Source: Hyphomonadaceae bacterium
GTDB taxonomy: Bacteria; Pseudomonadota; Alphaproteobacteria; Caulobacterales; Hyphomonadaceae
Length of the DNA: 64,000 nucleotides
Direction of reading: 5' to 3'
NCBI GenBank assembly: GCA_024742355.1
Contig: JANSYM010000003.1
Location: 263,351 to 327,350, forward strand
Part shown: piece by piece, positions 1-64,000 of the stretch
Layout of the letters: each line of letters starts with the position of its first letter
Position numbering within the stretch: the first letter of the stretch is position 1
Notes under the pieces: model-generated
What the model saw: only the letters and a program-made list of their open reading frames with translations
The model's database searches: none
Told to the model about the DNA's origin: nothing
Translations under genes and position numbers: made by a program

Positions 1-641
1 TCAATGCGCTGATCACCAAGTCCGCGAATGATGTCGCCGTGGTTGTCGCGGAACGTCTCGGCGGCACTGAACAACGCTTTGCGACCCTGATGACGGCAAA
101 AGCCACCGCAATGGGCATGGAAAGCACGACGTTCAAGAACGCGTCCGGCCTGCCTAATTCGCAACAGCTATCGACCGCTCGCGACATGTCCATCCTGGCC
201 GAGCGCCTGCTCGAAGATCATGCTGATTATTACGGCTATTTCGCCAATACCAAGTTCAGCTGGGGCCGCGCCAATTACAAGAACCACAACAAGCTGATCG
301 GCCGCGTCGTCGGCGTCGATGGTATCAAGACGGGCTATACGCGCGCGTCTGGTTTTAACCTGATGGCGAGCGCCAAGCGCCGCGGGCGCCGGGTCGTGGC
401 GATCATGTTTGGCGGATCGACCGCACGCTCGCGCGACCAGCACGTCTCCGACCTGATCGAGGCGGCGTACAAGAGTTTCGAACAAGGCGACGAAGCCCCG
501 GAATTGCGGATGCGTATGACCTTCAGCGATATCCAGCCGCCGGTAGACCCGGATGGCGCGGCTATGCCGGTCCTGAACGGACGTATTTTTGGCGCGAATG
601 CTGTCGTCGCCGAAGGGGATGAAGGTTCCAAGCAAGACTAG
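1..641 (+). CDS. D-alanyl-D-alanine carboxypeptidase (PBP5/DacA-type), 5' truncated
   Basis: C-terminal part of a serine-type D-Ala-D-Ala carboxypeptidase (peptidase family S11), which trims the terminal D-Ala from peptidoglycan stem peptides in the periplasm. The frame is open from the window edge (codons begin at base 3), so the N-terminus with signal peptide and SxxK serine lies outside. Visible are the SxN motif (SAND, just after the edge) and the KTG motif (GIKTGYT), both in the correct order and spacing for the penicillin-binding fold, followed by the usual ASGFNLM stretch. The tail lacks an obvious amphipathic membrane anchor. It is followed after 9 bases by a second penicillin-recognising-type hydrolase, suggesting a small cell-wall operon. 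Confident on family, not on which DacA paralogue. Confidence 0.9.
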   Translation, partial: NALITKSANDVAVVVAERLGGTEQRFATLMTAKATAMGMESTTFKNASGLPNSQQLSTARDMSILAERLLEDHADYYGYFANTKFSWGRANYKNHNKLIGRVVGVDGIKTGYTRASGFNLMASAKRRGRRVVAIMFGGSTARSRDQHVSDLIEAAYKSFEQGDEAPELRMRMTFSDIQPPVDPDGAAMPVLNGRIFGANAVVAEGDEGSKQD

Positions 642-650
642 GAGGCGATC

Positions 651-1823
651 ATGCTCGCATTTCGTCTCTTCGGAGTATTCGCCGCCGCACTGATGCTGGC
701 GGCGCAGTCTTTTGCCGCCCCGGTGGATCATGATGTGCTGGACGAGCGCCTGACCCGGCTTGCGGCTGACACCGAGATTGTTGGTCTGGCTGTTGCCGTG
801 ATCGAAGATGGCGAAATTACTTTTGCGCGCGGCTATGGCGTCACCAGGTTTGACGGCGAGCCGGTCACTGACCAGACTGTGTTCCGCTGGGCATCCCTGT
901 CAAAAGGCGTCGCCTCGACCGCCGTCGGCAAAATGGTCACCGATGGCCAGCTGGCGTTGTCTGATACGATCAGCAAGTTCAAGACGTCGCTGCGCCTGCC
1001 ACTCGGTGGCGAGAAAGTCGGCACATTGGATGATCTTCTGTCGCATCAGATCGGCATCGTCCCAAATGCTTATGATACGCGCCTCGAAGATGGCGGCGAT
1101 CCCGCGCAGATCCGCAAAGCGCTCGGCAAGCTGAAACGTACCTGCGTCGTTGGCGAATGCCACACCTATCAGAACGTCGCGTTCGACGCGATTGCGGAAG
1201 TCGTGGCTTCGGTCCGCGGCGTTGATTTTGAAGAAGTGGTCCGGCTCGACCTGTTTCAGCCATTGGGTATGCAGGATGCGAGCTATGGTCTCGAAGCCTT
1301 GCGGGGATCTTATTCCTGGGCGGAGCCGCATCGCAAACGCCGCGTCGACCCGAAACCGGTGCGCCGGACCGTGAACCGGTCCTATTACCGCGTGCCGGCG
1401 GCGGGCGGGGTCAATGGCTCGATCCGCGACCTGGCGCAGTTTGCCCGCGCGCAAATGGGCCTGGAACCTGAAATCCTGTCTCCGGATACGCTGGCGGAGC
1501 TGCATACGCCGCGCGTCTATACACGGCGCGAACAGTCCAGCATGAGCCGGCGCTATGGTGGGCACTTGCGAGATGCACGCTATGCACTTGGCTGGCGGGT
1601 CTACAAATATGGCAAACCAGGCTATCGCGTGGTTGGACATCGCGGCGCGGTGGATGGCTACCGGTCGATGATCCTGTTTGATCCGGAGCGCAATGCCGGG
1701 GTCGTCGCGCTGTGGAATTCAAACTCCCGCAAGCCGGTCGGAATACAGTTTGAAGTCATGGACATGGTCTATGGGCTGGACGCCAAGGACTGGCTGCAAC
1801 TGGATGCCGGCACGAGTGATTAA
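651..1823 (+). CDS. Exported beta-lactamase-family (class C-like) serine hydrolase
   Basis: 390-residue protein with a clear signal peptide (about residues 1-22) and the three signatures of the class C beta-lactamase/DD-peptidase fold: SLSK (S82-K85), YQN (173-175) and HRG (330-332, replacing the classical KTG). Such proteins include esterases, D-aminopeptidases and carboxypeptidases; substrate cannot be read from sequence. A strong Shine-Dalgarno (AGGAGG) 5 bases before the ATG, and the short distance to the preceding carboxypeptidase, fix the start and suggest co-transcription. A periplasmic role in peptidoglycan or small-ester hydrolysis is inference; genuine beta-lactamase activity is not implied. 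Confidence 0.85.
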   Translation: MLAFRLFGVFAAALMLAAQSFAAPVDHDVLDERLTRLAADTEIVGLAVAVIEDGEITFARGYGVTRFDGEPVTDQTVFRWASLSKGVASTAVGKMVTDGQLALSDTISKFKTSLRLPLGGEKVGTLDDLLSHQIGIVPNAYDTRLEDGGDPAQIRKALGKLKRTCVVGECHTYQNVAFDAIAEVVASVRGVDFEEVVRLDLFQPLGMQDASYGLEALRGSYSWAEPHRKRRVDPKPVRRTVNRSYYRVPAAGGVNGSIRDLAQFARAQMGLEPEILSPDTLAELHTPRVYTRREQSSMSRRYGGHLRDARYALGWRVYKYGKPGYRVVGHRGAVDGYRSMILFDPERNAGVVALWNSNSRKPVGIQFEVMDMVYGLDAKDWLQLDAGTSD

Positions 1824-1872
1824 GTGTCGGCGCTAAACAGCAGAAAACAATAACAAAATACTACTTAACCAA

Positions 1873-1888
1873 GAATATTTGAATATTC
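1873..1888. repeat. 16-bp palindrome upstream of the GGDEF-EAL gene
   Basis: GAATATT-TG-AATATTC, a 7-bp perfect inverted repeat with a 2-base centre, lies in the AT-rich 107-base gap before the diguanylate cyclase/phosphodiesterase gene. Its position about 45 bases before the start would suit an operator or promoter element; no regulator is identified. The start of the downstream gene has no clear Shine-Dalgarno. Confidence 0.4.
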
Positions 1889-1930
1889 GAGGAGAAGTGG
1901 ATTTTTATCCATACCTGCTAGCGTTCCAGA

Positions 1931-3784
1931 ATGTCTGCTGGCCGCGCACACTTCGAATCGACCAAGCTCGATATGTCTGAGCGTACAAGAATGCACGCCT
2001 TATGGGTCGGAATTCTTGGCCTGTGCTTCGCTGCGTTGATGTTCACCCTGTACTTCGTCAGTGGCAAAGACACCTGGCTGGTCCGCATCGTGATTCCTGC
2101 CTACGCCGTCATTCTCGGTACGATAACGCTCAGCGCCCACCGAAATTTCCGCGTCCGAACCATCTTCTTCAACGGCTGTATGGCCATGTTTGCCTTGTTT
2201 TGGGCGAAGAACTTTGGTGACGGTATGATGGGCACAATGCGGGCATTCGACATCCCCGTGATCCTGCTCGTTCCGCTCTTCTTCATTATGGCGCTGGACT
2301 ATAAACGCCTGCTAATTGTCGCGCCGACACAGTTCATTTGCGTGTTTCTCTATGTCGGCCTGTATGGCAGCCAGAATCTGGCCGTTGAATGGTCCCCACG
2401 AGAACAGTTCGCATTCAATTTTCTCGTCGCGGCCATGTCAGGCTTCTCGATCTGCCTGTTTGCCGCGGTCGCCTATGCCCGTCAAAGAACCGACCAGGCC
2501 TTGTTCACCCTGGTCGCAGAGACAGAGCAGCTGGCCGCGACGGATGCGCTGACCGGGTTGATGAACCGCCGGGCCTTCATGGAAAAATTGCGGTCCTTGT
2601 GGCCGAACCGTTCAGAGATTTGCATCGTGTTCATCGATCTCAACCATTTCAAACCTCTGAACGATCAGTATGGCCACGCGGTCGGCGACGAGGTTCTGTG
2701 CAAGGTGGCGCAGCGCATTGGCGATGTGCCGCATGTCGAGCTAAGCGCGCGCCTGGGCGGTGACGAATTTGCTGTCCTGTTCGACTCTCAAGCCTGTGAA
2801 GAGACGATGGAGGCACACATCGAGACTTTGCACGCGCAAATCACCCAGGACATGCGCTGGGAGTCGGGTGTGATCCCGATTGGCGCGTCGATTGGATACG
2901 CCCATGGCCAGACGGTTGAGCAATCTCTGTCAGGCTTGTTGCGGGCCGCTGACACCGCCATGCGCCGGGCCAAGAGCGCCAACACGCATTGGGCCAAGTT
3001 CAATCCGCTGGTCGACAATGACGCGATCGCCAGCTCGACCCTGGAAATGGAGTTGAAGTCAGCGATCAAGAACGGACAAATCCGCGCCGCCGTGCAGCCA
3101 ATCGCCAATGCGCATTCGCTCGACGTGGTTGCTTATGAATTGCTGACGCGTTGGACCAATAGTGGTTTTGAACGCGATCCGAGCCCGAAGGATTTCATTC
3201 CGATTGCTGAAAAGCTTGGCCTGCTGAATGAAATCCTGTGGGTGACGCTGGATGAAGCACTGGAGCGCCTTGACCTGACCGAGCAGAAGCTCGCCATCAA
3301 TGTCTCGCCGGCGCAGCTCGTCGCTTCGGATTTCCTGGAATCGCTGCTGCGCATTCTGGAACGTCACGAGGTTCGCCCGCACGCCATCACGATCGAGATT
3401 ACCGAAGAAGTCGCGTTCCGGAATGTGGACCGCAATGTTGCGATCCTCCGGCAAGCCCGCGATCTCGGCTTCGCCATCGCGCTGGACGATTTCGGGACCG
3501 GCTATTCCTCGCTGTCCATGCTCGACACGCTGCCGCTCGACAAGCTCAAGATTGATCAGAGCTTCGTCCTCAAGTCGGACAAGAGTACGCAGAGCAAGAG
3601 TATTCTCCTGGCGGCGATCCGCCTCGCCAAACAGCTTGGCCTGGAATCCTGCGTCGAGGGCATTGAGACGGAGCAGGCGGCGCGCCGCATTGCCTTGCTC
3701 GGCGCTGACACCATTCAGGGCTACTGGCTTGGCAAGCCGCGTCTGGTCCAGGACGAACCGCAACAATTGAAACTGGTTTCGTAA
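1931..3784 (+). CDS. Membrane-bound GGDEF-EAL protein (c-di-GMP turnover)
   Basis: 617 residues. About six hydrophobic segments (residues 22-185) form an N-terminal membrane sensor of MASE-like appearance without a family I can name. It is followed by a GGDEF domain (intact GGDEF at 276-280, no RxxD inhibitory site just before it) and an EAL domain. The EAL signature reads YELLTRW (E403), so the catalytic Glu is kept though the motif is ELL; NVSPAQL, EITEE, LDDFGTGYSS, KIDQSFV and EGIET are all present, so phosphodiesterase activity looks possible. A second in-frame ATG at 1973 is an alternative start, since neither has a good ribosome-binding site. Likely bifunctional or with GGDEF regulating EAL; direction of net activity is unknown. 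Confidence 0.9.
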   Translation: MSAGRAHFESTKLDMSERTRMHALWVGILGLCFAALMFTLYFVSGKDTWLVRIVIPAYAVILGTITLSAHRNFRVRTIFFNGCMAMFALFWAKNFGDGMMGTMRAFDIPVILLVPLFFIMALDYKRLLIVAPTQFICVFLYVGLYGSQNLAVEWSPREQFAFNFLVAAMSGFSICLFAAVAYARQRTDQALFTLVAETEQLAATDALTGLMNRRAFMEKLRSLWPNRSEICIVFIDLNHFKPLNDQYGHAVGDEVLCKVAQRIGDVPHVELSARLGGDEFAVLFDSQACEETMEAHIETLHAQITQDMRWESGVIPIGASIGYAHGQTVEQSLSGLLRAADTAMRRAKSANTHWAKFNPLVDNDAIASSTLEMELKSAIKNGQIRAAVQPIANAHSLDVVAYELLTRWTNSGFERDPSPKDFIPIAEKLGLLNEILWVTLDEALERLDLTEQKLAINVSPAQLVASDFLESLLRILERHEVRPHAITIEITEEVAFRNVDRNVAILRQARDLGFAIALDDFGTGYSSLSMLDTLPLDKLKIDQSFVLKSDKSTQSKSILLAAIRLAKQLGLESCVEGIETEQAARRIALLGADTIQGYWLGKPRLVQDEPQQLKLVS

Positions 3785-3799
3785 GCGCGGCCTGAGCGG

Positions 3800-4690
3800 T
3801 CAGCTCTCGTCGTGATGGTGCTCGATCTCATGCTCGAGCTCCGCCTCCAGCTCGACATTCTCTGTTTCAACTTCTTCGACACGCTCTTTCAGCTTGCGAA
3901 TTTCGCGCTCACGTAACTCGTCCGAGAAGGCGCTGGCGAACACACCGGCGGGCAGGGCGACGACGCCAATGCCGGCCAGCGCAATGATCGACGCAAACAC
4001 CTTGCCCAACACCGTCACCGGATAGACATCGCCGTAACCTACCGTGGTCAGCGTCGCCATCGCCCACCAGAGCGCGCGCGGGATGGAGGCAAACTCTTCC
4101 CGCGCATTCGGTCCGACCCCTTCGAGGAAATAGAGTGCGACGGCGGAGACATAGACAAGCGCCAGGGCCATGGCGAGCGTCGTCAGGAGCTGCGTGCCGG
4201 CGCGTTCCACCGTGGCGCCAAGCACATCAAAGGCCGGCACGAATCGCGCCAGCTTCACCAGTCGCGCCAGTCGCAGGACCCGCAGGACAATCAATACATC
4301 ATCGCCAACGCCGGCCGGCGTCAGCAAGATCCAGAGCAGTTCTGGCAGAAACGCAATCAGGTCAGCCATGGCGTAAGGCGTCGCCATATATTTCAGGCGG
4401 CCGCCAATGCCGCGATATCTCGGATCTTCCCCGGCCACCCAGAGGCGCGCCAGATACTCAATCGCAAAGATCGAGACGATCGCCAGGTTCAGATAATTGA
4501 TCCCGGCCCGCCATATCGGGCCGATCGTTTCTTCGGTCTCCAGGGCAAGCGCCAGAAAGCTGAGCAGCACCAGGCCGACGATCAGCATGTTCAATGCGGA
4601 AAGGCCCGCCTTGCCGGTCGCATCCGGTTCAAGTTGGCTATACAGCCTATTGCGCAGGCCGATTCTGGTGACGACGTGTTGCGTGGTCAT
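3800..4690 (-). CDS. Voltage-gated-type potassium channel, 6TM
   Basis: 296-residue inner-membrane ion channel. Hydrophobic segments S1-S6 are visible; the S4-like helix (about 136-150) has Arg/Lys at regular intervals as in voltage sensors, and the pore contains the K+ selectivity filter TVGYGD (216-221). The last about 45 residues are strongly charged, E/L-rich and coiled-coil forming, probably a tetramerisation tail, ending in a His/Asp/Glu cluster (EHHHDES). No RCK/TrkA_N domain is present. The ATG lies 24 bases downstream of the pheT stop on the same strand, so it may be read through from the pheST operon, although it belongs to a different process. Confidence 0.88.
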   Translation of the reverse strand: MTTQHVVTRIGLRNRLYSQLEPDATGKAGLSALNMLIVGLVLLSFLALALETEETIGPIWRAGINYLNLAIVSIFAIEYLARLWVAGEDPRYRGIGGRLKYMATPYAMADLIAFLPELLWILLTPAGVGDDVLIVLRVLRLARLVKLARFVPAFDVLGATVERAGTQLLTTLAMALALVYVSAVALYFLEGVGPNAREEFASIPRALWWAMATLTTVGYGDVYPVTVLGKVFASIIALAGIGVVALPAGVFASAFSDELREREIRKLKERVEEVETENVELEAELEHEIEHHHDES

Positions 4691-4714
4691 TCGAACCTCT
4701 TCCCCTCCAGCAGA

Positions 4715-7108
4715 TTATCCCCGTAGCACACCACCTGTCGATTTGGCGACGGCCGCGATAATTTTCTGTGAGATCGCTTCAATGTCCTGGTCTTTGAGGT
4801 TTTCGCCGCGCGGCTGCAAGGTGACTTCCACCGCAATTGATTTCTGGCCGGGCTCAATGCCCTGGCCCTGATAGACATCGAACACATCGACGCCCGCGAT
4901 CAACGCCTTGTCGGCGCCGGTTGCAGCTTTGATGATCGCACCTGCGGCGACATCGTCCTTCACGACAAAAGCGAAGTCGCGGCGGATTGGTGTCAGATCG
5001 GCCTTGTCCAGCACCGGCTTGGTCTTGGTCGTCTTGGCCTTCATCTGCGGCAAGGCGTTGAGATTAAGCTCGAACGCGAAGATCGGGCCTTCGACATCCA
5101 GCGCTTTCAGGACCCGAGGGTGCAGGGCGCCAAAATGCGCGACCGTGACTTTCGGGCCGAGCTTCAGGCTCGCTGCCTGGCCCGGGTGCCAATGCGGTTG
5201 CCGGGGTTCGCCAATCTGGAAACGGGCAGGGGGCTGCCCCAGCGCTTCGAGTACGGCGTTCAGGTCGGCTTTCGCCGCATAGACATCATAGGCGTCCGCG
5301 CCCTGCCAATGGCGGGTCTTCTGCGGACGCACGAGCGCCGCGACCACGGATCGCTGGTCCTTCGGCCCGTCACCGAGATAGATCGGGCCAGCCTCGAACA
5401 GGCGCAGGCCGCGTTCGCCATGATCCGATCCGCGTTGCACAGCAGAGGCAAGATTGCCGAGAATGCTGGGGCGCATCTGATTGAGCTCGCTGGCCACGGG
5501 GTTGGCGACGGTGAGCACATCTTCGCCGCCCCCGAACAGGGCGGCCTGGGCCTTCGGCATGAAGCTCCAGGTCACCGTCTCCAGAAACCCGCGCGAGGCC
5601 AGGGTACGGCGCGCCGTTCTGATCCGGTCCTGGATCGGCGTCGTGACCACGCGCTTGCCACCTTGTGGTGTCGGCAGAGACAATGTCGGCAGGGCGTCAT
5701 AGCCTTCGAGGCGGGCAATTTCTTCAACAATATCGGCGCTTTGCTCCATATCGAAGCGCCAGCTCGGCACTTTCAGGAGCCAGGTTTCGCCCGTGTCTTC
5801 GATTGCGAAGCCGAGTGCCTTGATCGTCTTCTTCATGTTTGCGGGTTTGACGTCGAGCCCGGTCAAGCGGGCGACATCTCGCTTGAAGAATTCGATCGGC
5901 GTCTCGCGGCGCGGCGCTTCACCCGCGACCTTGATCTTGGACGCGGTGCCGCCGCCATATTCGGTGATCAGGCGCACAGCGAGCTGCACGCCTTCCACGC
6001 AGGATTGCGGGTCGACGCCGCGCTCGAACCGGTAGCGCGCATCCGAGATGATGCCCGTAGTGCGACCGGTGCGCGCCGTGCGCAGTGGATCGAACCAGGC
6101 GCTCTCGATGAATACGTCGGTCGTTTCGTCAGAAACGGCTGTGGTTTCGCCGCCCATCACGCCGCCAAGCCCGATCACGCCGCTCTCGTCGGCGATGACA
6201 CACATGTCCGTCGTCACCGGATAGGTCTTTCCGTCGAGCGCCTCGCAGGCCTCGCCCTTACGCCCAAGCCGGGCGCGCACGGCGCCGGTCAGCTTGCTGG
6301 CATCATAGGCGTGCAGCGGACGGGCGCGGTCGATCGAAATGTAATTGGTGATGTCGACCAGCAGCGATTTCGGCGTGATGCCGACCGCATTCAGGCGCGC
6401 CTGCATCCAGTCTGGCGACGGGCCGTTCTTGACGCCGCGCACCAGGGCGCCAGCAAAGACCGGGCAGGCCTCTGGATTGTCGAGTTCAATATCGATTGGG
6501 CAATCAAACGATCCGCTGACCTTGCGGGCGGGATCGTCGATAAAGCCGCCAGCCCCCGCCGCCGCGAGATCCCGCGCTATGCCTTTGACGCCGAGCCAGT
6601 CTGGCCGGTTCGGTGTGACCTCGAAATCGATCACCGGATCATCCAGGCCCAGTGCGTCAGCAGCGGGCGTGCCCAGCGCGATCGATGCATCGAGATCGGC
6701 AATGCCGTCATGATCCTCGCCGGCATTCAGCTCCTTGGTTGAACACATCATGCCGTGGCTTTCGACGCCGCGAATCTTGCGTGGCTTCTTGTCGAGGCTG
6801 AAATCGAGGCCCGGGATATAGGATCCAAGCGGTGCGTAGATCGCCGTCATTCCGGCCCGCGCGTTCGGGGCGCCGCAGACGATCTGTTTCTCACCATCGA
6901 CCGTATCGACAGTACAGACTCGCAGCTTGTCGGCGTCCGGATGCGGCTGGGCATCCTTCACCTTGCAGATGGTGAAGGCCTTGAGGTCTTCAGCCGGGTT
7001 CTCGACCTCTTCAACCTCAAGGCCAGCCTTCAGCATATAGCCGAGAATATCGTCCAGAGAGGCCGTGGTGGCCAAATAGTCTTTCAACCAGGAGAGTGGG
7101 AATTTCAT
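4715..7108 (-). CDS. pheT: Phenylalanyl-tRNA synthetase beta subunit
   Basis: 797-residue beta chain of the alpha2-beta2 class II PheRS, which attaches Phe to tRNA-Phe and edits mis-charged Tyr. N-terminal [12 protein letters not shown] is the family hallmark; a tRNA-binding EMAP/Csa-type domain (about 40-150), B3/B4 editing region, B5 domain and the C-terminal ferredoxin-like anticodon-binding domain (RRDFAFVVKDDV ... VTLQPRGENL) follow in order. Full length for the bacterial long form. The start codon overlaps the pheS stop (4-base ATGA-type overlap), indicating translational coupling and stoichiometric synthesis. Confidence 0.97.
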   Translation of the reverse strand: MKFPLSWLKDYLATTASLDDILGYMLKAGLEVEEVENPAEDLKAFTICKVKDAQPHPDADKLRVCTVDTVDGEKQIVCGAPNARAGMTAIYAPLGSYIPGLDFSLDKKPRKIRGVESHGMMCSTKELNAGEDHDGIADLDASIALGTPAADALGLDDPVIDFEVTPNRPDWLGVKGIARDLAAAGAGGFIDDPARKVSGSFDCPIDIELDNPEACPVFAGALVRGVKNGPSPDWMQARLNAVGITPKSLLVDITNYISIDRARPLHAYDASKLTGAVRARLGRKGEACEALDGKTYPVTTDMCVIADESGVIGLGGVMGGETTAVSDETTDVFIESAWFDPLRTARTGRTTGIISDARYRFERGVDPQSCVEGVQLAVRLITEYGGGTASKIKVAGEAPRRETPIEFFKRDVARLTGLDVKPANMKKTIKALGFAIEDTGETWLLKVPSWRFDMEQSADIVEEIARLEGYDALPTLSLPTPQGGKRVVTTPIQDRIRTARRTLASRGFLETVTWSFMPKAQAALFGGGEDVLTVANPVASELNQMRPSILGNLASAVQRGSDHGERGLRLFEAGPIYLGDGPKDQRSVVAALVRPQKTRHWQGADAYDVYAAKADLNAVLEALGQPPARFQIGEPRQPHWHPGQAASLKLGPKVTVAHFGALHPRVLKALDVEGPIFAFELNLNALPQMKAKTTKTKPVLDKADLTPIRRDFAFVVKDDVAAGAIIKAATGADKALIAGVDVFDVYQGQGIEPGQKSIAVEVTLQPRGENLKDQDIEAISQKIIAAVAKSTGGVLRG

Positions 7109-8181
7109 TAGCTCAGCCCTCCGCTGACGCTGGGTGTGAGCCAGGGTTTGAATCCGTAATGACGGGTCCAGGCGGCATCGGCTTCAAAATAGGGGCGTAG
7201 GTCCGGCATGCCATATTTCAGCATGGCCAGACGGTCGATGCCCATGCCGAAGGCGAAGCCCTGATATTCGTCAGGATCGATGCCGCAATTGCGCAGCACG
7301 TTCGGGTGGACCATGCCGGAGCCGAGAATCTCCATCCAGCGATCGCCAGCGCCGATCTCAATCGTCTCGCCCTTCTTGGTGTATTTCACGTCCATCTCGG
7401 CGCTTGGCTCGGTGAACGGGAAGAAGTGCGGGCGGAAACGGGCTTCGACCTCGTCGACTTCGAAAAAGGCTTTGACGAAATCGATCAGACAGCCCTTGAG
7501 GTGGCCCATATGGATGCCTTTTTCGATCACCAGGCCTTCGACCTGGTGGAACATCGGCGTGTGTGTCGCGTCCCAGTCATTGCGATAGACCCGGCCCGGC
7601 GCGATGATGCGGATTGGCGGTTTCTGATCGGTCATGGTCCGGATCTGGACCGGTGATGTGTGCGTGCGCAGGACCTTCGGGGCGCCGCCTTGCGGGGCGT
7701 CCATGAAGAACGTGTCATGGGTCTCACGCGCCGGATGGCCTTCCGGGAAGTTCAGGGCGGTGAAATTGTGCCAGTCATCTTCAATGTCCGGGCCTTCGGC
7801 GACGGCGAATCCCATATCGCCGAAAATGGCTGCGACTTCCTCAAACACCTGCATGACCGGGTGTAACGCGCCGACTGGTTCTGGCTTCGGCGTGAGGGTC
7901 ATGTCGAGCGTTTCCGTCGCCAACTGCGCCTCAAGCGCGGCGTCTTCGAGCACGGCTTTGCGAGCTTCGACGGCGTCGGCGACGCGGTTCTTCAGGGCGT
8001 TGAGCTTGGGGCCCATCTCCTGGCGTTCTTCGGGCGACATGCCGCCGAGCGTTTTCATCAGGCCGGAGACTCGGCCTTTCTTGCCCAGTTCGGCGACGCG
8101 CACAGCGTCGAGCGCGGCAAGATCCGCGGCGCCATTGATCGCTGCCAGCGCTTCAGTTTCGATGAGTGATGTGTCGGACAT
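7108..8181 (-). CDS. pheS: Phenylalanyl-tRNA synthetase alpha subunit
   Basis: 357-residue catalytic alpha chain of PheRS. N-terminal coiled-coil tRNA-binding region (about 1-90), then class II core with motif 2 (APGRVYRND), the GxG..M.HPN region ([13 protein letters not shown]) and motif 3 ([22 protein letters not shown]). Operon order rplT-pheS-pheT is the classical one. The 98-base gap before it holds hairpins that look like an attenuator, the last of which ends only 5 bases before the ATG; no ordinary Shine-Dalgarno is visible apart from the G-rich hairpin arm, so initiation itself may be controlled by that fold. Confidence 0.97.
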
Positions 8182-8186
8182 GAAAA

Positions 8187-8245
8187 GCCCCGTTGGTCAT
8201 TTTGAAGACAAACGGGGCCGTTCCGACCCCGCTTGAAGCGGTCGG
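8187..8245 (-). promoter_or_regulatory. Possible pheST attenuator (mutually exclusive hairpins)
   Basis: Read on the minus strand between rplT and pheS. Hairpin 1: CCGACC (8245-8240) with GGTCGG (8228-8223). Hairpin 2: GCCCCGTT (8218-8211) with AACGGGGC (8194-8187), extended by three pairs beyond one mismatch, followed by TTTTC and then the pheS ATG: terminator-like. An alternative stem, CCCCG (8231-8227) with CGGGG (8217-8213) in plus-strand terms, would break both. No start codon for a Phe-rich leader peptide was found, although two Phe codons (TTC, TTT) follow the rplT stop. E. coli pheST is known to be controlled by attenuation; the mechanism here is inference. Confidence 0.4.
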
Positions 8246-8279
8246 ATTAGCGGAGAAACGCGAAGGTGTGAACCGGCTT

Positions 8280-8642
8280 TTAGGCCAGGGCTGCCTTGGC
8301 TTTCTCCACCAGGGCGCCAAAAGCGGCAGGTTCTTTGATTGCGAGGTCAGACATAACCTTGCGGTCCATCTCGATACCGGCTTTGCCGAGACCGCCGATG
8401 AAACGGCTATAGGTCATGTCCGCATCATGCTCGCGGACAGCCGCGTTGATGCGCTGGATCCAAAGGCTGCGGAAGCTACGCTTCTTGACCTTGCGGCCGA
8501 CATAAGCGTACTGGCCGGCTTTCCAGACAGCAGCTGTTGCGGTGCGGAACTGTTTCGACCGCGCGCCGCGATAGCCTTTGGCGGCCTTCAGGATTTTCTT
8601 GTGACGTGCCTTTGCCGGCACCTTGTTACGTGAACGGGCCAT
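8280..8642 (-). CDS. rplT: Ribosomal protein L20
   Basis: 120-residue 50S subunit protein, basic throughout, needed for early large-subunit assembly. [19 protein letters not shown], the [13 protein letters not shown] segment and [12 protein letters not shown] are family-diagnostic. Start has AGGAG 6 bases upstream. Lies between rpmI and pheS as in most bacteria. L20 acts as a translational autorepressor in E. coli; no equivalent pseudoknot was worked out here. Confidence 0.97.
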
Positions 8643-8701
8643 GGGAGGCTCCTTACTTCAAATTCGGTTCAGATCTGCCCGGTCGGGGCCGGGCACAGCG
8701 A

Positions 8702-8908
8702 TTATTTCAGGCCGTTCGGCAGAAACTTTTTGATGACACGCTGGGTGTCCGCCTTGGCGACAACTTCAGTGCCGCGGTTCTGGCGAATATATTTCCCGTT
8801 ATGGCTGATCAGGCGGTGGCGCTTGCCGGCCACACCATGCTTCAGTTTTCCGGAAGCCGTGATCTTGAACCGCTTTGCAGCGGCCTTCTTGGTCTTCATC
8901 TTCGGCAT
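8702..8908 (-). CDS. rpmI: Ribosomal protein L35
   Basis: 68-residue 50S protein (MPKMKTKKAAAKRFK ... RHRLISHNGKYIRQNRGT), the typical length. The chosen ATG at 8908 has GAGGAG six bases upstream; an earlier in-frame start would add 10 residues not seen in the family. Precedes rplT by 59 bases. In most genomes infC lies directly upstream, but here a 170-residue exported protein gene is interposed. Confidence 0.96.
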   Translation of the reverse strand: MPKMKTKKAAAKRFKITASGKLKHGVAGKRHRLISHNGKYIRQNRGTEVVAKADTQRVIKKFLPNGLK

Positions 8909-9070
8909 TTCGATCTCCTCGAGAGCACTTGGGCTCAAAGTTAGTCATTAAGAGCAACCAGGCATGCCGTTTTCGGCCCGGCCGCTGCGGAAGCGCGGGT
9001 TTAAGCGCAAAAGGGATGGGAAATCAACAGCAAAAGAGAGTCGAATTCACCGCTGCCGATTAAGGCGTAC

Positions 9071-9583
9071 TCAGCTGTCGCTGCCGCCGAACAAACGCCC
9101 GAACCAACCGCGCTTTTTGCCTTTGCCCTTAGCGTCGTCCAAATTCTTCTCGGATTTGCCTTGACTGACTGGCTCACCATCGACTGGCGGACCGTTGCGC
9201 TCACGCGCCTCGGCAGAGACTGTTTCGCCATCGGCGCGATGGTCTGCGTCCTGGCGTGGCTCACCATCCGGACGGTGCTCATCATCCTGGCGATGCTCGG
9301 CATCCTGCCGGTGGGCTTCCGCCGCACTTTCGCTCGCTTCTTGTGCGGCTTCTGCGCGCTCTTCCGCGGCCTCTCTAGCGGTTTCCGCGCGATCTTCGGC
9401 GGCTTCTCTGGCGTCTTCCGCACGTGTTTCAGCGGCGTCTTGGGCCTCTTCAGCGCGCTCCACCGCGCGCTCCGATTTCCCCGGCTTGGCCGGCTTTTCA
9501 GGTTTGTCGGCGGCGGCGGTTCCTGCAGCGAGCACAACAGCGGCAGCTGCCAGCGCTCCACCCAGTGAAAGATGATTGGACAT
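9071..9583 (-). CDS. Exported Ala/Glu/Arg-rich low-complexity protein, unknown function
   Basis: 170 residues with a signal peptide (residues 1 to about 25, ending AAGTAAADK). The mature part begins with a KPEKPAKPGK segment, then about 70 residues of near-heptad AEEAQDAAETRAEDAREAAE-like repeats predicted to form a long charged helix, then an H/D/R/Q-rich segment (QDAEHRQDDEHRPD) and a basic Gly-rich C-terminus (GKGKKRGWFGRLFGG). No known domain recognised. Located between infC and rpmI on the same strand, an unusual insertion in the translation operon. Low-complexity composition makes homology calls unreliable, but the signal peptide and an open frame throughout support a real gene. Confidence 0.7.
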   Translation of the reverse strand: MSNHLSLGGALAAAAVVLAAGTAAADKPEKPAKPGKSERAVERAEEAQDAAETRAEDAREAAEDRAETAREAAEERAEAAQEASESAAEAHRQDAEHRQDDEHRPDGEPRQDADHRADGETVSAEARERNGPPVDGEPVSQGKSEKNLDDAKGKGKKRGWFGRLFGGSDS

Positions 9584-9693
9584 GCATTTCTCCCCTTTGT
9601 TTTCAATACATTAGCAAAAGGGAGAGGCTGCCGTCAGCAAAAAGCTTCAGCAGGCTTGATTACGTTTGTTTAAGTCCGTCGGGCGCCGAAGCG

Positions 9694-10236
9694 TTAGCGC
9701 GGCGACATCACCATGGTCATCTGGCGGCCTTCAAGCTTGGGCTCGAGCTCGACTTTCATCTGCTCGTCAAACTCTTCCTTGACCCGGTTCAGGACTTCCA
9801 TGCCCAAGTGCTGGTGCGCCATTTCACGGCCGCGGAAGCGCAGCGTGATTTTGACCTTGTCGCCCTTTTCGAAGAACTCAGCGATCTTGCGCGCCTTCAC
9901 TTCGTAATCGTGATTATCGATGTTCGGGCGGAACTTAATCTCTTTAAGCTCTTGAGTTTTCTGCTTTTTCTTGGCGGCAGCCTTTTTCTTCTGCGCTTCA
10001 TAGCGCATCTTGCCATAGTCAACGATCTTACAGACCGGAACCTCTTGGTTCGGAGAGACTTCAACGAGGTCCATCCCGGCTTCGCGGGCAGCGTCCAAGG
10101 CAGCGTCTATGGGCATTTCACCTTGTTTCTCGCCATCCTCATCGATGAGAAGGACGCGCTCGGCACGAATGTCGCGATTGGTGCGAGGGCCGGTAGGTTT
10201 GGCGCGCTCGGGGCGGCCGTATGGTCTGCGTGCTAT
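9694..10236 (-). CDS. infC: Translation initiation factor IF-3, AUA start codon
   Basis: IF-3 (180 residues from this start) binds the 30S subunit, prevents premature 50S joining and proofreads the start codon. The core is unmistakable ([25 protein letters not shown]-type segment, [32 protein letters not shown]). The first ATG in frame (10116) would delete the conserved N-terminal helix. An in-frame ATA at 10236-10234 has a perfect AGGAG 7 bases upstream (10248-10244) and gives [24 protein letters not shown], the expected N-terminus; no ATG, GTG or TTG is available there, and a stop lies further upstream. Non-canonical starts (AUU, AUC, AUA) are a known infC autoregulatory device because IF-3 itself rejects them. 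Confidence 0.93.
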
Positions 10237-10272
10237 GGCTAATCTCCTATGGTTGCCAGTGTTTGCGTCTCT

Positions 10273-10301
10273 AATATGCCTCTGTTCGGCTCAAGTTTCA
10301 A
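10273..10301 (-). promoter_or_regulatory. Candidate infC promoter
   Basis: Minus-strand TTGAAA (10301-10296), 17 bases, CATATT (10278-10273): good sigma70-like hexamers with ideal spacing, placing the start of transcription about 30 bases before the infC ribosome-binding site and just after the glycosyltransferase stop codon. Confidence 0.45.
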
Positions 10302-10308
10302 CTGACGC

Positions 10309-11481
10309 TTACTTCAGAAGCAGCCGCGCATACACGTTTAACGTGGCGGTTTGAAGCTGCTTTTTGCTGAAATGTTCGCGAACATAGGCTTGACCGGCCC
10401 GTCCCATGGCGTTGCGGGCCTCCGGACGCAGGTTGGAGAGCGTGCGGATACAGGCCGTCAGAGCCGATACAGAGCCCGGTTCCGCGCGCGTGCCCGTCTC
10501 GCCTTCGATCACCGTTTCGCGCTGCCCGCCATGATCGGCTACGATCACCGGCTTCGCCATGGCCGAGGCCTCTGCCGCCACCCGTCCGAAGGCTTCCGGA
10601 CGAGTCGAGGGGGCGACAACGACGTCAGCGGCCATGTAAGCGGCTGGCATGTCGCTCGTATGGCCGACAATCGAAACCGTTCCCCCCAGCTTGTGGTGGA
10701 TGATCTTGTCTTCGAGCTCTGTGACGTAATTCTTGCGACCCTGATCATCACCGGCAAGGACCAGATGTATGCGTTCGCGTTCGGCCCCATCAAGGGCGCC
10801 CATGGCGTCGACCGCCAGCGATTGACCTTTCCAGCTCGTGAGCCGCCCCGGCAGAACAAAGACCAGCCGGTCATCTCCGGCCTGAATGTGCCAGTCGAGC
10901 TTGATTGCTTGTACACGTTCGTCACTGACTTTCTCAGGATCAAACGCGGCAAAGTCGACGCCGCGCGGAATGGTCACGATCTTTTCTGGCGGCGTTTCGT
11001 GCATCTCCATCACATGCGCGGCCGTCCACTTGGAATTGGCAATCACCAGATCGCCGCGCGCCATCACCGAATTATAGCGCTTCTTGAGCCCGCTGCGGCC
11101 GCTATAGGCGCCGTGATACGTGGTGACGAAAGGTGTCTCAGTCCGTTTTGCGGCAACATAGGCGCTCCAGGCCGGGGCGCGGGAGCGGGCATGGATCAGG
11201 CTGACTTTTTCGTCCGCGACAATCGCTTCGATCAGCCGCGTGTTCTTTCGAATGGTCAGCGGGTTCTTGCTCGCCGCATTCATGTGAATGAGTTCGCCGC
11301 CGGCCTCAGCAAGCGCATCCTCAAGCCGCCCACCGGCGCTGACCACCAGCGCCCGGCCCCCTGCTGCCGTGATTGCTTCGGCCATTTCGACGGTCGTGCG
11401 TTCCGCTCCACCGGCACTCAGGTCGGGGATGACTTGCAGGACGGTCTGTCCACTCAGATCTGGCCACGCAGATTCGTTCAT
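10309..11481 (-). CDS. GT4-family glycosyltransferase
   Basis: About 390 residues, GT-B fold, retaining glycosyltransferase family 4. N-terminal domain has VLQVIPDLSAGGAERTTVE (acceptor-side loop typical of GT4); C-terminal domain has VFVLPGRLTSWKGQ (nucleotide-sugar loop with KGQ) and the signature PSTRPEAFGRVAAEASAMA..PVI with the E-x7-E donor-binding pattern. No transmembrane segment. Acceptor unknown; lipopolysaccharide or exopolysaccharide assembly is typical. An upstream ATG at 11511 would add 10 residues; neither start has a clear Shine-Dalgarno. Lies just upstream of infC but infC seems to have its own promoter. Confidence 0.88.
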   Translation of the reverse strand: MNESAWPDLSGQTVLQVIPDLSAGGAERTTVEMAEAITAAGGRALVVSAGGRLEDALAEAGGELIHMNAASKNPLTIRKNTRLIEAIVADEKVSLIHARSRAPAWSAYVAAKRTETPFVTTYHGAYSGRSGLKKRYNSVMARGDLVIANSKWTAAHVMEMHETPPEKIVTIPRGVDFAAFDPEKVSDERVQAIKLDWHIQAGDDRLVFVLPGRLTSWKGQSLAVDAMGALDGAERERIHLVLAGDDQGRKNYVTELEDKIIHHKLGGTVSIVGHTSDMPAAYMAADVVVAPSTRPEAFGRVAAEASAMAKPVIVADHGGQRETVIEGETGTRAEPGSVSALTACIRTLSNLRPEARNAMGRAGQAYVREHFSKKQLQTATLNVYARLLLK

Positions 11482-11585
11482 GAGGCGAGTGTGACTGATT
11501 TGCGCGCGCATTGAAACGAAGAAGTTGTCAGCCGCGCCGAGCAGTTGCAGTAGAGGAGCTGAATGAGGGTCAGAGGAGCGTGCGC

Positions 11586-12338
11586 ATGGATCATCAGGAT
11601 TTCACATCACCGCAAGGGCGCCGTCTCGCCTATCGCTATGCGGCGCCAAGGTCCGAGCTGACCTATGTCTGGCTGTCTGGCTTCAAATCCGACATGACCG
11701 GAACCAAGGTGACCGTGCTGGAGGACTGGGCGAAACAGGCCGGGCATGGCTTCCTGGCTTTCGATTATTCCGGCCATGGCGTGTCTGGCGGTGCGTTCGA
11801 GGACGGGACCATCTCAGCCTGGCGCGAAGATGCGCTGGCCGCGATTGAAGGCCTGACCTCTGGCGCCCTGATCCTGGTCGGCTCGAGCATGGGCGGCTGG
11901 ATGGCGATCTTGTCGGCCCTGGCCATGAAAGCCCGCGTGGCCGGCATGGTCCTGATCGCGCCGGCACCGGATTTCACGCAGAAACTGATGTGGCCCGAAT
12001 TTAGCGCTGACCAGCAAGCCGAGATCATGGAAAAGGGCATGACCCTGCGCCCGTCCGACTATGGCGATCCATACCCGATCACGCGCGACCTGATCGAAGA
12101 CGGCAAACTATGGGCCTTGCTCGATGCGCCGATCGAGCTGGATATGCCGATCCGCATCCTGCAAGGCGTGCGTGACCCGGATGTGCCGTGGGAACACGCG
12201 TTCAAACTGGTCGACGCGCTGACCAGTGAAGACCTGGTCTTTTCCCTGATCAAGGATGGCGACCATCGCCTGTCGCGAGATCAGGATATCGCGCGCCTGG
12301 TGGCGACGTGTGGGGAGCTGGCGGGGGTATTGGAATAG
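11586..12338 (+). CDS. Alpha/beta hydrolase (ABHD10-like)
   Basis: 250-residue cytoplasmic alpha/beta-hydrolase fold protein. Nucleophile elbow GSSMGG with Ser101, oxyanion region WLSGFKSDMTG (replacing HGxx), strand-6 Asp in GVRDPDVPW and catalytic His in KDGDHRLS. The LSGFKSDM and FDYSGHGVSGG motifs resemble the ABHD10/acyl-protein thioesterase-like group common in alphaproteobacteria. Start at 11586 chosen over 11511 because AGAGGAG lies 7 bases upstream and homologous proteins begin near the strand preceding GRRLAYRY. Divergent from the glycosyltransferase; substrate unknown. Confidence 0.85.
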   Translation: MDHQDFTSPQGRRLAYRYAAPRSELTYVWLSGFKSDMTGTKVTVLEDWAKQAGHGFLAFDYSGHGVSGGAFEDGTISAWREDALAAIEGLTSGALILVGSSMGGWMAILSALAMKARVAGMVLIAPAPDFTQKLMWPEFSADQQAEIMEKGMTLRPSDYGDPYPITRDLIEDGKLWALLDAPIELDMPIRILQGVRDPDVPWEHAFKLVDALTSEDLVFSLIKDGDHRLSRDQDIARLVATCGELAGVLE

Positions 12339-12361
12339 ACAAGTTCCCAGGCACGCCCTCT

Positions 12362-12386
12362 GATCCTTCGACTTCGCTCAGGATGA
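12362..12386. repeat. Possible dispersed intergenic repeat
   Basis: The stretch ATCCTTCGACTTCGCTCAGG followed by ATGAG, with inverted ends ATCCT/AGGAT, in the 179-base gap after the hydrolase. This motif resembles a short repeat I recall as scattered in intergenic DNA of many bacteria; I saw only one copy in this window, so multiplicity must be tested on the genome. Confidence 0.35.
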
Positions 12387-12517
12387 GAACCTGTTGAGCC
12401 CATGTTTGGTCATGACCCCAGGCTGCTGCCTGCGATCAAGCGCAAGGGTGAGATCCATGGCAAACTATCCGGCGACTTGCCTTACCGCCGAAACACGATT
12501 TACCTAGGCCTCGTGCA

Positions 12518-12958
12518 ATGCAAGGCACGAGCTTGGGGGACGTTTTGAAATCAACAATTTGCACGGCAATCATAGGCTTTGCGCTGGCGCCAATCGCGGC
12601 AGCTGAGATCGCGTGGGATGATATTCCCAAGGCCCAGGCCGACGCCTATCTGGCCGGACAAGCTCAGAAAACAGAGCCCATGAGCCAACGCGAGGTCCTG
12701 TTCTGCAAGGCGCATTGGGAAGGCTATTCAGAAGCGATTTCTGAGCAGGAGAGACATCGTCTGTTTCCGCCACTGACGGCTGAATTCGTCTACGGAGCCG
12801 TGGATTATTGGGCGGCACGGCTCGAAATTTCGGACTATGATGCCGAACTGGAAATCGCGGATGCAGCCTATTACGCGCTGATCCATTTTGGACCGACGCC
12901 TGAGCAGAAAGTTGAAGCGGCGAGGAAACTGGGGTCATGCGCGCCTGACGGGCAATAA
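12518..12958 (+). CDS. Small exported protein of unknown function
   Basis: Up to 146 residues with an N-terminal hydrophobic segment (STICTAIIGFALAPIAAA-E) that reads as a signal peptide. The mature part contains two Cys (in LFCKAHWEGYSE and LGSCAPDG) that could pair, and is rich in Ala, Glu and Tyr; no family recognised. An in-frame TTG at 12545, with GGGGGA four bases before it, would place the signal peptide directly at the N-terminus and may be the true start. Convergent with lysS, separated by a GC hairpin. Confidence 0.6.
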   Translation: MQGTSLGDVLKSTICTAIIGFALAPIAAAEIAWDDIPKAQADAYLAGQAQKTEPMSQREVLFCKAHWEGYSEAISEQERHRLFPPLTAEFVYGAVDYWAARLEISDYDAELEIADAAYYALIHFGPTPEQKVEAARKLGSCAPDGQ

Positions 12959-12966
12959 ACCAGTCT

Positions 12967-12982
12967 GGGCGCCTGAGCGCCC
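12967..12982. terminator. GC hairpin between convergent genes
   Basis: GGGCGC-CTGA-GCGCCC, a perfect 6-bp stem with tetraloop, between the stops of the small exported protein and lysS. There is no T-tract on either side, so it may be a processing/stability hairpin rather than an intrinsic terminator. Confidence 0.35.
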
Positions 12983-12990
12983 CAATCTCC

Positions 12991-14577
12991 TTATCGCGCT
13001 AACGCATCCTCGATCAGCTGCGCCGTCTCGTCGACGCCGTACAGCGCGATGAAACCGCCAAAGCGCGGCCCCTGGCTCTGGCCGAGCAGGACTTCGTACA
13101 GGGCCTGGAACCAGCCGCGCAGGTTTTCGAACTCATGCTCTTTACCGACCGAGAAGGTCAGCGTCTGCAGCTCACCCTGATCGACCTCGCCGTCCCAGGC
13201 GCGCAAGCGCTTGGCCAGGTCCGCCATCGCAGCGCGTTCCTGATCGTCCGGAGCGCGATAGGATTTGGTCGGCTCAACGAAGTCTCGATAATAGGCCATG
13301 GCATAGCCTGCGAGCTCATCCAGCAGCGGGTGCGTCTCAGCCGAGGCGCCGGGCGCATAGCGCGAGATATAGCCCCAAAGCTGTTCCCGGTTCTCAGCAT
13401 TCGCGACGCTGACAAGGTTGAGCAGCAGCGCGAACGAGACCGGCGAGGTTTCACGCGGCGGGTTTCCACCATGAATGTGCCAGACCGGATTCTCGACCTG
13501 ACGCTTTTCTTCCTCATCCGGGAATTTCTCCAGGAAGGTCAGATACTCATCCACGGCTTTCGGGATGACGTCGAAATACAATTTCTTGGCCACACGCGGT
13601 TTCTGGAACTGGTAGAGCGACAGGCTCTCCTGCGGCGCATATTTCAGCCAATCCTCGACCGCGATGCCATTGCCCTTGGTCTTGGAAATCTTGGTGCCAT
13701 GCTCGTCGAGGAAGAGCTCATAGACATATTGCTGCGGCGGCTGGACACCGAGGATGCGGCAGATCTTGGAATAGATCGGTGCATTGTCCTGATGGTCCTT
13801 GCCGAACATTTCAAAATCGACGCCGAGCGCGGCCCAGCGCATGCCGAAATCGGGCTTCCATTGCAGCTTGGTATTGCCGCCGGTGACCGGCAGTGTGACG
13901 TCAGTGCCGTCTTCATCCTCGAACGTGATCGTGCCAGCCTTCGGGTCGGTCGCCTTCATCGGCACATAGAGCACGCGTCCGGTGCTCGGCGAGATTGGCA
14001 GGAAAGGCGAATAGGTCGCCTGCCGCTCGGCCCCAAGCGTCGGCAGCATCACGGCCATGATGTCATCGAACTTTTCCAGCGCGCGCAGCAGCATCGGGTC
14101 GAATGTGCCATTCTTGTAGCAATCGGTCGCTGACAGGAATTCATAGTCAAACCCGAAACTGTCCAGGAAAGCACAAAGGCGGGCGCCCATATGAGCGCCA
14201 TAGCTGTCATGCGTGCCAAACGGATCCGGCACGTCGGTCAGAGGCTTCTGCAGGTATTCTTCCAGGCTTTCCGGATTTGGTACGGTTGGCGGCACCTTGC
14301 GCATGCCATCCATGTCATCGGAAATGCAGATCAGCCTGGTCTCGTAGTCCCCGGCCGTCAGCGCTTCGAACGCGGTCTTGACCATGGTCGTGCGCACAAC
14401 TTCGCCGAAGGTCCCGATATGCGGCAGGCCAGACGGGCCATAGCCGGTCTCAAAGACAATCGGGCCCTGCTTGGGTTTGCCCTGTTTCTCCATATTGCGC
14501 AGGCGTTTGAGCAGGGCGCGCGCTTGTTCGAACGGCCAGGCTTTTGCGGTTTCTGCGAGGGATTGGAGATCGCTCAT
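12991..14577 (-). CDS. lysS: Class I lysyl-tRNA synthetase
   Basis: 528-residue class I (archaeal-type) LysRS, which charges tRNA-Lys; most bacteria use an unrelated class II enzyme, while alphaproteobacteria and spirochetes use this form. HIGH-type motif PHIGT (H53), [11 protein letters not shown] substrate region, and KMSKS-type loop KISKTKGN (296-303) are present; C-terminal alpha-helical anticodon domain follows. Start at 14577 (MSDLQSL) chosen for AAGGAG 9 bases upstream; a longer in-frame start at 14682 would add 35 atypical residues and run through the palindrome of the next operon. A hairpin (14599-14624, GCGCCG/CGGCGC) sits in the leader; no Lys-rich leader peptide seen. Confidence 0.95.
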
Positions 14578-14664
14578 CTTCAGGGGCTCCTTGGTTAAGC
14601 GCCGGGAGGTAACACTCTCGGCGCCGCTGTCAAAGGCCGAATCCTGCGAGCAAATTCTACGTGC

Positions 14665-14698
14665 GTAAAAAATATTTGACATGTCAAAAATGTTTTAC
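14665..14698. promoter_or_regulatory. 34-bp palindromic operator over a TTGACA box
   Basis: An extended imperfect inverted repeat from GTAAAA to TTTTAC centred on the perfect 12-mer TTGACATGTCAA (14676-14687). The plus-strand TTGACA (14676-14681) is followed after 17 bases by TACATG (14699-14704), a possible -35/-10 pair for the membrane protein-Xre operon 50 bases downstream. The symmetric core suits a dimeric HTH repressor, the obvious candidate being the Xre protein encoded two genes on (autoregulation, inferred). It also lies upstream of divergent lysS. Confidence 0.6.
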
Positions 14699-14736
14699 TA
14701 CATGAGGTGTACAAGATTTTTTACATGGAGGATCCG

Positions 14737-15159
14737 ATGGGATTCAGAGAGAAAATGGCCTGGGCAATGCTCGTGATAATGTCAGCTATGGGTGGCCTGT
14801 ACTTTTACTGGGTGTTCCAGCAATCAGCGGCAATAGGCGATTGGGCGCCACCTAATCTGAGATTTTTGATCGGCTTTGTGATCCTGGTGATCGTACTTGC
14901 GATCATTGCCGGAACCGTGATTGGGATCAGTCGCCCGTCGGAAGCGAGCCCGCCAATGGACGAGCGGGAACGCATGATCAGCTATTCCGGCGAGGTCTGG
15001 GCGGGGCGCCTGATGACCATCCTCATCCTTTTCGCGCTGGGTGATTTTGCCGTGAACGATAGCGGGAATCGTTTGTTTCACCTGACCTTTGCAAGTCTGG
15101 TTGTAAGCCAGATTGCCGAGCATGTGATGCAAATCCTGTTTTACCGGCGGGGAGTCTAA
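14737..15159 (+). CDS. Small four-TM membrane protein paired with Xre regulator
   Basis: 140-residue integral membrane protein with about four hydrophobic helices (7-27, 43-66, 88-106, 112-132) and a conserved-looking cytoplasmic loop PPMDERERMISYSG between TM2 and TM3. The MDERE...I pattern and coupling to a tiny Xre regulator are reminiscent of DUF2178-type/YozG-associated membrane proteins, but I do not assign a family firmly. Start ATG at 14737 has GGAGG 5 bases upstream; two earlier in-frame ATGs lack such a site. The Xre gene follows after 2 bases. Function unknown. Confidence 0.75.
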   Translation: MGFREKMAWAMLVIMSAMGGLYFYWVFQQSAAIGDWAPPNLRFLIGFVILVIVLAIIAGTVIGISRPSEASPPMDERERMISYSGEVWAGRLMTILILFALGDFAVNDSGNRLFHLTFASLVVSQIAEHVMQILFYRRGV

Positions 15160-15161
15160 GC

Positions 15162-15380
15162 ATGACCAAGCGACCGCCCATCACCAATCGCGTGAAGGAA
15201 TTGCGTGAGGCGCATGAGCAAATGAGTCAGTCGGCGCTGGCCAAGGAAATCGGCGTTACGCGCCAGACCGTGATTGCGATTGAGCAGGGCAAATATTCAC
15301 CAAGCCTGGAGAGCGCGTTTCGCATAGCGCGCGTCTTCGGCGTCGGGCTCGAAGATGTGTTTGGCTGGGACGGCGACTAA
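15162..15380 (+). CDS. Small Xre/Cro-type HTH regulator
   Basis: 72-residue single-domain helix-turn-helix protein (LREAHEQMSQSALAKEIGVTR recognition region, then QTVIAIEQGKYSPSLESAFRIARVFG), close in layout to the YozG/HTH_3 group of compact regulators coupled to membrane proteins. Separated by only 2 bases from the upstream membrane protein, so surely co-translated. Likely binds the 34-bp palindrome over the operon promoter; that link is inferred from proximity and symmetry. The gene overlaps tail-to-tail with a short minus-strand gene. Confidence 0.88.
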   Translation: MTKRPPITNRVKELREAHEQMSQSALAKEIGVTRQTVIAIEQGKYSPSLESAFRIARVFGVGLEDVFGWDGD

Positions 15381-15553
15381 AGTCCGACCGGATGGCTTTC
15401 GCTCAGGGACAGGCGCCGACGACGATCTTCGAGCTCACGCGTGAGTTTGACCGTAATCGGATCGCCATGATCGAGTATGGTCGGCTCCCGGCTCTCGGGT
15501 GTTTCCGTGTTCGTATCGCGCCGGAAAAACCGGACAGTCTTAAAGCGTTTCAT
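15377..15553 (-). CDS. Small basic hypothetical protein
   Basis: 58 residues from an ATG at 15553 with AGGGGA 6 bases upstream. Sequence is charged (MKRFKTVRFFRRDT ... KLTRELEDRRRRLSLSE) with no membrane segment. Overlaps the Xre stop by 4 bases on the opposite strand. No homology recognised; a chance frame is possible, but the ribosome-binding site and snug fit argue for a real small gene. Confidence 0.4.
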   Translation of the reverse strand: MKRFKTVRFFRRDTNTETPESREPTILDHGDPITVKLTRELEDRRRRLSLSESHPVGL

Positions 15554-15738
15554 TTTGCGTCCCCTGGGGATTACCCCTGAACAGGAAAGCAAAACTCGCG
15601 CCATAGGAGAAGTGTATTATTTCGAATTTGAAATGATGTGGCGGATTTTCAACAGTGTTGCGAGAGCTGCATCTAAACGTGCCTCGCGCGGCATCTCCTT
15701 TCCAGAACCTATCACAAGCAATGGAATGGACTTGTTCA

Positions 15739-16437
15739 ATGCCCGCCAATCTAAACAACCGTGCACTGGGAGAATTCCTGGGATTCACCATCTTCGCGAT
15801 CGCATTGAAAGCTGCGCTTGATCTGGTCATTTGGCGCTACGCTGCGCCGATCTCCCTCATCATGGTTTTGATATGCCTTTGCTTTTATTTGAAGCATCAA
15901 AACCGAGACCTCACGAGGCTCGGGATCGTTTCGTTCAGAAAAGCGAAGAGCTACTGGCTGCTACCGCTTCAAACATTGATCGCATTTGTCATCGTCATCG
16001 CGACCGGCGTAGCTGTCACAATTCTCGGCGAGATGTCCGGCTTGGCGATCATGCAATCAAACCCGGAAGGCGATTTAGCCAGGTTTGGGAATCTGACAGG
16101 CAACACGGGATTGTTCCTCTTTTGGCTCGCAATCATCTGGGTTGCAGGTCCCGCGGAGGAACTTTTTTTCCGTGGCTTCATGATCAACACCCTCACTGAG
16201 GCGCTCGGGAGAAACAGACTCGCGGTTGGGCTTAGTGTTTTTGTGCCCGCCCTAATTTTCGGGGTCGTGCATATGTACTACCAGGGTGTGCCCGGCCTGT
16301 TCACGACCGGCTTTATCGGGTTTTCTCTGGGTTGCTTGTTCCTGGTGTACAAGCGCAACATATGGCCACTGATGATTGCCCATGCTTGCGTAAACTCCTT
16401 AGGGTTCACGCTTCAATACCTGGGCATCGACGCATAG
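15739..16437 (+). CDS. CPBP-family intramembrane metalloprotease (CAAX/Abi type)
   Basis: About 232 residues, six to eight hydrophobic helices. Contains all three CPBP signatures: AEELFFRGF (EExxxR), FGVVHMYYQG (FxxxH) and AHACVNSLG (HxxxN). The family includes eukaryotic Rce1 CAAX proteases and bacterial proteins tied to bacteriocin immunity, though most are uncharacterised. Start is uncertain: in-frame ATGs at 15655, 15721 and 15739; 15739 places the first hydrophobic helix near the N-terminus but none has a good Shine-Dalgarno. Neighbours give no functional hint. Confidence 0.85.
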   Translation: MPANLNNRALGEFLGFTIFAIALKAALDLVIWRYAAPISLIMVLICLCFYLKHQNRDLTRLGIVSFRKAKSYWLLPLQTLIAFVIVIATGVAVTILGEMSGLAIMQSNPEGDLARFGNLTGNTGLFLFWLAIIWVAGPAEELFFRGFMINTLTEALGRNRLAVGLSVFVPALIFGVVHMYYQGVPGLFTTGFIGFSLGCLFLVYKRNIWPLMIAHACVNSLGFTLQYLGIDA

Positions 16438-16463
16438 CGATCAGGGGACCGATACCGGGACGT

Positions 16464-18455
16464 TTAAGGCGTCACCGTGTTGAACCAGAAGTCCGGCTGA
16501 TCAAGGGCGTCGAACATGGTTGAAACGGCGCTGCGTTTGCCGCTGATCTTCATCTTGCCGCTGGTGACCAGGCCGAGTGGTGCAGCCTCACCGAGGATTA
16601 GGCGGTCAAGATCGCTCCGATTAATTGTGACCGTGGCGGCTGGATCCTCAGTGCTGCCCATGCGGGGTACAATGACGGCCTTCTCGACCAGAATGCTGAG
16701 AGTCTCATCTCGATCCGGGAATTCGAACACGATAACGAACGGGTCGCGATCCATTTCTTCTGGCATGTAACGAACGGCCAGCGCATCGAACAGGTCCAGC
16801 GACGGCACGGCTTTGAGGAAATCCGGATTGCCAAGATTGGGGTTGCCAAGATCAGGCGTGCCGCGGCGCAGCTCTGCGGCACCGGTCAGGTAGTAGCTGC
16901 GCCAGGCGCCACTCTCTGCCTGGAAGCCAAGCTGCTCATAGGTCGCCGAGAGCCAGTCGCGGCCTTCCTGATTGTCCGGATCGGCGAAGACCAAATGATT
17001 GAACACTTCGGCAGCCCAGCGATAGTCGCCGGCTTCAAACGCGGCCTGGCCGATTTCAAGCACGCGCTCGGCGCCGCCCATGGCCTCGACATAGCGCGCC
17101 GCCGTCACTTCGTGGGGCAGGCGATTATATTCGGCCGGCACACCGCCCCACCAGCCGAAATAGTGCTGATAGACGGCTTTGGCATTGTGATTGAGCGTGC
17201 CGTAATAGCCGCGCGTGGTGAAATCCGCGCCTTGGAAGTCCGGCTCTTCAACGGCCTCGGCCGCTTCGACCATGGTGGCGCCCGCATTGGCGTTGCGCAG
17301 GGTCTGGTCATGGACATAGCGATAGATATCACGCTGGCTTTCCAGGAAGCCGGCGACGTTTTCCTGGCCCCAGGTCGGCCAATGGTGCGAGGCGAAAACG
17401 ACGTCGCTGCGGTCGCCATATTCGGCCAGAACATGGTCGATCACGCGGCTCCATTTCAGCGCGTCTCGGACCTTGGCGCCGCGCGGTGTAAGCACATTGT
17501 GGAAGGTGGCCGTGGCCACTTCAGCGGTACAGAGCGCCCGCTTTTCCGGTAGGTAGAACATGAATTCAGCTGGTGCTTCAGTCCCGGCGGCGTCGATGAA
17601 TTCAAACGTGATGCCATCAATCACGCGCACCGTTCCGCGGCCTTCAATCTCTTCGGTCGGCAACAGCAAGCTGACGGTGCCATTTGGCAGTCCCGGGCCG
17701 AGGCCGGAGCCGACATGGGCTGTGGTCGAGCGCGGCAGCGTGTTGCCAAACATCAGCGTCGCCCGCCGGCTCATTTGATTGCCGGCAATCAGGTTTTCGG
17801 AGACCGCATTCTCGGAAAACCCGATCGGCGCCAGCACCGGCACGCCGGCGGCGACGTCTTCATCGCTGATCACGCCGCGCGCGCCGCCGAAATGGTCGGC
17901 ATGCGAGTGGGTGTACAGGACACCGGTCACAGGCCGCTCGCCGAGCGTCTCATTGACCAGTTTCAGGGCCGCTGCAGCTGTTTCCGTGGCGGTCAGCGGA
18001 TCGACCAGAATCCATCCGGTCTCGCCTTCAATCACGCTCATCACAGACAAGTCGTAGCCACGGACCTGGTAGATGCCTTCGGCGACCTGGAACAGGCCAT
18101 GATGGGCTGCGAGTTGCGATTGCCGCCACAAGGATGGATTGACGGTCTCCGGCGCGTCGGAGTCGAGAAACTCGAATTGCGGGATCAGCCAGACCACATC
18201 GCCATTGGCGTTGAGGATGGCCTCGTCTTCGATAAAGGCCAGACGGTCGCGGCGGGCGTCTTCGCCGTCAGAGCCCTGGGAGAGATCGAGGCGCGCGGCG
18301 AGGTCGGCATTGGCCTGCCGGGTGAACGTCGTGGCCGTTCCCGGCGCAGGAAGCCCCGCTTCGATGGCCGCCTCAGAGGGCTCCGCCGGCGCCTGTTCCT
18401 GTTGTCCGCATGCTGTCAGCAGCGCCAATCCCAATCCGGTCGCAATGATCCGCAT
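16464..18455 (-). CDS. Alkyl sulfatase-type metallo-beta-lactamase-fold lipoprotein (SdsA1-like)
   Basis: 663 residues. Lipoprotein signal peptide (MRIIATGLGLALLTAC, lipidated Cys16) followed by a metallo-beta-lactamase fold with zinc motif THSHADHFGG, a dimerisation domain (AEYNRLPHEVTAARYVEAMGG) and a C-terminal SCP2-like domain (about last 125 residues), exactly the three-part architecture of secreted SDS hydrolases. The family cleaves primary or secondary alkyl sulfates to alcohol and sulfate. Start at 18455 is set by GGGAGG five bases upstream and the lipobox; a longer start at 18479 would spoil the signal. Membrane anchoring is less usual for this family, which is often soluble periplasmic. 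Confidence 0.9.
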   Translation of the reverse strand: MRIIATGLGLALLTACGQQEQAPAEPSEAAIEAGLPAPGTATTFTRQANADLAARLDLSQGSDGEDARRDRLAFIEDEAILNANGDVVWLIPQFEFLDSDAPETVNPSLWRQSQLAAHHGLFQVAEGIYQVRGYDLSVMSVIEGETGWILVDPLTATETAAAALKLVNETLGERPVTGVLYTHSHADHFGGARGVISDEDVAAGVPVLAPIGFSENAVSENLIAGNQMSRRATLMFGNTLPRSTTAHVGSGLGPGLPNGTVSLLLPTEEIEGRGTVRVIDGITFEFIDAAGTEAPAEFMFYLPEKRALCTAEVATATFHNVLTPRGAKVRDALKWSRVIDHVLAEYGDRSDVVFASHHWPTWGQENVAGFLESQRDIYRYVHDQTLRNANAGATMVEAAEAVEEPDFQGADFTTRGYYGTLNHNAKAVYQHYFGWWGGVPAEYNRLPHEVTAARYVEAMGGAERVLEIGQAAFEAGDYRWAAEVFNHLVFADPDNQEGRDWLSATYEQLGFQAESGAWRSYYLTGAAELRRGTPDLGNPNLGNPDFLKAVPSLDLFDALAVRYMPEEMDRDPFVIVFEFPDRDETLSILVEKAVIVPRMGSTEDPAATVTINRSDLDRLILGEAAPLGLVTSGKMKISGKRSAVSTMFDALDQPDFWFNTVTP

Positions 18456-18529
18456 ACTATCCTCCCGTCCTATTGGCACTAGGAGTGACGCAAATTCAGC
18501 CCGGGAACAAGATGGCGTGGCGGAAAGCG

Positions 18530-19198
18530 CTAGTAGCGATCAAGCCGGGTCGGGAGTCCGTACTCGACCAGCCGCGTGCACGCCCAGGCGTACTCATCGG
18601 CGCAGGAGTCCTGCAGCAAGCGCACCGCAGTCGGGCGATCGCGGGTGCCGCCCAGGCCCATATACATCATGTTGCCAAGGCCGGCGCAGCCACCTGCATC
18701 ACGCAGGCTACAGGCACGATCATAAAGCACTCGGGCATGGTCGAGATCGATCTCCCCGGCGCTGCCTTTCTGGGAAATGTAGGCCTGCTGCATACACGCT
18801 CCGGTGTGCCGCCCGTCCAGGCAGGCCGCATCATAGCTTGCTTTCGCCTCGGCATAATCCTGCTCGGTGCCGGATCCACGGCGATGCATTTCGCCGCGAG
18901 CAAAGCAATTACGCGCCCATTGATCTTGCGGCAAAGTACGGTCGGAGCAGAGGCGGTCATAGACTTCGAGCGCCTGCTCCATGCGCTGTTCGGCCCGAGC
19001 GAGATCAATGCCATCGGAATCCTTGATGACTTCCCGTCCTTCGACGCCATAGGTCAGGCGGGCGGCATCGCGCATGGCGCGCTCCGCGAGATACTCGTCA
19101 GCACTTTTAGGGGTCGGTTGCGGCTTGCCGAACTGGGCCAATGCGGTCGAGGACAACGCGATCGCGAAGCAAAAACTGGCAAACAAACGAACAAACAT
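18530..19198 (-). CDS. Exported Cys-rich Sel1/Hcp-like repeat protein
   Basis: About 222 residues with signal peptide (MFVRLFASFCFAIALSSTALA-Q). The mature part carries three to four Sel1-like (TPR-related) repeats with Cys pairs spaced seven or eight apart (ACLDGRHTGAC, ACSLRDAGGC, SCADEYAWAC), the disulfide pattern of Helicobacter cysteine-rich proteins. Such repeats bind peptides or scaffold periplasmic complexes. Start at 19198 has GGAG six bases upstream; the preceding GTG at 19210 overlaps that site. No partner is evident nearby. Confidence 0.78.
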   Translation of the reverse strand: MFVRLFASFCFAIALSSTALAQFGKPQPTPKSADEYLAERAMRDAARLTYGVEGREVIKDSDGIDLARAEQRMEQALEVYDRLCSDRTLPQDQWARNCFARGEMHRRGSGTEQDYAEAKASYDAACLDGRHTGACMQQAYISQKGSAGEIDLDHARVLYDRACSLRDAGGCAGLGNMMYMGLGGTRDRPTAVRLLQDSCADEYAWACTRLVEYGLPTRLDRY

Positions 19199-19314
19199 AA
19201 ACGGCTCCACGCTGAGTCAGATGTGTAACCTTGTAACTAGGAATGCGGCGCTTTTCTGTCGAGTCTTGCCAGACAGTGTTTCGGCTGCCACCGTAATCAA
19301 AACCGGAGGAATAC

Positions 19315-20286
19315 ATGTCAGCAGAAAACCAGAAACCCATTGGCTCAGGCTATGGGGCGAAAACGCCTGCCTCAGAGGTTGTCAAAGGCATGGACCTCAG
19401 CGGCAAGAATGTCATCGTGACCGGCGGCTATAGCGGTATCGGAATTGAAGAAGTGCGGGCGCTGGCGGGTGTTGGTGCCAAGGTCACGGTGCCGGCGCGC
19501 CGACCAGAAGCTGCTCAGGAAGCGCTTGGCGGCGTCGACGGAGACATCGAGATTGCCAGTATGGATCTGGGTGACCTGGCCAGCGTCAGAAAATTTGCAG
19601 ACGACTATGTCGCCACGGGTCGCCAGCTCGATATCCTGATCAACAATGCCGGGATCATGGCTTGTCCGCTGGCGCGCGTTGGGCCCGGCTGGGAGAGCCA
19701 GTTCGGCATCAACCATCTCGGGCACATGGCGCTCGCAGTGTCGCTGCTGCCCGCGCTGCAAAAGGCCGAGACCTCGCGCCTCGTCGCGCTTTCCTCGACC
19801 GCGCATATTCGCGGCGATGTGAATTGGGATGATCCCCATTACGAGCGCACAGAATATGAAAAGTGGAATGCTTATGCGCAGGCCAAGTCCGCAAATGCCT
19901 TGTTTGCTCTGGGCGCGGATCGCCGCTGGGACCAATATGGCGTGACGGCATTTGGTGTGCACCCGGGCGGGATCTTCACGCCGCTCCAACGTCACCTCAC
20001 GGTCGAGGAAATGTCGGCAATGGGCTGGATGAATCCCGACGGGACCATTCCGGACGCGATCAAGGCCATGTTCAAAACGCCGGAGCAGGGCGCTTCGACG
20101 GCGACCTGGGCGGCAACCTCTCCGCAGCTGGAAGGCCGTGGCGGCGAATATTGCGAAGATTGCGACATTGCCCAACTCGCGGGCCCGGACAGCCAGCGCT
20201 GGCACCATGCGCGCGAGTGGATTTGCGATGACGGAAAAGCTGATCGCCTCTGGGCGATGAGCGAGGAAATGCTCGCAAACGCATAA
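19315..20286 (+). CDS. Short-chain dehydrogenase/reductase
   Basis: 323-residue classical SDR with Rossmann motif TGGYSGIG (36-43), NNAG (INNAGIMACPL), catalytic Ser (ALSSTAH) and YAQAK (Tyr, Lys). The extended length and the ..DWDDPHY..-like loop place it near the retinol dehydrogenase/WWOX/protochlorophyllide-reductase-like group, which are often of unknown substrate in bacteria. Strong Shine-Dalgarno (GGAGG) before the ATG. It is followed by an ArsR regulator gene 50 bases downstream whose palindrome lies in the gap; whether it is part of that regulon is unknown. Confidence 0.88.
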   Translation: MSAENQKPIGSGYGAKTPASEVVKGMDLSGKNVIVTGGYSGIGIEEVRALAGVGAKVTVPARRPEAAQEALGGVDGDIEIASMDLGDLASVRKFADDYVATGRQLDILINNAGIMACPLARVGPGWESQFGINHLGHMALAVSLLPALQKAETSRLVALSSTAHIRGDVNWDDPHYERTEYEKWNAYAQAKSANALFALGADRRWDQYGVTAFGVHPGGIFTPLQRHLTVEEMSAMGWMNPDGTIPDAIKAMFKTPEQGASTATWAATSPQLEGRGGEYCEDCDIAQLAGPDSQRWHHAREWICDDGKADRLWAMSEEMLANA

Positions 20287-20313
20287 TGTTCAACTTTTTG
20301 GTTGAATAAAATT

Positions 20314-20359
20314 AAGGCCTCTGTATATTCATCCACATGGTTGAATATACAGAGGCCTT
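20314..20359. promoter_or_regulatory. Perfect 18-bp inverted repeat spanning the arsR-type start codon
   Basis: AAGGCCTCTGTATATTCA (20314-20331), a 10-base centre, and its exact reverse complement (20342-20359). The ATG of the regulator (20337-20339) lies in the centre and the right arm encodes its first residues (VEYTEALT). As DNA it is an ideal operator for a dimeric winged-helix repressor; as RNA it would hold the start codon in a 10-nt loop of an 18-bp stem. Which is used is not known. Confidence 0.75.
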
Positions 20360-20675
20360 GACGCAGACCTTTAAGGCCCTCGCCGATCCGACCCGGCGGG
20401 CGATGCTTGAGAGCTTGCGCACAGGTCCAAAGACAATCGGCGCCCTGGCCGAGCCGCTGGCTATCAGTTTTGCGGCAACCTCGAAACATATTGGCATCCT
20501 CGAAGACGCCGCGCTCATCCGCCGCGAGAAGCGCGGTCGGGAGCGCGTCTGCCACTTGCAACGTGGTCAGCTCGAAGACGCGCAAGCCTGGCTGGATCGC
20601 CATGCTGCGTTCTGGACTGGCGCCCTGGATGCCCTCGAAACAGCTCTAAAAGAAGAGGATGAGCGTGATGAGTGA
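20337..20675 (+). CDS. ArsR-family winged-helix repressor (SRPBCC-paired type)
   Basis: 112 residues. Core FKALADPTRRAMLESLRTGPKTIGALAEPLAISFAATSKHIGILEDAALI is the non-metal ArsR type that is habitually encoded next to an AHSA1/SRPBCC protein; no Cys-based metal site is visible. The downstream SRPBCC gene overlaps its stop codon, confirming the pair. The gene starts inside a perfect 18-bp inverted repeat, presumably its own operator. The ligand is unknown; in this arrangement the partner protein may bind or remove the inducer (inference). Confidence 0.92.
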   Translation: MVEYTEALTQTFKALADPTRRAMLESLRTGPKTIGALAEPLAISFAATSKHIGILEDAALIRREKRGRERVCHLQRGQLEDAQAWLDRHAAFWTGALDALETALKEEDERDE

Positions 20676-21201
20676 CCCTGTAACCTATCCAAACCCGACC
20701 GTGCTCGAGATTTTTCGTGACCTTCCTGGTCCCATCGACCGGGTCTGGGATTATCTTACGAAGTCAGAGCTGCGTCAGAAATGGCTTTGCGCCGGCGATG
20801 TTTCACCGCAAGTCGGCGGGGCGATCGTGTTCGATTTTGATCACACCCGGATTTCTGCGCGACCCACGCCGAAAAGCCATGAAGGTGGCGGCGACCATCA
20901 CATGGTCGGTGAGGTACGGGTCTATGACCCACCGCATCATCTGGCTTTTTCCTGGCCCTCAGCGGAAGGCGAGTCACCGACCGAAGTGGTGATCAGGCTG
21001 ACGGAAACGGAGAAAGGCGTGCGCCTGCATTTGCGGCACGAAATGTTGGTCAGCAAGGATTACAAGTCGGGCGCATCGGCTGGATGGCATGTTCATCTCG
21101 ACATTCTTGGCGACATTCTCGCGGACCGGCCTGGCCGTGACTTCTGGGATCATTTCCTGCCGCTTGAGGCTGAATATAAAGCGATGCTAGACAAGGCCTG
21201 A
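20668..21201 (+). CDS. SRPBCC (AHSA1-like) domain protein
   Basis: 177 residues of the START/Bet v1-like fold in its AHSA1 subfamily (EIFRDLPGPIDRVWDYLTKSELRQKWL ... VTDP-type beta-sheet ... LHLRHEML). These small hydrophobic-ligand-binding proteins are regularly co-transcribed with ArsR repressors. Start taken at 20668, within the last codons of arsR (overlap of 8 bases), with AGAGG about 9 bases upstream; an ATG at 20659 is three codons earlier. Followed by a DUF3052 gene overlapping by one base. Confidence 0.88.
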   Translation: MSDPVTYPNPTVLEIFRDLPGPIDRVWDYLTKSELRQKWLCAGDVSPQVGGAIVFDFDHTRISARPTPKSHEGGGDHHMVGEVRVYDPPHHLAFSWPSAEGESPTEVVIRLTETEKGVRLHLRHEMLVSKDYKSGASAGWHVHLDILGDILADRPGRDFWDHFLPLEAEYKAMLDKA

Positions 21202-21605
21202 TGCCTCCACAGACACACGGATATTCCGGCAAGCCGCTCTATCAGAAACTTGGATTGAAGCCGGGCATGACCTGCTTGCCGATCCGGCCGCCGGAACACT
21301 TTGGGCAACTCATTCAGGGCGCGGAAGGCGTCCGTTTCATCAAGCGCGATGCGCCGTCAGAGTGCGTGCATGTGTTTTGTCGCCGCAAGCGTCACGTGCC
21401 GCCGCTTTTCTCACGGGCGCTCAGATCGGTGAAGGAGGGCGGCATGATCTGGATGTCCTGGCCCAAGAAAAGTTCGTCGCTCTACGTCGATCTCACCGAG
21501 CAGGACTTTCGCGATCACATTTTGCCGCTTGGCTGGGTTGATGTGAAAGTCTGCGCCGTTGATGCGGATTGGTCGGGCCTGAAATTCCTCATGCGCAAAA
21601 GCTGA
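21201..21605 (+). CDS. DUF3052-like protein
   Basis: 134 residues beginning GYSGKPLYQKLGLKPGMTCLPI, the hallmark N-terminus of the DUF3052 family (usually GYSGTPLAKKLGIKPG). The rest (HVFCRRKRHVPPLFSRALRSVKEGGMIWMSWPKKSS) also fits; members have no known activity and look like small Rossmann-like proteins, often near SRPBCC genes. The ATG overlaps the preceding TGA (TGATG), so it is translationally coupled with the ArsR-SRPBCC pair. Confidence 0.8.
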   Translation: MPPQTHGYSGKPLYQKLGLKPGMTCLPIRPPEHFGQLIQGAEGVRFIKRDAPSECVHVFCRRKRHVPPLFSRALRSVKEGGMIWMSWPKKSSSLYVDLTEQDFRDHILPLGWVDVKVCAVDADWSGLKFLMRKS

Positions 21606-21670
21606 GATCTTGGCCACAACCCCTGATACGCTCGCTTGACCTGATCAATCAGTCGGCGCAGGGACGATCT

Positions 21671-22381
21671 ATGCAGAGCGACACGCCAAATCCCAGTCCT
21701 CAGAGGTCCAGGCTCGGCCTGTGGGTCGGGCTCGGCCTTCTGGCGCTGTTACTGTCGCTCTTCCTGTTCGGGCGCTACACCGATTTCCTGGACCTGGAAG
21801 CTCTGCAACGGGCGATTGCGGCGTTTGCAGACGGGCCGTGGGGCGTTCCGGCTCTGATCCTGACCTTTTGCGTCTGCGCGTTTATCGGCGTGCCGCAATT
21901 TCTATTGATCGGCATCGCGGTTTACGCGTTTGGCCCGCTCTGGGGCGGCGTCTGGGCCTGGGTCGCAACAATGTGCTCGGGTGCGATCACCTTCTGGTTG
22001 GGGCGCCTGTTCAGTGAGGCGACGCTGAATCGGCTCGGGCAGGGACGGATCAAGCGTTTTGCCGAGTTCGTCGCCCGCAACGCCTTTGCCGCCAGTGCGA
22101 TCGTCCGCAATGCGCCGACTGGCCCATTCCTCGTGGTGAACATGGTGTTCGGCGCGATTGGCGCGAAATTCTCCCATTATTTCGGCGGCATGGCCTTGGG
22201 CGTGATCCCGAAGATTGCCCTGGTTGCGTTTGGCTTGCAGGCCATTCAGGCTGCGCTGGAAGGTAATTTCTGGACTGCGATCGCGGCGGCGCTTGCCGCC
22301 CTCGCCGTCTTCCTGGGTGGTTTCCTCTATGTGCGGCACAGACGCCGCAAAGGGGAAAATATTGCGCTGGGCGCAGATTAG
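21671..22381 (+). CDS. TVP38/TMEM64 (VTT/DedA-like) membrane protein
   Basis: 236 residues, five to six hydrophobic helices. Contains the VTT-domain core: GVPQFLLIGIAVYAFGPLWGGVWAWVATMCSGAITFWLGR and the conserved RNAPTGPFLVVNMVFGA re-entrant-loop region. Family members are probable lipid scramblases/flippases in the inner membrane (VTT/DedA superfamily knowledge). The C-terminus is basic and cytosolic. Start at 21671 chosen because an earlier in-frame start (21569) would lie inside the DUF3052 gene. Its stop precedes the leuA leader region. Confidence 0.85.
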   Translation: MQSDTPNPSPQRSRLGLWVGLGLLALLLSLFLFGRYTDFLDLEALQRAIAAFADGPWGVPALILTFCVCAFIGVPQFLLIGIAVYAFGPLWGGVWAWVATMCSGAITFWLGRLFSEATLNRLGQGRIKRFAEFVARNAFAASAIVRNAPTGPFLVVNMVFGAIGAKFSHYFGGMALGVIPKIALVAFGLQAIQAALEGNFWTAIAAALAALAVFLGGFLYVRHRRRKGENIALGAD

Positions 22382-22421
22382 GCTGTTGACACTGCTGCCT
22401 GTAGCCATCATTGCAGTCCTC

Positions 22422-22493
22422 ATGCGCAAGAATTTGCCTCTTTTGACCCTGCTCCTACTTACCGGCCCCTGGCCGGTAGCGGCGGTGCATTAG
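22422..22493 (+). CDS. Leu-rich leader peptide of leuA
   Basis: 23-codon reading frame beginning MRKNLPLLTLLLLTG and ending VAAVH, with seven Leu codons using six different triplets (TTG, CTT, TTG, CTG, CTC, CTA, CTT), four of them consecutive. The run ends exactly where a strong hairpin begins. This is the classical layout of an attenuation leader peptide. No Shine-Dalgarno precedes the ATG; a TTGACA box at 22386-22391 would place transcription start almost at the ATG, so the leader may be leaderless, as known for rhizobial trpL (inference). Confidence 0.75.
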   Translation: MRKNLPLLTLLLLTGPWPVAAVH

Positions 22494-22552
22494 CGCATCT
22501 GCCCACGGCCAGGGGATCGCACCGAAAAACGTTTCACGACATCAACTGGCCG
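22460..22552 (+). promoter_or_regulatory. leuA attenuator: three competing stems
   Basis: Stem A: TACCGGCC (22460-22467) with GGCCGGTA (22471-22478), loop CCT. Stem B: CCCCTGGCCG (22466-22475) with CGGCCAGGGG (22506-22515), 10 perfect pairs. Stem C: CGGCCAG (22506-22512) with CTGGCCG (22546-22552), which ends 5 bases before the leuA ATG. A excludes B and B excludes C, so ribosome stalling at the Leu codons would favour B and free the leuA start region. There is no T-tract, suggesting a translational or Rho-linked rather than intrinsic-terminator switch. Confidence 0.6.
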
Positions 22553-22557
22553 AACCG

Positions 22558-24090
22558 ATGACCGATACAACTGATATTGTAATTTTTGACACCACGATGC
22601 GCGATGGCGAGCAGTCGCCTGGCGCGTCGATGACACATAATGAGAAGCTGGCTTTGGGCGAGTTGCTCGAAACCATGGGTGTGCATGTGATTGAGGCAGG
22701 CTTTCCCGCCGCTTCAATCGGCGACTTCGAAGCTGTGCGCGAAATTGCCAAACGCTCCAAGTCTGCCACGATTTGCGGTCTTGCCCGGTCAACACCTGGC
22801 GATATTGACCGCTGCGCCGAAGCTGTGCGCCACGCCGCCAAGCCGCGCATCCACACTTTTATCTCCACCAGCCCGGTGCACATGAAGCACAAGCTGAAAA
22901 TGGGTGCGAATGCCGTACTCGAAGCGGTCGGGCGCTCTGTCGCTCAGGCCCGAAATCTGGTGCCGGATGTCGAGTGGAGCCCGGAAGACGCGACCCGCAC
23001 CGAGTTCGACTTCCTTTGCAAATGCATCGATGCCGCGATCACCAGCGGCGCGACGACCATCAACATTCCCGACACGGTCGGTTACTCGCATCCGGAAGAA
23101 TATGGCAATCTGATCCGGCGTCTGCGCGAAACGGTGCCGGACAGCGACAAGGTGATCTGGTCGACCCATTGCCATAATGATCTGGGCCTGGCGGTCGCCA
23201 ATTCCATCGCGGGTGTCCAGAATGGTGCCCGCCAGGTGGAATGCACGATCAATGGCCTCGGTGAGCGGGCCGGCAATGCGGCGCTGGAAGAGGTTGTCAT
23301 GGCGTTCAACACCCGCCGTGATGACTTGCCGTTTACCACCGGGCTCGACACGACACGATTGGCAACCGCGAGCCATATGGTCAGCCGGATTACCGGGTTC
23401 CCGGTCCAGTATAACAAGGCAATTGTCGGCAAGAATGCGTTCGCACATGAAAGCGGTATCCATCAGGATGGCATGCTGAAAAATGCCGAAACCTATGAGA
23501 TCATGAAGCCGGAAGATGTCGGGGTGTCCAAGACCAGCCTGGTCATGGGCAAGCATTCCGGGCGTCACGCCTTCCGCGACAAGCTGGAAAGCCTCGGTTA
23601 CGAGCTCGACAAGGATAGCCTGAATGAAGCGTTCAAGCGCTTCAAGGACCTTGCTGACAAGAAGAAGCACGTCTTTGACGATGATCTGATGGCCCTGGTC
23701 GATGATCAGCTGTCAGCCGTCGGGGAGCGGATTTCCTTCGAGACGCTGCGGGTGGTGGCAGGATCTGAAGGCCCGCAAACGGCGGACCTGACGGTTCTCG
23801 TCGATGGTGAGAGCCATGCGGTGACGTCTGAAGGCAACGGACCGGTGGATGCGGTCTTCAACGCGATCCGCAAGATTGTCCCACATCAGGGCAAGCTCGA
23901 TCTGTTCCAGGTCAGCGCTGTGACCGGCGGGACCGATGCGCAGGCCGATGTGCATGTTCGCCTGAAGGGTGAGGGGATTATGGCCACAGGCCGATCGTCT
24001 GACCCAGATACGCTGGTAGCAGCGGCCAAGGCCTATATCCACGCGCTGAACAAACTCGAAGCGCGCCGCCTGAAGCGAATGGCCGCTTAA
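22558..24090 (+). CDS. leuA: 2-isopropylmalate synthase
   Basis: 510 residues. Condenses acetyl-CoA with 2-oxoisovalerate, the committed step of leucine synthesis. HMGL-like TIM barrel with FDTTMRDGEQSPGASM, HCHNDLGLAVANS (metal-binding His-x-His) and NGLGERAGNAALEE; GIHQDGMLKN and a C-terminal allosteric LeuA dimer domain (about 380-500) for feedback inhibition by Leu. Full length for the type common in proteobacteria. Preceded by a Leu-rich leader and hairpins, and lacking a plain Shine-Dalgarno, so expression is probably controlled by leucyl-tRNA supply. Other leu genes are not in the window. Confidence 0.96.
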   Translation: MTDTTDIVIFDTTMRDGEQSPGASMTHNEKLALGELLETMGVHVIEAGFPAASIGDFEAVREIAKRSKSATICGLARSTPGDIDRCAEAVRHAAKPRIHTFISTSPVHMKHKLKMGANAVLEAVGRSVAQARNLVPDVEWSPEDATRTEFDFLCKCIDAAITSGATTINIPDTVGYSHPEEYGNLIRRLRETVPDSDKVIWSTHCHNDLGLAVANSIAGVQNGARQVECTINGLGERAGNAALEEVVMAFNTRRDDLPFTTGLDTTRLATASHMVSRITGFPVQYNKAIVGKNAFAHESGIHQDGMLKNAETYEIMKPEDVGVSKTSLVMGKHSGRHAFRDKLESLGYELDKDSLNEAFKRFKDLADKKKHVFDDDLMALVDDQLSAVGERISFETLRVVAGSEGPQTADLTVLVDGESHAVTSEGNGPVDAVFNAIRKIVPHQGKLDLFQVSAVTGGTDAQADVHVRLKGEGIMATGRSSDPDTLVAAAKAYIHALNKLEARRLKRMAA

Positions 24091-24120
24091 AACCCTAACA
24101 AACGAAGCGTTTGTATAAAG

Positions 24121-24151
24121 CCTGTCCCATTTTGGGGCAGGTTTTCCTTTT
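24121..24151 (+). terminator. Intrinsic terminator after leuA
   Basis: CCTGTCCC (24121-24128), loop ATTTT, GGGGCAGG (24134-24141) and then TTTTCCTTTT. Eight pairs with one G-T wobble. A smaller hairpin (ACAAACG-AAG-CGTTTGT, 24096-24112) lies just before it. The remaining about 170 bases to mreB are AT-rich in part and should hold the mreB promoter, but I could not pick clear hexamers. Confidence 0.85.
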
Positions 24152-24306
24152 CGTAGTGTCTACCGATGCGGTGGCTTGGTGTACGGGTCGTACGCATAGA
24201 ATGAGAATGCAGACTTGCTTTAATTAAATCTAAACGGCATGAGGGTATAAGGGCTGATACAAGAAATGAAGCTGCACGCGCCGGGGACGGCCGGGCAAAG
24301 AGTTAG

Positions 24307-25362
<1,056 letters not shown>

Positions 25363-25411
25363 CACGATTGCGGATTAAAGCGACCGCAATCAAGAAAGAA
25401 GGATCAGGCCC

Positions 25412-26272
25412 ATGCCTCGTCTCGGCGGCAAGGGATACAGACAGCGCCCGCTCCGGCGGTACGGATTCTTCGTGGCTGTTGCCGGACTTCTCGCCTTGCT
25501 ATTGTTGCAAACATCGCCGCGCCTGAGCCAGGGTGTTGAGCCGGTTCGCACGGCTGCGTCTGACCAGCTTTTTCACGTCACCCGTCCCAGCCTGATCGAC
25601 CGCCTCAGCGGCGCATCGGCCAAGGAACGGCGCATTCTCGAGCTTGAAGCACGCGTACGCGAACTGGCACAATACAAGGCGCTGGCGCTGACTATGGCCG
25701 AGCGTCTCGAGGTCTATGAAGACATTCTCAACATGCAAGGCGAGCCTGGCGGCGCCGAAGTCACGGCCCGAATCATGGCCGAGACCAATGGCCCGTTTGC
25801 CGAGGCCCTGCTGGCCAATGCGGGCGCAACGAACGGCGTGCTGGAAGGTTATTTCGCTGAGAATGATCGCGGCCTCGTGGGCCGGGTCGTCCAGGTCGGC
25901 CAGCGCTCTTCGCGTATTCTCAAGATCACCGATTTTAACAGCCGCGTCCCGGTCATGGGTGAGGCCAGCGGTCTGCGCGCCATCATGTATGGCGGACGCG
26001 ACGGCCTGGGACGTCTGACCGATCTGCCGGAACAGGGCAGTTTCTTGCCGAATGAGCGCATTCTGACCTCAGGTGAGGGCGGATTGTTCCCACGCGGCGT
26101 TGTCGTCGGGCATGTGCGCGACACGGAAGGCAAGGAGATTCGCGTCGATCTCGCCATGTTGAATGGCCAGCTTTCTTATGTCCGGCTCAAGCCAATCATG
26201 TCGATCTCAGTTCCGGAAGCCTTTCCGATCGAAACCGAGATTGCTGAGCTGACCGACGAGGATGGCTCGTGA
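25412..26272 (+). CDS. mreC: Rod-shape-determining protein MreC
   Basis: 286 residues: short basic N-terminus, one TM helix (about 13-30), coiled coil (about 65-105; KERRILELEARVRELAQYKALA) and a periplasmic beta-barrel core (ARIMAETNGPFAEALLANAGATNGV, GLVGRVVQVG, SRVPVMGEASGLRAIMYGG). Scaffold linking MreB filaments to PBP2/RodA. The mreD GTG start overlaps its stop by 4 bases. Confidence 0.95.
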   Translation: MPRLGGKGYRQRPLRRYGFFVAVAGLLALLLLQTSPRLSQGVEPVRTAASDQLFHVTRPSLIDRLSGASAKERRILELEARVRELAQYKALALTMAERLEVYEDILNMQGEPGGAEVTARIMAETNGPFAEALLANAGATNGVLEGYFAENDRGLVGRVVQVGQRSSRILKITDFNSRVPVMGEASGLRAIMYGGRDGLGRLTDLPEQGSFLPNERILTSGEGGLFPRGVVVGHVRDTEGKEIRVDLAMLNGQLSYVRLKPIMSISVPEAFPIETEIAELTDEDGS

Positions 26273-26820
26273 ACTGGCTCAGCTCGATGGCCGATTCTCT
26301 GGCGCTCCGCTGGGAAGCGGCCCGGCCACGTGCACGTCTGCTCATCGGTGTGATCATTGTGGCCCTGATCGGAATGGTCGGCCTGACGCCTAAATCCTTT
26401 TTCGGCGTGCCACTGGCCTGGCCTTATGTCGGCTTGATCGCCGCCGTTGGCTGGGGACGGTCCGGGATCGGCTTTGGACCGATGCTGCTACTGGTCATGT
26501 TCGGTTTTGCACAGGATGCGTCGCAGGCACCGTGGGGCAGTCATGGCCTCGCCAACCTGTTGACCTACGGCCTTTCAGCCATGGTCCACCAGATGTTTGA
26601 TACCGAACGCACGCCGTTTCTGAGCTTTATTCTCCCGGTTGTAACTTTGTTCTCGGGGATCACGCTCGTATGGATTGTTGCCAGTATTTCATCAGGACAT
26701 TTCGTGCGCGTAACCCCAATGCTGACCGCCTATTTCGCCACGCTGGTTGTACACATGCTGATCACCCCACTGTTTGATCTCGGGATCCGGCGGACGGTGC
26801 CGAATGGAGGCAGCGCATGA
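26269..26820 (+). CDS. mreD: Rod-shape-determining protein MreD
   Basis: 183-residue hydrophobic protein with five to six TM helices, poorly conserved as usual for MreD; identity rests mainly on hydropathy, length and its fixed place between mreC and mrdA. Starts with GTG at 26269 overlapping the mreC stop, and its own stop overlaps the mrdA ATG (ATGA), so the whole block is translationally coupled. Confidence 0.9.
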   Translation: MNWLSSMADSLALRWEAARPRARLLIGVIIVALIGMVGLTPKSFFGVPLAWPYVGLIAAVGWGRSGIGFGPMLLLVMFGFAQDASQAPWGSHGLANLLTYGLSAMVHQMFDTERTPFLSFILPVVTLFSGITLVWIVASISSGHFVRVTPMLTAYFATLVVHMLITPLFDLGIRRTVPNGGSA

Positions 26821-28739
26821 GCGCCAAGCGCCCCATTGATGGTCTGTTCAGCCGCCGCGCCTTGATCGCCGCAGGCGGCGGCACCGCGGTTTTTGGCGGA
26901 CTGATCGCCCGTCTGTTCCAGCTTCAGATCATGGAGCACGAGCGATTTGAGGTAGCCGCGGCCGAAAACGGTGTGCGCCTTGACCTTGCGCCGCCGCAGC
27001 GCGGTCGCATTCTGGATCGCTTTGGACGCCCGCTGGCGGCGCATCGCCAGGCGGGGCGTGTGTCGATCGTACGTGAGCAGGCGAACGATCTGCCTGGCCT
27101 GATGGCGGAGTTGTCCAAGCATCTCGATATTTCTCCCGAACGCCAGGCACGCTTGATCAGCGACGCCCGCCGCCAGGCCAGCTTCCAACCGGTGACGGTG
27201 AAGAGTGAGCTCTCCTACGAGGATTTCTCCCGTCTCTCCGTGCTGGCGCCAAGTCTGCCGGGGGTTCAGGTCGAGATGGCTTCGACGCGGTCTTATCCGC
27301 GCGGCCGCGATTTTGCCCACGTGCTCGGCTATGTTGCCAAAGCCAGCGAAACCGATCTCGAACGCCTGAGCGAAGACACCAACGCCCAGGAGCGCGCTGC
27401 GATCCGCCGCCTGTTCAAACATCCAGACATGCGCACCGGCCGCTCGGGTGTCGAGCGCTATGCCGAAGACTGGCTGCGCGGCGAGGCCGGATTCCGCAAG
27501 CTGGAAACCAATGCAGCAGGGCGCATCATTCGCGAATTTGACGATCCGAGCCTCGCGCCCAAGTCCGGCCGCGATCTGTACCTGACCGTCGATGCTGAGC
27601 TGCAGAAGTTTGCGATTGACCGGTTTGGATCCGAAAGCGGCGCGGCTGTGGTGCTCGACATTGAGACCGGCGATATCCTCGCCTTTGTCTCGACACCGGC
27701 CTTTGATCCGAATGATTTCGTCAACGGCATCTCGTCGAAAGACTATGCGGTTCTGCGCGACGATGTCGAATACTCGCCGCTTTATCACAAAGCCTATGAC
27801 GGCACGTATCCACCTGGTTCGACGTTCAAAATGGTGGTCGCCGCTGCAGCTCTGGAAGCCGGCGTCATCAATCCGAATGAGCGCGTTTATTGCCCAGGCC
27901 ACTATCGGTTCGGCAACAATACCTGGCATTGCTGGAAGAAGCGCGGCCATGGCTCGGTCAATATGCACTGGGCGATCAAGGGCTCGTGCGATGTCTATTT
28001 CTACGAGATTGCCAAACGGTTGGGCATCGAGTCGCTGGCCGATATGGGGCGGCGCTTCGGTTTCGGACAGCGCTGGGATCTCGGCCTGCATGGCGGGCGC
28101 AGCGGTGTCATGCCCGACGATGCTTGGAAACGCGCCGCGCGCGGCGAACCCTGGTATGAAGGCGAAACGCTGAATATCGGCATTGGCCAGGGCCAGGTCT
28201 CGACATCACCATTGCAACTGGCGGTGATGAGCGCCCGGATTGCCGCTGAAGGCAAGATCATCACGCCGCGCATAATTGGCGATGGCCCGCGCCCGGACGC
28301 CGATATCCCGTTCGACAAACCACTCGATCCGGAGATCATGCAGCGCATGAAAGCCGGCATGTATGGCGTCACCTCGGAAGCAGGCGGGACAGCCCTGCGC
28401 TCAGGTGATCTCGGCCTTGGCGGGCCGCGCCTGGCGGGCAAGACCGGCACATCGCAAGTGCGCCGCATCTCTGCGGCTGAGCGTGCGACCGGTATTCTCA
28501 AAGGTGAGAATATTGATCGTCGCTTGCGCGACCATGCCCTGTTCGTTGCCTATGCGCCGCATGATGATCCGAAATATGCGATCTCTGTCGTGGTCGAACA
28601 CGGGGAGGGCGGCTCCAAGGCGGCAGCGCCCGTTGCGCGCGATATTATCGCGGAAGCGCTGCGGATCGATGCCCGGCGCTCGCCGACCTATTTGCGCACC
28701 GCCTCGACCGGCAGCAGCACCGGCAGCGGAGCCCGATAA
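26817..28739 (+). CDS. mrdA: Penicillin-binding protein 2 (elongation transpeptidase)
   Basis: 640-residue class B PBP that cross-links lateral-wall peptidoglycan in partnership with RodA. N-terminal TM helix (about 19-37), PBP dimer/pedestal domain (GRILDRFGRPLAAHR..), and transpeptidase domain with SxxK (YPPGSTFKMVVAAAAL), SxN (IKGSCDVYFYEIAKRLG) and KTG (GKTGTSQVR). TLNIGIGQGQVSTSPLQLAVM is typical for PBP2. Ser/Gly-rich tail (TGSSTGSGAR) is unconserved. Confidence 0.97.
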   Translation: MSAKRPIDGLFSRRALIAAGGGTAVFGGLIARLFQLQIMEHERFEVAAAENGVRLDLAPPQRGRILDRFGRPLAAHRQAGRVSIVREQANDLPGLMAELSKHLDISPERQARLISDARRQASFQPVTVKSELSYEDFSRLSVLAPSLPGVQVEMASTRSYPRGRDFAHVLGYVAKASETDLERLSEDTNAQERAAIRRLFKHPDMRTGRSGVERYAEDWLRGEAGFRKLETNAAGRIIREFDDPSLAPKSGRDLYLTVDAELQKFAIDRFGSESGAAVVLDIETGDILAFVSTPAFDPNDFVNGISSKDYAVLRDDVEYSPLYHKAYDGTYPPGSTFKMVVAAAALEAGVINPNERVYCPGHYRFGNNTWHCWKKRGHGSVNMHWAIKGSCDVYFYEIAKRLGIESLADMGRRFGFGQRWDLGLHGGRSGVMPDDAWKRAARGEPWYEGETLNIGIGQGQVSTSPLQLAVMSARIAAEGKIITPRIIGDGPRPDADIPFDKPLDPEIMQRMKAGMYGVTSEAGGTALRSGDLGLGGPRLAGKTGTSQVRRISAAERATGILKGENIDRRLRDHALFVAYAPHDDPKYAISVVVEHGEGGSKAAAPVARDIIAEALRIDARRSPTYLRTASTGSSTGSGAR

Positions 28740-28741
28740 GC

Positions 28742-29905
28742 ATGGCTACGATGCGCGCCAGTTCTCTCGATTTCTCGCGGCGGTCCTTGTGGACGCAGCT
28801 CGGCGCACTGCCATGGGGGCTGATCCTGATGATCTGCGCGATGGCAATGATTGGCGTCGCCATCCTGCATTCGGCAACCTTTACCAATCCGGAAGAAGCC
28901 GGACTGCCAATGCGCCAGGCGACGCGCTTCGGCGTGGCGCTCGGTGTGCTCCTGGTGGCGGGCCTGGTTCCGATCCGCTGGTGGTTCTGGGCCGCCTGGC
29001 CAAGCTATCTGGCGACGCTCGTTTTGTTAGTTGCGGTGGAATTCTTCGGCACCACAGGCGGCGGCGCGCAGCGCTGGTTGCAAATTGGACCTGTTGCGGT
29101 GCAACCCTCTGAATTCATGAAAGTCACGCTGACGCTGGCGCTCGCAGCCTATTATCACAAACGTTGGAGTGATTTTTCCGGCGGCTTTATGATCCATTTG
29201 CCAGCCCTGGCGCTGATCGCGTTGCCGGCGGCACTGATCTTCCGACAACCGGATTTCGGCACAACGCTCGCTTTGTTTGCCTCTGGCGGTATCCTGATCT
29301 TCCTGGCGGGCCTGTGGTGGCGCGTGATCATGGCCATCGGCGTCGCCGCCATTGCCAGCGTGCCGGCGATCTATTTCTTCGTTCTGCAGGATTATCAGCG
29401 CGAACGCGTCGACACTTATGTGGCGCAACTGACCGGCCAGTCAGTCAATGTCATGGATGATGGCTATCAGATCGAACAGGCCAAGATCGCGATTGGGTCC
29501 GGCGGCTGGACCGGCAAGGGCTATATGGAAGGGACGCAGTCGCAACTCGACTATATTCCGGAACAGCATACCGATTTTATTCTCACCGTGCTCGCGGAAG
29601 AATTCGGTTTCCTTGTCACCAGCGGTGTCCTGATCTTGTGGATGGTCATTCTTGGGCTCGGGCTGGCGATTGCGCTCAGGGCCGCGAGCCTGTTTGCCCG
29701 ATTTGCGGCCGCAGGCGCCGTCGCGACCGTCACATTCTATATTTTGTTCAATGTTGCCATGGTTTTAGGCCTGGTTCCTGTCGTTGGTGTTCCACTGCCG
29801 CTTCTGTCTTACGGCGGCACGGTGATGATCACGACAGCGGGCTGTTTCGGTCTGGTTTGCGCCGCGCATCTCGGGCGGAACGAGCCACTGAATACCGGCG
29901 CCTGA
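28742..29905 (+). CDS. rodA: Peptidoglycan glycosyltransferase RodA (SEDS)
   Basis: 387 residues, ten predicted TM helices, SEDS-family lipid II polymerase working with PBP2. Key motifs: GGAQRWLQIGPVAVQPSEFMKV, RQPDFGTTLALFASGG (containing the catalytic-region Asp), YQIEQAKIAIGSGGWTGKGYMEGTQSQLDYIPEQHTDFIL, and GVPLPLLSYGG. Starts 2 bases after mrdA. Last gene of the elongasome operon; the following 110 bases precede a transporter with its own strong ribosome-binding site. Confidence 0.97.
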   Translation: MATMRASSLDFSRRSLWTQLGALPWGLILMICAMAMIGVAILHSATFTNPEEAGLPMRQATRFGVALGVLLVAGLVPIRWWFWAAWPSYLATLVLLVAVEFFGTTGGGAQRWLQIGPVAVQPSEFMKVTLTLALAAYYHKRWSDFSGGFMIHLPALALIALPAALIFRQPDFGTTLALFASGGILIFLAGLWWRVIMAIGVAAIASVPAIYFFVLQDYQRERVDTYVAQLTGQSVNVMDDGYQIEQAKIAIGSGGWTGKGYMEGTQSQLDYIPEQHTDFILTVLAEEFGFLVTSGVLILWMVILGLGLAIALRAASLFARFAAAGAVATVTFYILFNVAMVLGLVPVVGVPLPLLSYGGTVMITTAGCFGLVCAAHLGRNEPLNTGA

Positions 29906-30015
29906 CGGGGCGCAATCGCTCGGATTATTCATCCCTCAAAAGCCAGCAATTGCGTTGATTTTTGCTCACCGATAGCTAGTGTCGCGCCAAAATCATTCCC
30001 TGGGAGGAGAGTTTA

Positions 30016-31422
30016 ATGGCAGCGATCGGTCGTAAGACAGATACGTGGGGTTCGCGATTTGGTTTCATCATGGCCGCGGTCGGTTCGTCCGTCGGTCTGG
30101 GAAATTTCTGGCGGTTTCCGTACACAGCCGGTGAGAATGGCGGCGGAGCATTTATCGCCATTTATCTCTTGTGTGTTTTGCTTGTCGGTTTGCCACTGTT
30201 GATGGCGGAATATGGCATGGGGCGAAAGTCCGGTATGTCGGCAATTGAGGGGATCGAGTCCCTGGCGCGCGCTGAGAGCAAGAGTGGCAATTGGGGCGTT
30301 GTTGGATGGGTAGGGTCGCTGACGGCCTTCTTCATCCTGACCTTCTACATGGTCATTTCAGTCTGGCTGATCGCCTTCCTGCTACAGGCACCAACAGGTA
30401 AATTCGAAGGCATGGATGCCGCTGCATCGGCGACGAATTTCGTCGACACAATCGGACAGGGCGAAAACGGGACGTCGCGAAAATGGGGCATTCTCGGGCT
30501 TCTATTCCTGTTCTTGACGGCCAATGTTTTCGTTGTCGGGCGCGGAGTAAAAGGCGGCCTGGAGCGCGTTGCGACCATCCTGATGCCGGCCTTTTTCATC
30601 ATGCTTCTGGTCGTGGTCGGGTTCGCCGTCACGCAAGGCGATGTTGGGCAGACAGCGGCATTCCTGTTCGAGCCAAAATGGGAAGATGTCGGCTTCAAGA
30701 CCTTCCTGTCGGCACTTGGACAGGCCTTCTTCTCGATTGGCGTCGGTGTCGGTCTGATGATCACCTATGGCGCCTATCTCGATAGCCAGACCGATATTCC
30801 CCGTTCGTCGGCGATCGTTGTCACCGCAGATACGTTCGTCGCGTTGATAGCAGGTTTTGCAATCTTCCCGATCGTGTTCGCGGCGGGGCTTGATCCAGCC
30901 AGTGGTCCGAGCCTGTTCTTCATCTCCATGCCGGTGGCATTCGGCGGCATTGAAGGTGGCACGATCTTCGCCACGGTCTTCTTTGCACTCGCTTTGTTTG
31001 CTGCATTCACATCGTCCATCTCGCTGATGGAAGTCGGTGTGTCCTGGCTGGAAGAGCGCCAGGGTGTGACCCGATTTGGCGCCGCGATGGGTGTTGGCTT
31101 CGTATTGTGGATGATCGGCGCGGCTTATGTGTTCTCGCTCGAATATCTCGATTTCGTGGACTTCATGACGGAAGGCTTGCTGCTGCCACTTGGCGGATTG
31201 CTGGTCGCTGTCTTTGCCGGCTGGATCCTCAGCCGAAACATGCTGACTACGGAACTCGGAGAAGGCAATGTCATGAACATCTGGCGCTTCCTGATCCGCT
31301 GGTTCGTGCCGCCATTCGTGGCCTTCGTGCTGGTCTTCGGGTTCCTCGACAAGATTCAGGACCAGTATCAGGTGCAGCTGCCTGGCTTCCTGACCACATT
31401 GCTTGGGCCAAACGCCGAGTAA
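30016..31422 (+). CDS. Na+-dependent NSS/SNF-family transporter
   Basis: 468-residue inner-membrane symporter of the neurotransmitter:sodium family (LeuT fold, about 11-12 TM). TM1 signature AAVGSSVGLGNFWRFPYTAGENGGGAF carries the Na+/substrate site; TM6 FSIGVGVGLMITYGAYL also fits. Bacterial members take up amino acids such as Leu, Trp or Tyr; substrate not deducible. ATG preceded by GGGAGGAG. Followed by a strong bidirectional terminator. Confidence 0.92.
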   Translation: MAAIGRKTDTWGSRFGFIMAAVGSSVGLGNFWRFPYTAGENGGGAFIAIYLLCVLLVGLPLLMAEYGMGRKSGMSAIEGIESLARAESKSGNWGVVGWVGSLTAFFILTFYMVISVWLIAFLLQAPTGKFEGMDAAASATNFVDTIGQGENGTSRKWGILGLLFLFLTANVFVVGRGVKGGLERVATILMPAFFIMLLVVVGFAVTQGDVGQTAAFLFEPKWEDVGFKTFLSALGQAFFSIGVGVGLMITYGAYLDSQTDIPRSSAIVVTADTFVALIAGFAIFPIVFAAGLDPASGPSLFFISMPVAFGGIEGGTIFATVFFALALFAAFTSSISLMEVGVSWLEERQGVTRFGAAMGVGFVLWMIGAAYVFSLEYLDFVDFMTEGLLLPLGGLLVAVFAGWILSRNMLTTELGEGNVMNIWRFLIRWFVPPFVAFVLVFGFLDKIQDQYQVQLPGFLTTLLGPNAE

Positions 31423-31445
31423 GACCAAACGCATTTCAAAAAAAG

Positions 31446-31479
31446 GACCCCGCCTCAGTTCGAGGCGGGGTCTTTGCTT
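31446..31479. terminator. Bidirectional intrinsic terminator
   Basis: GACCCCGCCTC (31446-31456), loop AGTTC, GAGGCGGGGTC (31462-31472): 11 perfect pairs. TCTTTGCTTT follows on plus and a run of seven T on minus (31439-31445 complement), so it can end both the NSS transporter transcript and the convergent carbonic-anhydrase-like gene. Confidence 0.9.
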
Positions 31480-31508
31480 TGGACGTTTGTCGCTGGGTCC
31501 AGCGACGT

Positions 31509-32366
31509 TTACTCGATCGGAGAGAGCAGCTCCGGCGCTGTCACCAGCTGGCGCACGCCATGGGATTTGGTCTCGTTAAAGACATTGCCGTCTGCAGCCC
31601 ATTTGTGCAGCGAATTGATGTCGAGCTCGGCGCATTGCGGGCGCACGTTCCAGGTGACCTGTGCAGGAGAACACACCGCCTCTGTGTAGCTAGGCCCCGT
31701 CGTCGACCCGCGGAAACTGACCGGCGTGCCGGTATCAGACGGGATCATGCCGGCCTGGTAAAAGCCGCCTTTCTCCTCAATCACGTCCGCCATGACCGTG
31801 AAGTCGAGCGCGTTCGGATCATTCACGACCAGGAAAGTCTGCGCTTCCACGCGCAGGAGGGGATCGGTGCAGGTCTCTGGCACACACGCGCCAAGACCTT
31901 CGCCAGGCACCGTGTCACATGTCGTGTGCACCCAGTGAACCTCAATGGTCTGTCCTGGTACGACGCCCTTATAGGCGCCTTCCACAGGCAGTAACTCCGC
32001 ATCGGTCAGGTCAGCGGTCGCGTTACATGCATATCCGCCATTGTCGGATGCGTCGACGAAAACGCTGAAGCCGGGCCCCTTGTGTTCGGCATTGGTGTGC
32101 GTGTGAATATTGCACAGATTCATCGATGATGCGGGCGGCGCGGTCTGGAATGTGACCGTGTTCAGACCGGCGGTGATTGAAATGTCACGCGGTGTTTGTG
32201 GTCCCATGCCGACGCACAGTTCCGGGGCAGGATCAGCTGCCGCTTCGACCACGGTCGTATCCGTCGCTGTGTCGGCTCCAGCCTGGTCAACGTCCTCAGC
32301 TGGCGCCGTGCTTGTACAAGCTGCCAGCATCGTTCCGGCTGCGGCCGGTAGAAGTAGGTTTCGCAT
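31509..32366 (-). CDS. Putative delta-class carbonic anhydrase lipoprotein
   Basis: 285 residues. Lipoprotein signal (lipobox LAAC, Cys17), an acidic Ala/Thr/Asp-rich linker (about 18-50), then a compact domain with NLCNIHTHTNAEHKGPGFS (His88, His90, His95), IEVHWVHTTC (His144, His147) and several conserved-looking Cys. The HxHxxAEHK and EVHWV patterns match, from memory, the bacterial CA_like family that contains diatom delta-carbonic anhydrases (CO2/bicarbonate interconversion). If so it is anchored in the periplasm facing the outer or inner membrane. Convergent with the NSS gene and sharing its terminator. Family assignment should be verified by profile search; zinc ligands are inferred. 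Confidence 0.6.
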   Translation of the reverse strand: MRNLLLPAAAGTMLAACTSTAPAEDVDQAGADTATDTTVVEAAADPAPELCVGMGPQTPRDISITAGLNTVTFQTAPPASSMNLCNIHTHTNAEHKGPGFSVFVDASDNGGYACNATADLTDAELLPVEGAYKGVVPGQTIEVHWVHTTCDTVPGEGLGACVPETCTDPLLRVEAQTFLVVNDPNALDFTVMADVIEEKGGFYQAGMIPSDTGTPVSFRGSTTGPSYTEAVCSPAQVTWNVRPQCAELDINSLHKWAADGNVFNETKSHGVRQLVTAPELLSPIE

Positions 32367-32492
32367 ATTTTGTCACTCCCAGTTTTGACCTTCGAGAGAT
32401 GGGTCCCTCAGGCCGTTTGGCGAATAACAAATGTTTATGGCTTCGATAGCCTGAGGCAATAGTTCGGCTATCCTGGCGCGGGTCCGCGATGC

Positions 32493-33455
32493 TTAAGAGG
32501 ACTTGAAGCGTCGCCCGAAGTCTCGTGTTGCGCGGATCAGTTTGTCGACAATGCCCGGTTCCAGACTCGAATGGCCGGCATTGCCAATGATGTGGAGATC
32601 CGCTTGCGGCCAGGCTTTCTTCAGCGCCCAAGCCGTTGAAAGCGGGGTCACCACATCATAACGGCCATGAACGACGATGCCTGGCGTATCGGCGAGTTTC
32701 TGCTCAACCTGTTCAAGCAGCCAGCCGTCATTTTCGAAGAAGCCCTTATGATAGAAGAAATGGCATTCGATGCGGGCAAAGGCATCGGCAAAATCATCTT
32801 CTTCAAATCGCTTCGGGCGGCTGGTCGGACCCTGGATGGTGATCGTCTCACCTTCCCAGCAAGCCCAGGCCTTGGCGGCTGCGCGGCGTTCGGCCTTGTC
32901 AGATCCGGTGAGTCGTTTGTGAAAGGCGTGGAGAAGGTTATCGCGCTCGCCTTCCGGGATCGGGGCGACATAGCGATCGTATGCGTCCGGGAACAGGCGG
33001 CTTGCGCCTTCCTGGTAGAACCAGCGGATCTCGCGTTCGGTCAGCAGAAAGATGCCGCGCAGGATGAGGCCGATGACGCGTTCGGTATGTGTCACGGCAT
33101 AAGACAGAGCGAGCGTCGACCCCCAGGAGCCGCCGAACAGTACCCATTTTTCGATGCCGAGATGCTCGCGCACCGTCTCCATATCGCTGACCAGGGTCCA
33201 AGTGTCGTTTTCGCGCAGCTCTGAATGCGGGGTCGATTTCCCACATCCGCGCTGATCCATAAGGATGATGCGATAGATGCTGGGATCGAAGAACCGGCGC
33301 ATTTCCGGGCTCGAGCCACCACCTGGGCCGCCATGAATACCGATCACGGGCAGGCCGTTCGGATTGCCCGATTCCTCCCAGTAAATCTCGTGCAGATCAC
33401 TGACGCGCAGAAAGCCTGAGCGCCGCGCTTCGAGGGGGGGATAAAGTTTCAGCAT
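32493..33455 (-). CDS. pip: Proline iminopeptidase
   Basis: 320-residue cytoplasmic serine peptidase (family S33) releasing N-terminal Pro. Oxyanion motif HGGPGGGSS (41-49), nucleophile elbow GGSWGS (Ser110), Asp in GRYDVVTP and His in NAGHSSLEP. The MDQRGCGKSTPH segment and the length are typical. Start ATG at 33455 begins MLKLYPPLEARRSG as in other members. Monocistronic by appearance. Confidence 0.95.
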   Translation of the reverse strand: MLKLYPPLEARRSGFLRVSDLHEIYWEESGNPNGLPVIGIHGGPGGGSSPEMRRFFDPSIYRIILMDQRGCGKSTPHSELRENDTWTLVSDMETVREHLGIEKWVLFGGSWGSTLALSYAVTHTERVIGLILRGIFLLTEREIRWFYQEGASRLFPDAYDRYVAPIPEGERDNLLHAFHKRLTGSDKAERRAAAKAWACWEGETITIQGPTSRPKRFEEDDFADAFARIECHFFYHKGFFENDGWLLEQVEQKLADTPGIVVHGRYDVVTPLSTAWALKKAWPQADLHIIGNAGHSSLEPGIVDKLIRATRDFGRRFKSS

Positions 33456-33558
33456 TTTACGCCTTTGTTCACCACCTCTTCACCTATCGATTGTTAACTT
33501 CTGAATAAAGGGTATGGACGGCGATTTTCTCATCTGTATGTGTCATTACAGGTGAGGG

Positions 33559-33564
33559 TATAAT
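33559..33564 (+). promoter_or_regulatory. TATAAT -10 box upstream of lipoprotein gene
   Basis: A perfect TATAAT 20 bases before the ATG at 33585, within an AT-rich 117-base divergent gap; the -35 region is unremarkable. Would give a short leader for the following lipoprotein. Confidence 0.4.
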
Positions 33565-33584
33565 TTTGTTAGGTGTGCGGCCCC

Positions 33585-34202
33585 ATGCGTAGTGTATTTC
33601 TATCGATGATACTGGCGTCCAGCCTCGGCGCATGCGCGACCGTGTCTATGGTTTCGTCGGAAGCTGTCGTAGAAACAGGCCTGTCGACCGAACAGAGCAG
33701 CCTGCGGGAAGTGTCTGAAGCCTACACAGATCTGGCGGAACGCAAGCATTGGGTCGCCAAAAGCGGCGGCTTGCTGGGATTTGCGCGCGTCCTGATGGAC
33801 GGTGCGTCTGGCGACGACCAGACCCCGGAAATGAAATATTCTGCAGATCTCAAGTCTGGCAGCACATCGCGCTCGCAGCAGGTTTTGCAATTGCGCGATG
33901 ATATTGAAAGCGCCACGCACGGCCTGAATGTCGCGACCATGGAAGCTGAAAAGCTGCAAGGATCAGAGGCGTCCGCGAAACGCTTGCGCGCTGATCTGGT
34001 CAGTTATGAAAGCGCTCTGGTCACGGCAAAAAAGGCCCGACGGACTTTTGTGAGTGCATTGGCTGATTTTGAGCAGGAAGAGCTCGAAGGCGCTTCAGAT
34101 GCCTTGACGGCCTTCGATCAAAGCATCGATAGCGCCAGCGACGCGGCTGATACGCTCGCCGATTATGCAGCGGATCGCAAACGCAGCGAAGCGACGTCAT
34201 AG
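33585..34202 (+). CDS. Helical lipoprotein of unknown function
   Basis: About 205 residues. Lipoprotein signal MRSVFLSMILASSLGAC (lipobox LGAC) followed by an almost wholly alpha-helical, Ala/Ser/Glu-rich body with coiled-coil character (about 85-195) and no Cys beyond the lipidated one. No family recognised. The start at 33585 is preferred over an ATG at 33573 since it places the signal peptide correctly. Possibly an envelope tether or stress protein, but this is only a guess from the architecture. Confidence 0.7.
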   Translation: MRSVFLSMILASSLGACATVSMVSSEAVVETGLSTEQSSLREVSEAYTDLAERKHWVAKSGGLLGFARVLMDGASGDDQTPEMKYSADLKSGSTSRSQQVLQLRDDIESATHGLNVATMEAEKLQGSEASAKRLRADLVSYESALVTAKKARRTFVSALADFEQEELEGASDALTAFDQSIDSASDAADTLADYAADRKRSEATS

Positions 34203-34227
34203 CGCCGCTCGCTACACTGTTATTCGC

Positions 34228-35892
34228 TTAGAGTTTCATAAAGCTGCGATTGAGCTGCCAGGCATTTTCCATGATCTTGGCGAGATGCTCTGTGCGCGTG
34301 CGGACAACTTCTGGCGTCCAGGCGACCTTGTCCTTAACGTCACGCGTCAACGCGAATTCAGGCTCGCCATCGGCAAAATAGAGTGCCTTCTTCTCTTCAA
34401 ACGAAAGATTGTCAGCCTTTTGATTCGTTGACTGTGAGAGCAGCGCAAAATTGCCAATCGTGTCGACCAGGTCGCGATGCACCGCTGGATTGGGCCAGGC
34501 ATTGTGCCACGGCGATTCGTCCGGAATGTTCTTCGGCAGGACATGTTCGACCGTCGCGCCATCATCCGGGCCGAGGGCCTTGCCACCGTCAATCTCGGCA
34601 TTCATGCGCAGCGCGATCGCCCGGCGCTGAGCAAAGGCACCGAAGCGGCTGCGCAGGCGGCTGGATATCTCGCGCCGCTCCTCGCGTGACAAAGCCAGTG
34701 GCCCGCTATCCGACAGGAGCGCGCGCGGATTGTCAGCACTGTCTGCGACTTTCTGATAGCGCCGTGCCCGACTTCGCTGGTCAGTGATCGACATCATCGC
34801 GCCATAAGCAAACCGTTCGAGGCTCTTGAAGAAGATAAAGGCGTTCTCTGGACTGTTATTGTGGTTCACCAGGAATTTCAGCGCTGGCGCGCGCCATAAC
34901 TGGTGATCGATCAGGCGCAAATGATTCAGGCACTCGGTGACTTGCGGCGTCATGTTGCCAAACTGTCCCTCGCCGGTCGAAATCGTGACATAGGCATCGA
35001 CATAGGCGGGCAACTCCTTGGACAGAAACTCACGCGTGCCGCCGGACGAGCGATTAATCACCGCCTTGCGAAACTCGCTCGCGCCCTTCTTGGTTTTGCG
35101 CGCATAGAGCGTGCTGATCTGGTTGAGCAAATCGTCAAAGCCGGACCCGCTGAGCCGCGACTCATGCTCCGACCATTCGCGTGAGAACGCGTCCGCCTCG
35201 TCCTGCGATAGAGAAGCGTTTTCCAAGAGGTCCGTCTTGATGATGTCGTGACTGTTCGGCGCCTTGCCGCGCGTATTGAGCACGCGGAATACGTTGTAAC
35301 CGCCATCCCAATCTTCGACGACGACTTTCACGAGAAGGACGCGATTTCGAATCGTGTCCGCCAGTTCGCGTTGGGCCTCCGGCGACATATTTTTGACCGT
35401 CCGAATGAAGTTGTCGAGATTGCGCGTCATGCGACGCTGGCTCTCGCTGTCATTCGGTTCGACATCCTTGGTCAGAGCCGCGCCGCGATTCTGGATCGCT
35501 TCGCGCAGATATGGACCGTCAATGTGATTGAGAGAGATACGCCACGTCGGCGCCGCGCCACCGAGATCATCGGCAATCAGGGAGTGGATCTGGTCCTTGC
35601 GTCCTGCGTCTGGTTCCATGTCGCGCAGGACTGAAAGCAGAATCGTCAGCGTCGTCAGGCGCTGCTGTCCGTCGACGATCAAATACCGCCCGGAGGCTTC
35701 TCTCACCAGAACAATCGCACCGATAAAGTGATTCTCGGAGCTCTCGCTGGCATCGCGAAGATCGCTCAACAGGGCGTCAGCTTCGGAGTTTTCCCACGAA
35801 TAGCTGCGCTGATACGGTGGCATCGCCATTTCTGTGCCATTGCACAAAAGGTCTGCAAGCGTACTTTCCTGAGCACGAAGGCCTTGTGTCAT
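34228..35892 (-). CDS. DUF262-DUF1524 protein (GmrSD-type restriction family)
   Basis: 554 residues. N-terminal DUF262 (ParB/sulfiredoxin-like nucleotidase) with PPYQRSYSW (25-33) and VDGQQRLTTL (73-82); C-terminal DUF1524 His-Me/HNH-like nuclease region with ATVEHVLPKN (His450) and IGNFALLSQSTNQKADN (479-495). This fused architecture is the single-chain form of GmrSD, a type IV modification-dependent restriction enzyme that cuts modified phage DNA using NTP. All key motifs look intact. It is a lone gene between a lipoprotein gene and an FAH enzyme with no visible methylase or toxin partner. A role in phage defence is inferred from family. Confidence 0.85.
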   Translation of the reverse strand: MTQGLRAQESTLADLLCNGTEMAMPPYQRSYSWENSEADALLSDLRDASESSENHFIGAIVLVREASGRYLIVDGQQRLTTLTILLSVLRDMEPDAGRKDQIHSLIADDLGGAAPTWRISLNHIDGPYLREAIQNRGAALTKDVEPNDSESQRRMTRNLDNFIRTVKNMSPEAQRELADTIRNRVLLVKVVVEDWDGGYNVFRVLNTRGKAPNSHDIIKTDLLENASLSQDEADAFSREWSEHESRLSGSGFDDLLNQISTLYARKTKKGASEFRKAVINRSSGGTREFLSKELPAYVDAYVTISTGEGQFGNMTPQVTECLNHLRLIDHQLWRAPALKFLVNHNNSPENAFIFFKSLERFAYGAMMSITDQRSRARRYQKVADSADNPRALLSDSGPLALSREERREISSRLRSRFGAFAQRRAIALRMNAEIDGGKALGPDDGATVEHVLPKNIPDESPWHNAWPNPAVHRDLVDTIGNFALLSQSTNQKADNLSFEEKKALYFADGEPEFALTRDVKDKVAWTPEVVRTRTEHLAKIMENAWQLNRSFMKL

Positions 35893-36022
35893 TTAACTTA
35901 AACTCTCTACTGTCCCGCCAACCCAAAGAACAGCACTAGTCTTGCGACACAAGACCATCAATTGAAACCGACAGCGATTCCCTCCGGTTTCGCTTCATCG
36001 TAGCGAAGAGGTCACACGAAAC

Positions 36023-36877
36023 ATGAAATGGGCAACTGTCAGATCAGGCGGACACGTGCATGCCGGGTTATTGCGTGACGGAAAGATCGCTTTGGTTGCG
36101 GAGGCTGGCGTCGGTGACATTCTGCACGACCTGGGCGGCGCCACCGAGCGGGCGGGCGAGGCCGGCACGGTCGATCTGGAGCAGGTTGAATTCATGCCGC
36201 CCATTCTGAGGCCAGGAAAGATCCTCGGCATCGGCGTGAACTATGCCGCGCACGCGAAGGAATCGGTGACGTTCGTGAAGAATCCGACAAGCAACGTGCA
36301 GAAATGGTTCAACAAACAGGCGACCGGTGCGAACGGTGCGTATAGCGATGTGCACCTACCAGTCGTGTCTGACCAGCTCGACTATGAAGCCGAACTGGTT
36401 GTGATCATTGGCAAGACCGGCCGTCACGTACCCGAAGATCGGGCCATGGAAATGGTTGCCGGGTTCTGTTGTGGATGTGATTTCTCGGTGCGGGACTGGC
36501 AGCGCGCCAGCCCCACCATGATCATGGGCAAGGGGTTTGACACGCATGCCCCGTTCGGACCGTTTCTGGTCACGCCAGACGAGATTGACGACTTGTCAGC
36601 GCTGCAAGTGCGTGGCCTCGTCAATGGTGAGCTCCGGCAATCAGGGCATGTGCGCGACATGTCCTTCTCGATCGCGCAGCAGATTGCGCACCTGACAGCC
36701 GCTTTCACGCTCGAGCGCGGTGACATCATTTTTACCGGCACCCCAGCTGGCGTCGGCGCTGGGTTCGATCCTCCGAAATGGCTGAAGGCGGGCGATACTG
36801 TGCGGGTCGAAATCGATCAACTCGGACACATCGAACACCAGATCGTCGCGGAGAAAAAGGTGACTGTGCTGAAATAG
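36023..36877 (+). CDS. Fumarylacetoacetate hydrolase-family enzyme
   Basis: 284 residues with the FAH C-terminal catalytic fold: KILGIGVNYAAHAKE, YEAELVVIIGKTGRHV (metal-binding E-x-E), GFDTHAPFGPFL and RGDIIFTGTPAGVGAGFDPPKWLKAGD. Family members are hydratases, isomerases or C-C hydrolases of aromatic degradation, or oxaloacetate/acylpyruvate hydrolases; reaction not decidable here. Preceded by a 130-base gap with a short inverted repeat (GTCTTG/CAAGAC, 35939-35955), followed after 23 bases by a lipoprotein gene. Confidence 0.9.
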   Translation: MKWATVRSGGHVHAGLLRDGKIALVAEAGVGDILHDLGGATERAGEAGTVDLEQVEFMPPILRPGKILGIGVNYAAHAKESVTFVKNPTSNVQKWFNKQATGANGAYSDVHLPVVSDQLDYEAELVVIIGKTGRHVPEDRAMEMVAGFCCGCDFSVRDWQRASPTMIMGKGFDTHAPFGPFLVTPDEIDDLSALQVRGLVNGELRQSGHVRDMSFSIAQQIAHLTAAFTLERGDIIFTGTPAGVGAGFDPPKWLKAGDTVRVEIDQLGHIEHQIVAEKKVTVLK

Positions 36878-36900
36878 AGAGACCGGCTAAAGCGAACAGC

Positions 36901-37626
36901 ATGAATATTCGACCAGCCATTGCGATTGCCGCCATGAGCGTCCTGGCGGCGTGCTCCGCGCCGGACGCGGAAGATCCGCCCGCGCCAGTTGAGATTTCAC
37001 CTCGCGATTTCGTACTGTTGCCGTGTGGTCCGGCACGGGCTGATCGGCCTTGCGCGCTGATCGCCGCTGGCGGCAAGCGTATTCTGTTCGGTGCGCCAGC
37101 GGGCGTGGCCGCAACCCTCTCGCGGGAAGAATTACGTCTGCTTGACGGTGTCGTGGTGTTCTCGCTGCGGGCGCCGGACATTGAGGGATTGGACGAGGTT
37201 CGTAACGAAAGTTGGCGCGCGGGCCGCGAAACGCCTTTATTGACCGTCGGTCCGCGGGGCGTGCTCGACCTGGTCGAGGGGCTCAATAAGGCCTTCGAGC
37301 AAGCCGACGCGTTGCGTATCGTTGAAGAGGGCATTCCGGCTGGCGGCTATGACGCTGCCATTCTCACGGGTCGCGACGCGCTGCCGGGGCAAATCGTGTT
37401 CGACACCGGCGACGTCCAGGTGACAGTGATCGCGGGCGGCTTCCGCATTGTCTATGACGGGCAGGCGGAGGTGGACCTGCGTCCATGTGGCGGTGATCGC
37501 GAACCGCTGAAGGCGTCCGACGCTGATCGTATCCGCGTGAATGTCACGTGCGAAGCTACGGATTCCGGGCTTTCCTGGCCGTTGCAGGCGGCGCATTTTG
37601 TCGTGCGTCACACGTCTGAACACTAG
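36901..37626 (+). CDS. Lipoprotein with degenerate metallo-beta-lactamase (RNase Z-like) domain
   Basis: 241 residues. Lipobox LAAC (Cys18). The mature part aligns by eye with RNase Z/arylsulfatase-type MBL proteins: KRILFGAPAGVAATL, LRLLDGVVVFSLRAPDIEGLDEV where a THxHxDHxxGL zinc motif would normally stand (residues 87-97), and LLTVGPRGVLDLVEGLNKAF, matching the usual GPxGT..V.GLN.AY element. All expected His/Asp ligands are replaced (S88, R90, P92, D93). So it would be a metal-free pseudoenzyme, perhaps a binding or structural lipoprotein. The family call is inference from pattern. Confidence 0.6.
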   Translation: MNIRPAIAIAAMSVLAACSAPDAEDPPAPVEISPRDFVLLPCGPARADRPCALIAAGGKRILFGAPAGVAATLSREELRLLDGVVVFSLRAPDIEGLDEVRNESWRAGRETPLLTVGPRGVLDLVEGLNKAFEQADALRIVEEGIPAGGYDAAILTGRDALPGQIVFDTGDVQVTVIAGGFRIVYDGQAEVDLRPCGGDREPLKASDADRIRVNVTCEATDSGLSWPLQAAHFVVRHTSEH

Positions 37627-37633
37627 GCCTGGA

Positions 37634-37790
37634 AAAAGCAACGGGGTCCCACTTGCGTAGGACCCCGGTCTCCCCCGAGACGCCCCCATCCGGTCAAACA
37701 ATGACCGTGGACCGTGGGTGTTTCGGGATTTGAACCCTTGAGTAAGAAGCTCCGCGGACCCTGTCAAACCTGCGCCTGTCAGAAATGTCA
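37634..37790 (-). ncRNA. Candidate structured RNA, 6S-like rod with terminator
   Basis: The 273-base gap holds no protein frame but dense complementarity. On the minus strand: apical stem CGGTCA/TGACCG (37709-37704 with 37697-37692 region), flanked by CCC/GGG and CCCGA/TCGGG, then a 3' hairpin GGGGTCC...GGACCCC (37666-37643) followed by GTTGCTTTTT, a credible intrinsic terminator. The 5' side GGGTCC (about 37762-37757) can also pair with the terminator arm. The long bulged rod of about 150 nt resembles 6S RNA in shape; the T-arm-like GGGTTCAAATCCC is not part of a tRNA. Strand is chosen from the T-run. Not matched to any family. Confidence 0.4.
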
Positions 37791-37863
37791 TGAATTTTCA
37801 AAATCGCTGACCCAGTGTGGCAGCGACGTCACGGTCATGCTTGACGAGGCTATCTTTTATAAG

Positions 37864-37877
37864 TAGTTAGGTAACTA
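37864..37877. promoter_or_regulatory. MarR-type operator before acg-like gene
   Basis: TAGTTAGGTAACTA: inverted repeat TAGTTA/TAACTA with a 2-base centre, 22 bases before the nitroreductase ATG. Just upstream are TTGACG (37851 region) and a TATAAG-like box. A MarR regulator is encoded directly after the nitroreductase, and its own family typically binds such short palindromes; the pairing is inferred. Confidence 0.5.
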
Positions 37878-37899
37878 ACAATCATGATGGAGCTCAAAG

Positions 37900-39054
37900 A
37901 TGATCTCAAGACGCGCGATTTTGAAGACCGGGGGAGCGAGTGCGATCCTGTTGGGGGCCAGCGCTGGCGGCGCGGCGCTTTATGCTCATGGCCCTGGCAT
38001 GGCGAAGGCGCGCGCGCCGTGGGCAGCTGCCGGCACGAGTTTCGGTGATCCGCGCATTGATGCGCTGGCCTATGCCATCCTCGCGCCCAATCCGCACAAT
38101 CGCCAACCGTGGATGTTTGAGTTGGTCGGCGATGATCGCATCGATGTCTATGTCGATCTCAACAAGCGCCTGCCCGAAACCGACCCCTTCGATCGACAGA
38201 TTACGATTGGCTTTGGATGCATGCTGGAGCTGCTCAGCATGGCCGCGGCCGAGAAAGGGACGCGCGCCGAAGTGATTCCGTTCCCGGACAGCCAGCCACA
38301 ACCGCGCCTGACGCGCGGTCGAGTAGCCCAGGTCACGTTTGTCCCGGACGATGCAAACAGAGATCCGTTGTTCGAGACCATTCTCGCGCGTCGATCGACC
38401 AAAGACCCGTTCGATATGACGAAACGCGTTAGTGCTGACGCGCTCAACCAAGTGCTCGCGGCTGGCACGGGTCAGCTCTCGCTTGGCGGAACGACAGACC
38501 CGGATCGCGTCAGGGAGCTCATTGATCTCGCCTGGCTGGGCTGGATGATCGAGTACGAAACCGACCAGACCCGCAAGGAAAGCATCGACCTGATGCGCAT
38601 CGGCAATCGCGCCGTCGTCGAGAATCCCGACGGGATTGATATGGGCGGTGTCGAGATGGGGCTGTACAAACTGACCGGGATTGTCAGCCCTCAGGGACTG
38701 AACGAGAAAGGCAGCCAAGCCTATAATATCGGCATCGATATGTATCGCGACATCATCCACTCCTCGATGGGATTTGCCTGGATCACCGCCAGTGAGAATT
38801 CCCGATTGAGCCAGATCGATGCAGGGCGGGACTGGGTCCGCATGAATCTCGCCGCGCAGCGCGCCGGCTTGGGTATCCATCCACTGAGCCAGGTTCTGCA
38901 GGAGTTCCCGGAAATGGCCGAGCCGTATCGCGCCATCCATACCAAACTCGGCGCTGAGGATGGCGTGGTGCATATGTTTGGGCGCCTCGGATATACCCGG
39001 TTTCCCGCCGCCAGCCCGCGTTGGCCGGTGGAGAGCAAGCTGATAAGCAGCTGA
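37900..39054 (+). CDS. Acg-type nitroreductase-family protein, Tat-like signal
   Basis: 384 residues. N-terminus MISRRAILKTGGASAILLGASAGGAAL has a twin-arginine-like motif (SRRAILK) and hydrophobic stretch, suggesting folded, cofactor-bound export. Core has YAILAPNPHNRQPWMF and the split nitroreductase FMN-binding pattern (LARRSTKDPFD, WITASEN, WVRMNLAAQRAGLGIHPLSQVLQEFPEM) of the Acg/RSP_3326-like family, which bind flavin but often have unknown catalysis. Followed after 2 bases by a marR gene and preceded by a palindromic operator, so probably an inducible pair. Confidence 0.85.
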   Translation: MISRRAILKTGGASAILLGASAGGAALYAHGPGMAKARAPWAAAGTSFGDPRIDALAYAILAPNPHNRQPWMFELVGDDRIDVYVDLNKRLPETDPFDRQITIGFGCMLELLSMAAAEKGTRAEVIPFPDSQPQPRLTRGRVAQVTFVPDDANRDPLFETILARRSTKDPFDMTKRVSADALNQVLAAGTGQLSLGGTTDPDRVRELIDLAWLGWMIEYETDQTRKESIDLMRIGNRAVVENPDGIDMGGVEMGLYKLTGIVSPQGLNEKGSQAYNIGIDMYRDIIHSSMGFAWITASENSRLSQIDAGRDWVRMNLAAQRAGLGIHPLSQVLQEFPEMAEPYRAIHTKLGAEDGVVHMFGRLGYTRFPAASPRWPVESKLISS

Positions 39055-39056
39055 GC

Positions 39057-39524
39057 ATGAAAGATTCGTCTCCCAGTGCACTCGTTTTCACGCTGTTCAA
39101 CGAGATTGGCATCATTGATCAATTGGCGACGGCGCGATTTGCGCGCGTCCTCGCGCCCGATCTGAACCCGTCGGAATTTGGTGTGCTCAACCATTTTGTC
39201 CGTTTGCCGGGCGAAAAGTCGCCGACGCGCCTGGCCAAGGCGTTTCAGATGACCAAGCCGTCAATGACGGCCATCCTGACCAAGCTTGAACGCAAGGGTT
39301 ATGTCGAGATCAAAGGCAGTGATGAGGATCGGCGCCGGAAAATCGTCACCATCACCCGTTCTGGCAAGGCAGCACGGGAGCGTGGGATCGCCGCGATTGG
39401 GCCTCTGGCTGAGATTGTCGTGCAGAATCAGGACATCTCGCAACTGGAGAAAATTCTCCCAACCTTGCAAGCGTTGCGCGAATTCCTCGATGCCGAAAGA
39501 AATGCAGTGGATGGATTAACCTGA
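39057..39524 (+). CDS. MarR-family transcriptional regulator
   Basis: 155-residue winged-helix dimeric regulator (LNHFVRLPGEKSPTRLAKAFQMTKPSMTAILTKLERKGYVEIKGSDEDRRRKIVTITRSGKAA), with the DxRRK wing intact. Starts 2 bases after the nitroreductase stop; probably represses the two-gene operon through the palindrome at 37864. Ligand unknown; no redox Cys in the sequence, so direct oxidant sensing through Cys is unlikely. Confidence 0.9.
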   Translation: MKDSSPSALVFTLFNEIGIIDQLATARFARVLAPDLNPSEFGVLNHFVRLPGEKSPTRLAKAFQMTKPSMTAILTKLERKGYVEIKGSDEDRRRKIVTITRSGKAARERGIAAIGPLAEIVVQNQDISQLEKILPTLQALREFLDAERNAVDGLT

Positions 39525-39620
39525 TCCCTTGGCACGGGGTGCAAATCAGCCCTATTGCTACCAATTCGTTAACGTTTGACGCCTAATTGTTAAGATTATC
39601 GCGTCTTTCTGGGGCTGGAA

Positions 39621-40856
39621 TTGATGGTTGCCGTGTTTTTTATGATCTATGCTGCGATAGGGGCTGGAGCTGGCTGGGGCCTGTTCACCTATGCTGGCAT
39701 CGAGCTGAATCTCGCTATTGGCGCAGGTGCCATAATCACCGCTTTATTGGGGCAGGTGCACCTGTTCGCGACCCGGGCCGGTGAGTCTTCAACCCTGAAA
39801 ACCCGAATCGATACGGTCGAATCTGCACAGCAGGATGTGCGCGAACGTGTGGACACGGTCGAAGCGCGGGCCACTGCGATCGAGACGACGGTCAAGCAGG
39901 AACTGACCGAGCGCCGCGATGCCCTGGTCAGCGAAATGCGCCAGCTGGAAACGCTGATCGAGCGCCTCTCGCGCAGTTTCGAGACGAAGCTCGCTGACGC
40001 AGAGACGACCGGCGATGTCGCGCCACAGGAAGATGCGTTGCTGCGCGCCGTGAAAGAGGCGCTGCAGGATGGCCGGGTCGATCTGCACCTGCAGCCGATC
40101 GTGTCGCTGCCACAGCGCCGGGTCTCTTTCTATGAGGGCTTTACGCGTTTGCGGGGCCCCGATGGCTCGCTCATCCTGCCCGCTGATTTCCTTGATGCCG
40201 CGCGTCGCGCCAATCTGCTCGGCGTCATCGACAATATGATGCTTTACCGCTCCGTCGAAGTGGTGCGCCGCCTTGCTGCGCGTGATCGCCGTGTCGGAGT
40301 GTTCTGCAATGTTTCGTCCTATTCCCTTGAAGACCCGCACTTTTTCCCGTTCTTCCTGAGTCATATGGAGCAGAACCGCGACCTCGCAGGTGCTCTCATT
40401 TTCGAGATCCGGGCGAGCCGTTTTGAGCACCGGTCACGCCAGATGCGCGAGGCGATGGAACGCCTGACCGCACTCGGCTTCCGCTTCTCGATTGATCATG
40501 CCGAGACCATCGATATTGACCTGCCACGCCTGCAGGATGCCGGTATCCGCTTCGTCAAATTTAATGGCGGAGAGCTGATCGAGCAACTGCGCAATCCGTT
40601 CGGTCCGCGCCCACTTTCATCAGTCGATCGCAAGGTCTCGGGCGAAGAAGTCGCCGCCGTCTGCTCGCGTTACGGCGTGACCCTGATCGCCGAAAAGATC
40701 GAAGAAGAAGTCAGCGTCGTCGAAATCCTCGAGTTCGGCATTCCATACGGCCAGGGGCACATTTTCGGCGCCCCGCGCCCGATAAAATCGTCGTTGATGG
40801 AAGAAACCAAGCCACCGGCCGAACTGGTGCGCCAGCTCACGGCGCGGGCATCTTAA
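39621..40856 (+). CDS. tipF: TipF-like protein: TM helices, coiled coil, degenerate EAL domain
   Basis: 411 residues: two N-terminal TM helices (about 3-24, 29-50), a long coiled coil (about 55-125) and a C-terminal EAL-like domain. The EAL site reads YEGFTRLR (E171) and the DDFGTG loop is IDHAET, so metal ligands are incomplete and phosphodiesterase activity is unlikely. This is the layout of Caulobacter TipF, a c-di-GMP-binding factor that positions flagellar assembly at the pole. No flagellar genes lie in the window, so assignment rests on architecture; an unrelated degenerate EAL receptor is the alternative. Confidence 0.65.
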   Translation: MMVAVFFMIYAAIGAGAGWGLFTYAGIELNLAIGAGAIITALLGQVHLFATRAGESSTLKTRIDTVESAQQDVRERVDTVEARATAIETTVKQELTERRDALVSEMRQLETLIERLSRSFETKLADAETTGDVAPQEDALLRAVKEALQDGRVDLHLQPIVSLPQRRVSFYEGFTRLRGPDGSLILPADFLDAARRANLLGVIDNMMLYRSVEVVRRLAARDRRVGVFCNVSSYSLEDPHFFPFFLSHMEQNRDLAGALIFEIRASRFEHRSRQMREAMERLTALGFRFSIDHAETIDIDLPRLQDAGIRFVKFNGGELIEQLRNPFGPRPLSSVDRKVSGEEVAAVCSRYGVTLIAEKIEEEVSVVEILEFGIPYGQGHIFGAPRPIKSSLMEETKPPAELVRQLTARAS

Positions 40857-40904
40857 ACATCGGTTCGGATTGACGGGGCAGGCGGTGCTTCCTAGGTCGC
40901 AGGC

Positions 40905-41762
40905 ATGACTCAACCACAATTTCCCGGCGGGCTGGCCGCCATTAGCGAGCAGTACGATATCATTCTCTGTGACGTCTGGGGTGTCATTCATAATGGCCGC
41001 TTTGCCTTTGAAGAAGCTTGCGAGGCTCTGGTGCGGTTTCGCGAACAGGGCGGGGCGGTGTGCCTGATCACCAACGCGCCTGTGCCGAAAGAGCACGCGA
41101 TCCGTCATTTCGATCCGCTGGGTGTGCCCCCAGAAGCGTTCGATGATTGCGTCACATCTGGCGATGCCACTCGCGAAGTCTTGAGCGCGCGCACCGGTGA
41201 ACTGTTCTACCGCATGGCGCCGAGCGAGGGCTGGGAGCATGACCGCTACCTCTATCAGGGCCTCGACCTGCAATTTGGCGACGAGAAATCCTCCAACACC
41301 ATCCTCTGCATCGGCCTGGAAGATCAACAGAACGAGCATCCGGAGGATTATCTCGATCGCCTCGCCGAGGCAGCTGACCGCGGCATGGAGATGATTTGCG
41401 CCAATCCCGACATCCGCGTCCGCATCGGCGACCAGCTATTCTGGTGTGCTGGCGCGCTGGCGAAGATCTTCGAAGATCACGGGGGTACGGTGATTTATCC
41501 GGGCAAACCGCATGATCCGATCTATGACCTTGCGCTCGCCAAATTGTCAGATCTCGGGGTCGAAGCTTCGCCCGGGCGCACGCTCTGTATTGGTGACAGC
41601 CCTGCTACCGATATGAAAGGCGCACTCTCGCGCGGCTTTGACGGGCTCTATGTCGGTACCGGCCTGACGGAGCATGGCGTCAATTTTGAGCAGGAAGTTG
41701 CAGAGCTGCTTACCGAGTATGGCGTCACCGCAAAATGGGCCTTGCCGAAACTCACATGGTGA
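40905..41762 (+). CDS. HAD-superfamily hydrolase, NagD-like (TIGR01459 type)
   Basis: 285 residues. HAD motif I DVWGVIHNGRFAFEEA (nucleophile Asp in DVWG), motif II LITNAPVPKE, NagD-type cap and motif IV GDSPATDMKGA. The DVWGVIHNG start and length are those of the TIGR01459 group of alphaproteobacterial class IIA HAD phosphatases. Substrate unknown. It follows tipF after 48 bases and precedes a MaoC hydratase, in a row leading to ribF; functional linkage is not obvious. Confidence 0.9.
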   Translation: MTQPQFPGGLAAISEQYDIILCDVWGVIHNGRFAFEEACEALVRFREQGGAVCLITNAPVPKEHAIRHFDPLGVPPEAFDDCVTSGDATREVLSARTGELFYRMAPSEGWEHDRYLYQGLDLQFGDEKSSNTILCIGLEDQQNEHPEDYLDRLAEAADRGMEMICANPDIRVRIGDQLFWCAGALAKIFEDHGGTVIYPGKPHDPIYDLALAKLSDLGVEASPGRTLCIGDSPATDMKGALSRGFDGLYVGTGLTEHGVNFEQEVAELLTEYGVTAKWALPKLTW

Positions 41763-41790
41763 CGAAACCTGAAACACATTGTAACAGGCC

Positions 41791-42249
41791 GTGAGCGAAA
41801 ACGGAGACTCATCCGAAATGACATATAAAGACGGCTATAAGTTCGAAGACCTGTCTGTGGGCATGACCCACCAGACCGAGCACGTCATTACAGAAAACGA
41901 CATTGAGCTGTTCGCCCAGGTGTCGGGCGATCGCAATCCGCTGCACATGGACGACGAGTTCGCCAAGCACACACCGTTTGGCCAGCGCATTGCGCACGGT
42001 GCGCTGACCGCGAGCTATATTTCCGGCATTCTCGGCAATGATCTGCCCGGGCCAGGTTCGATCTTTGTCGGCCTGAACATGCGCTTTCGCCGCCCGGTCT
42101 ATATCGGCTCGCATGTCACCGTGAAGGTGGAAGTCACCGAGATGAAAGAGCGCGGCAACCGGGTCACGCTGAAAGTTTCGTGCAATGTCGATGGCAAGGC
42201 CGCGATTTCGGGTGAGGCCATGGTCATGGTGCCGAGCCGGGACGCCTAA
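41791..42249 (+). CDS. MaoC-like (R)-specific enoyl-CoA hydratase
   Basis: 152 residues, single hot-dog fold. Hydratase-2 motif FAQVSGDRNPLHMDDEFAKHTPFGQRIAHGAL contains the catalytic Asp and His. Such enzymes hydrate trans-2-enoyl-CoA to (R)-3-hydroxyacyl-CoA for polyhydroxyalkanoate or fatty acid metabolism. Starts with GTG at 41791 or the ATG at 41818 (MTYKDGYKF, GGAG upstream); the latter may be the true start. ribF begins directly after its stop. Confidence 0.9.
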   Translation: MSENGDSSEMTYKDGYKFEDLSVGMTHQTEHVITENDIELFAQVSGDRNPLHMDDEFAKHTPFGQRIAHGALTASYISGILGNDLPGPGSIFVGLNMRFRRPVYIGSHVTVKVEVTEMKERGNRVTLKVSCNVDGKAAISGEAMVMVPSRDA

Positions 42250-43167
42250 ATGACGGTCATTGCCCATTATAAGGACGTCCCGGCGGCCGCGCGCGGTTTC
42301 TCCGTCGCCTTGGGTAATTTTGATGGCGTCCATGCCGGTCATCGCGCCGTGCTCGATGGCGCCGTTGCAGCTGGCGGTGCGCTCGGCGTGGCGACATTCG
42401 AGCCGCCTCCACGGCAATTTTTCCGACCAGATGATCCGCCTTTCCGGATCTATCGTCCGGCGCGGCGCAATGCGCGCCTGGCAGAGCTCGGTGCGAAAGC
42501 GGTGTACGAATTGCCGTTTAACGCCGACATGGCGGCGATGACGGACGAGGATTTTGCCCGGCACGTATTGAAAGATGGGATTGGTGCGTCGCATGTCACG
42601 GTTGGTTTCGACTTTCGGTTCGGACGTGGCAGGATGGGCGATGCGGGGCGACTGGCTTCGCTTGGCCGCGCAATCGGGTTTGGTGTCACGATCATCGACA
42701 AGATTGAAGCGCTTGGAGCGAAAGCCTCCTCGACGGCGATTCGCGAAGCCTTGATTGCGGGTGAGCCGGAGCGCGCTGCGGAGATACTCGGGCATGACTG
42801 GGTGGTCGACGGTGTTGTCGAGCATGGTGAGAAACGCGGACGGACAATTGGGTTCCCAACCGCCAATCTGCATCTCGGCGATCTCATCCATCCGCGCCAC
42901 GGCGTCTATGCCGTCCGCGCTCGGGTGATCGGCGAGGAAGACTGGCGCGACGGCGTCGCCAATTTTGGGCGCACGCCAACCACTGGCATTCGCGACCCGT
43001 TGCTTGAGACTTTCATCTTCGACTTCGACGCCGACATTTATGGCCAGCAGCTGGAAGTGGCGCTGGTTCGCTACCTGCGCCCGGAGCTGAAATTTGACTC
43101 GGTCGATGACATGGTCGCGCGCATGCAAGTCGATGTCGAAGAGGCCAAGCGTCACCTGGCGGGATGA
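42250..43167 (+). CDS. ribF: Bifunctional riboflavin kinase/FAD synthetase
   Basis: 305 residues converting riboflavin to FMN and FAD. N-terminal nucleotidyltransferase domain with VALGNFDGVHAGHRAVL and the VGFDFRFGRGRMGD segment, C-terminal riboflavin kinase barrel with HGEKRGRTIGFPTANL and GVYAVRARV. The ATG follows the MaoC TAA with no spacer. In many proteobacteria ribF lies before ileS-lspA as here. Confidence 0.96.
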   Translation: MTVIAHYKDVPAAARGFSVALGNFDGVHAGHRAVLDGAVAAGGALGVATFEPPPRQFFRPDDPPFRIYRPARRNARLAELGAKAVYELPFNADMAAMTDEDFARHVLKDGIGASHVTVGFDFRFGRGRMGDAGRLASLGRAIGFGVTIIDKIEALGAKASSTAIREALIAGEPERAAEILGHDWVVDGVVEHGEKRGRTIGFPTANLHLGDLIHPRHGVYAVRARVIGEEDWRDGVANFGRTPTTGIRDPLLETFIFDFDADIYGQQLEVALVRYLRPELKFDSVDDMVARMQVDVEEAKRHLAG

Positions 43168-43198
43168 CAGGCCTCGCGAGCCCTGCTAAGCGGGCCTC

Positions 43199-43261
43199 AT
43201 GAACAGGGCAGCAATCATATCCATTATTCGAATTAGCGGCCCGGTCGCCCGCTCAGTTTAA
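43199..43261 (+). CDS. Ile-rich leader peptide upstream of ileS
   Basis: 20-codon frame beginning MNRAAIISIIRISG and ending ARSV-stop, in the 157-base ribF-ileS gap. Five of its 20 residues are Ile, all within seven codons (ATC ATA TCC ATT ATT CGA ATT), including the rare ATA, and the run is followed at once by GC-rich competing hairpins. The clustering matches an attenuation control codon block for isoleucyl-tRNA synthetase. No Shine-Dalgarno is evident. Predicted from layout only. Confidence 0.65.
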   Translation: MNRAAIISIIRISGPVARSV

Positions 43262-43276
43262 GAGCTCGCGGCCGGG
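43235..43276 (+). promoter_or_regulatory. ileS leader hairpins (possible attenuator)
   Basis: Stem 1: AGCGG (43235-43239) with CCGCT (43249-43253). Stem 2: CCCGGTCGC (43240-43248) with GCGGCCGGG (43268-43276), nine pairs with one G-T, enclosing GCTC-AGTTTAA-GAGC. The two exclude each other. Stem 1 abuts the Ile codons and the leader stop (43259-43261) lies in the loop of stem 2. No T-tract follows, so the output may be translational; ileS lacks a clear Shine-Dalgarno. Confidence 0.5.
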
Positions 43277-43324
43277 GATCTATTGCTTAGCCCTTTCTTC
43301 ACACGCTGATCCGAAGACGTCCAA

Positions 43325-46282
43325 ATGGCCGATACTGACAAACCGAAAAAACCTGAGAACCCGTACAAGGACACATTGTTCTTGCCGACCACCGATTTCC
43401 CGATGCGCGGCGGCTTGCCGAAAGCCGAGCCGAAATGGATCGAGAAATGGGATGAGATGAATCTGTATGAGCGCTTCCGCAGCGATGCGAAAGCGCGCGG
43501 CGCCGAGCCGTTCATCCTGCATGATGGCCCACCTTACGCCAACGGGCCGATCCATCTCGGCACCGCGATGAACAAGATCATCAAGGATATCATTGTCCGC
43601 AATCATCAGATGCGCGGCTATGATGCGTCTTATTTGCCGGGCTGGGACTGTCACGGCCTGCCGATCGAGTGGAAGGTGGAAGAACAATTCCGCTCCAAAG
43701 GCCGCACCAAGGATGATGTCCCGGGCGACGAGTTCCGCCGCGCCTGCCGCGAGTATGCCGCCGAATGGATCGAGGTCCAGAAAGCCGGCTTCCGCCGCTG
43801 CGGCGTCGAGGGCGAGTGGGACGATCCGTATCTGACCATGAATTTTGAGTCCGAAGCCGCGACCGTGCGCGAATTCCTGGCGGTTGCCATGGGTGGTCGC
43901 CTCGTCCGCGGTGCCAAGCCGGTAATGTGGTCACCGGTCGAGCGGACGGCGCTGGCCGAGGCTGAGGTCGAGTATCACGACCGCAAAGTGCCGGTCATCT
44001 GGGTGAAGTTTCCGGTGAAATCCGGGCCTGCGGATCTGACCGACGCGTCAGTGGTGATCTGGACAACCACACCGTGGACCATCCCGGCCAACCAGGCTGT
44101 GAGCTTTAGTCCTTCCATCGAATACAGTCTGTTCGAAGTGGAAGACGTCGCCACGGAAGAAGAGCTCGGTTTCGCGCCATACGTGAAGACAGGCGACAAG
44201 CTGATCGTCGCGGACCGCTTGGTCGAAACCGTCATGAATGGCGCGAAAGCCAAGTCTTATCGCAAGGTGCAACCGGTTACACCGACCGCTGATTTTGTGC
44301 TTCAGCATCCACTGGCCGACCTCGATGCGTTTTTCGAGCACGACATCCCAATGCTTGCCGGCGACCACGTGACTGACGATGCCGGTACCGGCTTTGTGCA
44401 CACCGCACCCGCGCATGGTGAGGATGACTTCAATGTCTGGGTCGAATCGGGTCGCACGACGCAGCAAATCCGGCAAATCGTCGACCCCGACGGCTGCTAC
44501 ACGGACGACGTTCCCGAACCACTCCGTGGTCTCGATATCATCCGCACCTCAGGCAAGAAGCGCGGCCAGCCGGGCAAGGCCAATCCGGAAGTCATCCGCC
44601 TGCTCGCCGAGAGCGGCAATCTGCTGGCGCGTGGCGTCACGGAGATTCGCGATGCGCATTCCTGGCGCTCGAAAGCGCCGGTGATCCGCCGCGCCACGCC
44701 GCAATGGTTCATCGCCATGGATACGCCCGGCAAGGACGGCTCGCGGCCCCTGCGCGAAATGGCCATGGACGGCATCGAACAGACCAAGTTCGTGCCGCCG
44801 ACCGGCTATAATCGCCTGAAAGCCATGGTCGCAGATCGACCGGACTGGCTGATCTCGCGCCAGCGCAATTGGGGCGTGCCGATCACGCTACTGGTCTCGC
44901 CCGATGGTGAGCCGCACACGACGGCCTTGTCGGCGAATGAGGCCGAGACCGTGAATCAACGCATCCTCGAAGCCATCCGCGCCGAAGGTGTGGAAGCCTG
45001 GTTCAGCGCGGATGTCGAAACCTTCCTGGACGGTGTGGTCGAAGACGCGTCGAAATGGGAAAAGGTCAATGACGTGCTCGATGTCTGGTTCGATTCAGGC
45101 ACCACACACGCCTTTGCTCTGCGCGATCGCGGCATCATTGATGACGCGACCGGCGTCGCAGATGTCTATATGGAAGGCTCCGACCAGCATCGCGGCTGGT
45201 TCCAGTCTTCCTTGCTCGAAAGCTGCGCGACGCGCGGGATGGCGCCGTTCAAACAGGTCGTCACGCATGGCATGATTGTCGATGGCGAGGGCAAGAAAAT
45301 GTCTAAGCGCGATGGCAACGTCATCGATCCAAACGATTTCGGAAACCAGTACGGAATTGAGATTTTGCGTCTTTGGACAGCGACGTCTGACTATACTGAA
45401 GACCTTCGTATCTCAGATGAGATCATCAAGGGCGCGGTCGAGAACTATCGCCGCCTGCGCAACACGATGCGCTACCTGCTCGGCGCGCTGCATGGGTTCA
45501 CGCCGGACGAAGCGGTCCTGCCGGTCGAGATGCCGAGCCTCGAGACCTGGGTCCTGCACCGCCTCGCCGAACTCGATGAGACGGTGCGCAAGGCCTATGA
45601 CGAGCATGACTTCAAGCGCGTCATGACGGCGTTGCTCAATTTCTGCTCGGTCGACCTGTCGGCGGTCTATTTCGATATTCGCAAGGACAGCCTGTATTGT
45701 GACGCGCCGAGCGACGTTCGCCGCCGTTCGGCCCGCACTGTGATGGCTGCGATTCTGGAACGGTTGCTGGCCTGGCTGGCGCCGATCATGCCGTTCACGA
45801 CCGAGGAAACCTTCCTGATGAGCCCGTTTGCGGGTCGCGCAGACAGTGTCCACCTCTTGCAATTCCCGGAAACGCCGCTCGACTGGAAAGACGCTGACCT
45901 CGCTGCGCGTTGGGACAAGATCTTCCGCGTTCGCCGCGTTGTCACCGGCGCGATCGAGATTGAACGTCGCGAGAAGCGAATTGGCTCATCGCTTGAAGCG
46001 GCACCGAAAGTGTTCATCGATGATCCGGACCTATTGGCTGCCTATGAAGGCGAGGCCGCCGAGGACATTTTCATCACGTCGCAAGCGGAGCTCGTTGCTG
46101 GCGCAGCGCCGGATGAAGCCTTCCGCCTGCCGGATGAGGCAAGTGTCGCGGCTGTGCCAGGGCAAGCCAGCGGCGTGAAATGCGCGCGCAGCTGGAAATA
46201 TTTTGATCCGGCCACAGCTGATCCGGAGTTTCCGGATGTGACCCCACGCGACGCTGCTGCGATCCGCGAGGTGCGAGGATAG
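43325..46282 (+). CDS. ileS: Isoleucyl-tRNA synthetase
   Basis: 985-residue class I synthetase with editing domain. HIGH-type motif PPYANGPIHLGTAMNK, CP1 editing signature (TTPWTIPANQAV, THxAPxHGxxD-type HTAPAHGEDDF), WISRQRNWGVP and KMSKS (GKKMSKRDGNVIDP). The C-terminal zinc-finger of the canonical enzyme is reduced: KCARSWKYFDP retains only one Cys where CxxC is expected, as seen in some alphaproteobacteria. Upstream is an Ile-rich leader and hairpins; lspA follows after 1 base. Confidence 0.97.
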   Translation: MADTDKPKKPENPYKDTLFLPTTDFPMRGGLPKAEPKWIEKWDEMNLYERFRSDAKARGAEPFILHDGPPYANGPIHLGTAMNKIIKDIIVRNHQMRGYDASYLPGWDCHGLPIEWKVEEQFRSKGRTKDDVPGDEFRRACREYAAEWIEVQKAGFRRCGVEGEWDDPYLTMNFESEAATVREFLAVAMGGRLVRGAKPVMWSPVERTALAEAEVEYHDRKVPVIWVKFPVKSGPADLTDASVVIWTTTPWTIPANQAVSFSPSIEYSLFEVEDVATEEELGFAPYVKTGDKLIVADRLVETVMNGAKAKSYRKVQPVTPTADFVLQHPLADLDAFFEHDIPMLAGDHVTDDAGTGFVHTAPAHGEDDFNVWVESGRTTQQIRQIVDPDGCYTDDVPEPLRGLDIIRTSGKKRGQPGKANPEVIRLLAESGNLLARGVTEIRDAHSWRSKAPVIRRATPQWFIAMDTPGKDGSRPLREMAMDGIEQTKFVPPTGYNRLKAMVADRPDWLISRQRNWGVPITLLVSPDGEPHTTALSANEAETVNQRILEAIRAEGVEAWFSADVETFLDGVVEDASKWEKVNDVLDVWFDSGTTHAFALRDRGIIDDATGVADVYMEGSDQHRGWFQSSLLESCATRGMAPFKQVVTHGMIVDGEGKKMSKRDGNVIDPNDFGNQYGIEILRLWTATSDYTEDLRISDEIIKGAVENYRRLRNTMRYLLGALHGFTPDEAVLPVEMPSLETWVLHRLAELDETVRKAYDEHDFKRVMTALLNFCSVDLSAVYFDIRKDSLYCDAPSDVRRRSARTVMAAILERLLAWLAPIMPFTTEETFLMSPFAGRADSVHLLQFPETPLDWKDADLAARWDKIFRVRRVVTGAIEIERREKRIGSSLEAAPKVFIDDPDLLAAYEGEAAEDIFITSQAELVAGAAPDEAFRLPDEASVAAVPGQASGVKCARSWKYFDPATADPEFPDVTPRDAAAIREVRG

Positions 46283-46283
46283 G

Positions 46284-46823
46284 ATGAGCCAGCGTATTCG
46301 TTTCGCCTTTTACTTCCTGGTGCCGATCATCGTCGTTCTCGACCAATGGTCGAAATCTGCGATTCTGAGCGAACCGAAATTCAATGCGCTCGGCTGTCTC
46401 GATCCGGTGCAGAGGTGCGGTCAGATCGAAGTCGTATCATTTTTTGATCTGACCATGGTCTGGAATCGCGGCGTCAGTTTCGGGATAGGGCAGTCTGAAG
46501 GCGTGATGCGCTGGTTGTTGGTGGCGATGACCACAGCCATCGCGATCGGGTTTTCTGTTTGGCTGTATCGCGCTACGCGGCGCTTTACAGGGCTGGCATT
46601 GGCGCTCGTCATCGGCGGCGCGTTCGGCAACGTGATCGATCGCGTTCGGTTCGGCGCGGTTGTCGACTTTCTCGACTTTAGCGGCATCTTCCGGCCATAT
46701 TTCTTCAATTATGTATTCAATGTCGCCGACGCGGCTATTTCTGTAGGTGCGGTCTTGCTCTTTGTGGATCAGTTCCTAATGTCGCGACAAGACAAAGCGG
46801 CTGGGGCCGTAAACGAAGATTAG
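46284..46823 (+). CDS. lspA: Lipoprotein signal peptidase (signal peptidase II)
   Basis: 179-residue inner-membrane aspartic protease cleaving prolipoproteins before the lipidated Cys. Four TM helices; TMVWNRGVSFGIGQ, and the catalytic Asp motifs VVDFLDF and FNVADAAI are intact. A 15-residue insertion with two Cys (GCLDPVQRCG) follows TM1. One base after ileS, matching the common ileS-lspA operon; services the many lipoproteins seen in this window. Confidence 0.96.
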   Translation: MSQRIRFAFYFLVPIIVVLDQWSKSAILSEPKFNALGCLDPVQRCGQIEVVSFFDLTMVWNRGVSFGIGQSEGVMRWLLVAMTTAIAIGFSVWLYRATRRFTGLALALVIGGAFGNVIDRVRFGAVVDFLDFSGIFRPYFFNYVFNVADAAISVGAVLLFVDQFLMSRQDKAAGAVNED

Positions 46824-46834
46824 GCGAGGACGCC

Positions 46835-47308
46835 ATGAAAAAAACCGCACTGATATTTTCCGCCGGTCTGGCTATGACCCTGGTCACAGGCTGCGCCAGC
46901 TGGAGTGGCAGCAACACGCCCGACGAATTTCGCGTTGTGAAAAAAGCGCCATTGGTGGTGCCGCCAGAATACAGCCTGCGCCCACCGCAAGCGGGGCAAT
47001 CGGAACCCTTCGAGGTTGATGTCGAGCGCGCTGGAACGGCGTCAGCGTTCGGCACCGATATCGGACAGGATGCCAGCGCCGCCGAGCGCGCCCTGGTCTC
47101 AGCGGCTGGCGCCAATGCGGTCAGCCCGGTTATTCGCCAGCAGGTCGACTGGGAAGAAGCCAGCACGATCCGGAAATCTACCAGTATTGCGGACCGAGTG
47201 CTGTTTTGGCAGCGTGACAATGACGAACCCGCTGACAGCGCGACGGGCGGCGCCGAAGTCACCATTGAACGCGGCAGCGGCGAGCGCCTGAAACTGCCGG
47301 GAACCTGA
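46835..47308 (+). CDS. DUF3035 lipoprotein
   Basis: 157 residues: lipoprotein signal MKKTALIFSAGLAMTLVTGC, then TPDEFRVVKKAPLVVPPEYSLRPP, the hallmark of DUF3035 lipoproteins. Length and position between lspA and M16 proteases are conserved in alphaproteobacteria. Function unknown; suspected outer-membrane biogenesis role is inference. The rest is disordered/acidic. Confidence 0.88.
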   Translation: MKKTALIFSAGLAMTLVTGCASWSGSNTPDEFRVVKKAPLVVPPEYSLRPPQAGQSEPFEVDVERAGTASAFGTDIGQDASAAERALVSAAGANAVSPVIRQQVDWEEASTIRKSTSIADRVLFWQRDNDEPADSATGGAEVTIERGSGERLKLPGT

Positions 47309-47349
47309 TCCTGACCCAACATATGAGGGGACAGCACGCGGAGAAACAC

Positions 47350-48711
47350 ATGAAACATTGGATATCTGGCGGGCTGGCCGCCACGGTTTTACTCGGAGGC
47401 ACGGCGTTCGCTGACAATGCCGCTGATGAGTGGGCACCGGAAACGTTCACGCTTGAGAATGGCATGGACGTCATTGTGCTGCCTGATCATCGCGCGCCGG
47501 TCGTGACGCATATGGTCTGGTACAAGGTTGGCGCTGTCGATGAAGATCCCGGCAAGTCCGGCATCGCGCACCTGTTCGAACATGTCATGTTTAAGGAAAC
47601 CGACGATATCGCCGATGGCGAGTTCGATTCCATTATTTCCCGCCTGGGCGGTCAGAACAACGCGTTCACCAGCTGGGACTACACTGCTTATTACGAGCGG
47701 GTCGCGAAGCAGCATCTCGGCAAGATGATGGAGCTCGAAGCCGAGCGCATGACCGACCTGATTATTGATGAGGATCCGGAAGGCAGCTTCATAACCGAGC
47801 GCGATGTCGTCAAAGAAGAGCGACGACAACGGGTCGACAATAATCCAGGCGTGATTCTGCGAGAAAAAGTGCTGGCGGAATTCTGGAAAGGCCATCCTTA
47901 CGAAATCACGGTCATCGGCCGGATGGATGAAGTCGAGGCTCTGACCCCGCAAGACGGAATCGACTTCTACAAGAAATATTACTCGCCGGAGAACGCGATT
48001 CTGGTGGTTGCGGGCGACGTTACCGGTGACGAGGTCAAAACCCTCGCAGAAGAACATTATGGCGCGATCGAACCATCTGGCCTGGTTGATGGGACACGCA
48101 AATGGGCAGACGTGACGCCGCTCAGCGAAACCATCGAAATCACCCACAGCGATCCGAAGGTGCGCCAGCCGGTCTGGTATCGCTATTTTGATGGCACCAG
48201 CCAAAAGCGCGATCGGCAATTCTCGCTGGCGCTCGATGTCGGTTTGGAAGTGCTCGGCGGTGGTAATACCAGCCTGCTTTACGTTGCGCTGGTGGAAGAT
48301 CAAAAGATTGCCGTGAACGCGGGTACGTTTGCCTGGACCGGCCTCCATGACAATGGCCCGGCTGTCGTCTATGCGACACCGAGCCCAGGTGTCTCCATGG
48401 ATGACCTTGAAGCGGCTGTAACGGCCGAACTTGCCAATATCCTGGAAGCCGGTTTCTCGGACGAAGACATTGAACGCGTGCGCAATTCGATGGCAGCGGA
48501 AGCTATCTATGCCCGCGACAGTCAGCAAAGCATGGCCAACCTGTTTGGTGGCTGGGTGGCGATTGGCGGGTCGATTGAAGATCTGATGAGCTATCCGGAC
48601 GATGTCCGGGCGGTGACAACCGAAGAAGCCCTTGCCGCGGTGCGTAAGACGTTCGCTGAAGGCAATCACTATATCGAGGCGCAATTGCTGCCCGCAGAAG
48701 GGGAGCTGTAA
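47350..48711 (+). CDS. M16B zinc metallopeptidase, catalytic subunit
   Basis: 453 residues with signal peptide (MKHWISGGLAATVLLGGTAFA). Inverted zinc motif HLFEH (HxxEH, in GKSGIAHLFEHVMFKET) with the distal Glu further on (SVVKEERRQRVD region) makes this the active chain. Two homologous M16 halves. Start at 47350 (GGAG 6 bases upstream) rather than 47323. Two bases before a second M16 protein lacking the motif, the classical heterodimer arrangement for periplasmic peptide degradation. Confidence 0.93.
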   Translation: MKHWISGGLAATVLLGGTAFADNAADEWAPETFTLENGMDVIVLPDHRAPVVTHMVWYKVGAVDEDPGKSGIAHLFEHVMFKETDDIADGEFDSIISRLGGQNNAFTSWDYTAYYERVAKQHLGKMMELEAERMTDLIIDEDPEGSFITERDVVKEERRQRVDNNPGVILREKVLAEFWKGHPYEITVIGRMDEVEALTPQDGIDFYKKYYSPENAILVVAGDVTGDEVKTLAEEHYGAIEPSGLVDGTRKWADVTPLSETIEITHSDPKVRQPVWYRYFDGTSQKRDRQFSLALDVGLEVLGGGNTSLLYVALVEDQKIAVNAGTFAWTGLHDNGPAVVYATPSPGVSMDDLEAAVTAELANILEAGFSDEDIERVRNSMAAEAIYARDSQQSMANLFGGWVAIGGSIEDLMSYPDDVRAVTTEEALAAVRKTFAEGNHYIEAQLLPAEGEL

Positions 48712-48713
48712 TC

Positions 48714-50135
48714 ATGAAGACTTCAATTCTTTTTGGTGCCGCGACGCTGGCCCTGACCCTGACAGCCTGCTCAACCGCGCTTGTAAGCGATGACACGACT
48801 GCCGACACAGCAGTGAGCGAAGCGCCCGTCGCAGAGGTCGCCGAGCCTGTGGAAGCCGGATTGGCTGTCACGGTTCACGATGGTGAGTTTGCGACCATTC
48901 AGCAATTCGTCACGCCAGGTGGAGTCTCGGTCTGGCTGGTGGAAGAGCCGTCCATTCCGATCCTGTCCCTGCGCATGGCCTGGCAGGCCGGCCGCACCAA
49001 TGATCCGGAAGGCATGGAAGGCCTGACCAATGCCATGGTCTACCATATGAATGAGGGCGCCGGGGACCTCGACGCCCAGGCCTTCTTCAAACGCATGGAA
49101 GAGCTGAACATGAGCTTCTCCTGCAGCGCATCGAACGAAAGCACTTTCTGCAATGCGTCCATGCTGACCGACAATGCCGCCGACTCGTTCGACATGATCG
49201 GGCTCGCCTTTGCCGAGCCGCGCTTCGATGATGGCCCGTTCGAGCGCTATCAGCGTGAGCAGGAAGTCAGTCTGCAAACGCGTGAAACCAATGCGCAATA
49301 TCTGGCAAGCCGGGCGCGGATCGAGGCGCTTTATCCCGATCATCCATATGCGCGCAATACCAGTGCCGAGAGCCTGGCGGCGATCACACAGGACGCGATG
49401 CGGGCGCAAAAGAACCTGTTGATGGTCCGCGAAGGCATGCTGGTCACCGCGGTTGGAGCGATGTCTCCGGAAGAGCTGGCCCCGCTGATTGATGCAGCGG
49501 TTGCCGGGTTGCCAGCCGAGAGCGAAACGGTTGAAGCGGAGAGCGTTGCATTGGCTGCGCCTGCAGCGACGCCAGTAGCTGTCGACCTGCCACAACCGCA
49601 GAGTCTTGTGACTTTCGCCGCCCCGGCAATGACGCGTGAAGATCCGGATTTCTATACCGCTGTGGTTCTCAACTACACATTCGGCGGCGGCGGCTTTGAA
49701 AGTCGCTTGATGAAAGACCTGCGTGTTGAAAAAGGCCTGACTTATGGCGTCTACACCTCCGTCAGTGCTGGCGATAAGCTGCAGCTCTGGAGCGGTGGTG
49801 GTCAGACCAAGAATGAGAGCGCTGGCGAGTTCATCGCGGCGGTCAAAGCCAATATGACCAAAATGGTCGACGAAGGCATGACCGAGCAGGAACTGGCCGA
49901 CGCCAAGTCCTACCTCACCGGGTCGTATCCGCTCGGCTTTGACTCCAACGCAAAGATCGCCGGAAACATGATGGGCATCCGCCTTGATGAATTGCCAGTC
50001 GATTTCTTCGACAAGCGCAATGCCATGGTCGAAGCGGTCACTCTGGAAGATGCAAACCGGGTGGCCCGGGAGTATCTGAGCCCGGACAATTTCACCTTTG
50101 TTGTTGTCGGCGAGCCTGAAGGACTGGACGGATAG
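48714..50135 (+). CDS. M16B peptidase-like lipoprotein, inactive partner
   Basis: 473 residues. Lipoprotein signal (MKTSILFGAATLALTLTAC). Same fold as the preceding gene but the HxxEH site is replaced: GLTNAMVYHMNEGAGDLDAQ has no zinc ligands, while the C-terminal half (FGGGGFESRLMKDLRVEKGLTYGVYTSVSA) keeps the R/Y substrate-binding pair. It most likely forms the noncatalytic chain of the heterodimer and anchors it to the membrane via its lipid. An acidic Ala/Thr linker (about 20-50) follows the Cys. Confidence 0.9.
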   Translation: MKTSILFGAATLALTLTACSTALVSDDTTADTAVSEAPVAEVAEPVEAGLAVTVHDGEFATIQQFVTPGGVSVWLVEEPSIPILSLRMAWQAGRTNDPEGMEGLTNAMVYHMNEGAGDLDAQAFFKRMEELNMSFSCSASNESTFCNASMLTDNAADSFDMIGLAFAEPRFDDGPFERYQREQEVSLQTRETNAQYLASRARIEALYPDHPYARNTSAESLAAITQDAMRAQKNLLMVREGMLVTAVGAMSPEELAPLIDAAVAGLPAESETVEAESVALAAPAATPVAVDLPQPQSLVTFAAPAMTREDPDFYTAVVLNYTFGGGGFESRLMKDLRVEKGLTYGVYTSVSAGDKLQLWSGGGQTKNESAGEFIAAVKANMTKMVDEGMTEQELADAKSYLTGSYPLGFDSNAKIAGNMMGIRLDELPVDFFDKRNAMVEAVTLEDANRVAREYLSPDNFTFVVVGEPEGLDG

Positions 50136-50137
50136 GC

Positions 50138-51739
50138 TTGTTCGATCTGAGCAAATCTGAAAGGGCGCGCGAGACATCGCTGCGCCCTTTCGTGATTTTT
50201 GTGCCCATGGCGATTTTCATCGCAGCGGCCGCCGCGAGCCTGATCAACCTTGATGGTTTCTTCGCGTTCGCGAAACTGTTGAATGACTGGATCCTGGCGA
50301 CCTTCTCAAACGTCATTTCCTGGGCGGTGTTCGGCTTCGTCTTCACCAGTTTCGGCGTCATTCTGACGCCGCTCGGCAAGGTGACGATTGGCGGAGCAGG
50401 GGCCGCGCGCACGCTGCAGCCCTGGAGCTGGTTCTCCATCACCCTGTGCACCACGATCGCCATCGGTATCCTGTTCTGGGCCATGGCCGAGCCGATGTAT
50501 CATCTCTATGAGCCTGGCGGTGCGGCGCGCGGCATCGCGGCTGCCAGCGATGAGGCGAAAGCGTTCAGCCTGGTCACATTGTTCATGAACTGGGCGGTTT
50601 CGCCCTATGCCATCTATACAGTGGCGGCACTCACCTTCGCGCTGGCCTATCACAATCTGGGCAAGCCTTATTCGGTTTCAGGACCGTTCATTGCCCTCCT
50701 TGGTCGCCCTTTGCCGAAACCGGTCGCGGCGTTTCTGGATGCCGCCATCCTGTTGGCGCTGATCATGGGCATGGCAGCGTCTCTGGGCGCAGGCATGCTG
50801 CTTTTGTCAGGCGGTGTGGCGGATATGACCGGATTGCCCAATGGGCCTGTCTTGCTGGCGCTGGTCGCTGCAGCGATTGGCGTAGTCGTCCTGATCAGCT
50901 CGCTGACGGGACTGCTTCGCGGCATTCGCGTGCTCTCAGTGATCAATACCTGGTTCTTTTTCGTCTTTGTCGGCGTGATCCTCCTGTTCGGCCCGACACG
51001 TGAGATTTTCACCCAGGGCGGGGCGGCGATCCTGTCCTATGCAGGCGAGTTTCTCGATCGTTCGCTCTTTATCGGCGCGGCCAGCGATGATGGCGAATGG
51101 GCCAAGGGCTGGACCACGTTCTATTTCGCCAACTGGCTCGCCTGGGCGCCGGTCACGGCGATGTTCCTGGGCCGGATTGCGCGCGGCTACACGGTTCGCG
51201 CCTTCGTCCTCGTCAACCTGATCCTGCCCGCTCTGTTTTCGATGCTGTGGATGAGCGTGTTTGGCGTGTTCGCGATGGAGACCGATTTCGGTCAGGGCGG
51301 CGCGCTTAAACAGACGCTCGATACTGTAGGTCCGGAAGGCGTCATGTTTCGCGCGCTGGATTACATCCCGCTGACCAGCCTGCTTATCCCGGTTGTTCTG
51401 ATCCTGTCTTTCATCTCATACGTCACGGCTGCCGACAGCAATACCGAAGCGATCTCGCAAATCTGCAAGACCCATGATGCGCCGATGACCGAAGCGGATG
51501 AGACCGAGCCAACGGCGCCGCGACTGAAGATCATCTGGGTCATCCTGCTCTGCCTGATGGCCTGGATCATGGTCGCATTCAGCGGCATTGATGGTGTGCG
51601 CATGTTGTCAAATGTCGGCGGGTTGCCGGCGCTATTTGTCGTTCTGGGATTGCAGGTCTGCCTGATCCGAATGGTGTTTCAGGCCGAAGCGCTCGATCGA
51701 ATGCATCCGGCGGACGCCGGGACGACAGAAAACGTCTAA
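50138..51739 (+). CDS. BCCT-family transporter
   Basis: 533 residues, about 12 TM. Core WSWFSITLCTTIAIGILFWAMAEPMYHLYEP and FYFANWLAWAPVTAMFLGRIARGYTVRAFVLVNLILPALFSMLWMSVFG match the betaine/carnitine/choline transporter family; the signature Trp-box is divergent, so substrate is open. The annotated start is TTG 2 bases after the M16 stop; a later ATG (50207) is in TM1. Its stop overlaps by 4 bases that of the convergent TIR-ParA gene. Confidence 0.88.
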   Translation: MFDLSKSERARETSLRPFVIFVPMAIFIAAAAASLINLDGFFAFAKLLNDWILATFSNVISWAVFGFVFTSFGVILTPLGKVTIGGAGAARTLQPWSWFSITLCTTIAIGILFWAMAEPMYHLYEPGGAARGIAAASDEAKAFSLVTLFMNWAVSPYAIYTVAALTFALAYHNLGKPYSVSGPFIALLGRPLPKPVAAFLDAAILLALIMGMAASLGAGMLLLSGGVADMTGLPNGPVLLALVAAAIGVVVLISSLTGLLRGIRVLSVINTWFFFVFVGVILLFGPTREIFTQGGAAILSYAGEFLDRSLFIGAASDDGEWAKGWTTFYFANWLAWAPVTAMFLGRIARGYTVRAFVLVNLILPALFSMLWMSVFGVFAMETDFGQGGALKQTLDTVGPEGVMFRALDYIPLTSLLIPVVLILSFISYVTAADSNTEAISQICKTHDAPMTEADETEPTAPRLKIIWVILLCLMAWIMVAFSGIDGVRMLSNVGGLPALFVVLGLQVCLIRMVFQAEALDRMHPADAGTTENV

Positions 51740-53043
51740 GCGTCGACCAGCTTTTTCAGTTCAGCCGCGATACCCTTCAAGGTTTCACGCATCCGCTTCA
51801 ATCCGCCGCCGCGGCCATTGTGAATGACCAGCTGTTTCCACGGCGCACCTTCAGGGTCCGGCGTTTTGACATTGAGATGCCCTGAGCGCGGGAGCGCGCT
51901 GCTGAGCAGAGCTCCGGCAAGGTCGAACCCTGCCTGGGCATTGAAGGTGCCATTGCGGGCGTCGGCTTCAAAATTGGATTGTTCCGACCGGCCGACCGCA
52001 TTGAACAGGATGGACAGATCCGGTCGTTTCTCATCGCTGATCTGCTCCCGCATCACCTGGTTGAGCAGCTTCACGCCGCGCAGAGAATAAACATCGGCAT
52101 GCATCGGCGCGAGGACGCGGTCCGCGGCTTCCAGAGCGCACCGGGTCAGGAAAGTCGCATTCGGATTGGTGTCGAACACGATCAAATCATATTCGCTGCG
52201 ATAATAGTCGATCATGCGCCGGAAATTCGAGCCAACCAGCGCCAGCGCTTCTGGCCCTTTGGCAAACGCATACTTTGAGATCTCAAACTGTCCCGAAATG
52301 AGATCAAAACGCCCGCTCGGCGCCTCTTCACCAGCCAGGATGTCGTGGGCGATCACATCGCGTTCGGCCGGTTCGAACGGTTCGGTATTGATCTCCGACC
52401 AGCTTTCAGACGGCGAGACAGTATCATAGGCGTGCAGGCGCGAGCGTTCGAATAGCGAGATCACGGATTTATCTCGCGCCGAGCTCGCATCAGCATGCTC
52501 CATGTCGAAAAAGGTCTGGGTGAGATTATATTGCGGATCGAGATCGATCAGCAGCATGCGTCCACCGAGACTCGCCTGCCAGGTGCCGAACACCTGGCTG
52601 CTGATAGTGGTCTTGCCGACACCGCCTTTCAGATTCATCACCGAAATGACGGGACAGCGGCGCTCATAACGATCCTTCACCTGCTGCACCAGGCGCTCCA
52701 GCGCGCCGTCATCGCTCAGAGAGTCGGTCAACTGGTCGGCGAGGAGCGTTTTGAACTGTTTTGACAGCCGCGCATTGTCCGCCCGGATCGGAAACAGTTT
52801 CAGGCCGCGCTCATGGGCGATCTCCAACTGTTCCTGAACCGCTTTCGAACGGATCGATGAGGCTGAGACCAGCACCACCATGCCAAATGCGTCATCAATC
52901 GCTTCCTTGACCGAGTCCGGCTCAAAATCCTTGCTTCCGGCCGGTGTATACCAGGTCGGAATCGAGGCGCGGCGCATGGCTTCATGCACTTGCAGAAGCG
53001 GATCTACATCACGATGACCGTGGGCAATAAAGAGTTGCGACAT
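51736..53043 (-). CDS. TIR-like domain fused to ParA/MinD-type ATPase
   Basis: 435 residues, two domains. Residues 1-90 look like a TIR domain: LFIAHGHRDVDPLLQVHEAMRRASIPTWY, SVKEAIDDAFGMVVLVSASSIRSK, QLEIAHERGLKLFPIRAD. In SKAVQEQLEIA (66-76) the position of the usual NADase Glu reads Gln72 by my alignment, with Glu71 and Glu74 beside it. After a linker, residues 130-435 are a ParA ATPase with deviant Walker A KGGVGKTT (139-146), Walker A' LIDLDPQ and Walker B LIVFDTNPN. No ParB or partition site is seen nearby. TIR domains sense or signal in immunity; a regulatory or defence role is inferred. I know of no well-studied protein of this design. Confidence 0.85.
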   Translation of the reverse strand: MSQLFIAHGHRDVDPLLQVHEAMRRASIPTWYTPAGSKDFEPDSVKEAIDDAFGMVVLVSASSIRSKAVQEQLEIAHERGLKLFPIRADNARLSKQFKTLLADQLTDSLSDDGALERLVQQVKDRYERRCPVISVMNLKGGVGKTTISSQVFGTWQASLGGRMLLIDLDPQYNLTQTFFDMEHADASSARDKSVISLFERSRLHAYDTVSPSESWSEINTEPFEPAERDVIAHDILAGEEAPSGRFDLISGQFEISKYAFAKGPEALALVGSNFRRMIDYYRSEYDLIVFDTNPNATFLTRCALEAADRVLAPMHADVYSLRGVKLLNQVMREQISDEKRPDLSILFNAVGRSEQSNFEADARNGTFNAQAGFDLAGALLSSALPRSGHLNVKTPDPEGAPWKQLVIHNGRGGGLKRMRETLKGIAAELKKLVDA

Positions 53044-53129
53044 TTACAAGGCATCCAACTGGGAGGTTTTGCGCTATTATCCGTATTCTTGGAGCGCCAC
53101 AATTTCATGTCATATCGGCAGGGTAAAGC

Positions 53130-53158
53130 TTGATTGTGTGACATTGCCTGTGCATAAA
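53130..53158 (+). promoter_or_regulatory. Candidate aroG promoter
   Basis: TTGATT (53130-53135), 17 bases, CATAAA (53153-53158), followed by AAGGAG before the DAHP synthase ATG. On the opposite strand a GATAAT (53081-53076) could serve the divergent TIR-ParA gene, whose ATG lacks a clear Shine-Dalgarno. Confidence 0.35.
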
Positions 53159-53180
53159 GCGCGACCTTAAGGAGAAGCCC

Positions 53181-54560
53181 ATGACCTGGACGCCAAGCAG
53201 CTGGCGCGCACGCCCGGCAAAGCACATCCCGGAAGACTATCCGGACCTCGCGCATCTGAAAGATGTCGAGCAGCGTCTGGCTGAGTTTCCGCCGCTCGTT
53301 TTTGCCGGTGAAGTCCGGACCCTGAAACAGCGTCTGGCGAGTGTCGCGGCCGGCGAGGCCTTCCTGCTGCAGGGCGGTGATTGCGCCGAGAGCTTCAAGG
53401 AGTTCAGCGCCGACAATATTCGCGACACGTTGCGCGTATTGCTGCAAATGGCGGTTGTTCTGACCTATGCGGCGTCCAAGCCCGTGGTCAAAGTCGGCCG
53501 CCTCGCAGGACAGTTCGGCAAGCCACGTTCTTCGCCGGTGGAAGAGATTGATGGCGTCACGCTGCCCTCCTATCGCGGCGATAATATCAATGGCATGGAC
53601 TTTACCGAAGGTTCGCGCAGGCCAGATCCAGAGCGTCTGATCCAGGCTTACTCGCAATCCGCATCGACCTTGAACCTGGTCCGCGCCTTCTCGCGTGGTG
53701 GCTATGCGGATCTCTCCAATGTTCACCAATGGATGCTCGGCTTTGTTGATCGCTCTCCCCTGGGCGAGCGCTACCGCAACATGGCTGACAAGATCAGCGA
53801 CGCGCTGGATTTCATGCGCGCATGTGGGGTGACCTCTCAGGAAGTCCCGCAAATGGCACAGGTTGAGGTCTACACCTCGCATGAAGCGCTGTTGCTTGGC
53901 TATGAAGAGGCGATGACGCGGATCGATTCCACGTCAGGCGACTGGTATGACACTTCAGCTCACATGCTGTGGATCGGCCACCGCACGCGTCAGGTCGATC
54001 ACGCGCATGTTGAGTTCTGCAAAGGCGTCAAAAACCCGATCGGCATGAAATGTGGCCCTGGCCTCGAGGCAGATGAGTTGCTGCGCATCATCGATACGCT
54101 CAACCCGGACAATGAAGCTGGCCGGATCACGCTGATTTCGCGTTTCGGCGCGGAAGGGGTTGCTGACGGTCTTGCCCCGCTCGCCAAGGCGGTGAAGGAA
54201 AGCGGGCGCACTGTTGTCTGGTCTTGCGACCCGATGCACGGCAATACGCTAAAAACCGAGTCTGGCTACAAGACCCGCCCGGTTGATCATATACTCGCCG
54301 AAGTGCGCGGCTTTATCGACGTGCTCAATGCCGAGGGCTGTGTGCCGGGCGGTGTGCATTTCGAAATGACTGGCCAGGATGTCACTGAGTGTATTGGCGG
54401 CGCGCAGGCGATTTCAGAAGCCGACCTGTCATCAAGATATCACACTCATTGTGATCCTCGCCTAAATGGCGAACAAGCTCTTGAACTTGCCTTCCTGATC
54501 GCCGAGAAGCTCCTGGAGATTAAGGACGTTTCCACCATGCCATCACGTGTAGCCGGATAA
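53181..54560 (+). CDS. aroG: Class II (plant-type) 3-deoxy-7-phosphoheptulonate synthase
   Basis: 459 residues, condensing PEP and erythrose-4-phosphate, the first step of the shikimate pathway. Class II hallmarks: [26 protein letters not shown] (metal-binding Cys), [16 protein letters not shown] and [28 protein letters not shown]. The unrelated E. coli-type class I enzyme is not present. AAGGAG precedes the ATG. A MATE exporter follows after 15 bases. Confidence 0.96.
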
Positions 54561-54575
54561 ACAGGACGTTTGACC

Positions 54576-55994
54576 ATGACCCAGCGGGCATGGCCCGCCT
54601 GGGCGCGGGCCTCTGAAATTCTAGACCTTTTGCGGCTGTCAGGACCGATTGCGATCTCACGCCTGTCGTGGATGTTGATGGGCCTGACGGATGCGATCGT
54701 GCTCGGCCAGGTCAAAGGTCAGGAGCACGAGCTCGCTTTTATCCTGAATTCCTGGCTGCCGATCGGGGTGACGCTCGGCTTCGGCATGGGCATCCTGCTC
54801 GGTGTACAGGTGCTGACCTCGGAACTGGTCGGGCGGCATGAGGAACACATGTCCGGCCGGATCTTCCGGCGCGGAATGGGCTGGGCTGTGCTGATCGGGA
54901 TTGCCGTCACCGCCATCGTTTACCTGATCGCTGCGCCACTGTTTGATTTGCTATTCGTGCAGATCAATCCGAACGAGAATATTAGCGCTTCGATGACGCC
55001 GGATGAATTTGCGTCAGAGACAGCCCTGATCACCCAGATCCTGTCGCTCAGCTTGCTGGGCTTCATGATCTCGACTGTGTGCAGCTACTATCTGGAGGCG
55101 CTGCGTCGCCCGCTGATCGTCACGATCACGTCTTACCTGGGCGTCGGCGTGAACCTGGTGATCGACCTTGCATTCGTGCTCGGATGGTGGGGCATGCCGC
55201 AAATGGGCGGCGAAGGCGTCGCCTGGGCGACGGTTGGCTCGCGCTGGGCGATTACGTTCGCGCTGATTGGCTTTGTGATCTGGCTGACACCGGCCTTGAA
55301 GCCATCTGAACCAGGCCCTGAAGACGAAGGGACGCGCCAGATGACTGTGGGCGGCGGCACGGCGATCTCGAATGTTGCGGAGTGGGGCGGGTTCAACCTG
55401 ACCTATACAATCGCGGCCTTTGTCAGCGTCGCCGTCAATGCCGTCTATGGCTATTCCGTACAGATCATGGGCTTCTGTTTCATGTTCTTCCTCGGCATTG
55501 GCACCGCAACCAGTGTGCGCGTGGCCGAACATGTCGGGCGCGGCGATCTGCAAGGCGTCAAGGATGCGTCCCGTCTCGGGGTAGCGGCGACATTCGTGCT
55601 CGGCACGATGCTGGCTTTGCTGATCTATGCGTTCAAGGACGGCGTCGCGCTACTGCTGGTCAATTCAGAGGCGAGCATTGATGGCACCATGTTGGCGCCC
55701 GCGATTGCGGCGATGCTTATCTATGCCGCGCTGGCGACGACCTTTGACGGATTGCAGGCGACGGCCTCGATGGCGCTGCGAGCACAAGGCGTCGTCTGGC
55801 TGCCATCTGCCATCCACATCGCATCCTTCTTCGCGCTGATGATTCCGCTTTGCTACATCATGGCGGTGACCATGGGGCGCGGCGTGCAGGGCATGATGGA
55901 AGCTGTGACGATTACCCTGCTGGTTGCCGGTGGTTTGCAATGGGCATTGCTGGAATGGAAAACGGCGTGCCGCGAAGTGCGACACGCCGTTTAA
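54576..55994 (+). CDS. MATE-family efflux transporter
   Basis: 472 residues with about 12 TM helices in two six-helix bundles; start region RLSGPIAISRLSWMLMGLTDAIVLGQVKG and HxGRGDLQGVKDASRLG segment fit the MATE (NorM/DinF) family that exports cations or drugs with Na+ or H+. The start is ATG 54576; a TTG two codons before is less likely. Closely follows aroG. Specificity unknown. Confidence 0.92.
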   Translation: MTQRAWPAWARASEILDLLRLSGPIAISRLSWMLMGLTDAIVLGQVKGQEHELAFILNSWLPIGVTLGFGMGILLGVQVLTSELVGRHEEHMSGRIFRRGMGWAVLIGIAVTAIVYLIAAPLFDLLFVQINPNENISASMTPDEFASETALITQILSLSLLGFMISTVCSYYLEALRRPLIVTITSYLGVGVNLVIDLAFVLGWWGMPQMGGEGVAWATVGSRWAITFALIGFVIWLTPALKPSEPGPEDEGTRQMTVGGGTAISNVAEWGGFNLTYTIAAFVSVAVNAVYGYSVQIMGFCFMFFLGIGTATSVRVAEHVGRGDLQGVKDASRLGVAATFVLGTMLALLIYAFKDGVALLLVNSEASIDGTMLAPAIAAMLIYAALATTFDGLQATASMALRAQGVVWLPSAIHIASFFALMIPLCYIMAVTMGRGVQGMMEAVTITLLVAGGLQWALLEWKTACREVRHAV

Positions 55995-55995
55995 T
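55960..55995. terminator. Terminator-like hairpin at the end of the MATE gene
   Basis: AAACGGCGTG (55960-55969) and CACGCCGTTT (55983-55992): 10 perfect pairs, including the last codons of the MATE gene. The minus strand reads GTTTTCC after it, so it could end both the MATE transcript and the convergent HU transcript. Confidence 0.6.
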
Positions 55996-56018
55996 AAGGA
56001 TCGCTTTCGCGAGTGACC

Positions 56019-56285
56019 TTAGATGTCTTTCAGAGCGGAAGCCGGTCTGAAAGCCGCAGAGGTTTTCTCTTTGATCTGGATGGTCTCGCCAGTCGCAGGG
56101 TTGCGACCTTCACGTGCGCCGCGAGTTTTCGCGACGAAAGTTCCGAAACCGGCAATAGCCACAGAGTCACGGCTCTTCACCGCGCCTGAGATTGAATCAA
56201 AGACAGCGTCCACGGCACGGCCAGCATCGGCCTGAGACATGTCTGCTGCTTCTGCAACTGCTTTGGTCAGTTCACCCTTGTTCAT
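56019..56285 (-). CDS. hup: DNA-binding protein HU
   Basis: 88-residue histone-like protein (MNKGELTKAVAEAADMSQADAGRAVDAVF, GFGTFVAKTRGAREGRNPATGE), binding and bending DNA as a dimer. AGGGAGAG before the ATG fixes the start at 56285. Usually highly expressed; the 105-base upstream gap contains its promoter, though only an inverted repeat was picked out there. Confidence 0.97.
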   Translation of the reverse strand: MNKGELTKAVAEAADMSQADAGRAVDAVFDSISGAVKSRDSVAIAGFGTFVAKTRGAREGRNPATGETIQIKEKTSAAFRPASALKDI

Positions 56286-56353
56286 TGGGCTCTCCCTTAG
56301 TTCAACGGCCCTAGTTGCCGTTGAGGGCATTGTTCATGATTCGAATGGGCCGT

Positions 56354-56386
56354 GAATCCCGTAAACCCAATAAATACGGGGGATTC
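56354..56386. repeat. Inverted repeat upstream of hup
   Basis: GAATCCCGTA (56354-56363) and TACGGGGGATTC (56375-56386): ten pairs with a 2-base bulge, between the hup gene and the stop of the following minus-strand gene. Without T-run, so either an operator-like site for hup or a weak terminator of the gene upstream. Confidence 0.4.
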
Positions 56387-56390
56387 AGCG

Positions 56391-57305
56391 TTATTTTGCT
56401 AAAATCCACCCTTCTTCGGCGATAATTCTGTGTTTTTCTCTACCAGAAATTGAATCGGGGGAATCGAAGGCGCCACCGAGGATTCCGGCCGAATCGAGCG
56501 ATTCGAGGCGTTCTGAGAGCGTTCTGACTTGCGCCTGATCGAGGATTTCTCCGGATTTGGGCGCCACTGGAACCGTGCTGGGATAGACTTCAGCGAGGAT
56601 ACAGGATGTGTTTTCGAGGCTTTTCGCGGTGAATTCGGCGAGTCCCGTTTCAAATGGCCAGAGCTGCGCGCCAGGAATTTGATCGCGCAATTCGGCGACC
56701 GTGGCGATCCCGAGCAACGACTGAGACCCGACTGCACCTGCGCCAACCAATTGCCAAACGGATTTCGGATACGCCTTGAACGTCGATCTGATCCACGCTT
56801 CGGCAAGGCGGTGCTCGTGCAATGAGTCAGGAGAAGAGAAGTCGCCCTTGCGCGCGGACAATGTCTCTGACGCCCGGGACGCAGGCGCGCCCCAGAATGG
56901 ATGCGCGCGTCCGGTCATGGCTGCGTTCAATTCGGCGGCGAGATCGAACCGCGTATTGGAATTGTCTTCGCGCTCGGCGATGTTGCGCGCGAGATAGTCA
57001 TGCATCGCGCGCCAGGGTGGGGCAGCGCTGACATCCAGCCCAATCGCCTCGGCCGTGCCTGCGGGATAGCCCATGGCAAAATCGAACCCGATGAGGACAC
57101 GTTGTCCACGGCTGATGCAGTCTTCGGCCAGCGCAAGAACACGCCGCCGCGCCGCCAGTCGCGTGTGCGGGTTCTCACTTGTGAATGATGAAATGCCATC
57201 AGCAGTGCGGGTGCGGACGCCGATCCAGATCGAGTTTGCACCTGAAACAGGTCTCGCCGCAGCACTCCAGTCGACGATGATATAGGCGTCGAAGAGCGGT
57301 GCCAT
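56391..57305 (-). CDS. Uncharacterised DUF429-like protein
   Basis: 304 residues, cytoplasmic. Starts MAPLFDAYIIVDWSAAARP, with a DWS motif and alternating strands (VLIGFDFAMGYP) that recall the RNase H-like DUF429 fold, seen in some predicted nucleases and molybdopterin/cobalamin-annotated proteins; Asp12 and Asp75-region acidic residues could form a site. I do not assign a function. Runs in a minus-strand group with the next gene (3 bases apart). Confidence 0.7.
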   Translation of the reverse strand: MAPLFDAYIIVDWSAAARPVSGANSIWIGVRTRTADGISSFTSENPHTRLAARRRVLALAEDCISRGQRVLIGFDFAMGYPAGTAEAIGLDVSAAPPWRAMHDYLARNIAEREDNSNTRFDLAAELNAAMTGRAHPFWGAPASRASETLSARKGDFSSPDSLHEHRLAEAWIRSTFKAYPKSVWQLVGAGAVGSQSLLGIATVAELRDQIPGAQLWPFETGLAEFTAKSLENTSCILAEVYPSTVPVAPKSGEILDQAQVRTLSERLESLDSAGILGGAFDSPDSISGREKHRIIAEEGWILAK

Positions 57306-57308
57306 CGA

Positions 57309-57896
57309 CTAGAATACGACGTCAGCGATGGGCTCGAGGCGTTTGCAAATGTCTTCGGTTTTTGCGTGCTCGGCCTGGATGGCATTCAACGCGCCTTCGC
57401 GCCGCTCCCGCAAGGATTCCAGTTCTTGTTCGAGAATGTTCTGTTTGGCCTCGGTCAGGGCTTCGGCGTGCTTGAGTTCTTTCTCAAGCTCAGCGATTTC
57501 ACGGGAGTCTTCGTTCAGCGCCACGAGAGGCACCATCTCGGTGAGGAAGTGAACATGAATATCCTGCCGCAAGACGGTGTCGCGCAATTCGAACAGGCGT
57601 TCGCGATTGCGCTCATAGATCGCCGCTTCGTTAAGCGCCGTACGAAACAGCCGGACGCTAACCGCGCCCCAGCGATCGCCGATCTCCAGCGACGCAAACG
57701 CGCGATCGAGAACGCGATCGACCGAGGCCAGGATCTCTCCGAAGAACCGCGCCGCATCGCGTTCCTTGCGCTTCTGGCCCAGCCGATCCTGGACCAGCTC
57801 TGCCACCATAGCGCCGCCCGTCGCCAGGACTGCACCGACAATCACCGCCAGCAATGTGTCGAGATTGTCGATATAGTCGAAAACGGACTGGCGCAT
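57309..57896 (-). CDS. Membrane-anchored coiled-coil protein, unknown
   Basis: 195 residues: one N-terminal TM helix (about 14-34, LLAVIVGAVLATGGAMVAELV), a mid region (DRVLDRAFASLEIGDRWGAVSVR) and a long E/L/A-rich coiled coil (about 125-180). No known family. Preceded on the same strand by the MDR oxidoreductase (26 bases) and followed by the DUF429-like gene; a shared transcript is likely. Confidence 0.65.
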   Translation of the reverse strand: MRQSVFDYIDNLDTLLAVIVGAVLATGGAMVAELVQDRLGQKRKERDAARFFGEILASVDRVLDRAFASLEIGDRWGAVSVRLFRTALNEAAIYERNRERLFELRDTVLRQDIHVHFLTEMVPLVALNEDSREIAELEKELKHAEALTEAKQNILEQELESLRERREGALNAIQAEHAKTEDICKRLEPIADVVF

Positions 57897-57922
57897 GGGC
57901 GGCGGACTTTCTCAGAGGCGTC

Positions 57923-58948
57923 TTAGCTCAGCTTGACCAGCATCTTGCCGGTATTCTTGCCCGAGAACAGACCCATGAACGCATTCGGGGCGTTCTCGAC
58001 ACCTTCCATGACCGTCTCTTCGAACTTCATTTGCCCGCCAGTGATCCAGGTCACCATATCGCGCTGGAAGTCTGGCAACATGTCGGCATGGGTGGAAACA
58101 ATGAACCCACGAATCTGCAGCTGTTTTCCAACAATCTGAATGACATTGTTCGGGCCAGGGCGCGGCTCGGTGTCATTATATTGAGAGATCATGCCGCAAA
58201 TCGCCATGCGGGCGAACGGGCGCGCGCATTCGATCGCAGCCTGGAAGTGATCGCCGCCGACATTGTCGAAATAGACATCGATGCCTTTCGGGGCGGCTGC
58301 ACGAAGCGCTGCAAGCAAGCCGTCATAATCGCCAGCCGCGCGGTAATCCACGCATTCGTCGGCGCCAAGTGATTTCACGAGATTGCACTTTTCAGTCCCG
58401 CCTGCAGACCCGATCACGGTGCAGCCTTTGATCTTGGCGATCTGAACAACCGCAGATCCAACAGCGCCCGCTGCGCCAGAGACGAAGACGACATCGCCTT
58501 CTTTCAGCTCGGCCACGCGCAGGATACCGGCATAGGCGGTCAGGCCTGGCATGCCCGCAATGCCGAGAAATGCGCTGTCTGGCAGGCCGGTATCGCCTGG
58601 CAGTTTCTGGGCCATTACCGCTTCCGGTGCTGCCGTCCAGGCTTCGCGCCAGCCCGCCATGGATTGCACCAGGTCGCCTTCGGCATAGTCAGGGTGATTT
58701 GAGGCTGTCACGCGGCCAACCGCGCCGCCTTGCAACACTTCGCCAATCTGGAAGGGCGGGACATAGCTTTCGCGGTCATACATCCGACCGCGCATATACG
58801 GGTCCACGGACATCCATGAATTGCGCACCTGGATCTGACCTGCGCCAGGCTCAGGGGCGTCATTGGAAACCATGGCAAAATCATCGGCTTGCGGTTCGCC
58901 CACCGGGCGTTTCGCGAGGGTCCAGTCTTGAGATGTGATCGTCGGCAT
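57923..58948 (-). CDS. Zinc-independent MDR NADP-dependent oxidoreductase
   Basis: 341 residues, leukotriene B4 dehydrogenase/curcumin reductase-type medium-chain reductase: N-terminal DWTLAKRPVGEP, NSWMSVDPYMRGRMYD, Rossmann VFVSGAAGAVGSAVVQIAKIKGCTVIGSAGG and VDVYFDNVGGDHFQAAI. No structural zinc Cys cluster. Reduces alpha,beta-unsaturated ketones or aldehydes in relatives. Start MPTITSQDW at 58948. Confidence 0.92.
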   Translation of the reverse strand: MPTITSQDWTLAKRPVGEPQADDFAMVSNDAPEPGAGQIQVRNSWMSVDPYMRGRMYDRESYVPPFQIGEVLQGGAVGRVTASNHPDYAEGDLVQSMAGWREAWTAAPEAVMAQKLPGDTGLPDSAFLGIAGMPGLTAYAGILRVAELKEGDVVFVSGAAGAVGSAVVQIAKIKGCTVIGSAGGTEKCNLVKSLGADECVDYRAAGDYDGLLAALRAAAPKGIDVYFDNVGGDHFQAAIECARPFARMAICGMISQYNDTEPRPGPNNVIQIVGKQLQIRGFIVSTHADMLPDFQRDMVTWITGGQMKFEETVMEGVENAPNAFMGLFSGKNTGKMLVKLS

Positions 58949-59116
58949 AAGTCAGTCCTTCTGTGCTCTTCCTGTTCCTATCTGGACGCTTACGCGCGGG
59001 AAGCAAAGAGGGGGCTTGTAAGAATCCGCAATGCCTTTTGATGGCGTGAACAGACATGTTCAGTTGCGTGTCGACACATCTAAATGCGATGAGCGGCTCC
59101 AGAGTGGAGTGGATTC

Positions 59117-60034
59117 ATGGCAATTTTGAAGACCGGCCTCATCGGCGCCGGCGTCTTTGGCGGCTATCACGCGGGCAAGATTGCGGCGTCTGACCGCACG
59201 GAATTTGTCGGCCTGTTTGACCCGGACGCAGCCCGCTGCGCGGACCTTGCGGCGAAACACGGCGTCGAGGCCTTTGCGAGCCAGGCGGACCTGTTCGCAG
59301 CGGCGGATGCTGTCATCGTCGCCTGCCCGGCGACCTATCATGAAGCGGTTGTCCGCAGCGCGCTCGAAGCCGGATGCCATGTCATGGTCGAAAAACCCCT
59401 GGCGCTCACGGGCCACGCCGCTGATCAATTGGCGAGCCTCGCCGACGATAAGGGCCTGACCCTGCAGGTCGGACACCAGGAGCGGTTCGTGCTCGAGGCG
59501 ATGGGCCTGTTTGATATTCCTGAAACCCCGATCCGGATTGAAGCCTGGCGCATGGGGCCGCCGGCCCCGGATGGCCGCGCTGGCGACGTCTCTGTCATCT
59601 GGGACCTGATGACCCATGATCTCGACATGGTTGGCAAGCTGATGGGCCCGGCTTTGAGCGTCGAAGCCACGGGCCGCAGCGCGCATACCGACCATATTGA
59701 TGAGTCTACCGCGCAGCTCGCGTTTGCCGTGGGGCAAGCTGAAGTAACGGCCAGCCGCTGCCACACTGAGCGCGACCGCCGCATGGTCCTGACCTATCCG
59801 TCGGGCAGTATCGCGATCAATTTCCTGACCCGCGAAATCGACAATTCAACCCCGTTTGAAATCAAGGTCGACGTCTCTGACAGTCTGCCGGACCCGCTTG
59901 GCGCTGCCGACGAAGCTTTCTTCGCTGCCGCGCTTGGTGAACGCAGCTGCGCGGTCCCGGGCCGCGAGGCCGCGCTTGCTGTCCACATGGCCGAACAGTC
60001 CGAACTTTCAGCCCTTCACACGATCGGAGCTTAA
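59117..60034 (+). CDS. Gfo/Idh/MocA-family oxidoreductase
   Basis: 305 residues, NAD(P)-dependent sugar dehydrogenase fold. Rossmann LIGAGVFGGYHAGKIAA, EKPLAL motif (catalytic Lys) and the C-terminal domain WRMGPPAPDGRAGDVSVIWDLMTHDLDM (His in the active region). Together with the DegT aminotransferase three bases downstream, it resembles the WbpB/WbpE-like pair that oxidises and aminates a UDP-sugar to a 3-amino sugar for surface glycans. GGAG seven bases before the ATG. Substrate is inferred only from the pairing. Confidence 0.9.
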   Translation: MAILKTGLIGAGVFGGYHAGKIAASDRTEFVGLFDPDAARCADLAAKHGVEAFASQADLFAAADAVIVACPATYHEAVVRSALEAGCHVMVEKPLALTGHAADQLASLADDKGLTLQVGHQERFVLEAMGLFDIPETPIRIEAWRMGPPAPDGRAGDVSVIWDLMTHDLDMVGKLMGPALSVEATGRSAHTDHIDESTAQLAFAVGQAEVTASRCHTERDRRMVLTYPSGSIAINFLTREIDNSTPFEIKVDVSDSLPDPLGAADEAFFAAALGERSCAVPGREAALAVHMAEQSELSALHTIGA

Positions 60035-60037
60035 TCC

Positions 60038-61210
60038 ATGGCCTATGCCCCCACTGCGTCTACCGCCCTGATCGAGCTTCCAGCCGATGCTCCGATCCAG
60101 TTGTTTGATCTGAAAACCCAACAAGCCTCCATTCGCCCGGCTTTGGAAAAACGCTGGACCGATATCCTCGATCATGGCCGTTTCATTGGCGGTCCCGAAG
60201 TGACCGAGTGCGAAGCCAAGCTTGCCGAGTTTACCGGCGCCGCAGACGTCGTCGCGGTTGGGTCCGGCACGCAGGCGCTGGTCATGCCGCTGCTGGCCAT
60301 GGGCATTGCCGAAGGCGACGCCGTGTTCATGCCGGGCTTTACCTATAATGCAACGGCAAACGCGGTCCTGCTATCAGGCGGCTATCCAGTCCTCGTCGAT
60401 ATCGACCCGCGTACGTTCAACATGGACCCGGCGGACCTCGCGCGAAAAATTGATGCCGTGAAGGCGGAAGGACGCCTCACACCGCGCGCCATCATGCCGG
60501 TCGATCTGTACGGCCTGCCGGCCGACTATACCGCCATCCAGGCAGTCGCTGACGCCCACGACCTCCGCGTTATTGCCGATGGTGCGCAGGCATTTGGCGG
60601 TAAGGATAATGGCCGCTGGGTCGGCAATATCGCAGAGATCACAGCAACCAGTTTCTATCCGACCAAGACGCTTGGCGGCTATGGCGATGGCGGCGCGATC
60701 CTGTGTCAGGATCCAGATTTCGCCGACCGCATGCGCTCCATCCGTTGGCACGGCACCGGCGACAATCGCAAGGAATCGGTCCGCGTCGGGATCAATGGCC
60801 GTTGTGACTCGATCCAGTGTGCCGTGGTGTCGGAGAAGCTCGGCCTGTTCGAGGACGAGCGCGCCCGCCGGATCGCGGCGGCTGAGATCTACAATCAGCG
60901 CCTCGGCAATGTGGTTGGCCTGCAGGAGACGCTGGATGGCCAGGAAAACGGCTATGGCCTGTACACGGTGCGCGTGCCCAATCGCGATGCGGTCCGGGCG
61001 GCGCTGTCCGAACAGGGCGTGCCGAGCGGGATCTATTATGACATGGCGATCCACCAGATGCCGGCCTTCGCGCACCTGTGTGAACCAGGCAGCTTGCCGG
61101 AATGTGAGAAGGCAGCAGTCGAGTCGCTCAGCTTGCCGATGCATCCTTACATGTCTGAAGCGCAAGTACACAAAGTCTGCGATGTGTTGACGGCTGTCGT
61201 CGCGGGCTAA
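60038..61210 (+). CDS. DegT/DnrJ/EryC1 sugar aminotransferase
   Basis: 390 residues, PLP enzyme. QLFDLKTQQASIRPALEKRW start, GSGTQALVMPLLAMGI (cofactor phosphate), and the Schiff-base Lys in SFYPTKTLGGYGDGGAIL. WbpE/PseC-like nucleotide-sugar aminotransferase acting after the preceding dehydrogenase. Upstream gene overlaps in transcription and ends 3 bases away. Probably surface polysaccharide or glycoprotein amino-sugar synthesis. Confidence 0.93.
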   Translation: MAYAPTASTALIELPADAPIQLFDLKTQQASIRPALEKRWTDILDHGRFIGGPEVTECEAKLAEFTGAADVVAVGSGTQALVMPLLAMGIAEGDAVFMPGFTYNATANAVLLSGGYPVLVDIDPRTFNMDPADLARKIDAVKAEGRLTPRAIMPVDLYGLPADYTAIQAVADAHDLRVIADGAQAFGGKDNGRWVGNIAEITATSFYPTKTLGGYGDGGAILCQDPDFADRMRSIRWHGTGDNRKESVRVGINGRCDSIQCAVVSEKLGLFEDERARRIAAAEIYNQRLGNVVGLQETLDGQENGYGLYTVRVPNRDAVRAALSEQGVPSGIYYDMAIHQMPAFAHLCEPGSLPECEKAAVESLSLPMHPYMSEAQVHKVCDVLTAVVAG

Positions 61211-61215
61211 ACCGC

Positions 61216-61905
61216 TTAGACTTCTTCAATCAATTCAGGACCTTGATTGCGGACATTGCCGACTGTCGGGGCGACGGCCCAGGCGTGCATGGCGTCTGTC
61301 GCGAAGGGCTCGTACAGGTCCTCGACATCGCGCGTCGAGGTGTCGAGCCAGCGCTCATAATCCTGCGGATCCAAGATCACCGGCATACGGGTGTGGAGGC
61401 CGGCCATCAGGTCGTTGGGGGTGGTGGTGAGGATGGTGAAACTGTCGACCTCTGAGCCATCAATTGTGGCGCGATCCCAGAGCCCGGCAAAGCAGAACCA
61501 GCGCCGGTTGCGCAGGCCGATGGCGAAGGGTGTCTTGCTGCCTTTCTGGCCGGTCCATTCATAGAAGCCGCTGGCCGGGACCAGGCAGCGTTTGTGGCGG
61601 AAGGCGCCGCGGAACGTGTTGGACGTGGCGATCGTTTCGCTTCGTGCGTTGAAAGTAGAGAATTTTTTCTCTTTGAGCGGTTTGCGCCACCAGCTCGGCA
61701 CAAGGCCCCACATGGCCGGTGCCATATGCCGCTCGCCGGCTGGAACCGGTTCGTCTTCACCGGCAATCCGGATGATCGGGGCGATCTGGGTGGGGGCGAT
61801 ATTATAGGCCGGTTCGGGGGGATCGATGCCGGCATATTCGAACAGATTGAGGTAGGAACTATACTCCTCCCAGCTGACACCATGCCTGAAAAACCGTCCG
61901 CACAC
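61216..61905 (-). CDS. SOS-response-associated peptidase (SRAP/YedK-HMCES type)
   Basis: 229 residues from GTG at 61905. The family needs MCGRF at the N-terminus since Cys2 forms the covalent crosslink to abasic sites in single-stranded DNA; the reading frame gives CGRFF directly after this GTG. Other active residues: PAYNIAPTQ (Asn), PASGFYEW (Glu) and LHTRMPVIL (His). An ATG 28 codons upstream would bury the Cys and is rejected. Convergent with the DegT gene, and not next to a lexA-type gene. Confidence 0.93.
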   Translation of the reverse strand: MCGRFFRHGVSWEEYSSYLNLFEYAGIDPPEPAYNIAPTQIAPIIRIAGEDEPVPAGERHMAPAMWGLVPSWWRKPLKEKKFSTFNARSETIATSNTFRGAFRHKRCLVPASGFYEWTGQKGSKTPFAIGLRNRRWFCFAGLWDRATIDGSEVDSFTILTTTPNDLMAGLHTRMPVILDPQDYERWLDTSTRDVEDLYEPFATDAMHAWAVAPTVGNVRNQGPELIEEV

Positions 61906-61972
61906 GCTTGCTGACCCCCGTCCGAACCCGCTCCGAAACTTGCACAAGTGTGACTCAAATCGCGCTGAAAAC

Positions 61973-63382
61973 CTAGTCCGTGCGTACAACTCGGCCGGGA
62001 TTCATCAAACCATTGGGATCGAGCGCCGCCTTGATGGCTTTCATCGTCGCTGTCGCCGCAGCCGGCCGGATTGTCTCCAGCTCATCACGTTTCAGACGGC
62101 CAACACCATGCTCTGCACTGATCGACCCGCCAAAGGCCATCGCTTCGTCATGCACGATCCGGGTAATCTCGCCGGCATGGTTGCTGAGCACGGGTGCCGC
62201 CGTGTCTTTCGGCTCGCAGGCGGAATAGTGCAGATTGCCATCGCCGACATGGCCGAAGGCGATGATCTCAGCGCTCGGCGAAACGTCGTGGATGGCGTGT
62301 TCGGCGCGATCGAGGAAATCCGGGATCTGCGAGATCGGGACGGAGATGTCGTGATTGATCGCTGTGGCATAGGCGCGTTTGCACAGCGGGATGCTCTCGC
62401 GGATGGTCCAGAAGGATTTCGCCTGGGTCAGGCTCTCGGCGATGACCGCATCGGCGGCGAGGCCGGCTTCGAACGCGGCCTGCAAGGCGGTTTCCATCAC
62501 CTCCCTCGCGAGCGTGTCATTGGCCATGGAGATTTCGCAGAGCACGCGCCAGGGCAGGTCATTGGGCTGCGGGTCGCGCACGTCCGGCATTTCAGACTGG
62601 ACCATTTCAATCGCCGTGGCCGGAATGATCTCGAAACTGGTCACTGTATCACCGGCATGGTCGCGGGTGAGGGCGAGCAGCTCGACCACGGCCTTGGCGC
62701 TTTCGCAGCTGATCCAGGCCGTGCTCTTCGCCACTTTCGGGAACAGTTTGAGCGTCGCTGCCGTGATGATGCCGAGCGTGCCTTCGGCGCCGGCAAACAG
62801 GTGCTTGAGGTCGTAGCCCGTATTGTTCTTGCGCAGGCCGGACAAGCCGTCCCAGATCTCGCCATTTGGCAGCACCACTTCCAGGCCCAGGATCAAATCG
62901 CGCATCATGCCATAGCGCAGCACCGCCACGCCGCCAGCATTGGTCGAGATCAGGCCGCCAATTGTTGCGGTTCCCTCAGATCCAAGCGAGAGCGGGAACA
63001 GGCGGCTTGCATCATCCGCAGCGTCCTGGGCTTTGACCAATGGTGCGCCGGCTTCGATTGTCAGCGAGTTATTGAACGGATCAACCGCGCGAACCGCCTG
63101 CATGCGCCGCAGCGACAAGGTAATCTCGCCATGCGGCGTGCCCGCATCGACAAGACCGGTATTGCCGCCTTGCGGCGTGATCGCGACCTGGTGGGTCTGG
63201 CACAGTTTGACCAAAGCCGAGACCTGCTGGGTGGAAGCCGGCAGAGCCAGAAACGGCGTGTGGCCCTGAAACGTGCCGCGCCAGGGTGTGGCGGCTTCTT
63301 CCAGGCTCTCATTGTCCATGCGCCAACCCTTGTCCCCGAGCAGGGCTTTGGCGTCGGAAAGGAAGTCATTTGGTAAGGTCAT
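61973..63382 (-). CDS. FAD-linked oxidase, D-2-hydroxyacid dehydrogenase type
   Basis: 469 residues of the VAO/PCMH flavoprotein family (GlcD/D2HGDH/D-lactate dehydrogenase-like). FAD-binding PQGGNTGLVDAGTP and NNTGYDLKHLFAGAEGTLGIIT are typical, as is the C-terminal active-site GSISAEHGVGRLKRDEL. Oxidises D-2-hydroxyglutarate or D-lactate-type substrates; which cannot be read. Ends near the SRAP gene start and begins 9 bases after the Sua5 gene stop. Confidence 0.92.
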   Translation of the reverse strand: MTLPNDFLSDAKALLGDKGWRMDNESLEEAATPWRGTFQGHTPFLALPASTQQVSALVKLCQTHQVAITPQGGNTGLVDAGTPHGEITLSLRRMQAVRAVDPFNNSLTIEAGAPLVKAQDAADDASRLFPLSLGSEGTATIGGLISTNAGGVAVLRYGMMRDLILGLEVVLPNGEIWDGLSGLRKNNTGYDLKHLFAGAEGTLGIITAATLKLFPKVAKSTAWISCESAKAVVELLALTRDHAGDTVTSFEIIPATAIEMVQSEMPDVRDPQPNDLPWRVLCEISMANDTLAREVMETALQAAFEAGLAADAVIAESLTQAKSFWTIRESIPLCKRAYATAINHDISVPISQIPDFLDRAEHAIHDVSPSAEIIAFGHVGDGNLHYSACEPKDTAAPVLSNHAGEITRIVHDEAMAFGGSISAEHGVGRLKRDELETIRPAAATATMKAIKAALDPNGLMNPGRVVRTD

Positions 63383-63391
63383 ACAGACCTC

Positions 63392-64000
63392 TTACGCGGT
63401 TTTCGCCGCGCGCGTAATGCGGTCATTGATCGCTTCGCCAAGGCCGTGCGCGGGAATCGGCGCGATGGCGATGCGATCATGGGCCTGATCGAGCTGTCGT
63501 AGCATGCCGAACAGGTTGGCCGCCGCTTCGGCCAGGTCCCCAGTCTGGGACAGGTTCAGGGTCGCATCTCCGAGGCCAAAACCGAGCAGGGCTTCTCCCG
63601 GCTCAGGCGCGGTTACGTTCAGACGCAGCCGGGCATTCGGCGCATAGTGCCGGAGCAGCTGTCCCGGCGATTGCGGGGCATCCGGGTCGAGCTCCGGGCG
63701 CACCAGCCCTGGCCAGACGCGTTCAATCTCTGCCGGGTCGAGGCTTCCAGGCCGAAGCAAAGCCGGCCGTTCGCTGCGCGCATCAATGATGGTCGACTCC
63801 AGGCCGGCCGTGCAGGCGCCGCCATCGAGAATGAGGTCGACCCGGTCGCCCATGTCTGCAGCGACATGTTCAGCGCGGGTAGGGCTGATTTGGCCGCTGG
63901 GATTGGCCGACGGGGCGACCAGCGGCCCATCAAACGCCGCCAGCAGTCGCTGTGCGACGGGATGATTGGGTAGACGCAGGGCGACACTGGGCAGTCCAGC
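63392..64000 (-). CDS. L-threonylcarbamoyladenylate synthase (Sua5/TsaC2), 5' truncated
   Basis: C-terminal about 203 codons of a Sua5-family protein which makes threonylcarbamoyl-AMP for the t6A modification of tRNA. The frame runs off the window edge. Present are PNHPVAQRLLAAF, the YrdC-type PSANPSGQISPTRAEHV loop, GLESTIIDA, RPG and, at the linker, SPGQLLRHYAPNARL followed by the C-terminal Sua5 domain, which separates it from shorter TsaC. Ends near the FAD oxidase start, likely an operon. Confidence 0.9.
   Translation of the reverse strand, partial: AGLPSVALRLPNHPVAQRLLAAFDGPLVAPSANPSGQISPTRAEHVAADMGDRVDLILDGGACTAGLESTIIDARSERPALLRPGSLDPAEIERVWPGLVRPELDPDAPQSPGQLLRHYAPNARLRLNVTAPEPGEALLGFGLGDATLNLSQTGDLAEAAANLFGMLRQLDQAHDRIAIAPIPAHGLGEAINDRITRAAKTA

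Follow-up and report, generated by a model that had tools for sequence, protein, structure and literature searches.

A TIR domain mostly lacking its catalytic glutamate is fused to an orphan ParA-type ATPase in one family of alphaproteobacteria

The window analysed here, a 64,000-nucleotide stretch of Hyphomonadaceae DNA, contains a gene in which an N-terminal TIR-like domain is joined to a complete ParA/MinD-type ATPase. The gene is a single intact open reading frame without internal stop at 51736..53043 on the minus strand (435 amino acids plus stop, ATG start); the preliminary description had already read it as a fusion in one 435-residue chain without giving a strand, which was added in this analysis. 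Pfam matches bear out the fusion, as do counterparts of 430–452 amino acids, aligned along both halves, from 43 distinct genomes, that of the window included, with a divergent member (L030) as the 44th. These counterparts rule out a chance, mis-assembled or frameshift fusion. A search of the open-access literature (PMC) returned no published description of a TIR-ParA fusion. We propose that the protein may be an orphan ParA/MinD-type positioning ATPase on which a domesticated TIR domain, lacking an enzyme site, would act as an adaptor or self-assembly module, a reading to which we give an even chance.

The TIR-like domain spans residues 1–128 (52660..53043, minus strand). In the window protein, Pfam TIR_2 matched residues 5–118 with 30.7 bits, above the gathering score of 28, and all 17 full-length copies from the genus of the window passed this cut-off with their TIR part when genomes were searched. 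Some family members outside the genus scored below it (22.1 for L026, 25.9 for L179 and 24.4 for L180), and the TIR part of L030, which is of the canonical WxxxE type, reached 67.6 bits. Because the full-length AlphaFold model of the window protein left the TIR part at a pLDDT of about 40, which is not confident, the TIR part of a homologue (L007, 44% identical to the window's TIR part) was modelled separately as a stand-in. Its best model had a pLDDT of 73.8 (the other four 47–55), and 49 of the 50 listed PDB matches were TIR domains or TIR-bearing proteins, with E ≤ 0.001 for eight matches. The TIR box 1 motif is present in the family's TIR part, and the BB-loop region, residues 34–48, is its most variable stretch (entropy 2.36). 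A receiver-like N-terminal domain of the TadZ/CpaE type was rejected, as no Response_reg match appeared at E ≤ 1 and both Pfam and the fold gave TIR instead. The earlier assignment of roughly residues 1–90 as TIR-like is therefore upheld by the TIR_2 score and the homologue model.

To place the catalytic residue, a TIR profile of the family, built without the canonical member L030, was aligned with known TIR sequences. The column of Gln72 (codon 52828..52830, minus strand) aligned with the glutamate of SDWCWDELE in Cat1 and of NWTEYELN in 7uxr, in agreement with the earlier suggestion that Gln72 replaces the catalytic glutamate. In the window protein both ends of the WxxxE motif are thus replaced, the tryptophan by Ala68 and the glutamate by Gln72. 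Across 46 alignment rows, representing 44 genomes, this column holds Gln or Asp in 44 and Glu in only two; Asp, which occurs in 24 rows, is not in itself proof of inactivity. The alternative that catalysis had shifted to Glu71 or Glu74 found no support, neither residue being conserved in the alignment. Judged from these alignments, the TIR domain of the fusion is probably dead as an NADase. The two members that keep Glu are the most divergent ones, L179 at the same aroG locus and L030 elsewhere, and the ancestor may therefore have been an enzyme. Nei-Gojobori dN/dS ratios were 0–0.26 for the TIR half and 0.01–0.14 for the ParA half (16 pairs computed, 14 defined per half, many with saturated dS above 1). 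By these estimates purifying selection acts on both halves, as far as it can be measured: the catalytic site appears decayed and the domain maintained.

The ParA/MinD-type ATPase domain covers residues 129–435 (51739..52659, minus strand) and matched Pfam AAA_31 (ParA) with 89.4 bits against a cut-off of 27. Foldseek with the ParA model returned ParA/Soj proteins as top matches (best E 5.5e-12); the full-protein model used had a mean pLDDT of 63.5, with about 70–93 across most of the conserved ParA core. All motifs lie on the minus strand. In an alignment of 11 rows, the divergent L030 among them, invariant positions are K139, G140, G141, G143, K144 and T145 of the deviant Walker A motif KGGVGKTT (residues 139–146, 52606..52629; signature lysines 139 and 144), D167 and D169 of Walker A′, and D286, D291 and P294 of the Walker B region DLIVFDTNPNA (residues 286–296, 52156..52188). 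A C-terminal motif, GRGGGL (residues 410–415, 51799..51816), is invariant in a 21-row alignment, is SRGGGL in L182 and is lost in L179 and L030. The ATPase motifs are intact in 46 of 46 rows (44 genomes), which, with the AAA_31 match, confirms a complete ParA/MinD ATPase with Walker A at 139–146. The earlier idea that the protein may be a non-enzymatic scaffold stands.

As the preliminary description had it, the gene sits alone between a transporter and aroG. Upstream, a divergent intergenic region at 53044..53180 is common to it and aroG (53181..54560, plus strand), which by its TIGR01358 score of 731 bits (cut-off 614.7) and a PF01474 match encodes a class II DAHP synthase. Downstream lies a convergent BCCT transporter gene (50138..51739, plus strand) that overlaps the TIR-ParA stop by four bases; its product matched PF02028 with 353.8 bits (cut-off 27) and stayed under the cut-offs of narrower NCBIfam models. 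The host is described as a marine bacterium. A genome-wide search for such fusions returned a family-restricted gene at a fixed aroG locus. Within the GTDB family of the window (that of Henriciella), 67 of 105 genomes gave a match, in two cases as a contig-end fragment. Of 385 alphaproteobacteria drawn evenly, only 2 had full-length copies, both members of this family; the class and phylum searches scored at most four candidates per genome, so that genomes rich in ParA may contain fusions that escaped them. In all 42 checkable loci the gene is divergent from aroG at a spacing of about 137–175 bp, and aroG is its only constant neighbour. Seven of ten loci read in genomes without the gene have gor and aroG adjacent, with nothing of TIR-ParA between them. 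Given this adjacency and the fixed locus, the gene looks vertically inherited rather than a mobile defence gene. Ten of the 29 genomes of its own genus gave no match, and it is therefore non-essential; its distribution resembles that of a dispensable cellular gene specific to a lineage.

Fusions on mobile elements were sought and none was found. In none of the 1117 matched plasmid records, and in no phage, did a match extend over 80% of the query. In the best 80 of 208 viral-contig relatives the matches started at residue 115 or later, apart from that of L108 (residue 88), six relatives with longer N-terminal regions contained no TIR when scanned, and viral scans with the TIR part alone gave no match.

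TIR-ParA has in common with ParA/Soj, MipZ, McdA and ParC/PpfA the deviant Walker A, Walker A′ and B motifs, the ParA fold and an orphan location, but unlike these positioning ATPases it carries an N-terminal TIR domain. TadZ/CpaE proteins are ParA-like ATPases with an N-terminal receiver-like domain, and their general layout, a flavodoxin-like domain followed by the ATPase, is that of TIR-ParA. However, the N-terminus here matches TIR and not a receiver, the TadZ/CpaE-related model TIGR03815 scored 24.5 against a cut-off of 154.45, and Pfam identified no pilus-assembly gene among the ten window neighbours. With the bacterial TIR NADases AbTIR, Cat1, SPARTA TIR-APAZ and ThsB the protein shares the TIR fold and the box 1 motif, whereas it lacks their catalytic glutamate in nearly all rows, is fused to ParA and has no recognised partner gene. 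The PADLOC candidate system PDC-M28B (about 438 amino acids) resembles it in length and in having an N-terminal region followed by a ParA-like ATPase. The single member tested matched the KGGVGR-motif ATPase model NF047398 with 202.9 bits, and visual inspection of a second member revealed the KGGVGR motif as well; at E ≤ 1e-40 PDC-M28B is present in 15 of 299 genomes and absent from that of the window. Identity with PDC-M28B was rejected because of this different motif and because TIR-ParA matched it with only 14.1 bits, over residues 111–169.

In the mechanism that we favour, the ParA part would dimerise with ATP on the nucleoid or membrane and be released by hydrolysis, thereby cycling. The TIR part would bind cargo, a partner or other TIR domains, and the outcome would be TIR-bound cargo that is spaced, clustered or positioned in the cell. 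Among positioning systems, orphan ParA/MinD ATPases whose partners are unknown form a recognised class (PMC10241942). The genome of the window also has a separate chromosomal-type parA and a mipZ (376.6 bits), so the TIR-ParA ATPase probably has another job. Its partner would be encoded at another site, and a divergent small partner may lie among the two of ten window neighbour ORFs without any Pfam match. Chemoreceptor arrays were rejected as cargo, CheW being present in 2 of 29 genus genomes and absent from the window's own, as were carboxysomes, since BMC proteins are absent from this genome and from all 29. A 140-amino-acid ORF after L030 was likewise dismissed as a general partner, as it occurs in 1 of 105 family genomes, L030's own.

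A different role, as a MipZ- or ParA-like regulator of chromosome segregation or division in which the TIR domain tunes ParA self-assembly, with DNA or the division machinery itself as the cargo, is in our view unlikely. The ParA half is nearest in fold to chromosomal and plasmid ParA/Soj, and a GANTC sequence, which we take to be a CcrM-type site, lies 51–67 bases upstream of the start in 26 of 46 rows (a raw count without a chance expectation). This site is, however, absent in the window and elsewhere could serve aroG. A study of Hyphomonas (PMC6650430) did not see ParA in the stalk and names no motor for the movement of DNA through it, which would speak for such a role if our genus (g5) is Hyphomonas, as we infer. 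Against it stand the dedicated parA and mipZ elsewhere in the same genome and the absence of TIR-ParA from a third of the genus. The fixed divergent spacing could instead mean that TIR-ParA works with aroG, for example by regulating or positioning DAHP synthase; this seems very improbable, as sister genomes have aroG without TIR-ParA, and by eye a promoter-like stretch, TGTGGTAAAACTTG, remains with aroG in several of the genomes that lack the gene.

TIR domains are common defence effectors, and an anti-phage system, with ParA as the sensor of infection that controls a TIR NADase or cADPR cyclase, has in its favour the canonical TIR of L030 with its overlapping 140-amino-acid ORF and the many TIR matches (up to 16) in some genomes of the genus. 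We consider it rather improbable: the catalytic glutamate is gone in 44 of 46 rows, the locus is a fixed housekeeping one, and plasmids, phages and the best 80 of 208 viral-contig relatives yielded no fusion. PADLOC models, including Thoeris and other TIR systems, matched none of the ten window neighbours at E ≤ 0.001, in line with the earlier view that this is no defence island, and gave the protein itself at best 15.7 bits (E 0.0015), in the TIR part only. The immune framing of the preliminary description is weakened, given one housekeeping locus, one bacterial family and no good PADLOC match of the protein or its ten window neighbours. Scarcely credible, and largely refuted, is an origin as a partition gene that a plasmid or mobile element left behind in the chromosome. 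ParA superfamily membership and weak NCBIfam partition matches speak for it, but those models scored far under their cut-offs (70.5 against 180; 56.3 against 348), no matched plasmid record covered 80% of the query, the locus is fixed and Pfam found no ParB domain in the ten window neighbours, as expected from the earlier report of no partition context. The close homologues are not partition proteins of plasmids or chromosomes.

What is known of TIR domains in bacteria mostly concerns NAD-consuming modules of defence or virulence. Beyond the adaptor reading, we tentatively suggest, as a possibility short of even, that an immune-type TIR enzyme became a permanent non-enzymatic adaptor of a ParA-type ATPase serving spatial organisation family-wide, with TIR–TIR or TIR–partner assembly coupled to the ParA ATP cycle and the series from Glu to Gln or Asp as a record of activity loss. 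The Glu-bearing relatives, the relatives without the gene and the fixed locus make this domestication idea open to direct test. If true, this would be an instance of an immune enzyme domesticated in nature, and ParA systems would have gained an adaptor of a new type.

At one fixed locus of one bacterial family, and sometimes absent from it, lies a gene encoding a single chain that joins an intact ParA ATPase to a TIR domain that is maintained but lacks the typical catalytic Glu. In the window, its open reading frame (51736–53043, minus strand) begins with ATG and encodes 435 residues without an internal stop; position and length agree with the preliminary description. The claimed place between a transporter and aroG also proved correct: a BCCT transporter gene is convergent with the TIR-ParA gene, overlapping it by 4 bases, and aroG, which encodes a class II DAHP synthase, is divergent.

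The N-terminal TIR assignment was confirmed. Pfam TIR_2 matched residues 5–118 with 30.7 bits (cut-off 28), and this cut-off was passed by all 17 full-length copies that a genome search found in the own genus; outside it, L026, L179 and L180 scored below. PADLOC models gave the window protein a top score of just 15.7 bits. A profile built from 11 family TIR parts, leaving out the canonical member L030, matched TIR structures exclusively at E ≤ 0.1 (7uxr, 1.3e-4; Cat1, 0.0047; 3h16, 0.024; AbTIR, 0.034 and 0.067). AlphaFold modelled the TIR part of the window protein poorly from a 30-row alignment (pLDDT ∼40). For the TIR part of homologue L007, which is 44% identical to that of the window protein, the best of five models reached a pLDDT of 73.8 and the other four 47–55, so the structural support comes from one good model of a homologue. 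This model resembles TIR structures, as TIR domains or TIR-bearing proteins made up 49 of the 50 PDB hits listed, with E ≤ 0.001 in 8. Some 10 kb ahead of the window, a 514-aa open frame contains another, canonical-looking TIR_2 match (75.9 bits; G000:C1:253110–253433), and one genome of the own genus has 16 TIR_2 matches.

The C-terminal half had been described as a complete ParA/MinD ATPase, and this stood. Pfam AAA_31 (ParA ATPase) matched from residue 132 with 89.4 bits (cut-off 27), and Walker A and B look intact in all 46 aligned rows. Across 11 rows, one of them the divergent L030, K139, G140, G141, G143, K144, T145, D167, D169, D291 and P294 are invariant. In Foldseek, ParA and Soj were the structures nearest to the full-length model, with a best E of 5.5e-12; NCBIfam ParA/partition models all matched the window protein far under their cut-offs. 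Near the C-terminus, GRGGGL is invariant in 21 aligned rows, reads SRGGGL in L182 and is lost in L179 and L030; it is the core of an LVIHxGRGGGL-type motif at residues 405–418 (window about 51790–51831). Elsewhere, the own genome (3.46 Mb in 18 contigs) carries a chromosomal-kind parA, whose neighbours we take to be mnmG and rsmG, another ParA-like gene and mipZ (376.6 bits). Besides TIR-ParA, an orphan ParA-like ATPase of 307 aa was noted in the own genome at L002:1495–2418 (G000:C3), with ParA_partition as its best NCBIfam match (78.3 bits, below the cut-off of 180).

According to a passage of PMC11374754, most bacterial TIR NADases need the Glu of the WxxxE motif in helix C. HMM alignments to 7uxr and Cat1 placed column 72 at this position. 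This column was compared in 46 rows, which stand for 44 of the 67 matching genomes: L155 comes from the same genome as L007, and L166 from that of L020. It holds Gln in 20 rows, Asp in 24 and Glu in 2, in agreement with the earlier suggestion that Gln72 stands in place of the catalytic Glu. The Trp column of the motif is Ala68 in the window protein. Glu occurs only in the two most divergent members, L179 (G839), at the same locus as the others, and L030 (G033), which lies elsewhere. A quick tree rooted on L030, which has several weak forks and two long-branched outgroups and includes column 72 itself, required a minimum of 2 changes there. The protein varies most in the BB-loop region (residues 34–48), where mean entropy is 2.36, compared with 0.33–0.37 around Walker A and B (45 rows). 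Of the two halves, TIR evolves faster than ParA, yet it is clearly maintained: over 990 pairs, identity averages 0.525 in the TIR half and 0.696 in the ParA half, and Nei-Gojobori dN/dS is 0–0.26 and 0.01–0.14, respectively (16 pairs, 14 defined per half, dS above 1 in many).

To compare loci, we used 43, leaving out L030 and two repeats. Divergent aroG lies at about 137–175 bp in 42; in the remaining one, L170, the available DNA stops short of aroG. The glutathione reductase gene gor is convergent within 400 bp of TIR-ParA in 28 of the 43. Among ten aroG loci without TIR-ParA, a count that leaves out loci of G004, G014 and G016, gor adjoins aroG in seven (L172–L177, L189); L171 has a different gene before aroG, and gor was not recognised on the 6.7-kb contig of L178. 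At the aroG locus of G033 (L187:9977–11193), the gor–aroG slot holds a 283-aa TIR-less ParA and an overlapping 122-aa ORF. This fixed position and clean absence argue for vertical inheritance. A promoter-like stretch, recognised by eye, is kept beside aroG in several genomes without TIR-ParA and therefore probably belongs to aroG. In 26 of 46 rows (raw count), comprising most of g5, a second genus of the family, and part of the own genus, a GANTC site precedes the start of TIR-ParA by 51–67 bases; it is absent in the window (53044–53180). By eye, GATTG was seen at a similar place in four sister loci without TIR-ParA (L174, L175, L176, L189).

Of the 105 genomes in the GTDB family, 67 matched an 11-row profile at E ≤ 1e-24, two as contig-end fragments; they include 19 of 29 in the own genus and 41 of the 42 genomes listed for g5, which could hold more (18 further family genomes, without a match, stand outside the list). 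In a class sample of 385 evenly drawn genomes (E ≤ 1e-20), four matched: the two full-length copies both belong to this family, and the other two matches cover ParA alone. When the query was L030, 1e-15 was reached by 3 genomes in a phylum sample of 398, again all from this family; up to four candidates were scored per genome in both searches. Places covering 80% of the window query were found in 0 of 1117 matched plasmid records and 0 of 11 phage records, and for L030 in 0 of 154 plasmid records. L030 itself (L030:1291–3140; G033:C1, about 1244707–1246556) lies away from the aroG locus, and has a canonical TIR (67.6 bits, SEWVKKE). A 140-aa ORF comes directly after it, overlapping by 4 bases, and reaches the cut-off of no Pfam model. 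The two may form a two-gene system; relatives of this ORF were found in none of the other 104 family genomes.

Ten neighbouring ORFs in the window (46284–57896) encode, by Pfam, signal peptidase II, DUF3035, two M16 peptidases, BCCT, DAHP synthase, MatE and one HU-type DNA-binding protein, with two lacking a match. PADLOC matched none of the ten at E ≤ 0.001, and we consider a defence role quite improbable. Pfam detected no ParB domain among them. The main rival, a role in segregation or division, seems doubtful to us. It would suit Hyphomonas, in which, as stated in an excerpt of PMC6650430, the motor driving DNA through the stalk is still unidentified. However, g5 is Hyphomonas only by inference, and Henriciella, which is not known to bud, also has the TIR-ParA gene.

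We give about an even chance to an orphan ParA-type ATPase with a TIR adaptor: the ParA part would form an ATP-driven dimer on nucleoid or membrane, and the TIR part, perhaps through TIR–TIR contacts, would help to position or gather a cargo whose gene lies elsewhere. CheW was detected in 2 of 29 genomes of the own genus, the own genome lacking it, and BMC proteins in none of the 29; chemoreceptor arrays and carboxysomes, known cargoes of ParA-like ATPases, are therefore unlikely here. As part of PMC10241942 describes, there is a recognised class of orphan ParA/MinD ATPases whose partners have yet to be identified. In predicted conflict systems, MinD/ParA-like domains are described as inactive in a section of PMC7159879, whereas TIR-ParA, with its intact ATPase motifs, presents the reverse case. 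We found no description of a TIR-ParA fusion in the open-access papers searched. Overall, we regard TIR-ParA as a novel form of orphan ParA/MinD ATPase, itself a known kind, and the real surprise is what looks like a domesticated TIR.
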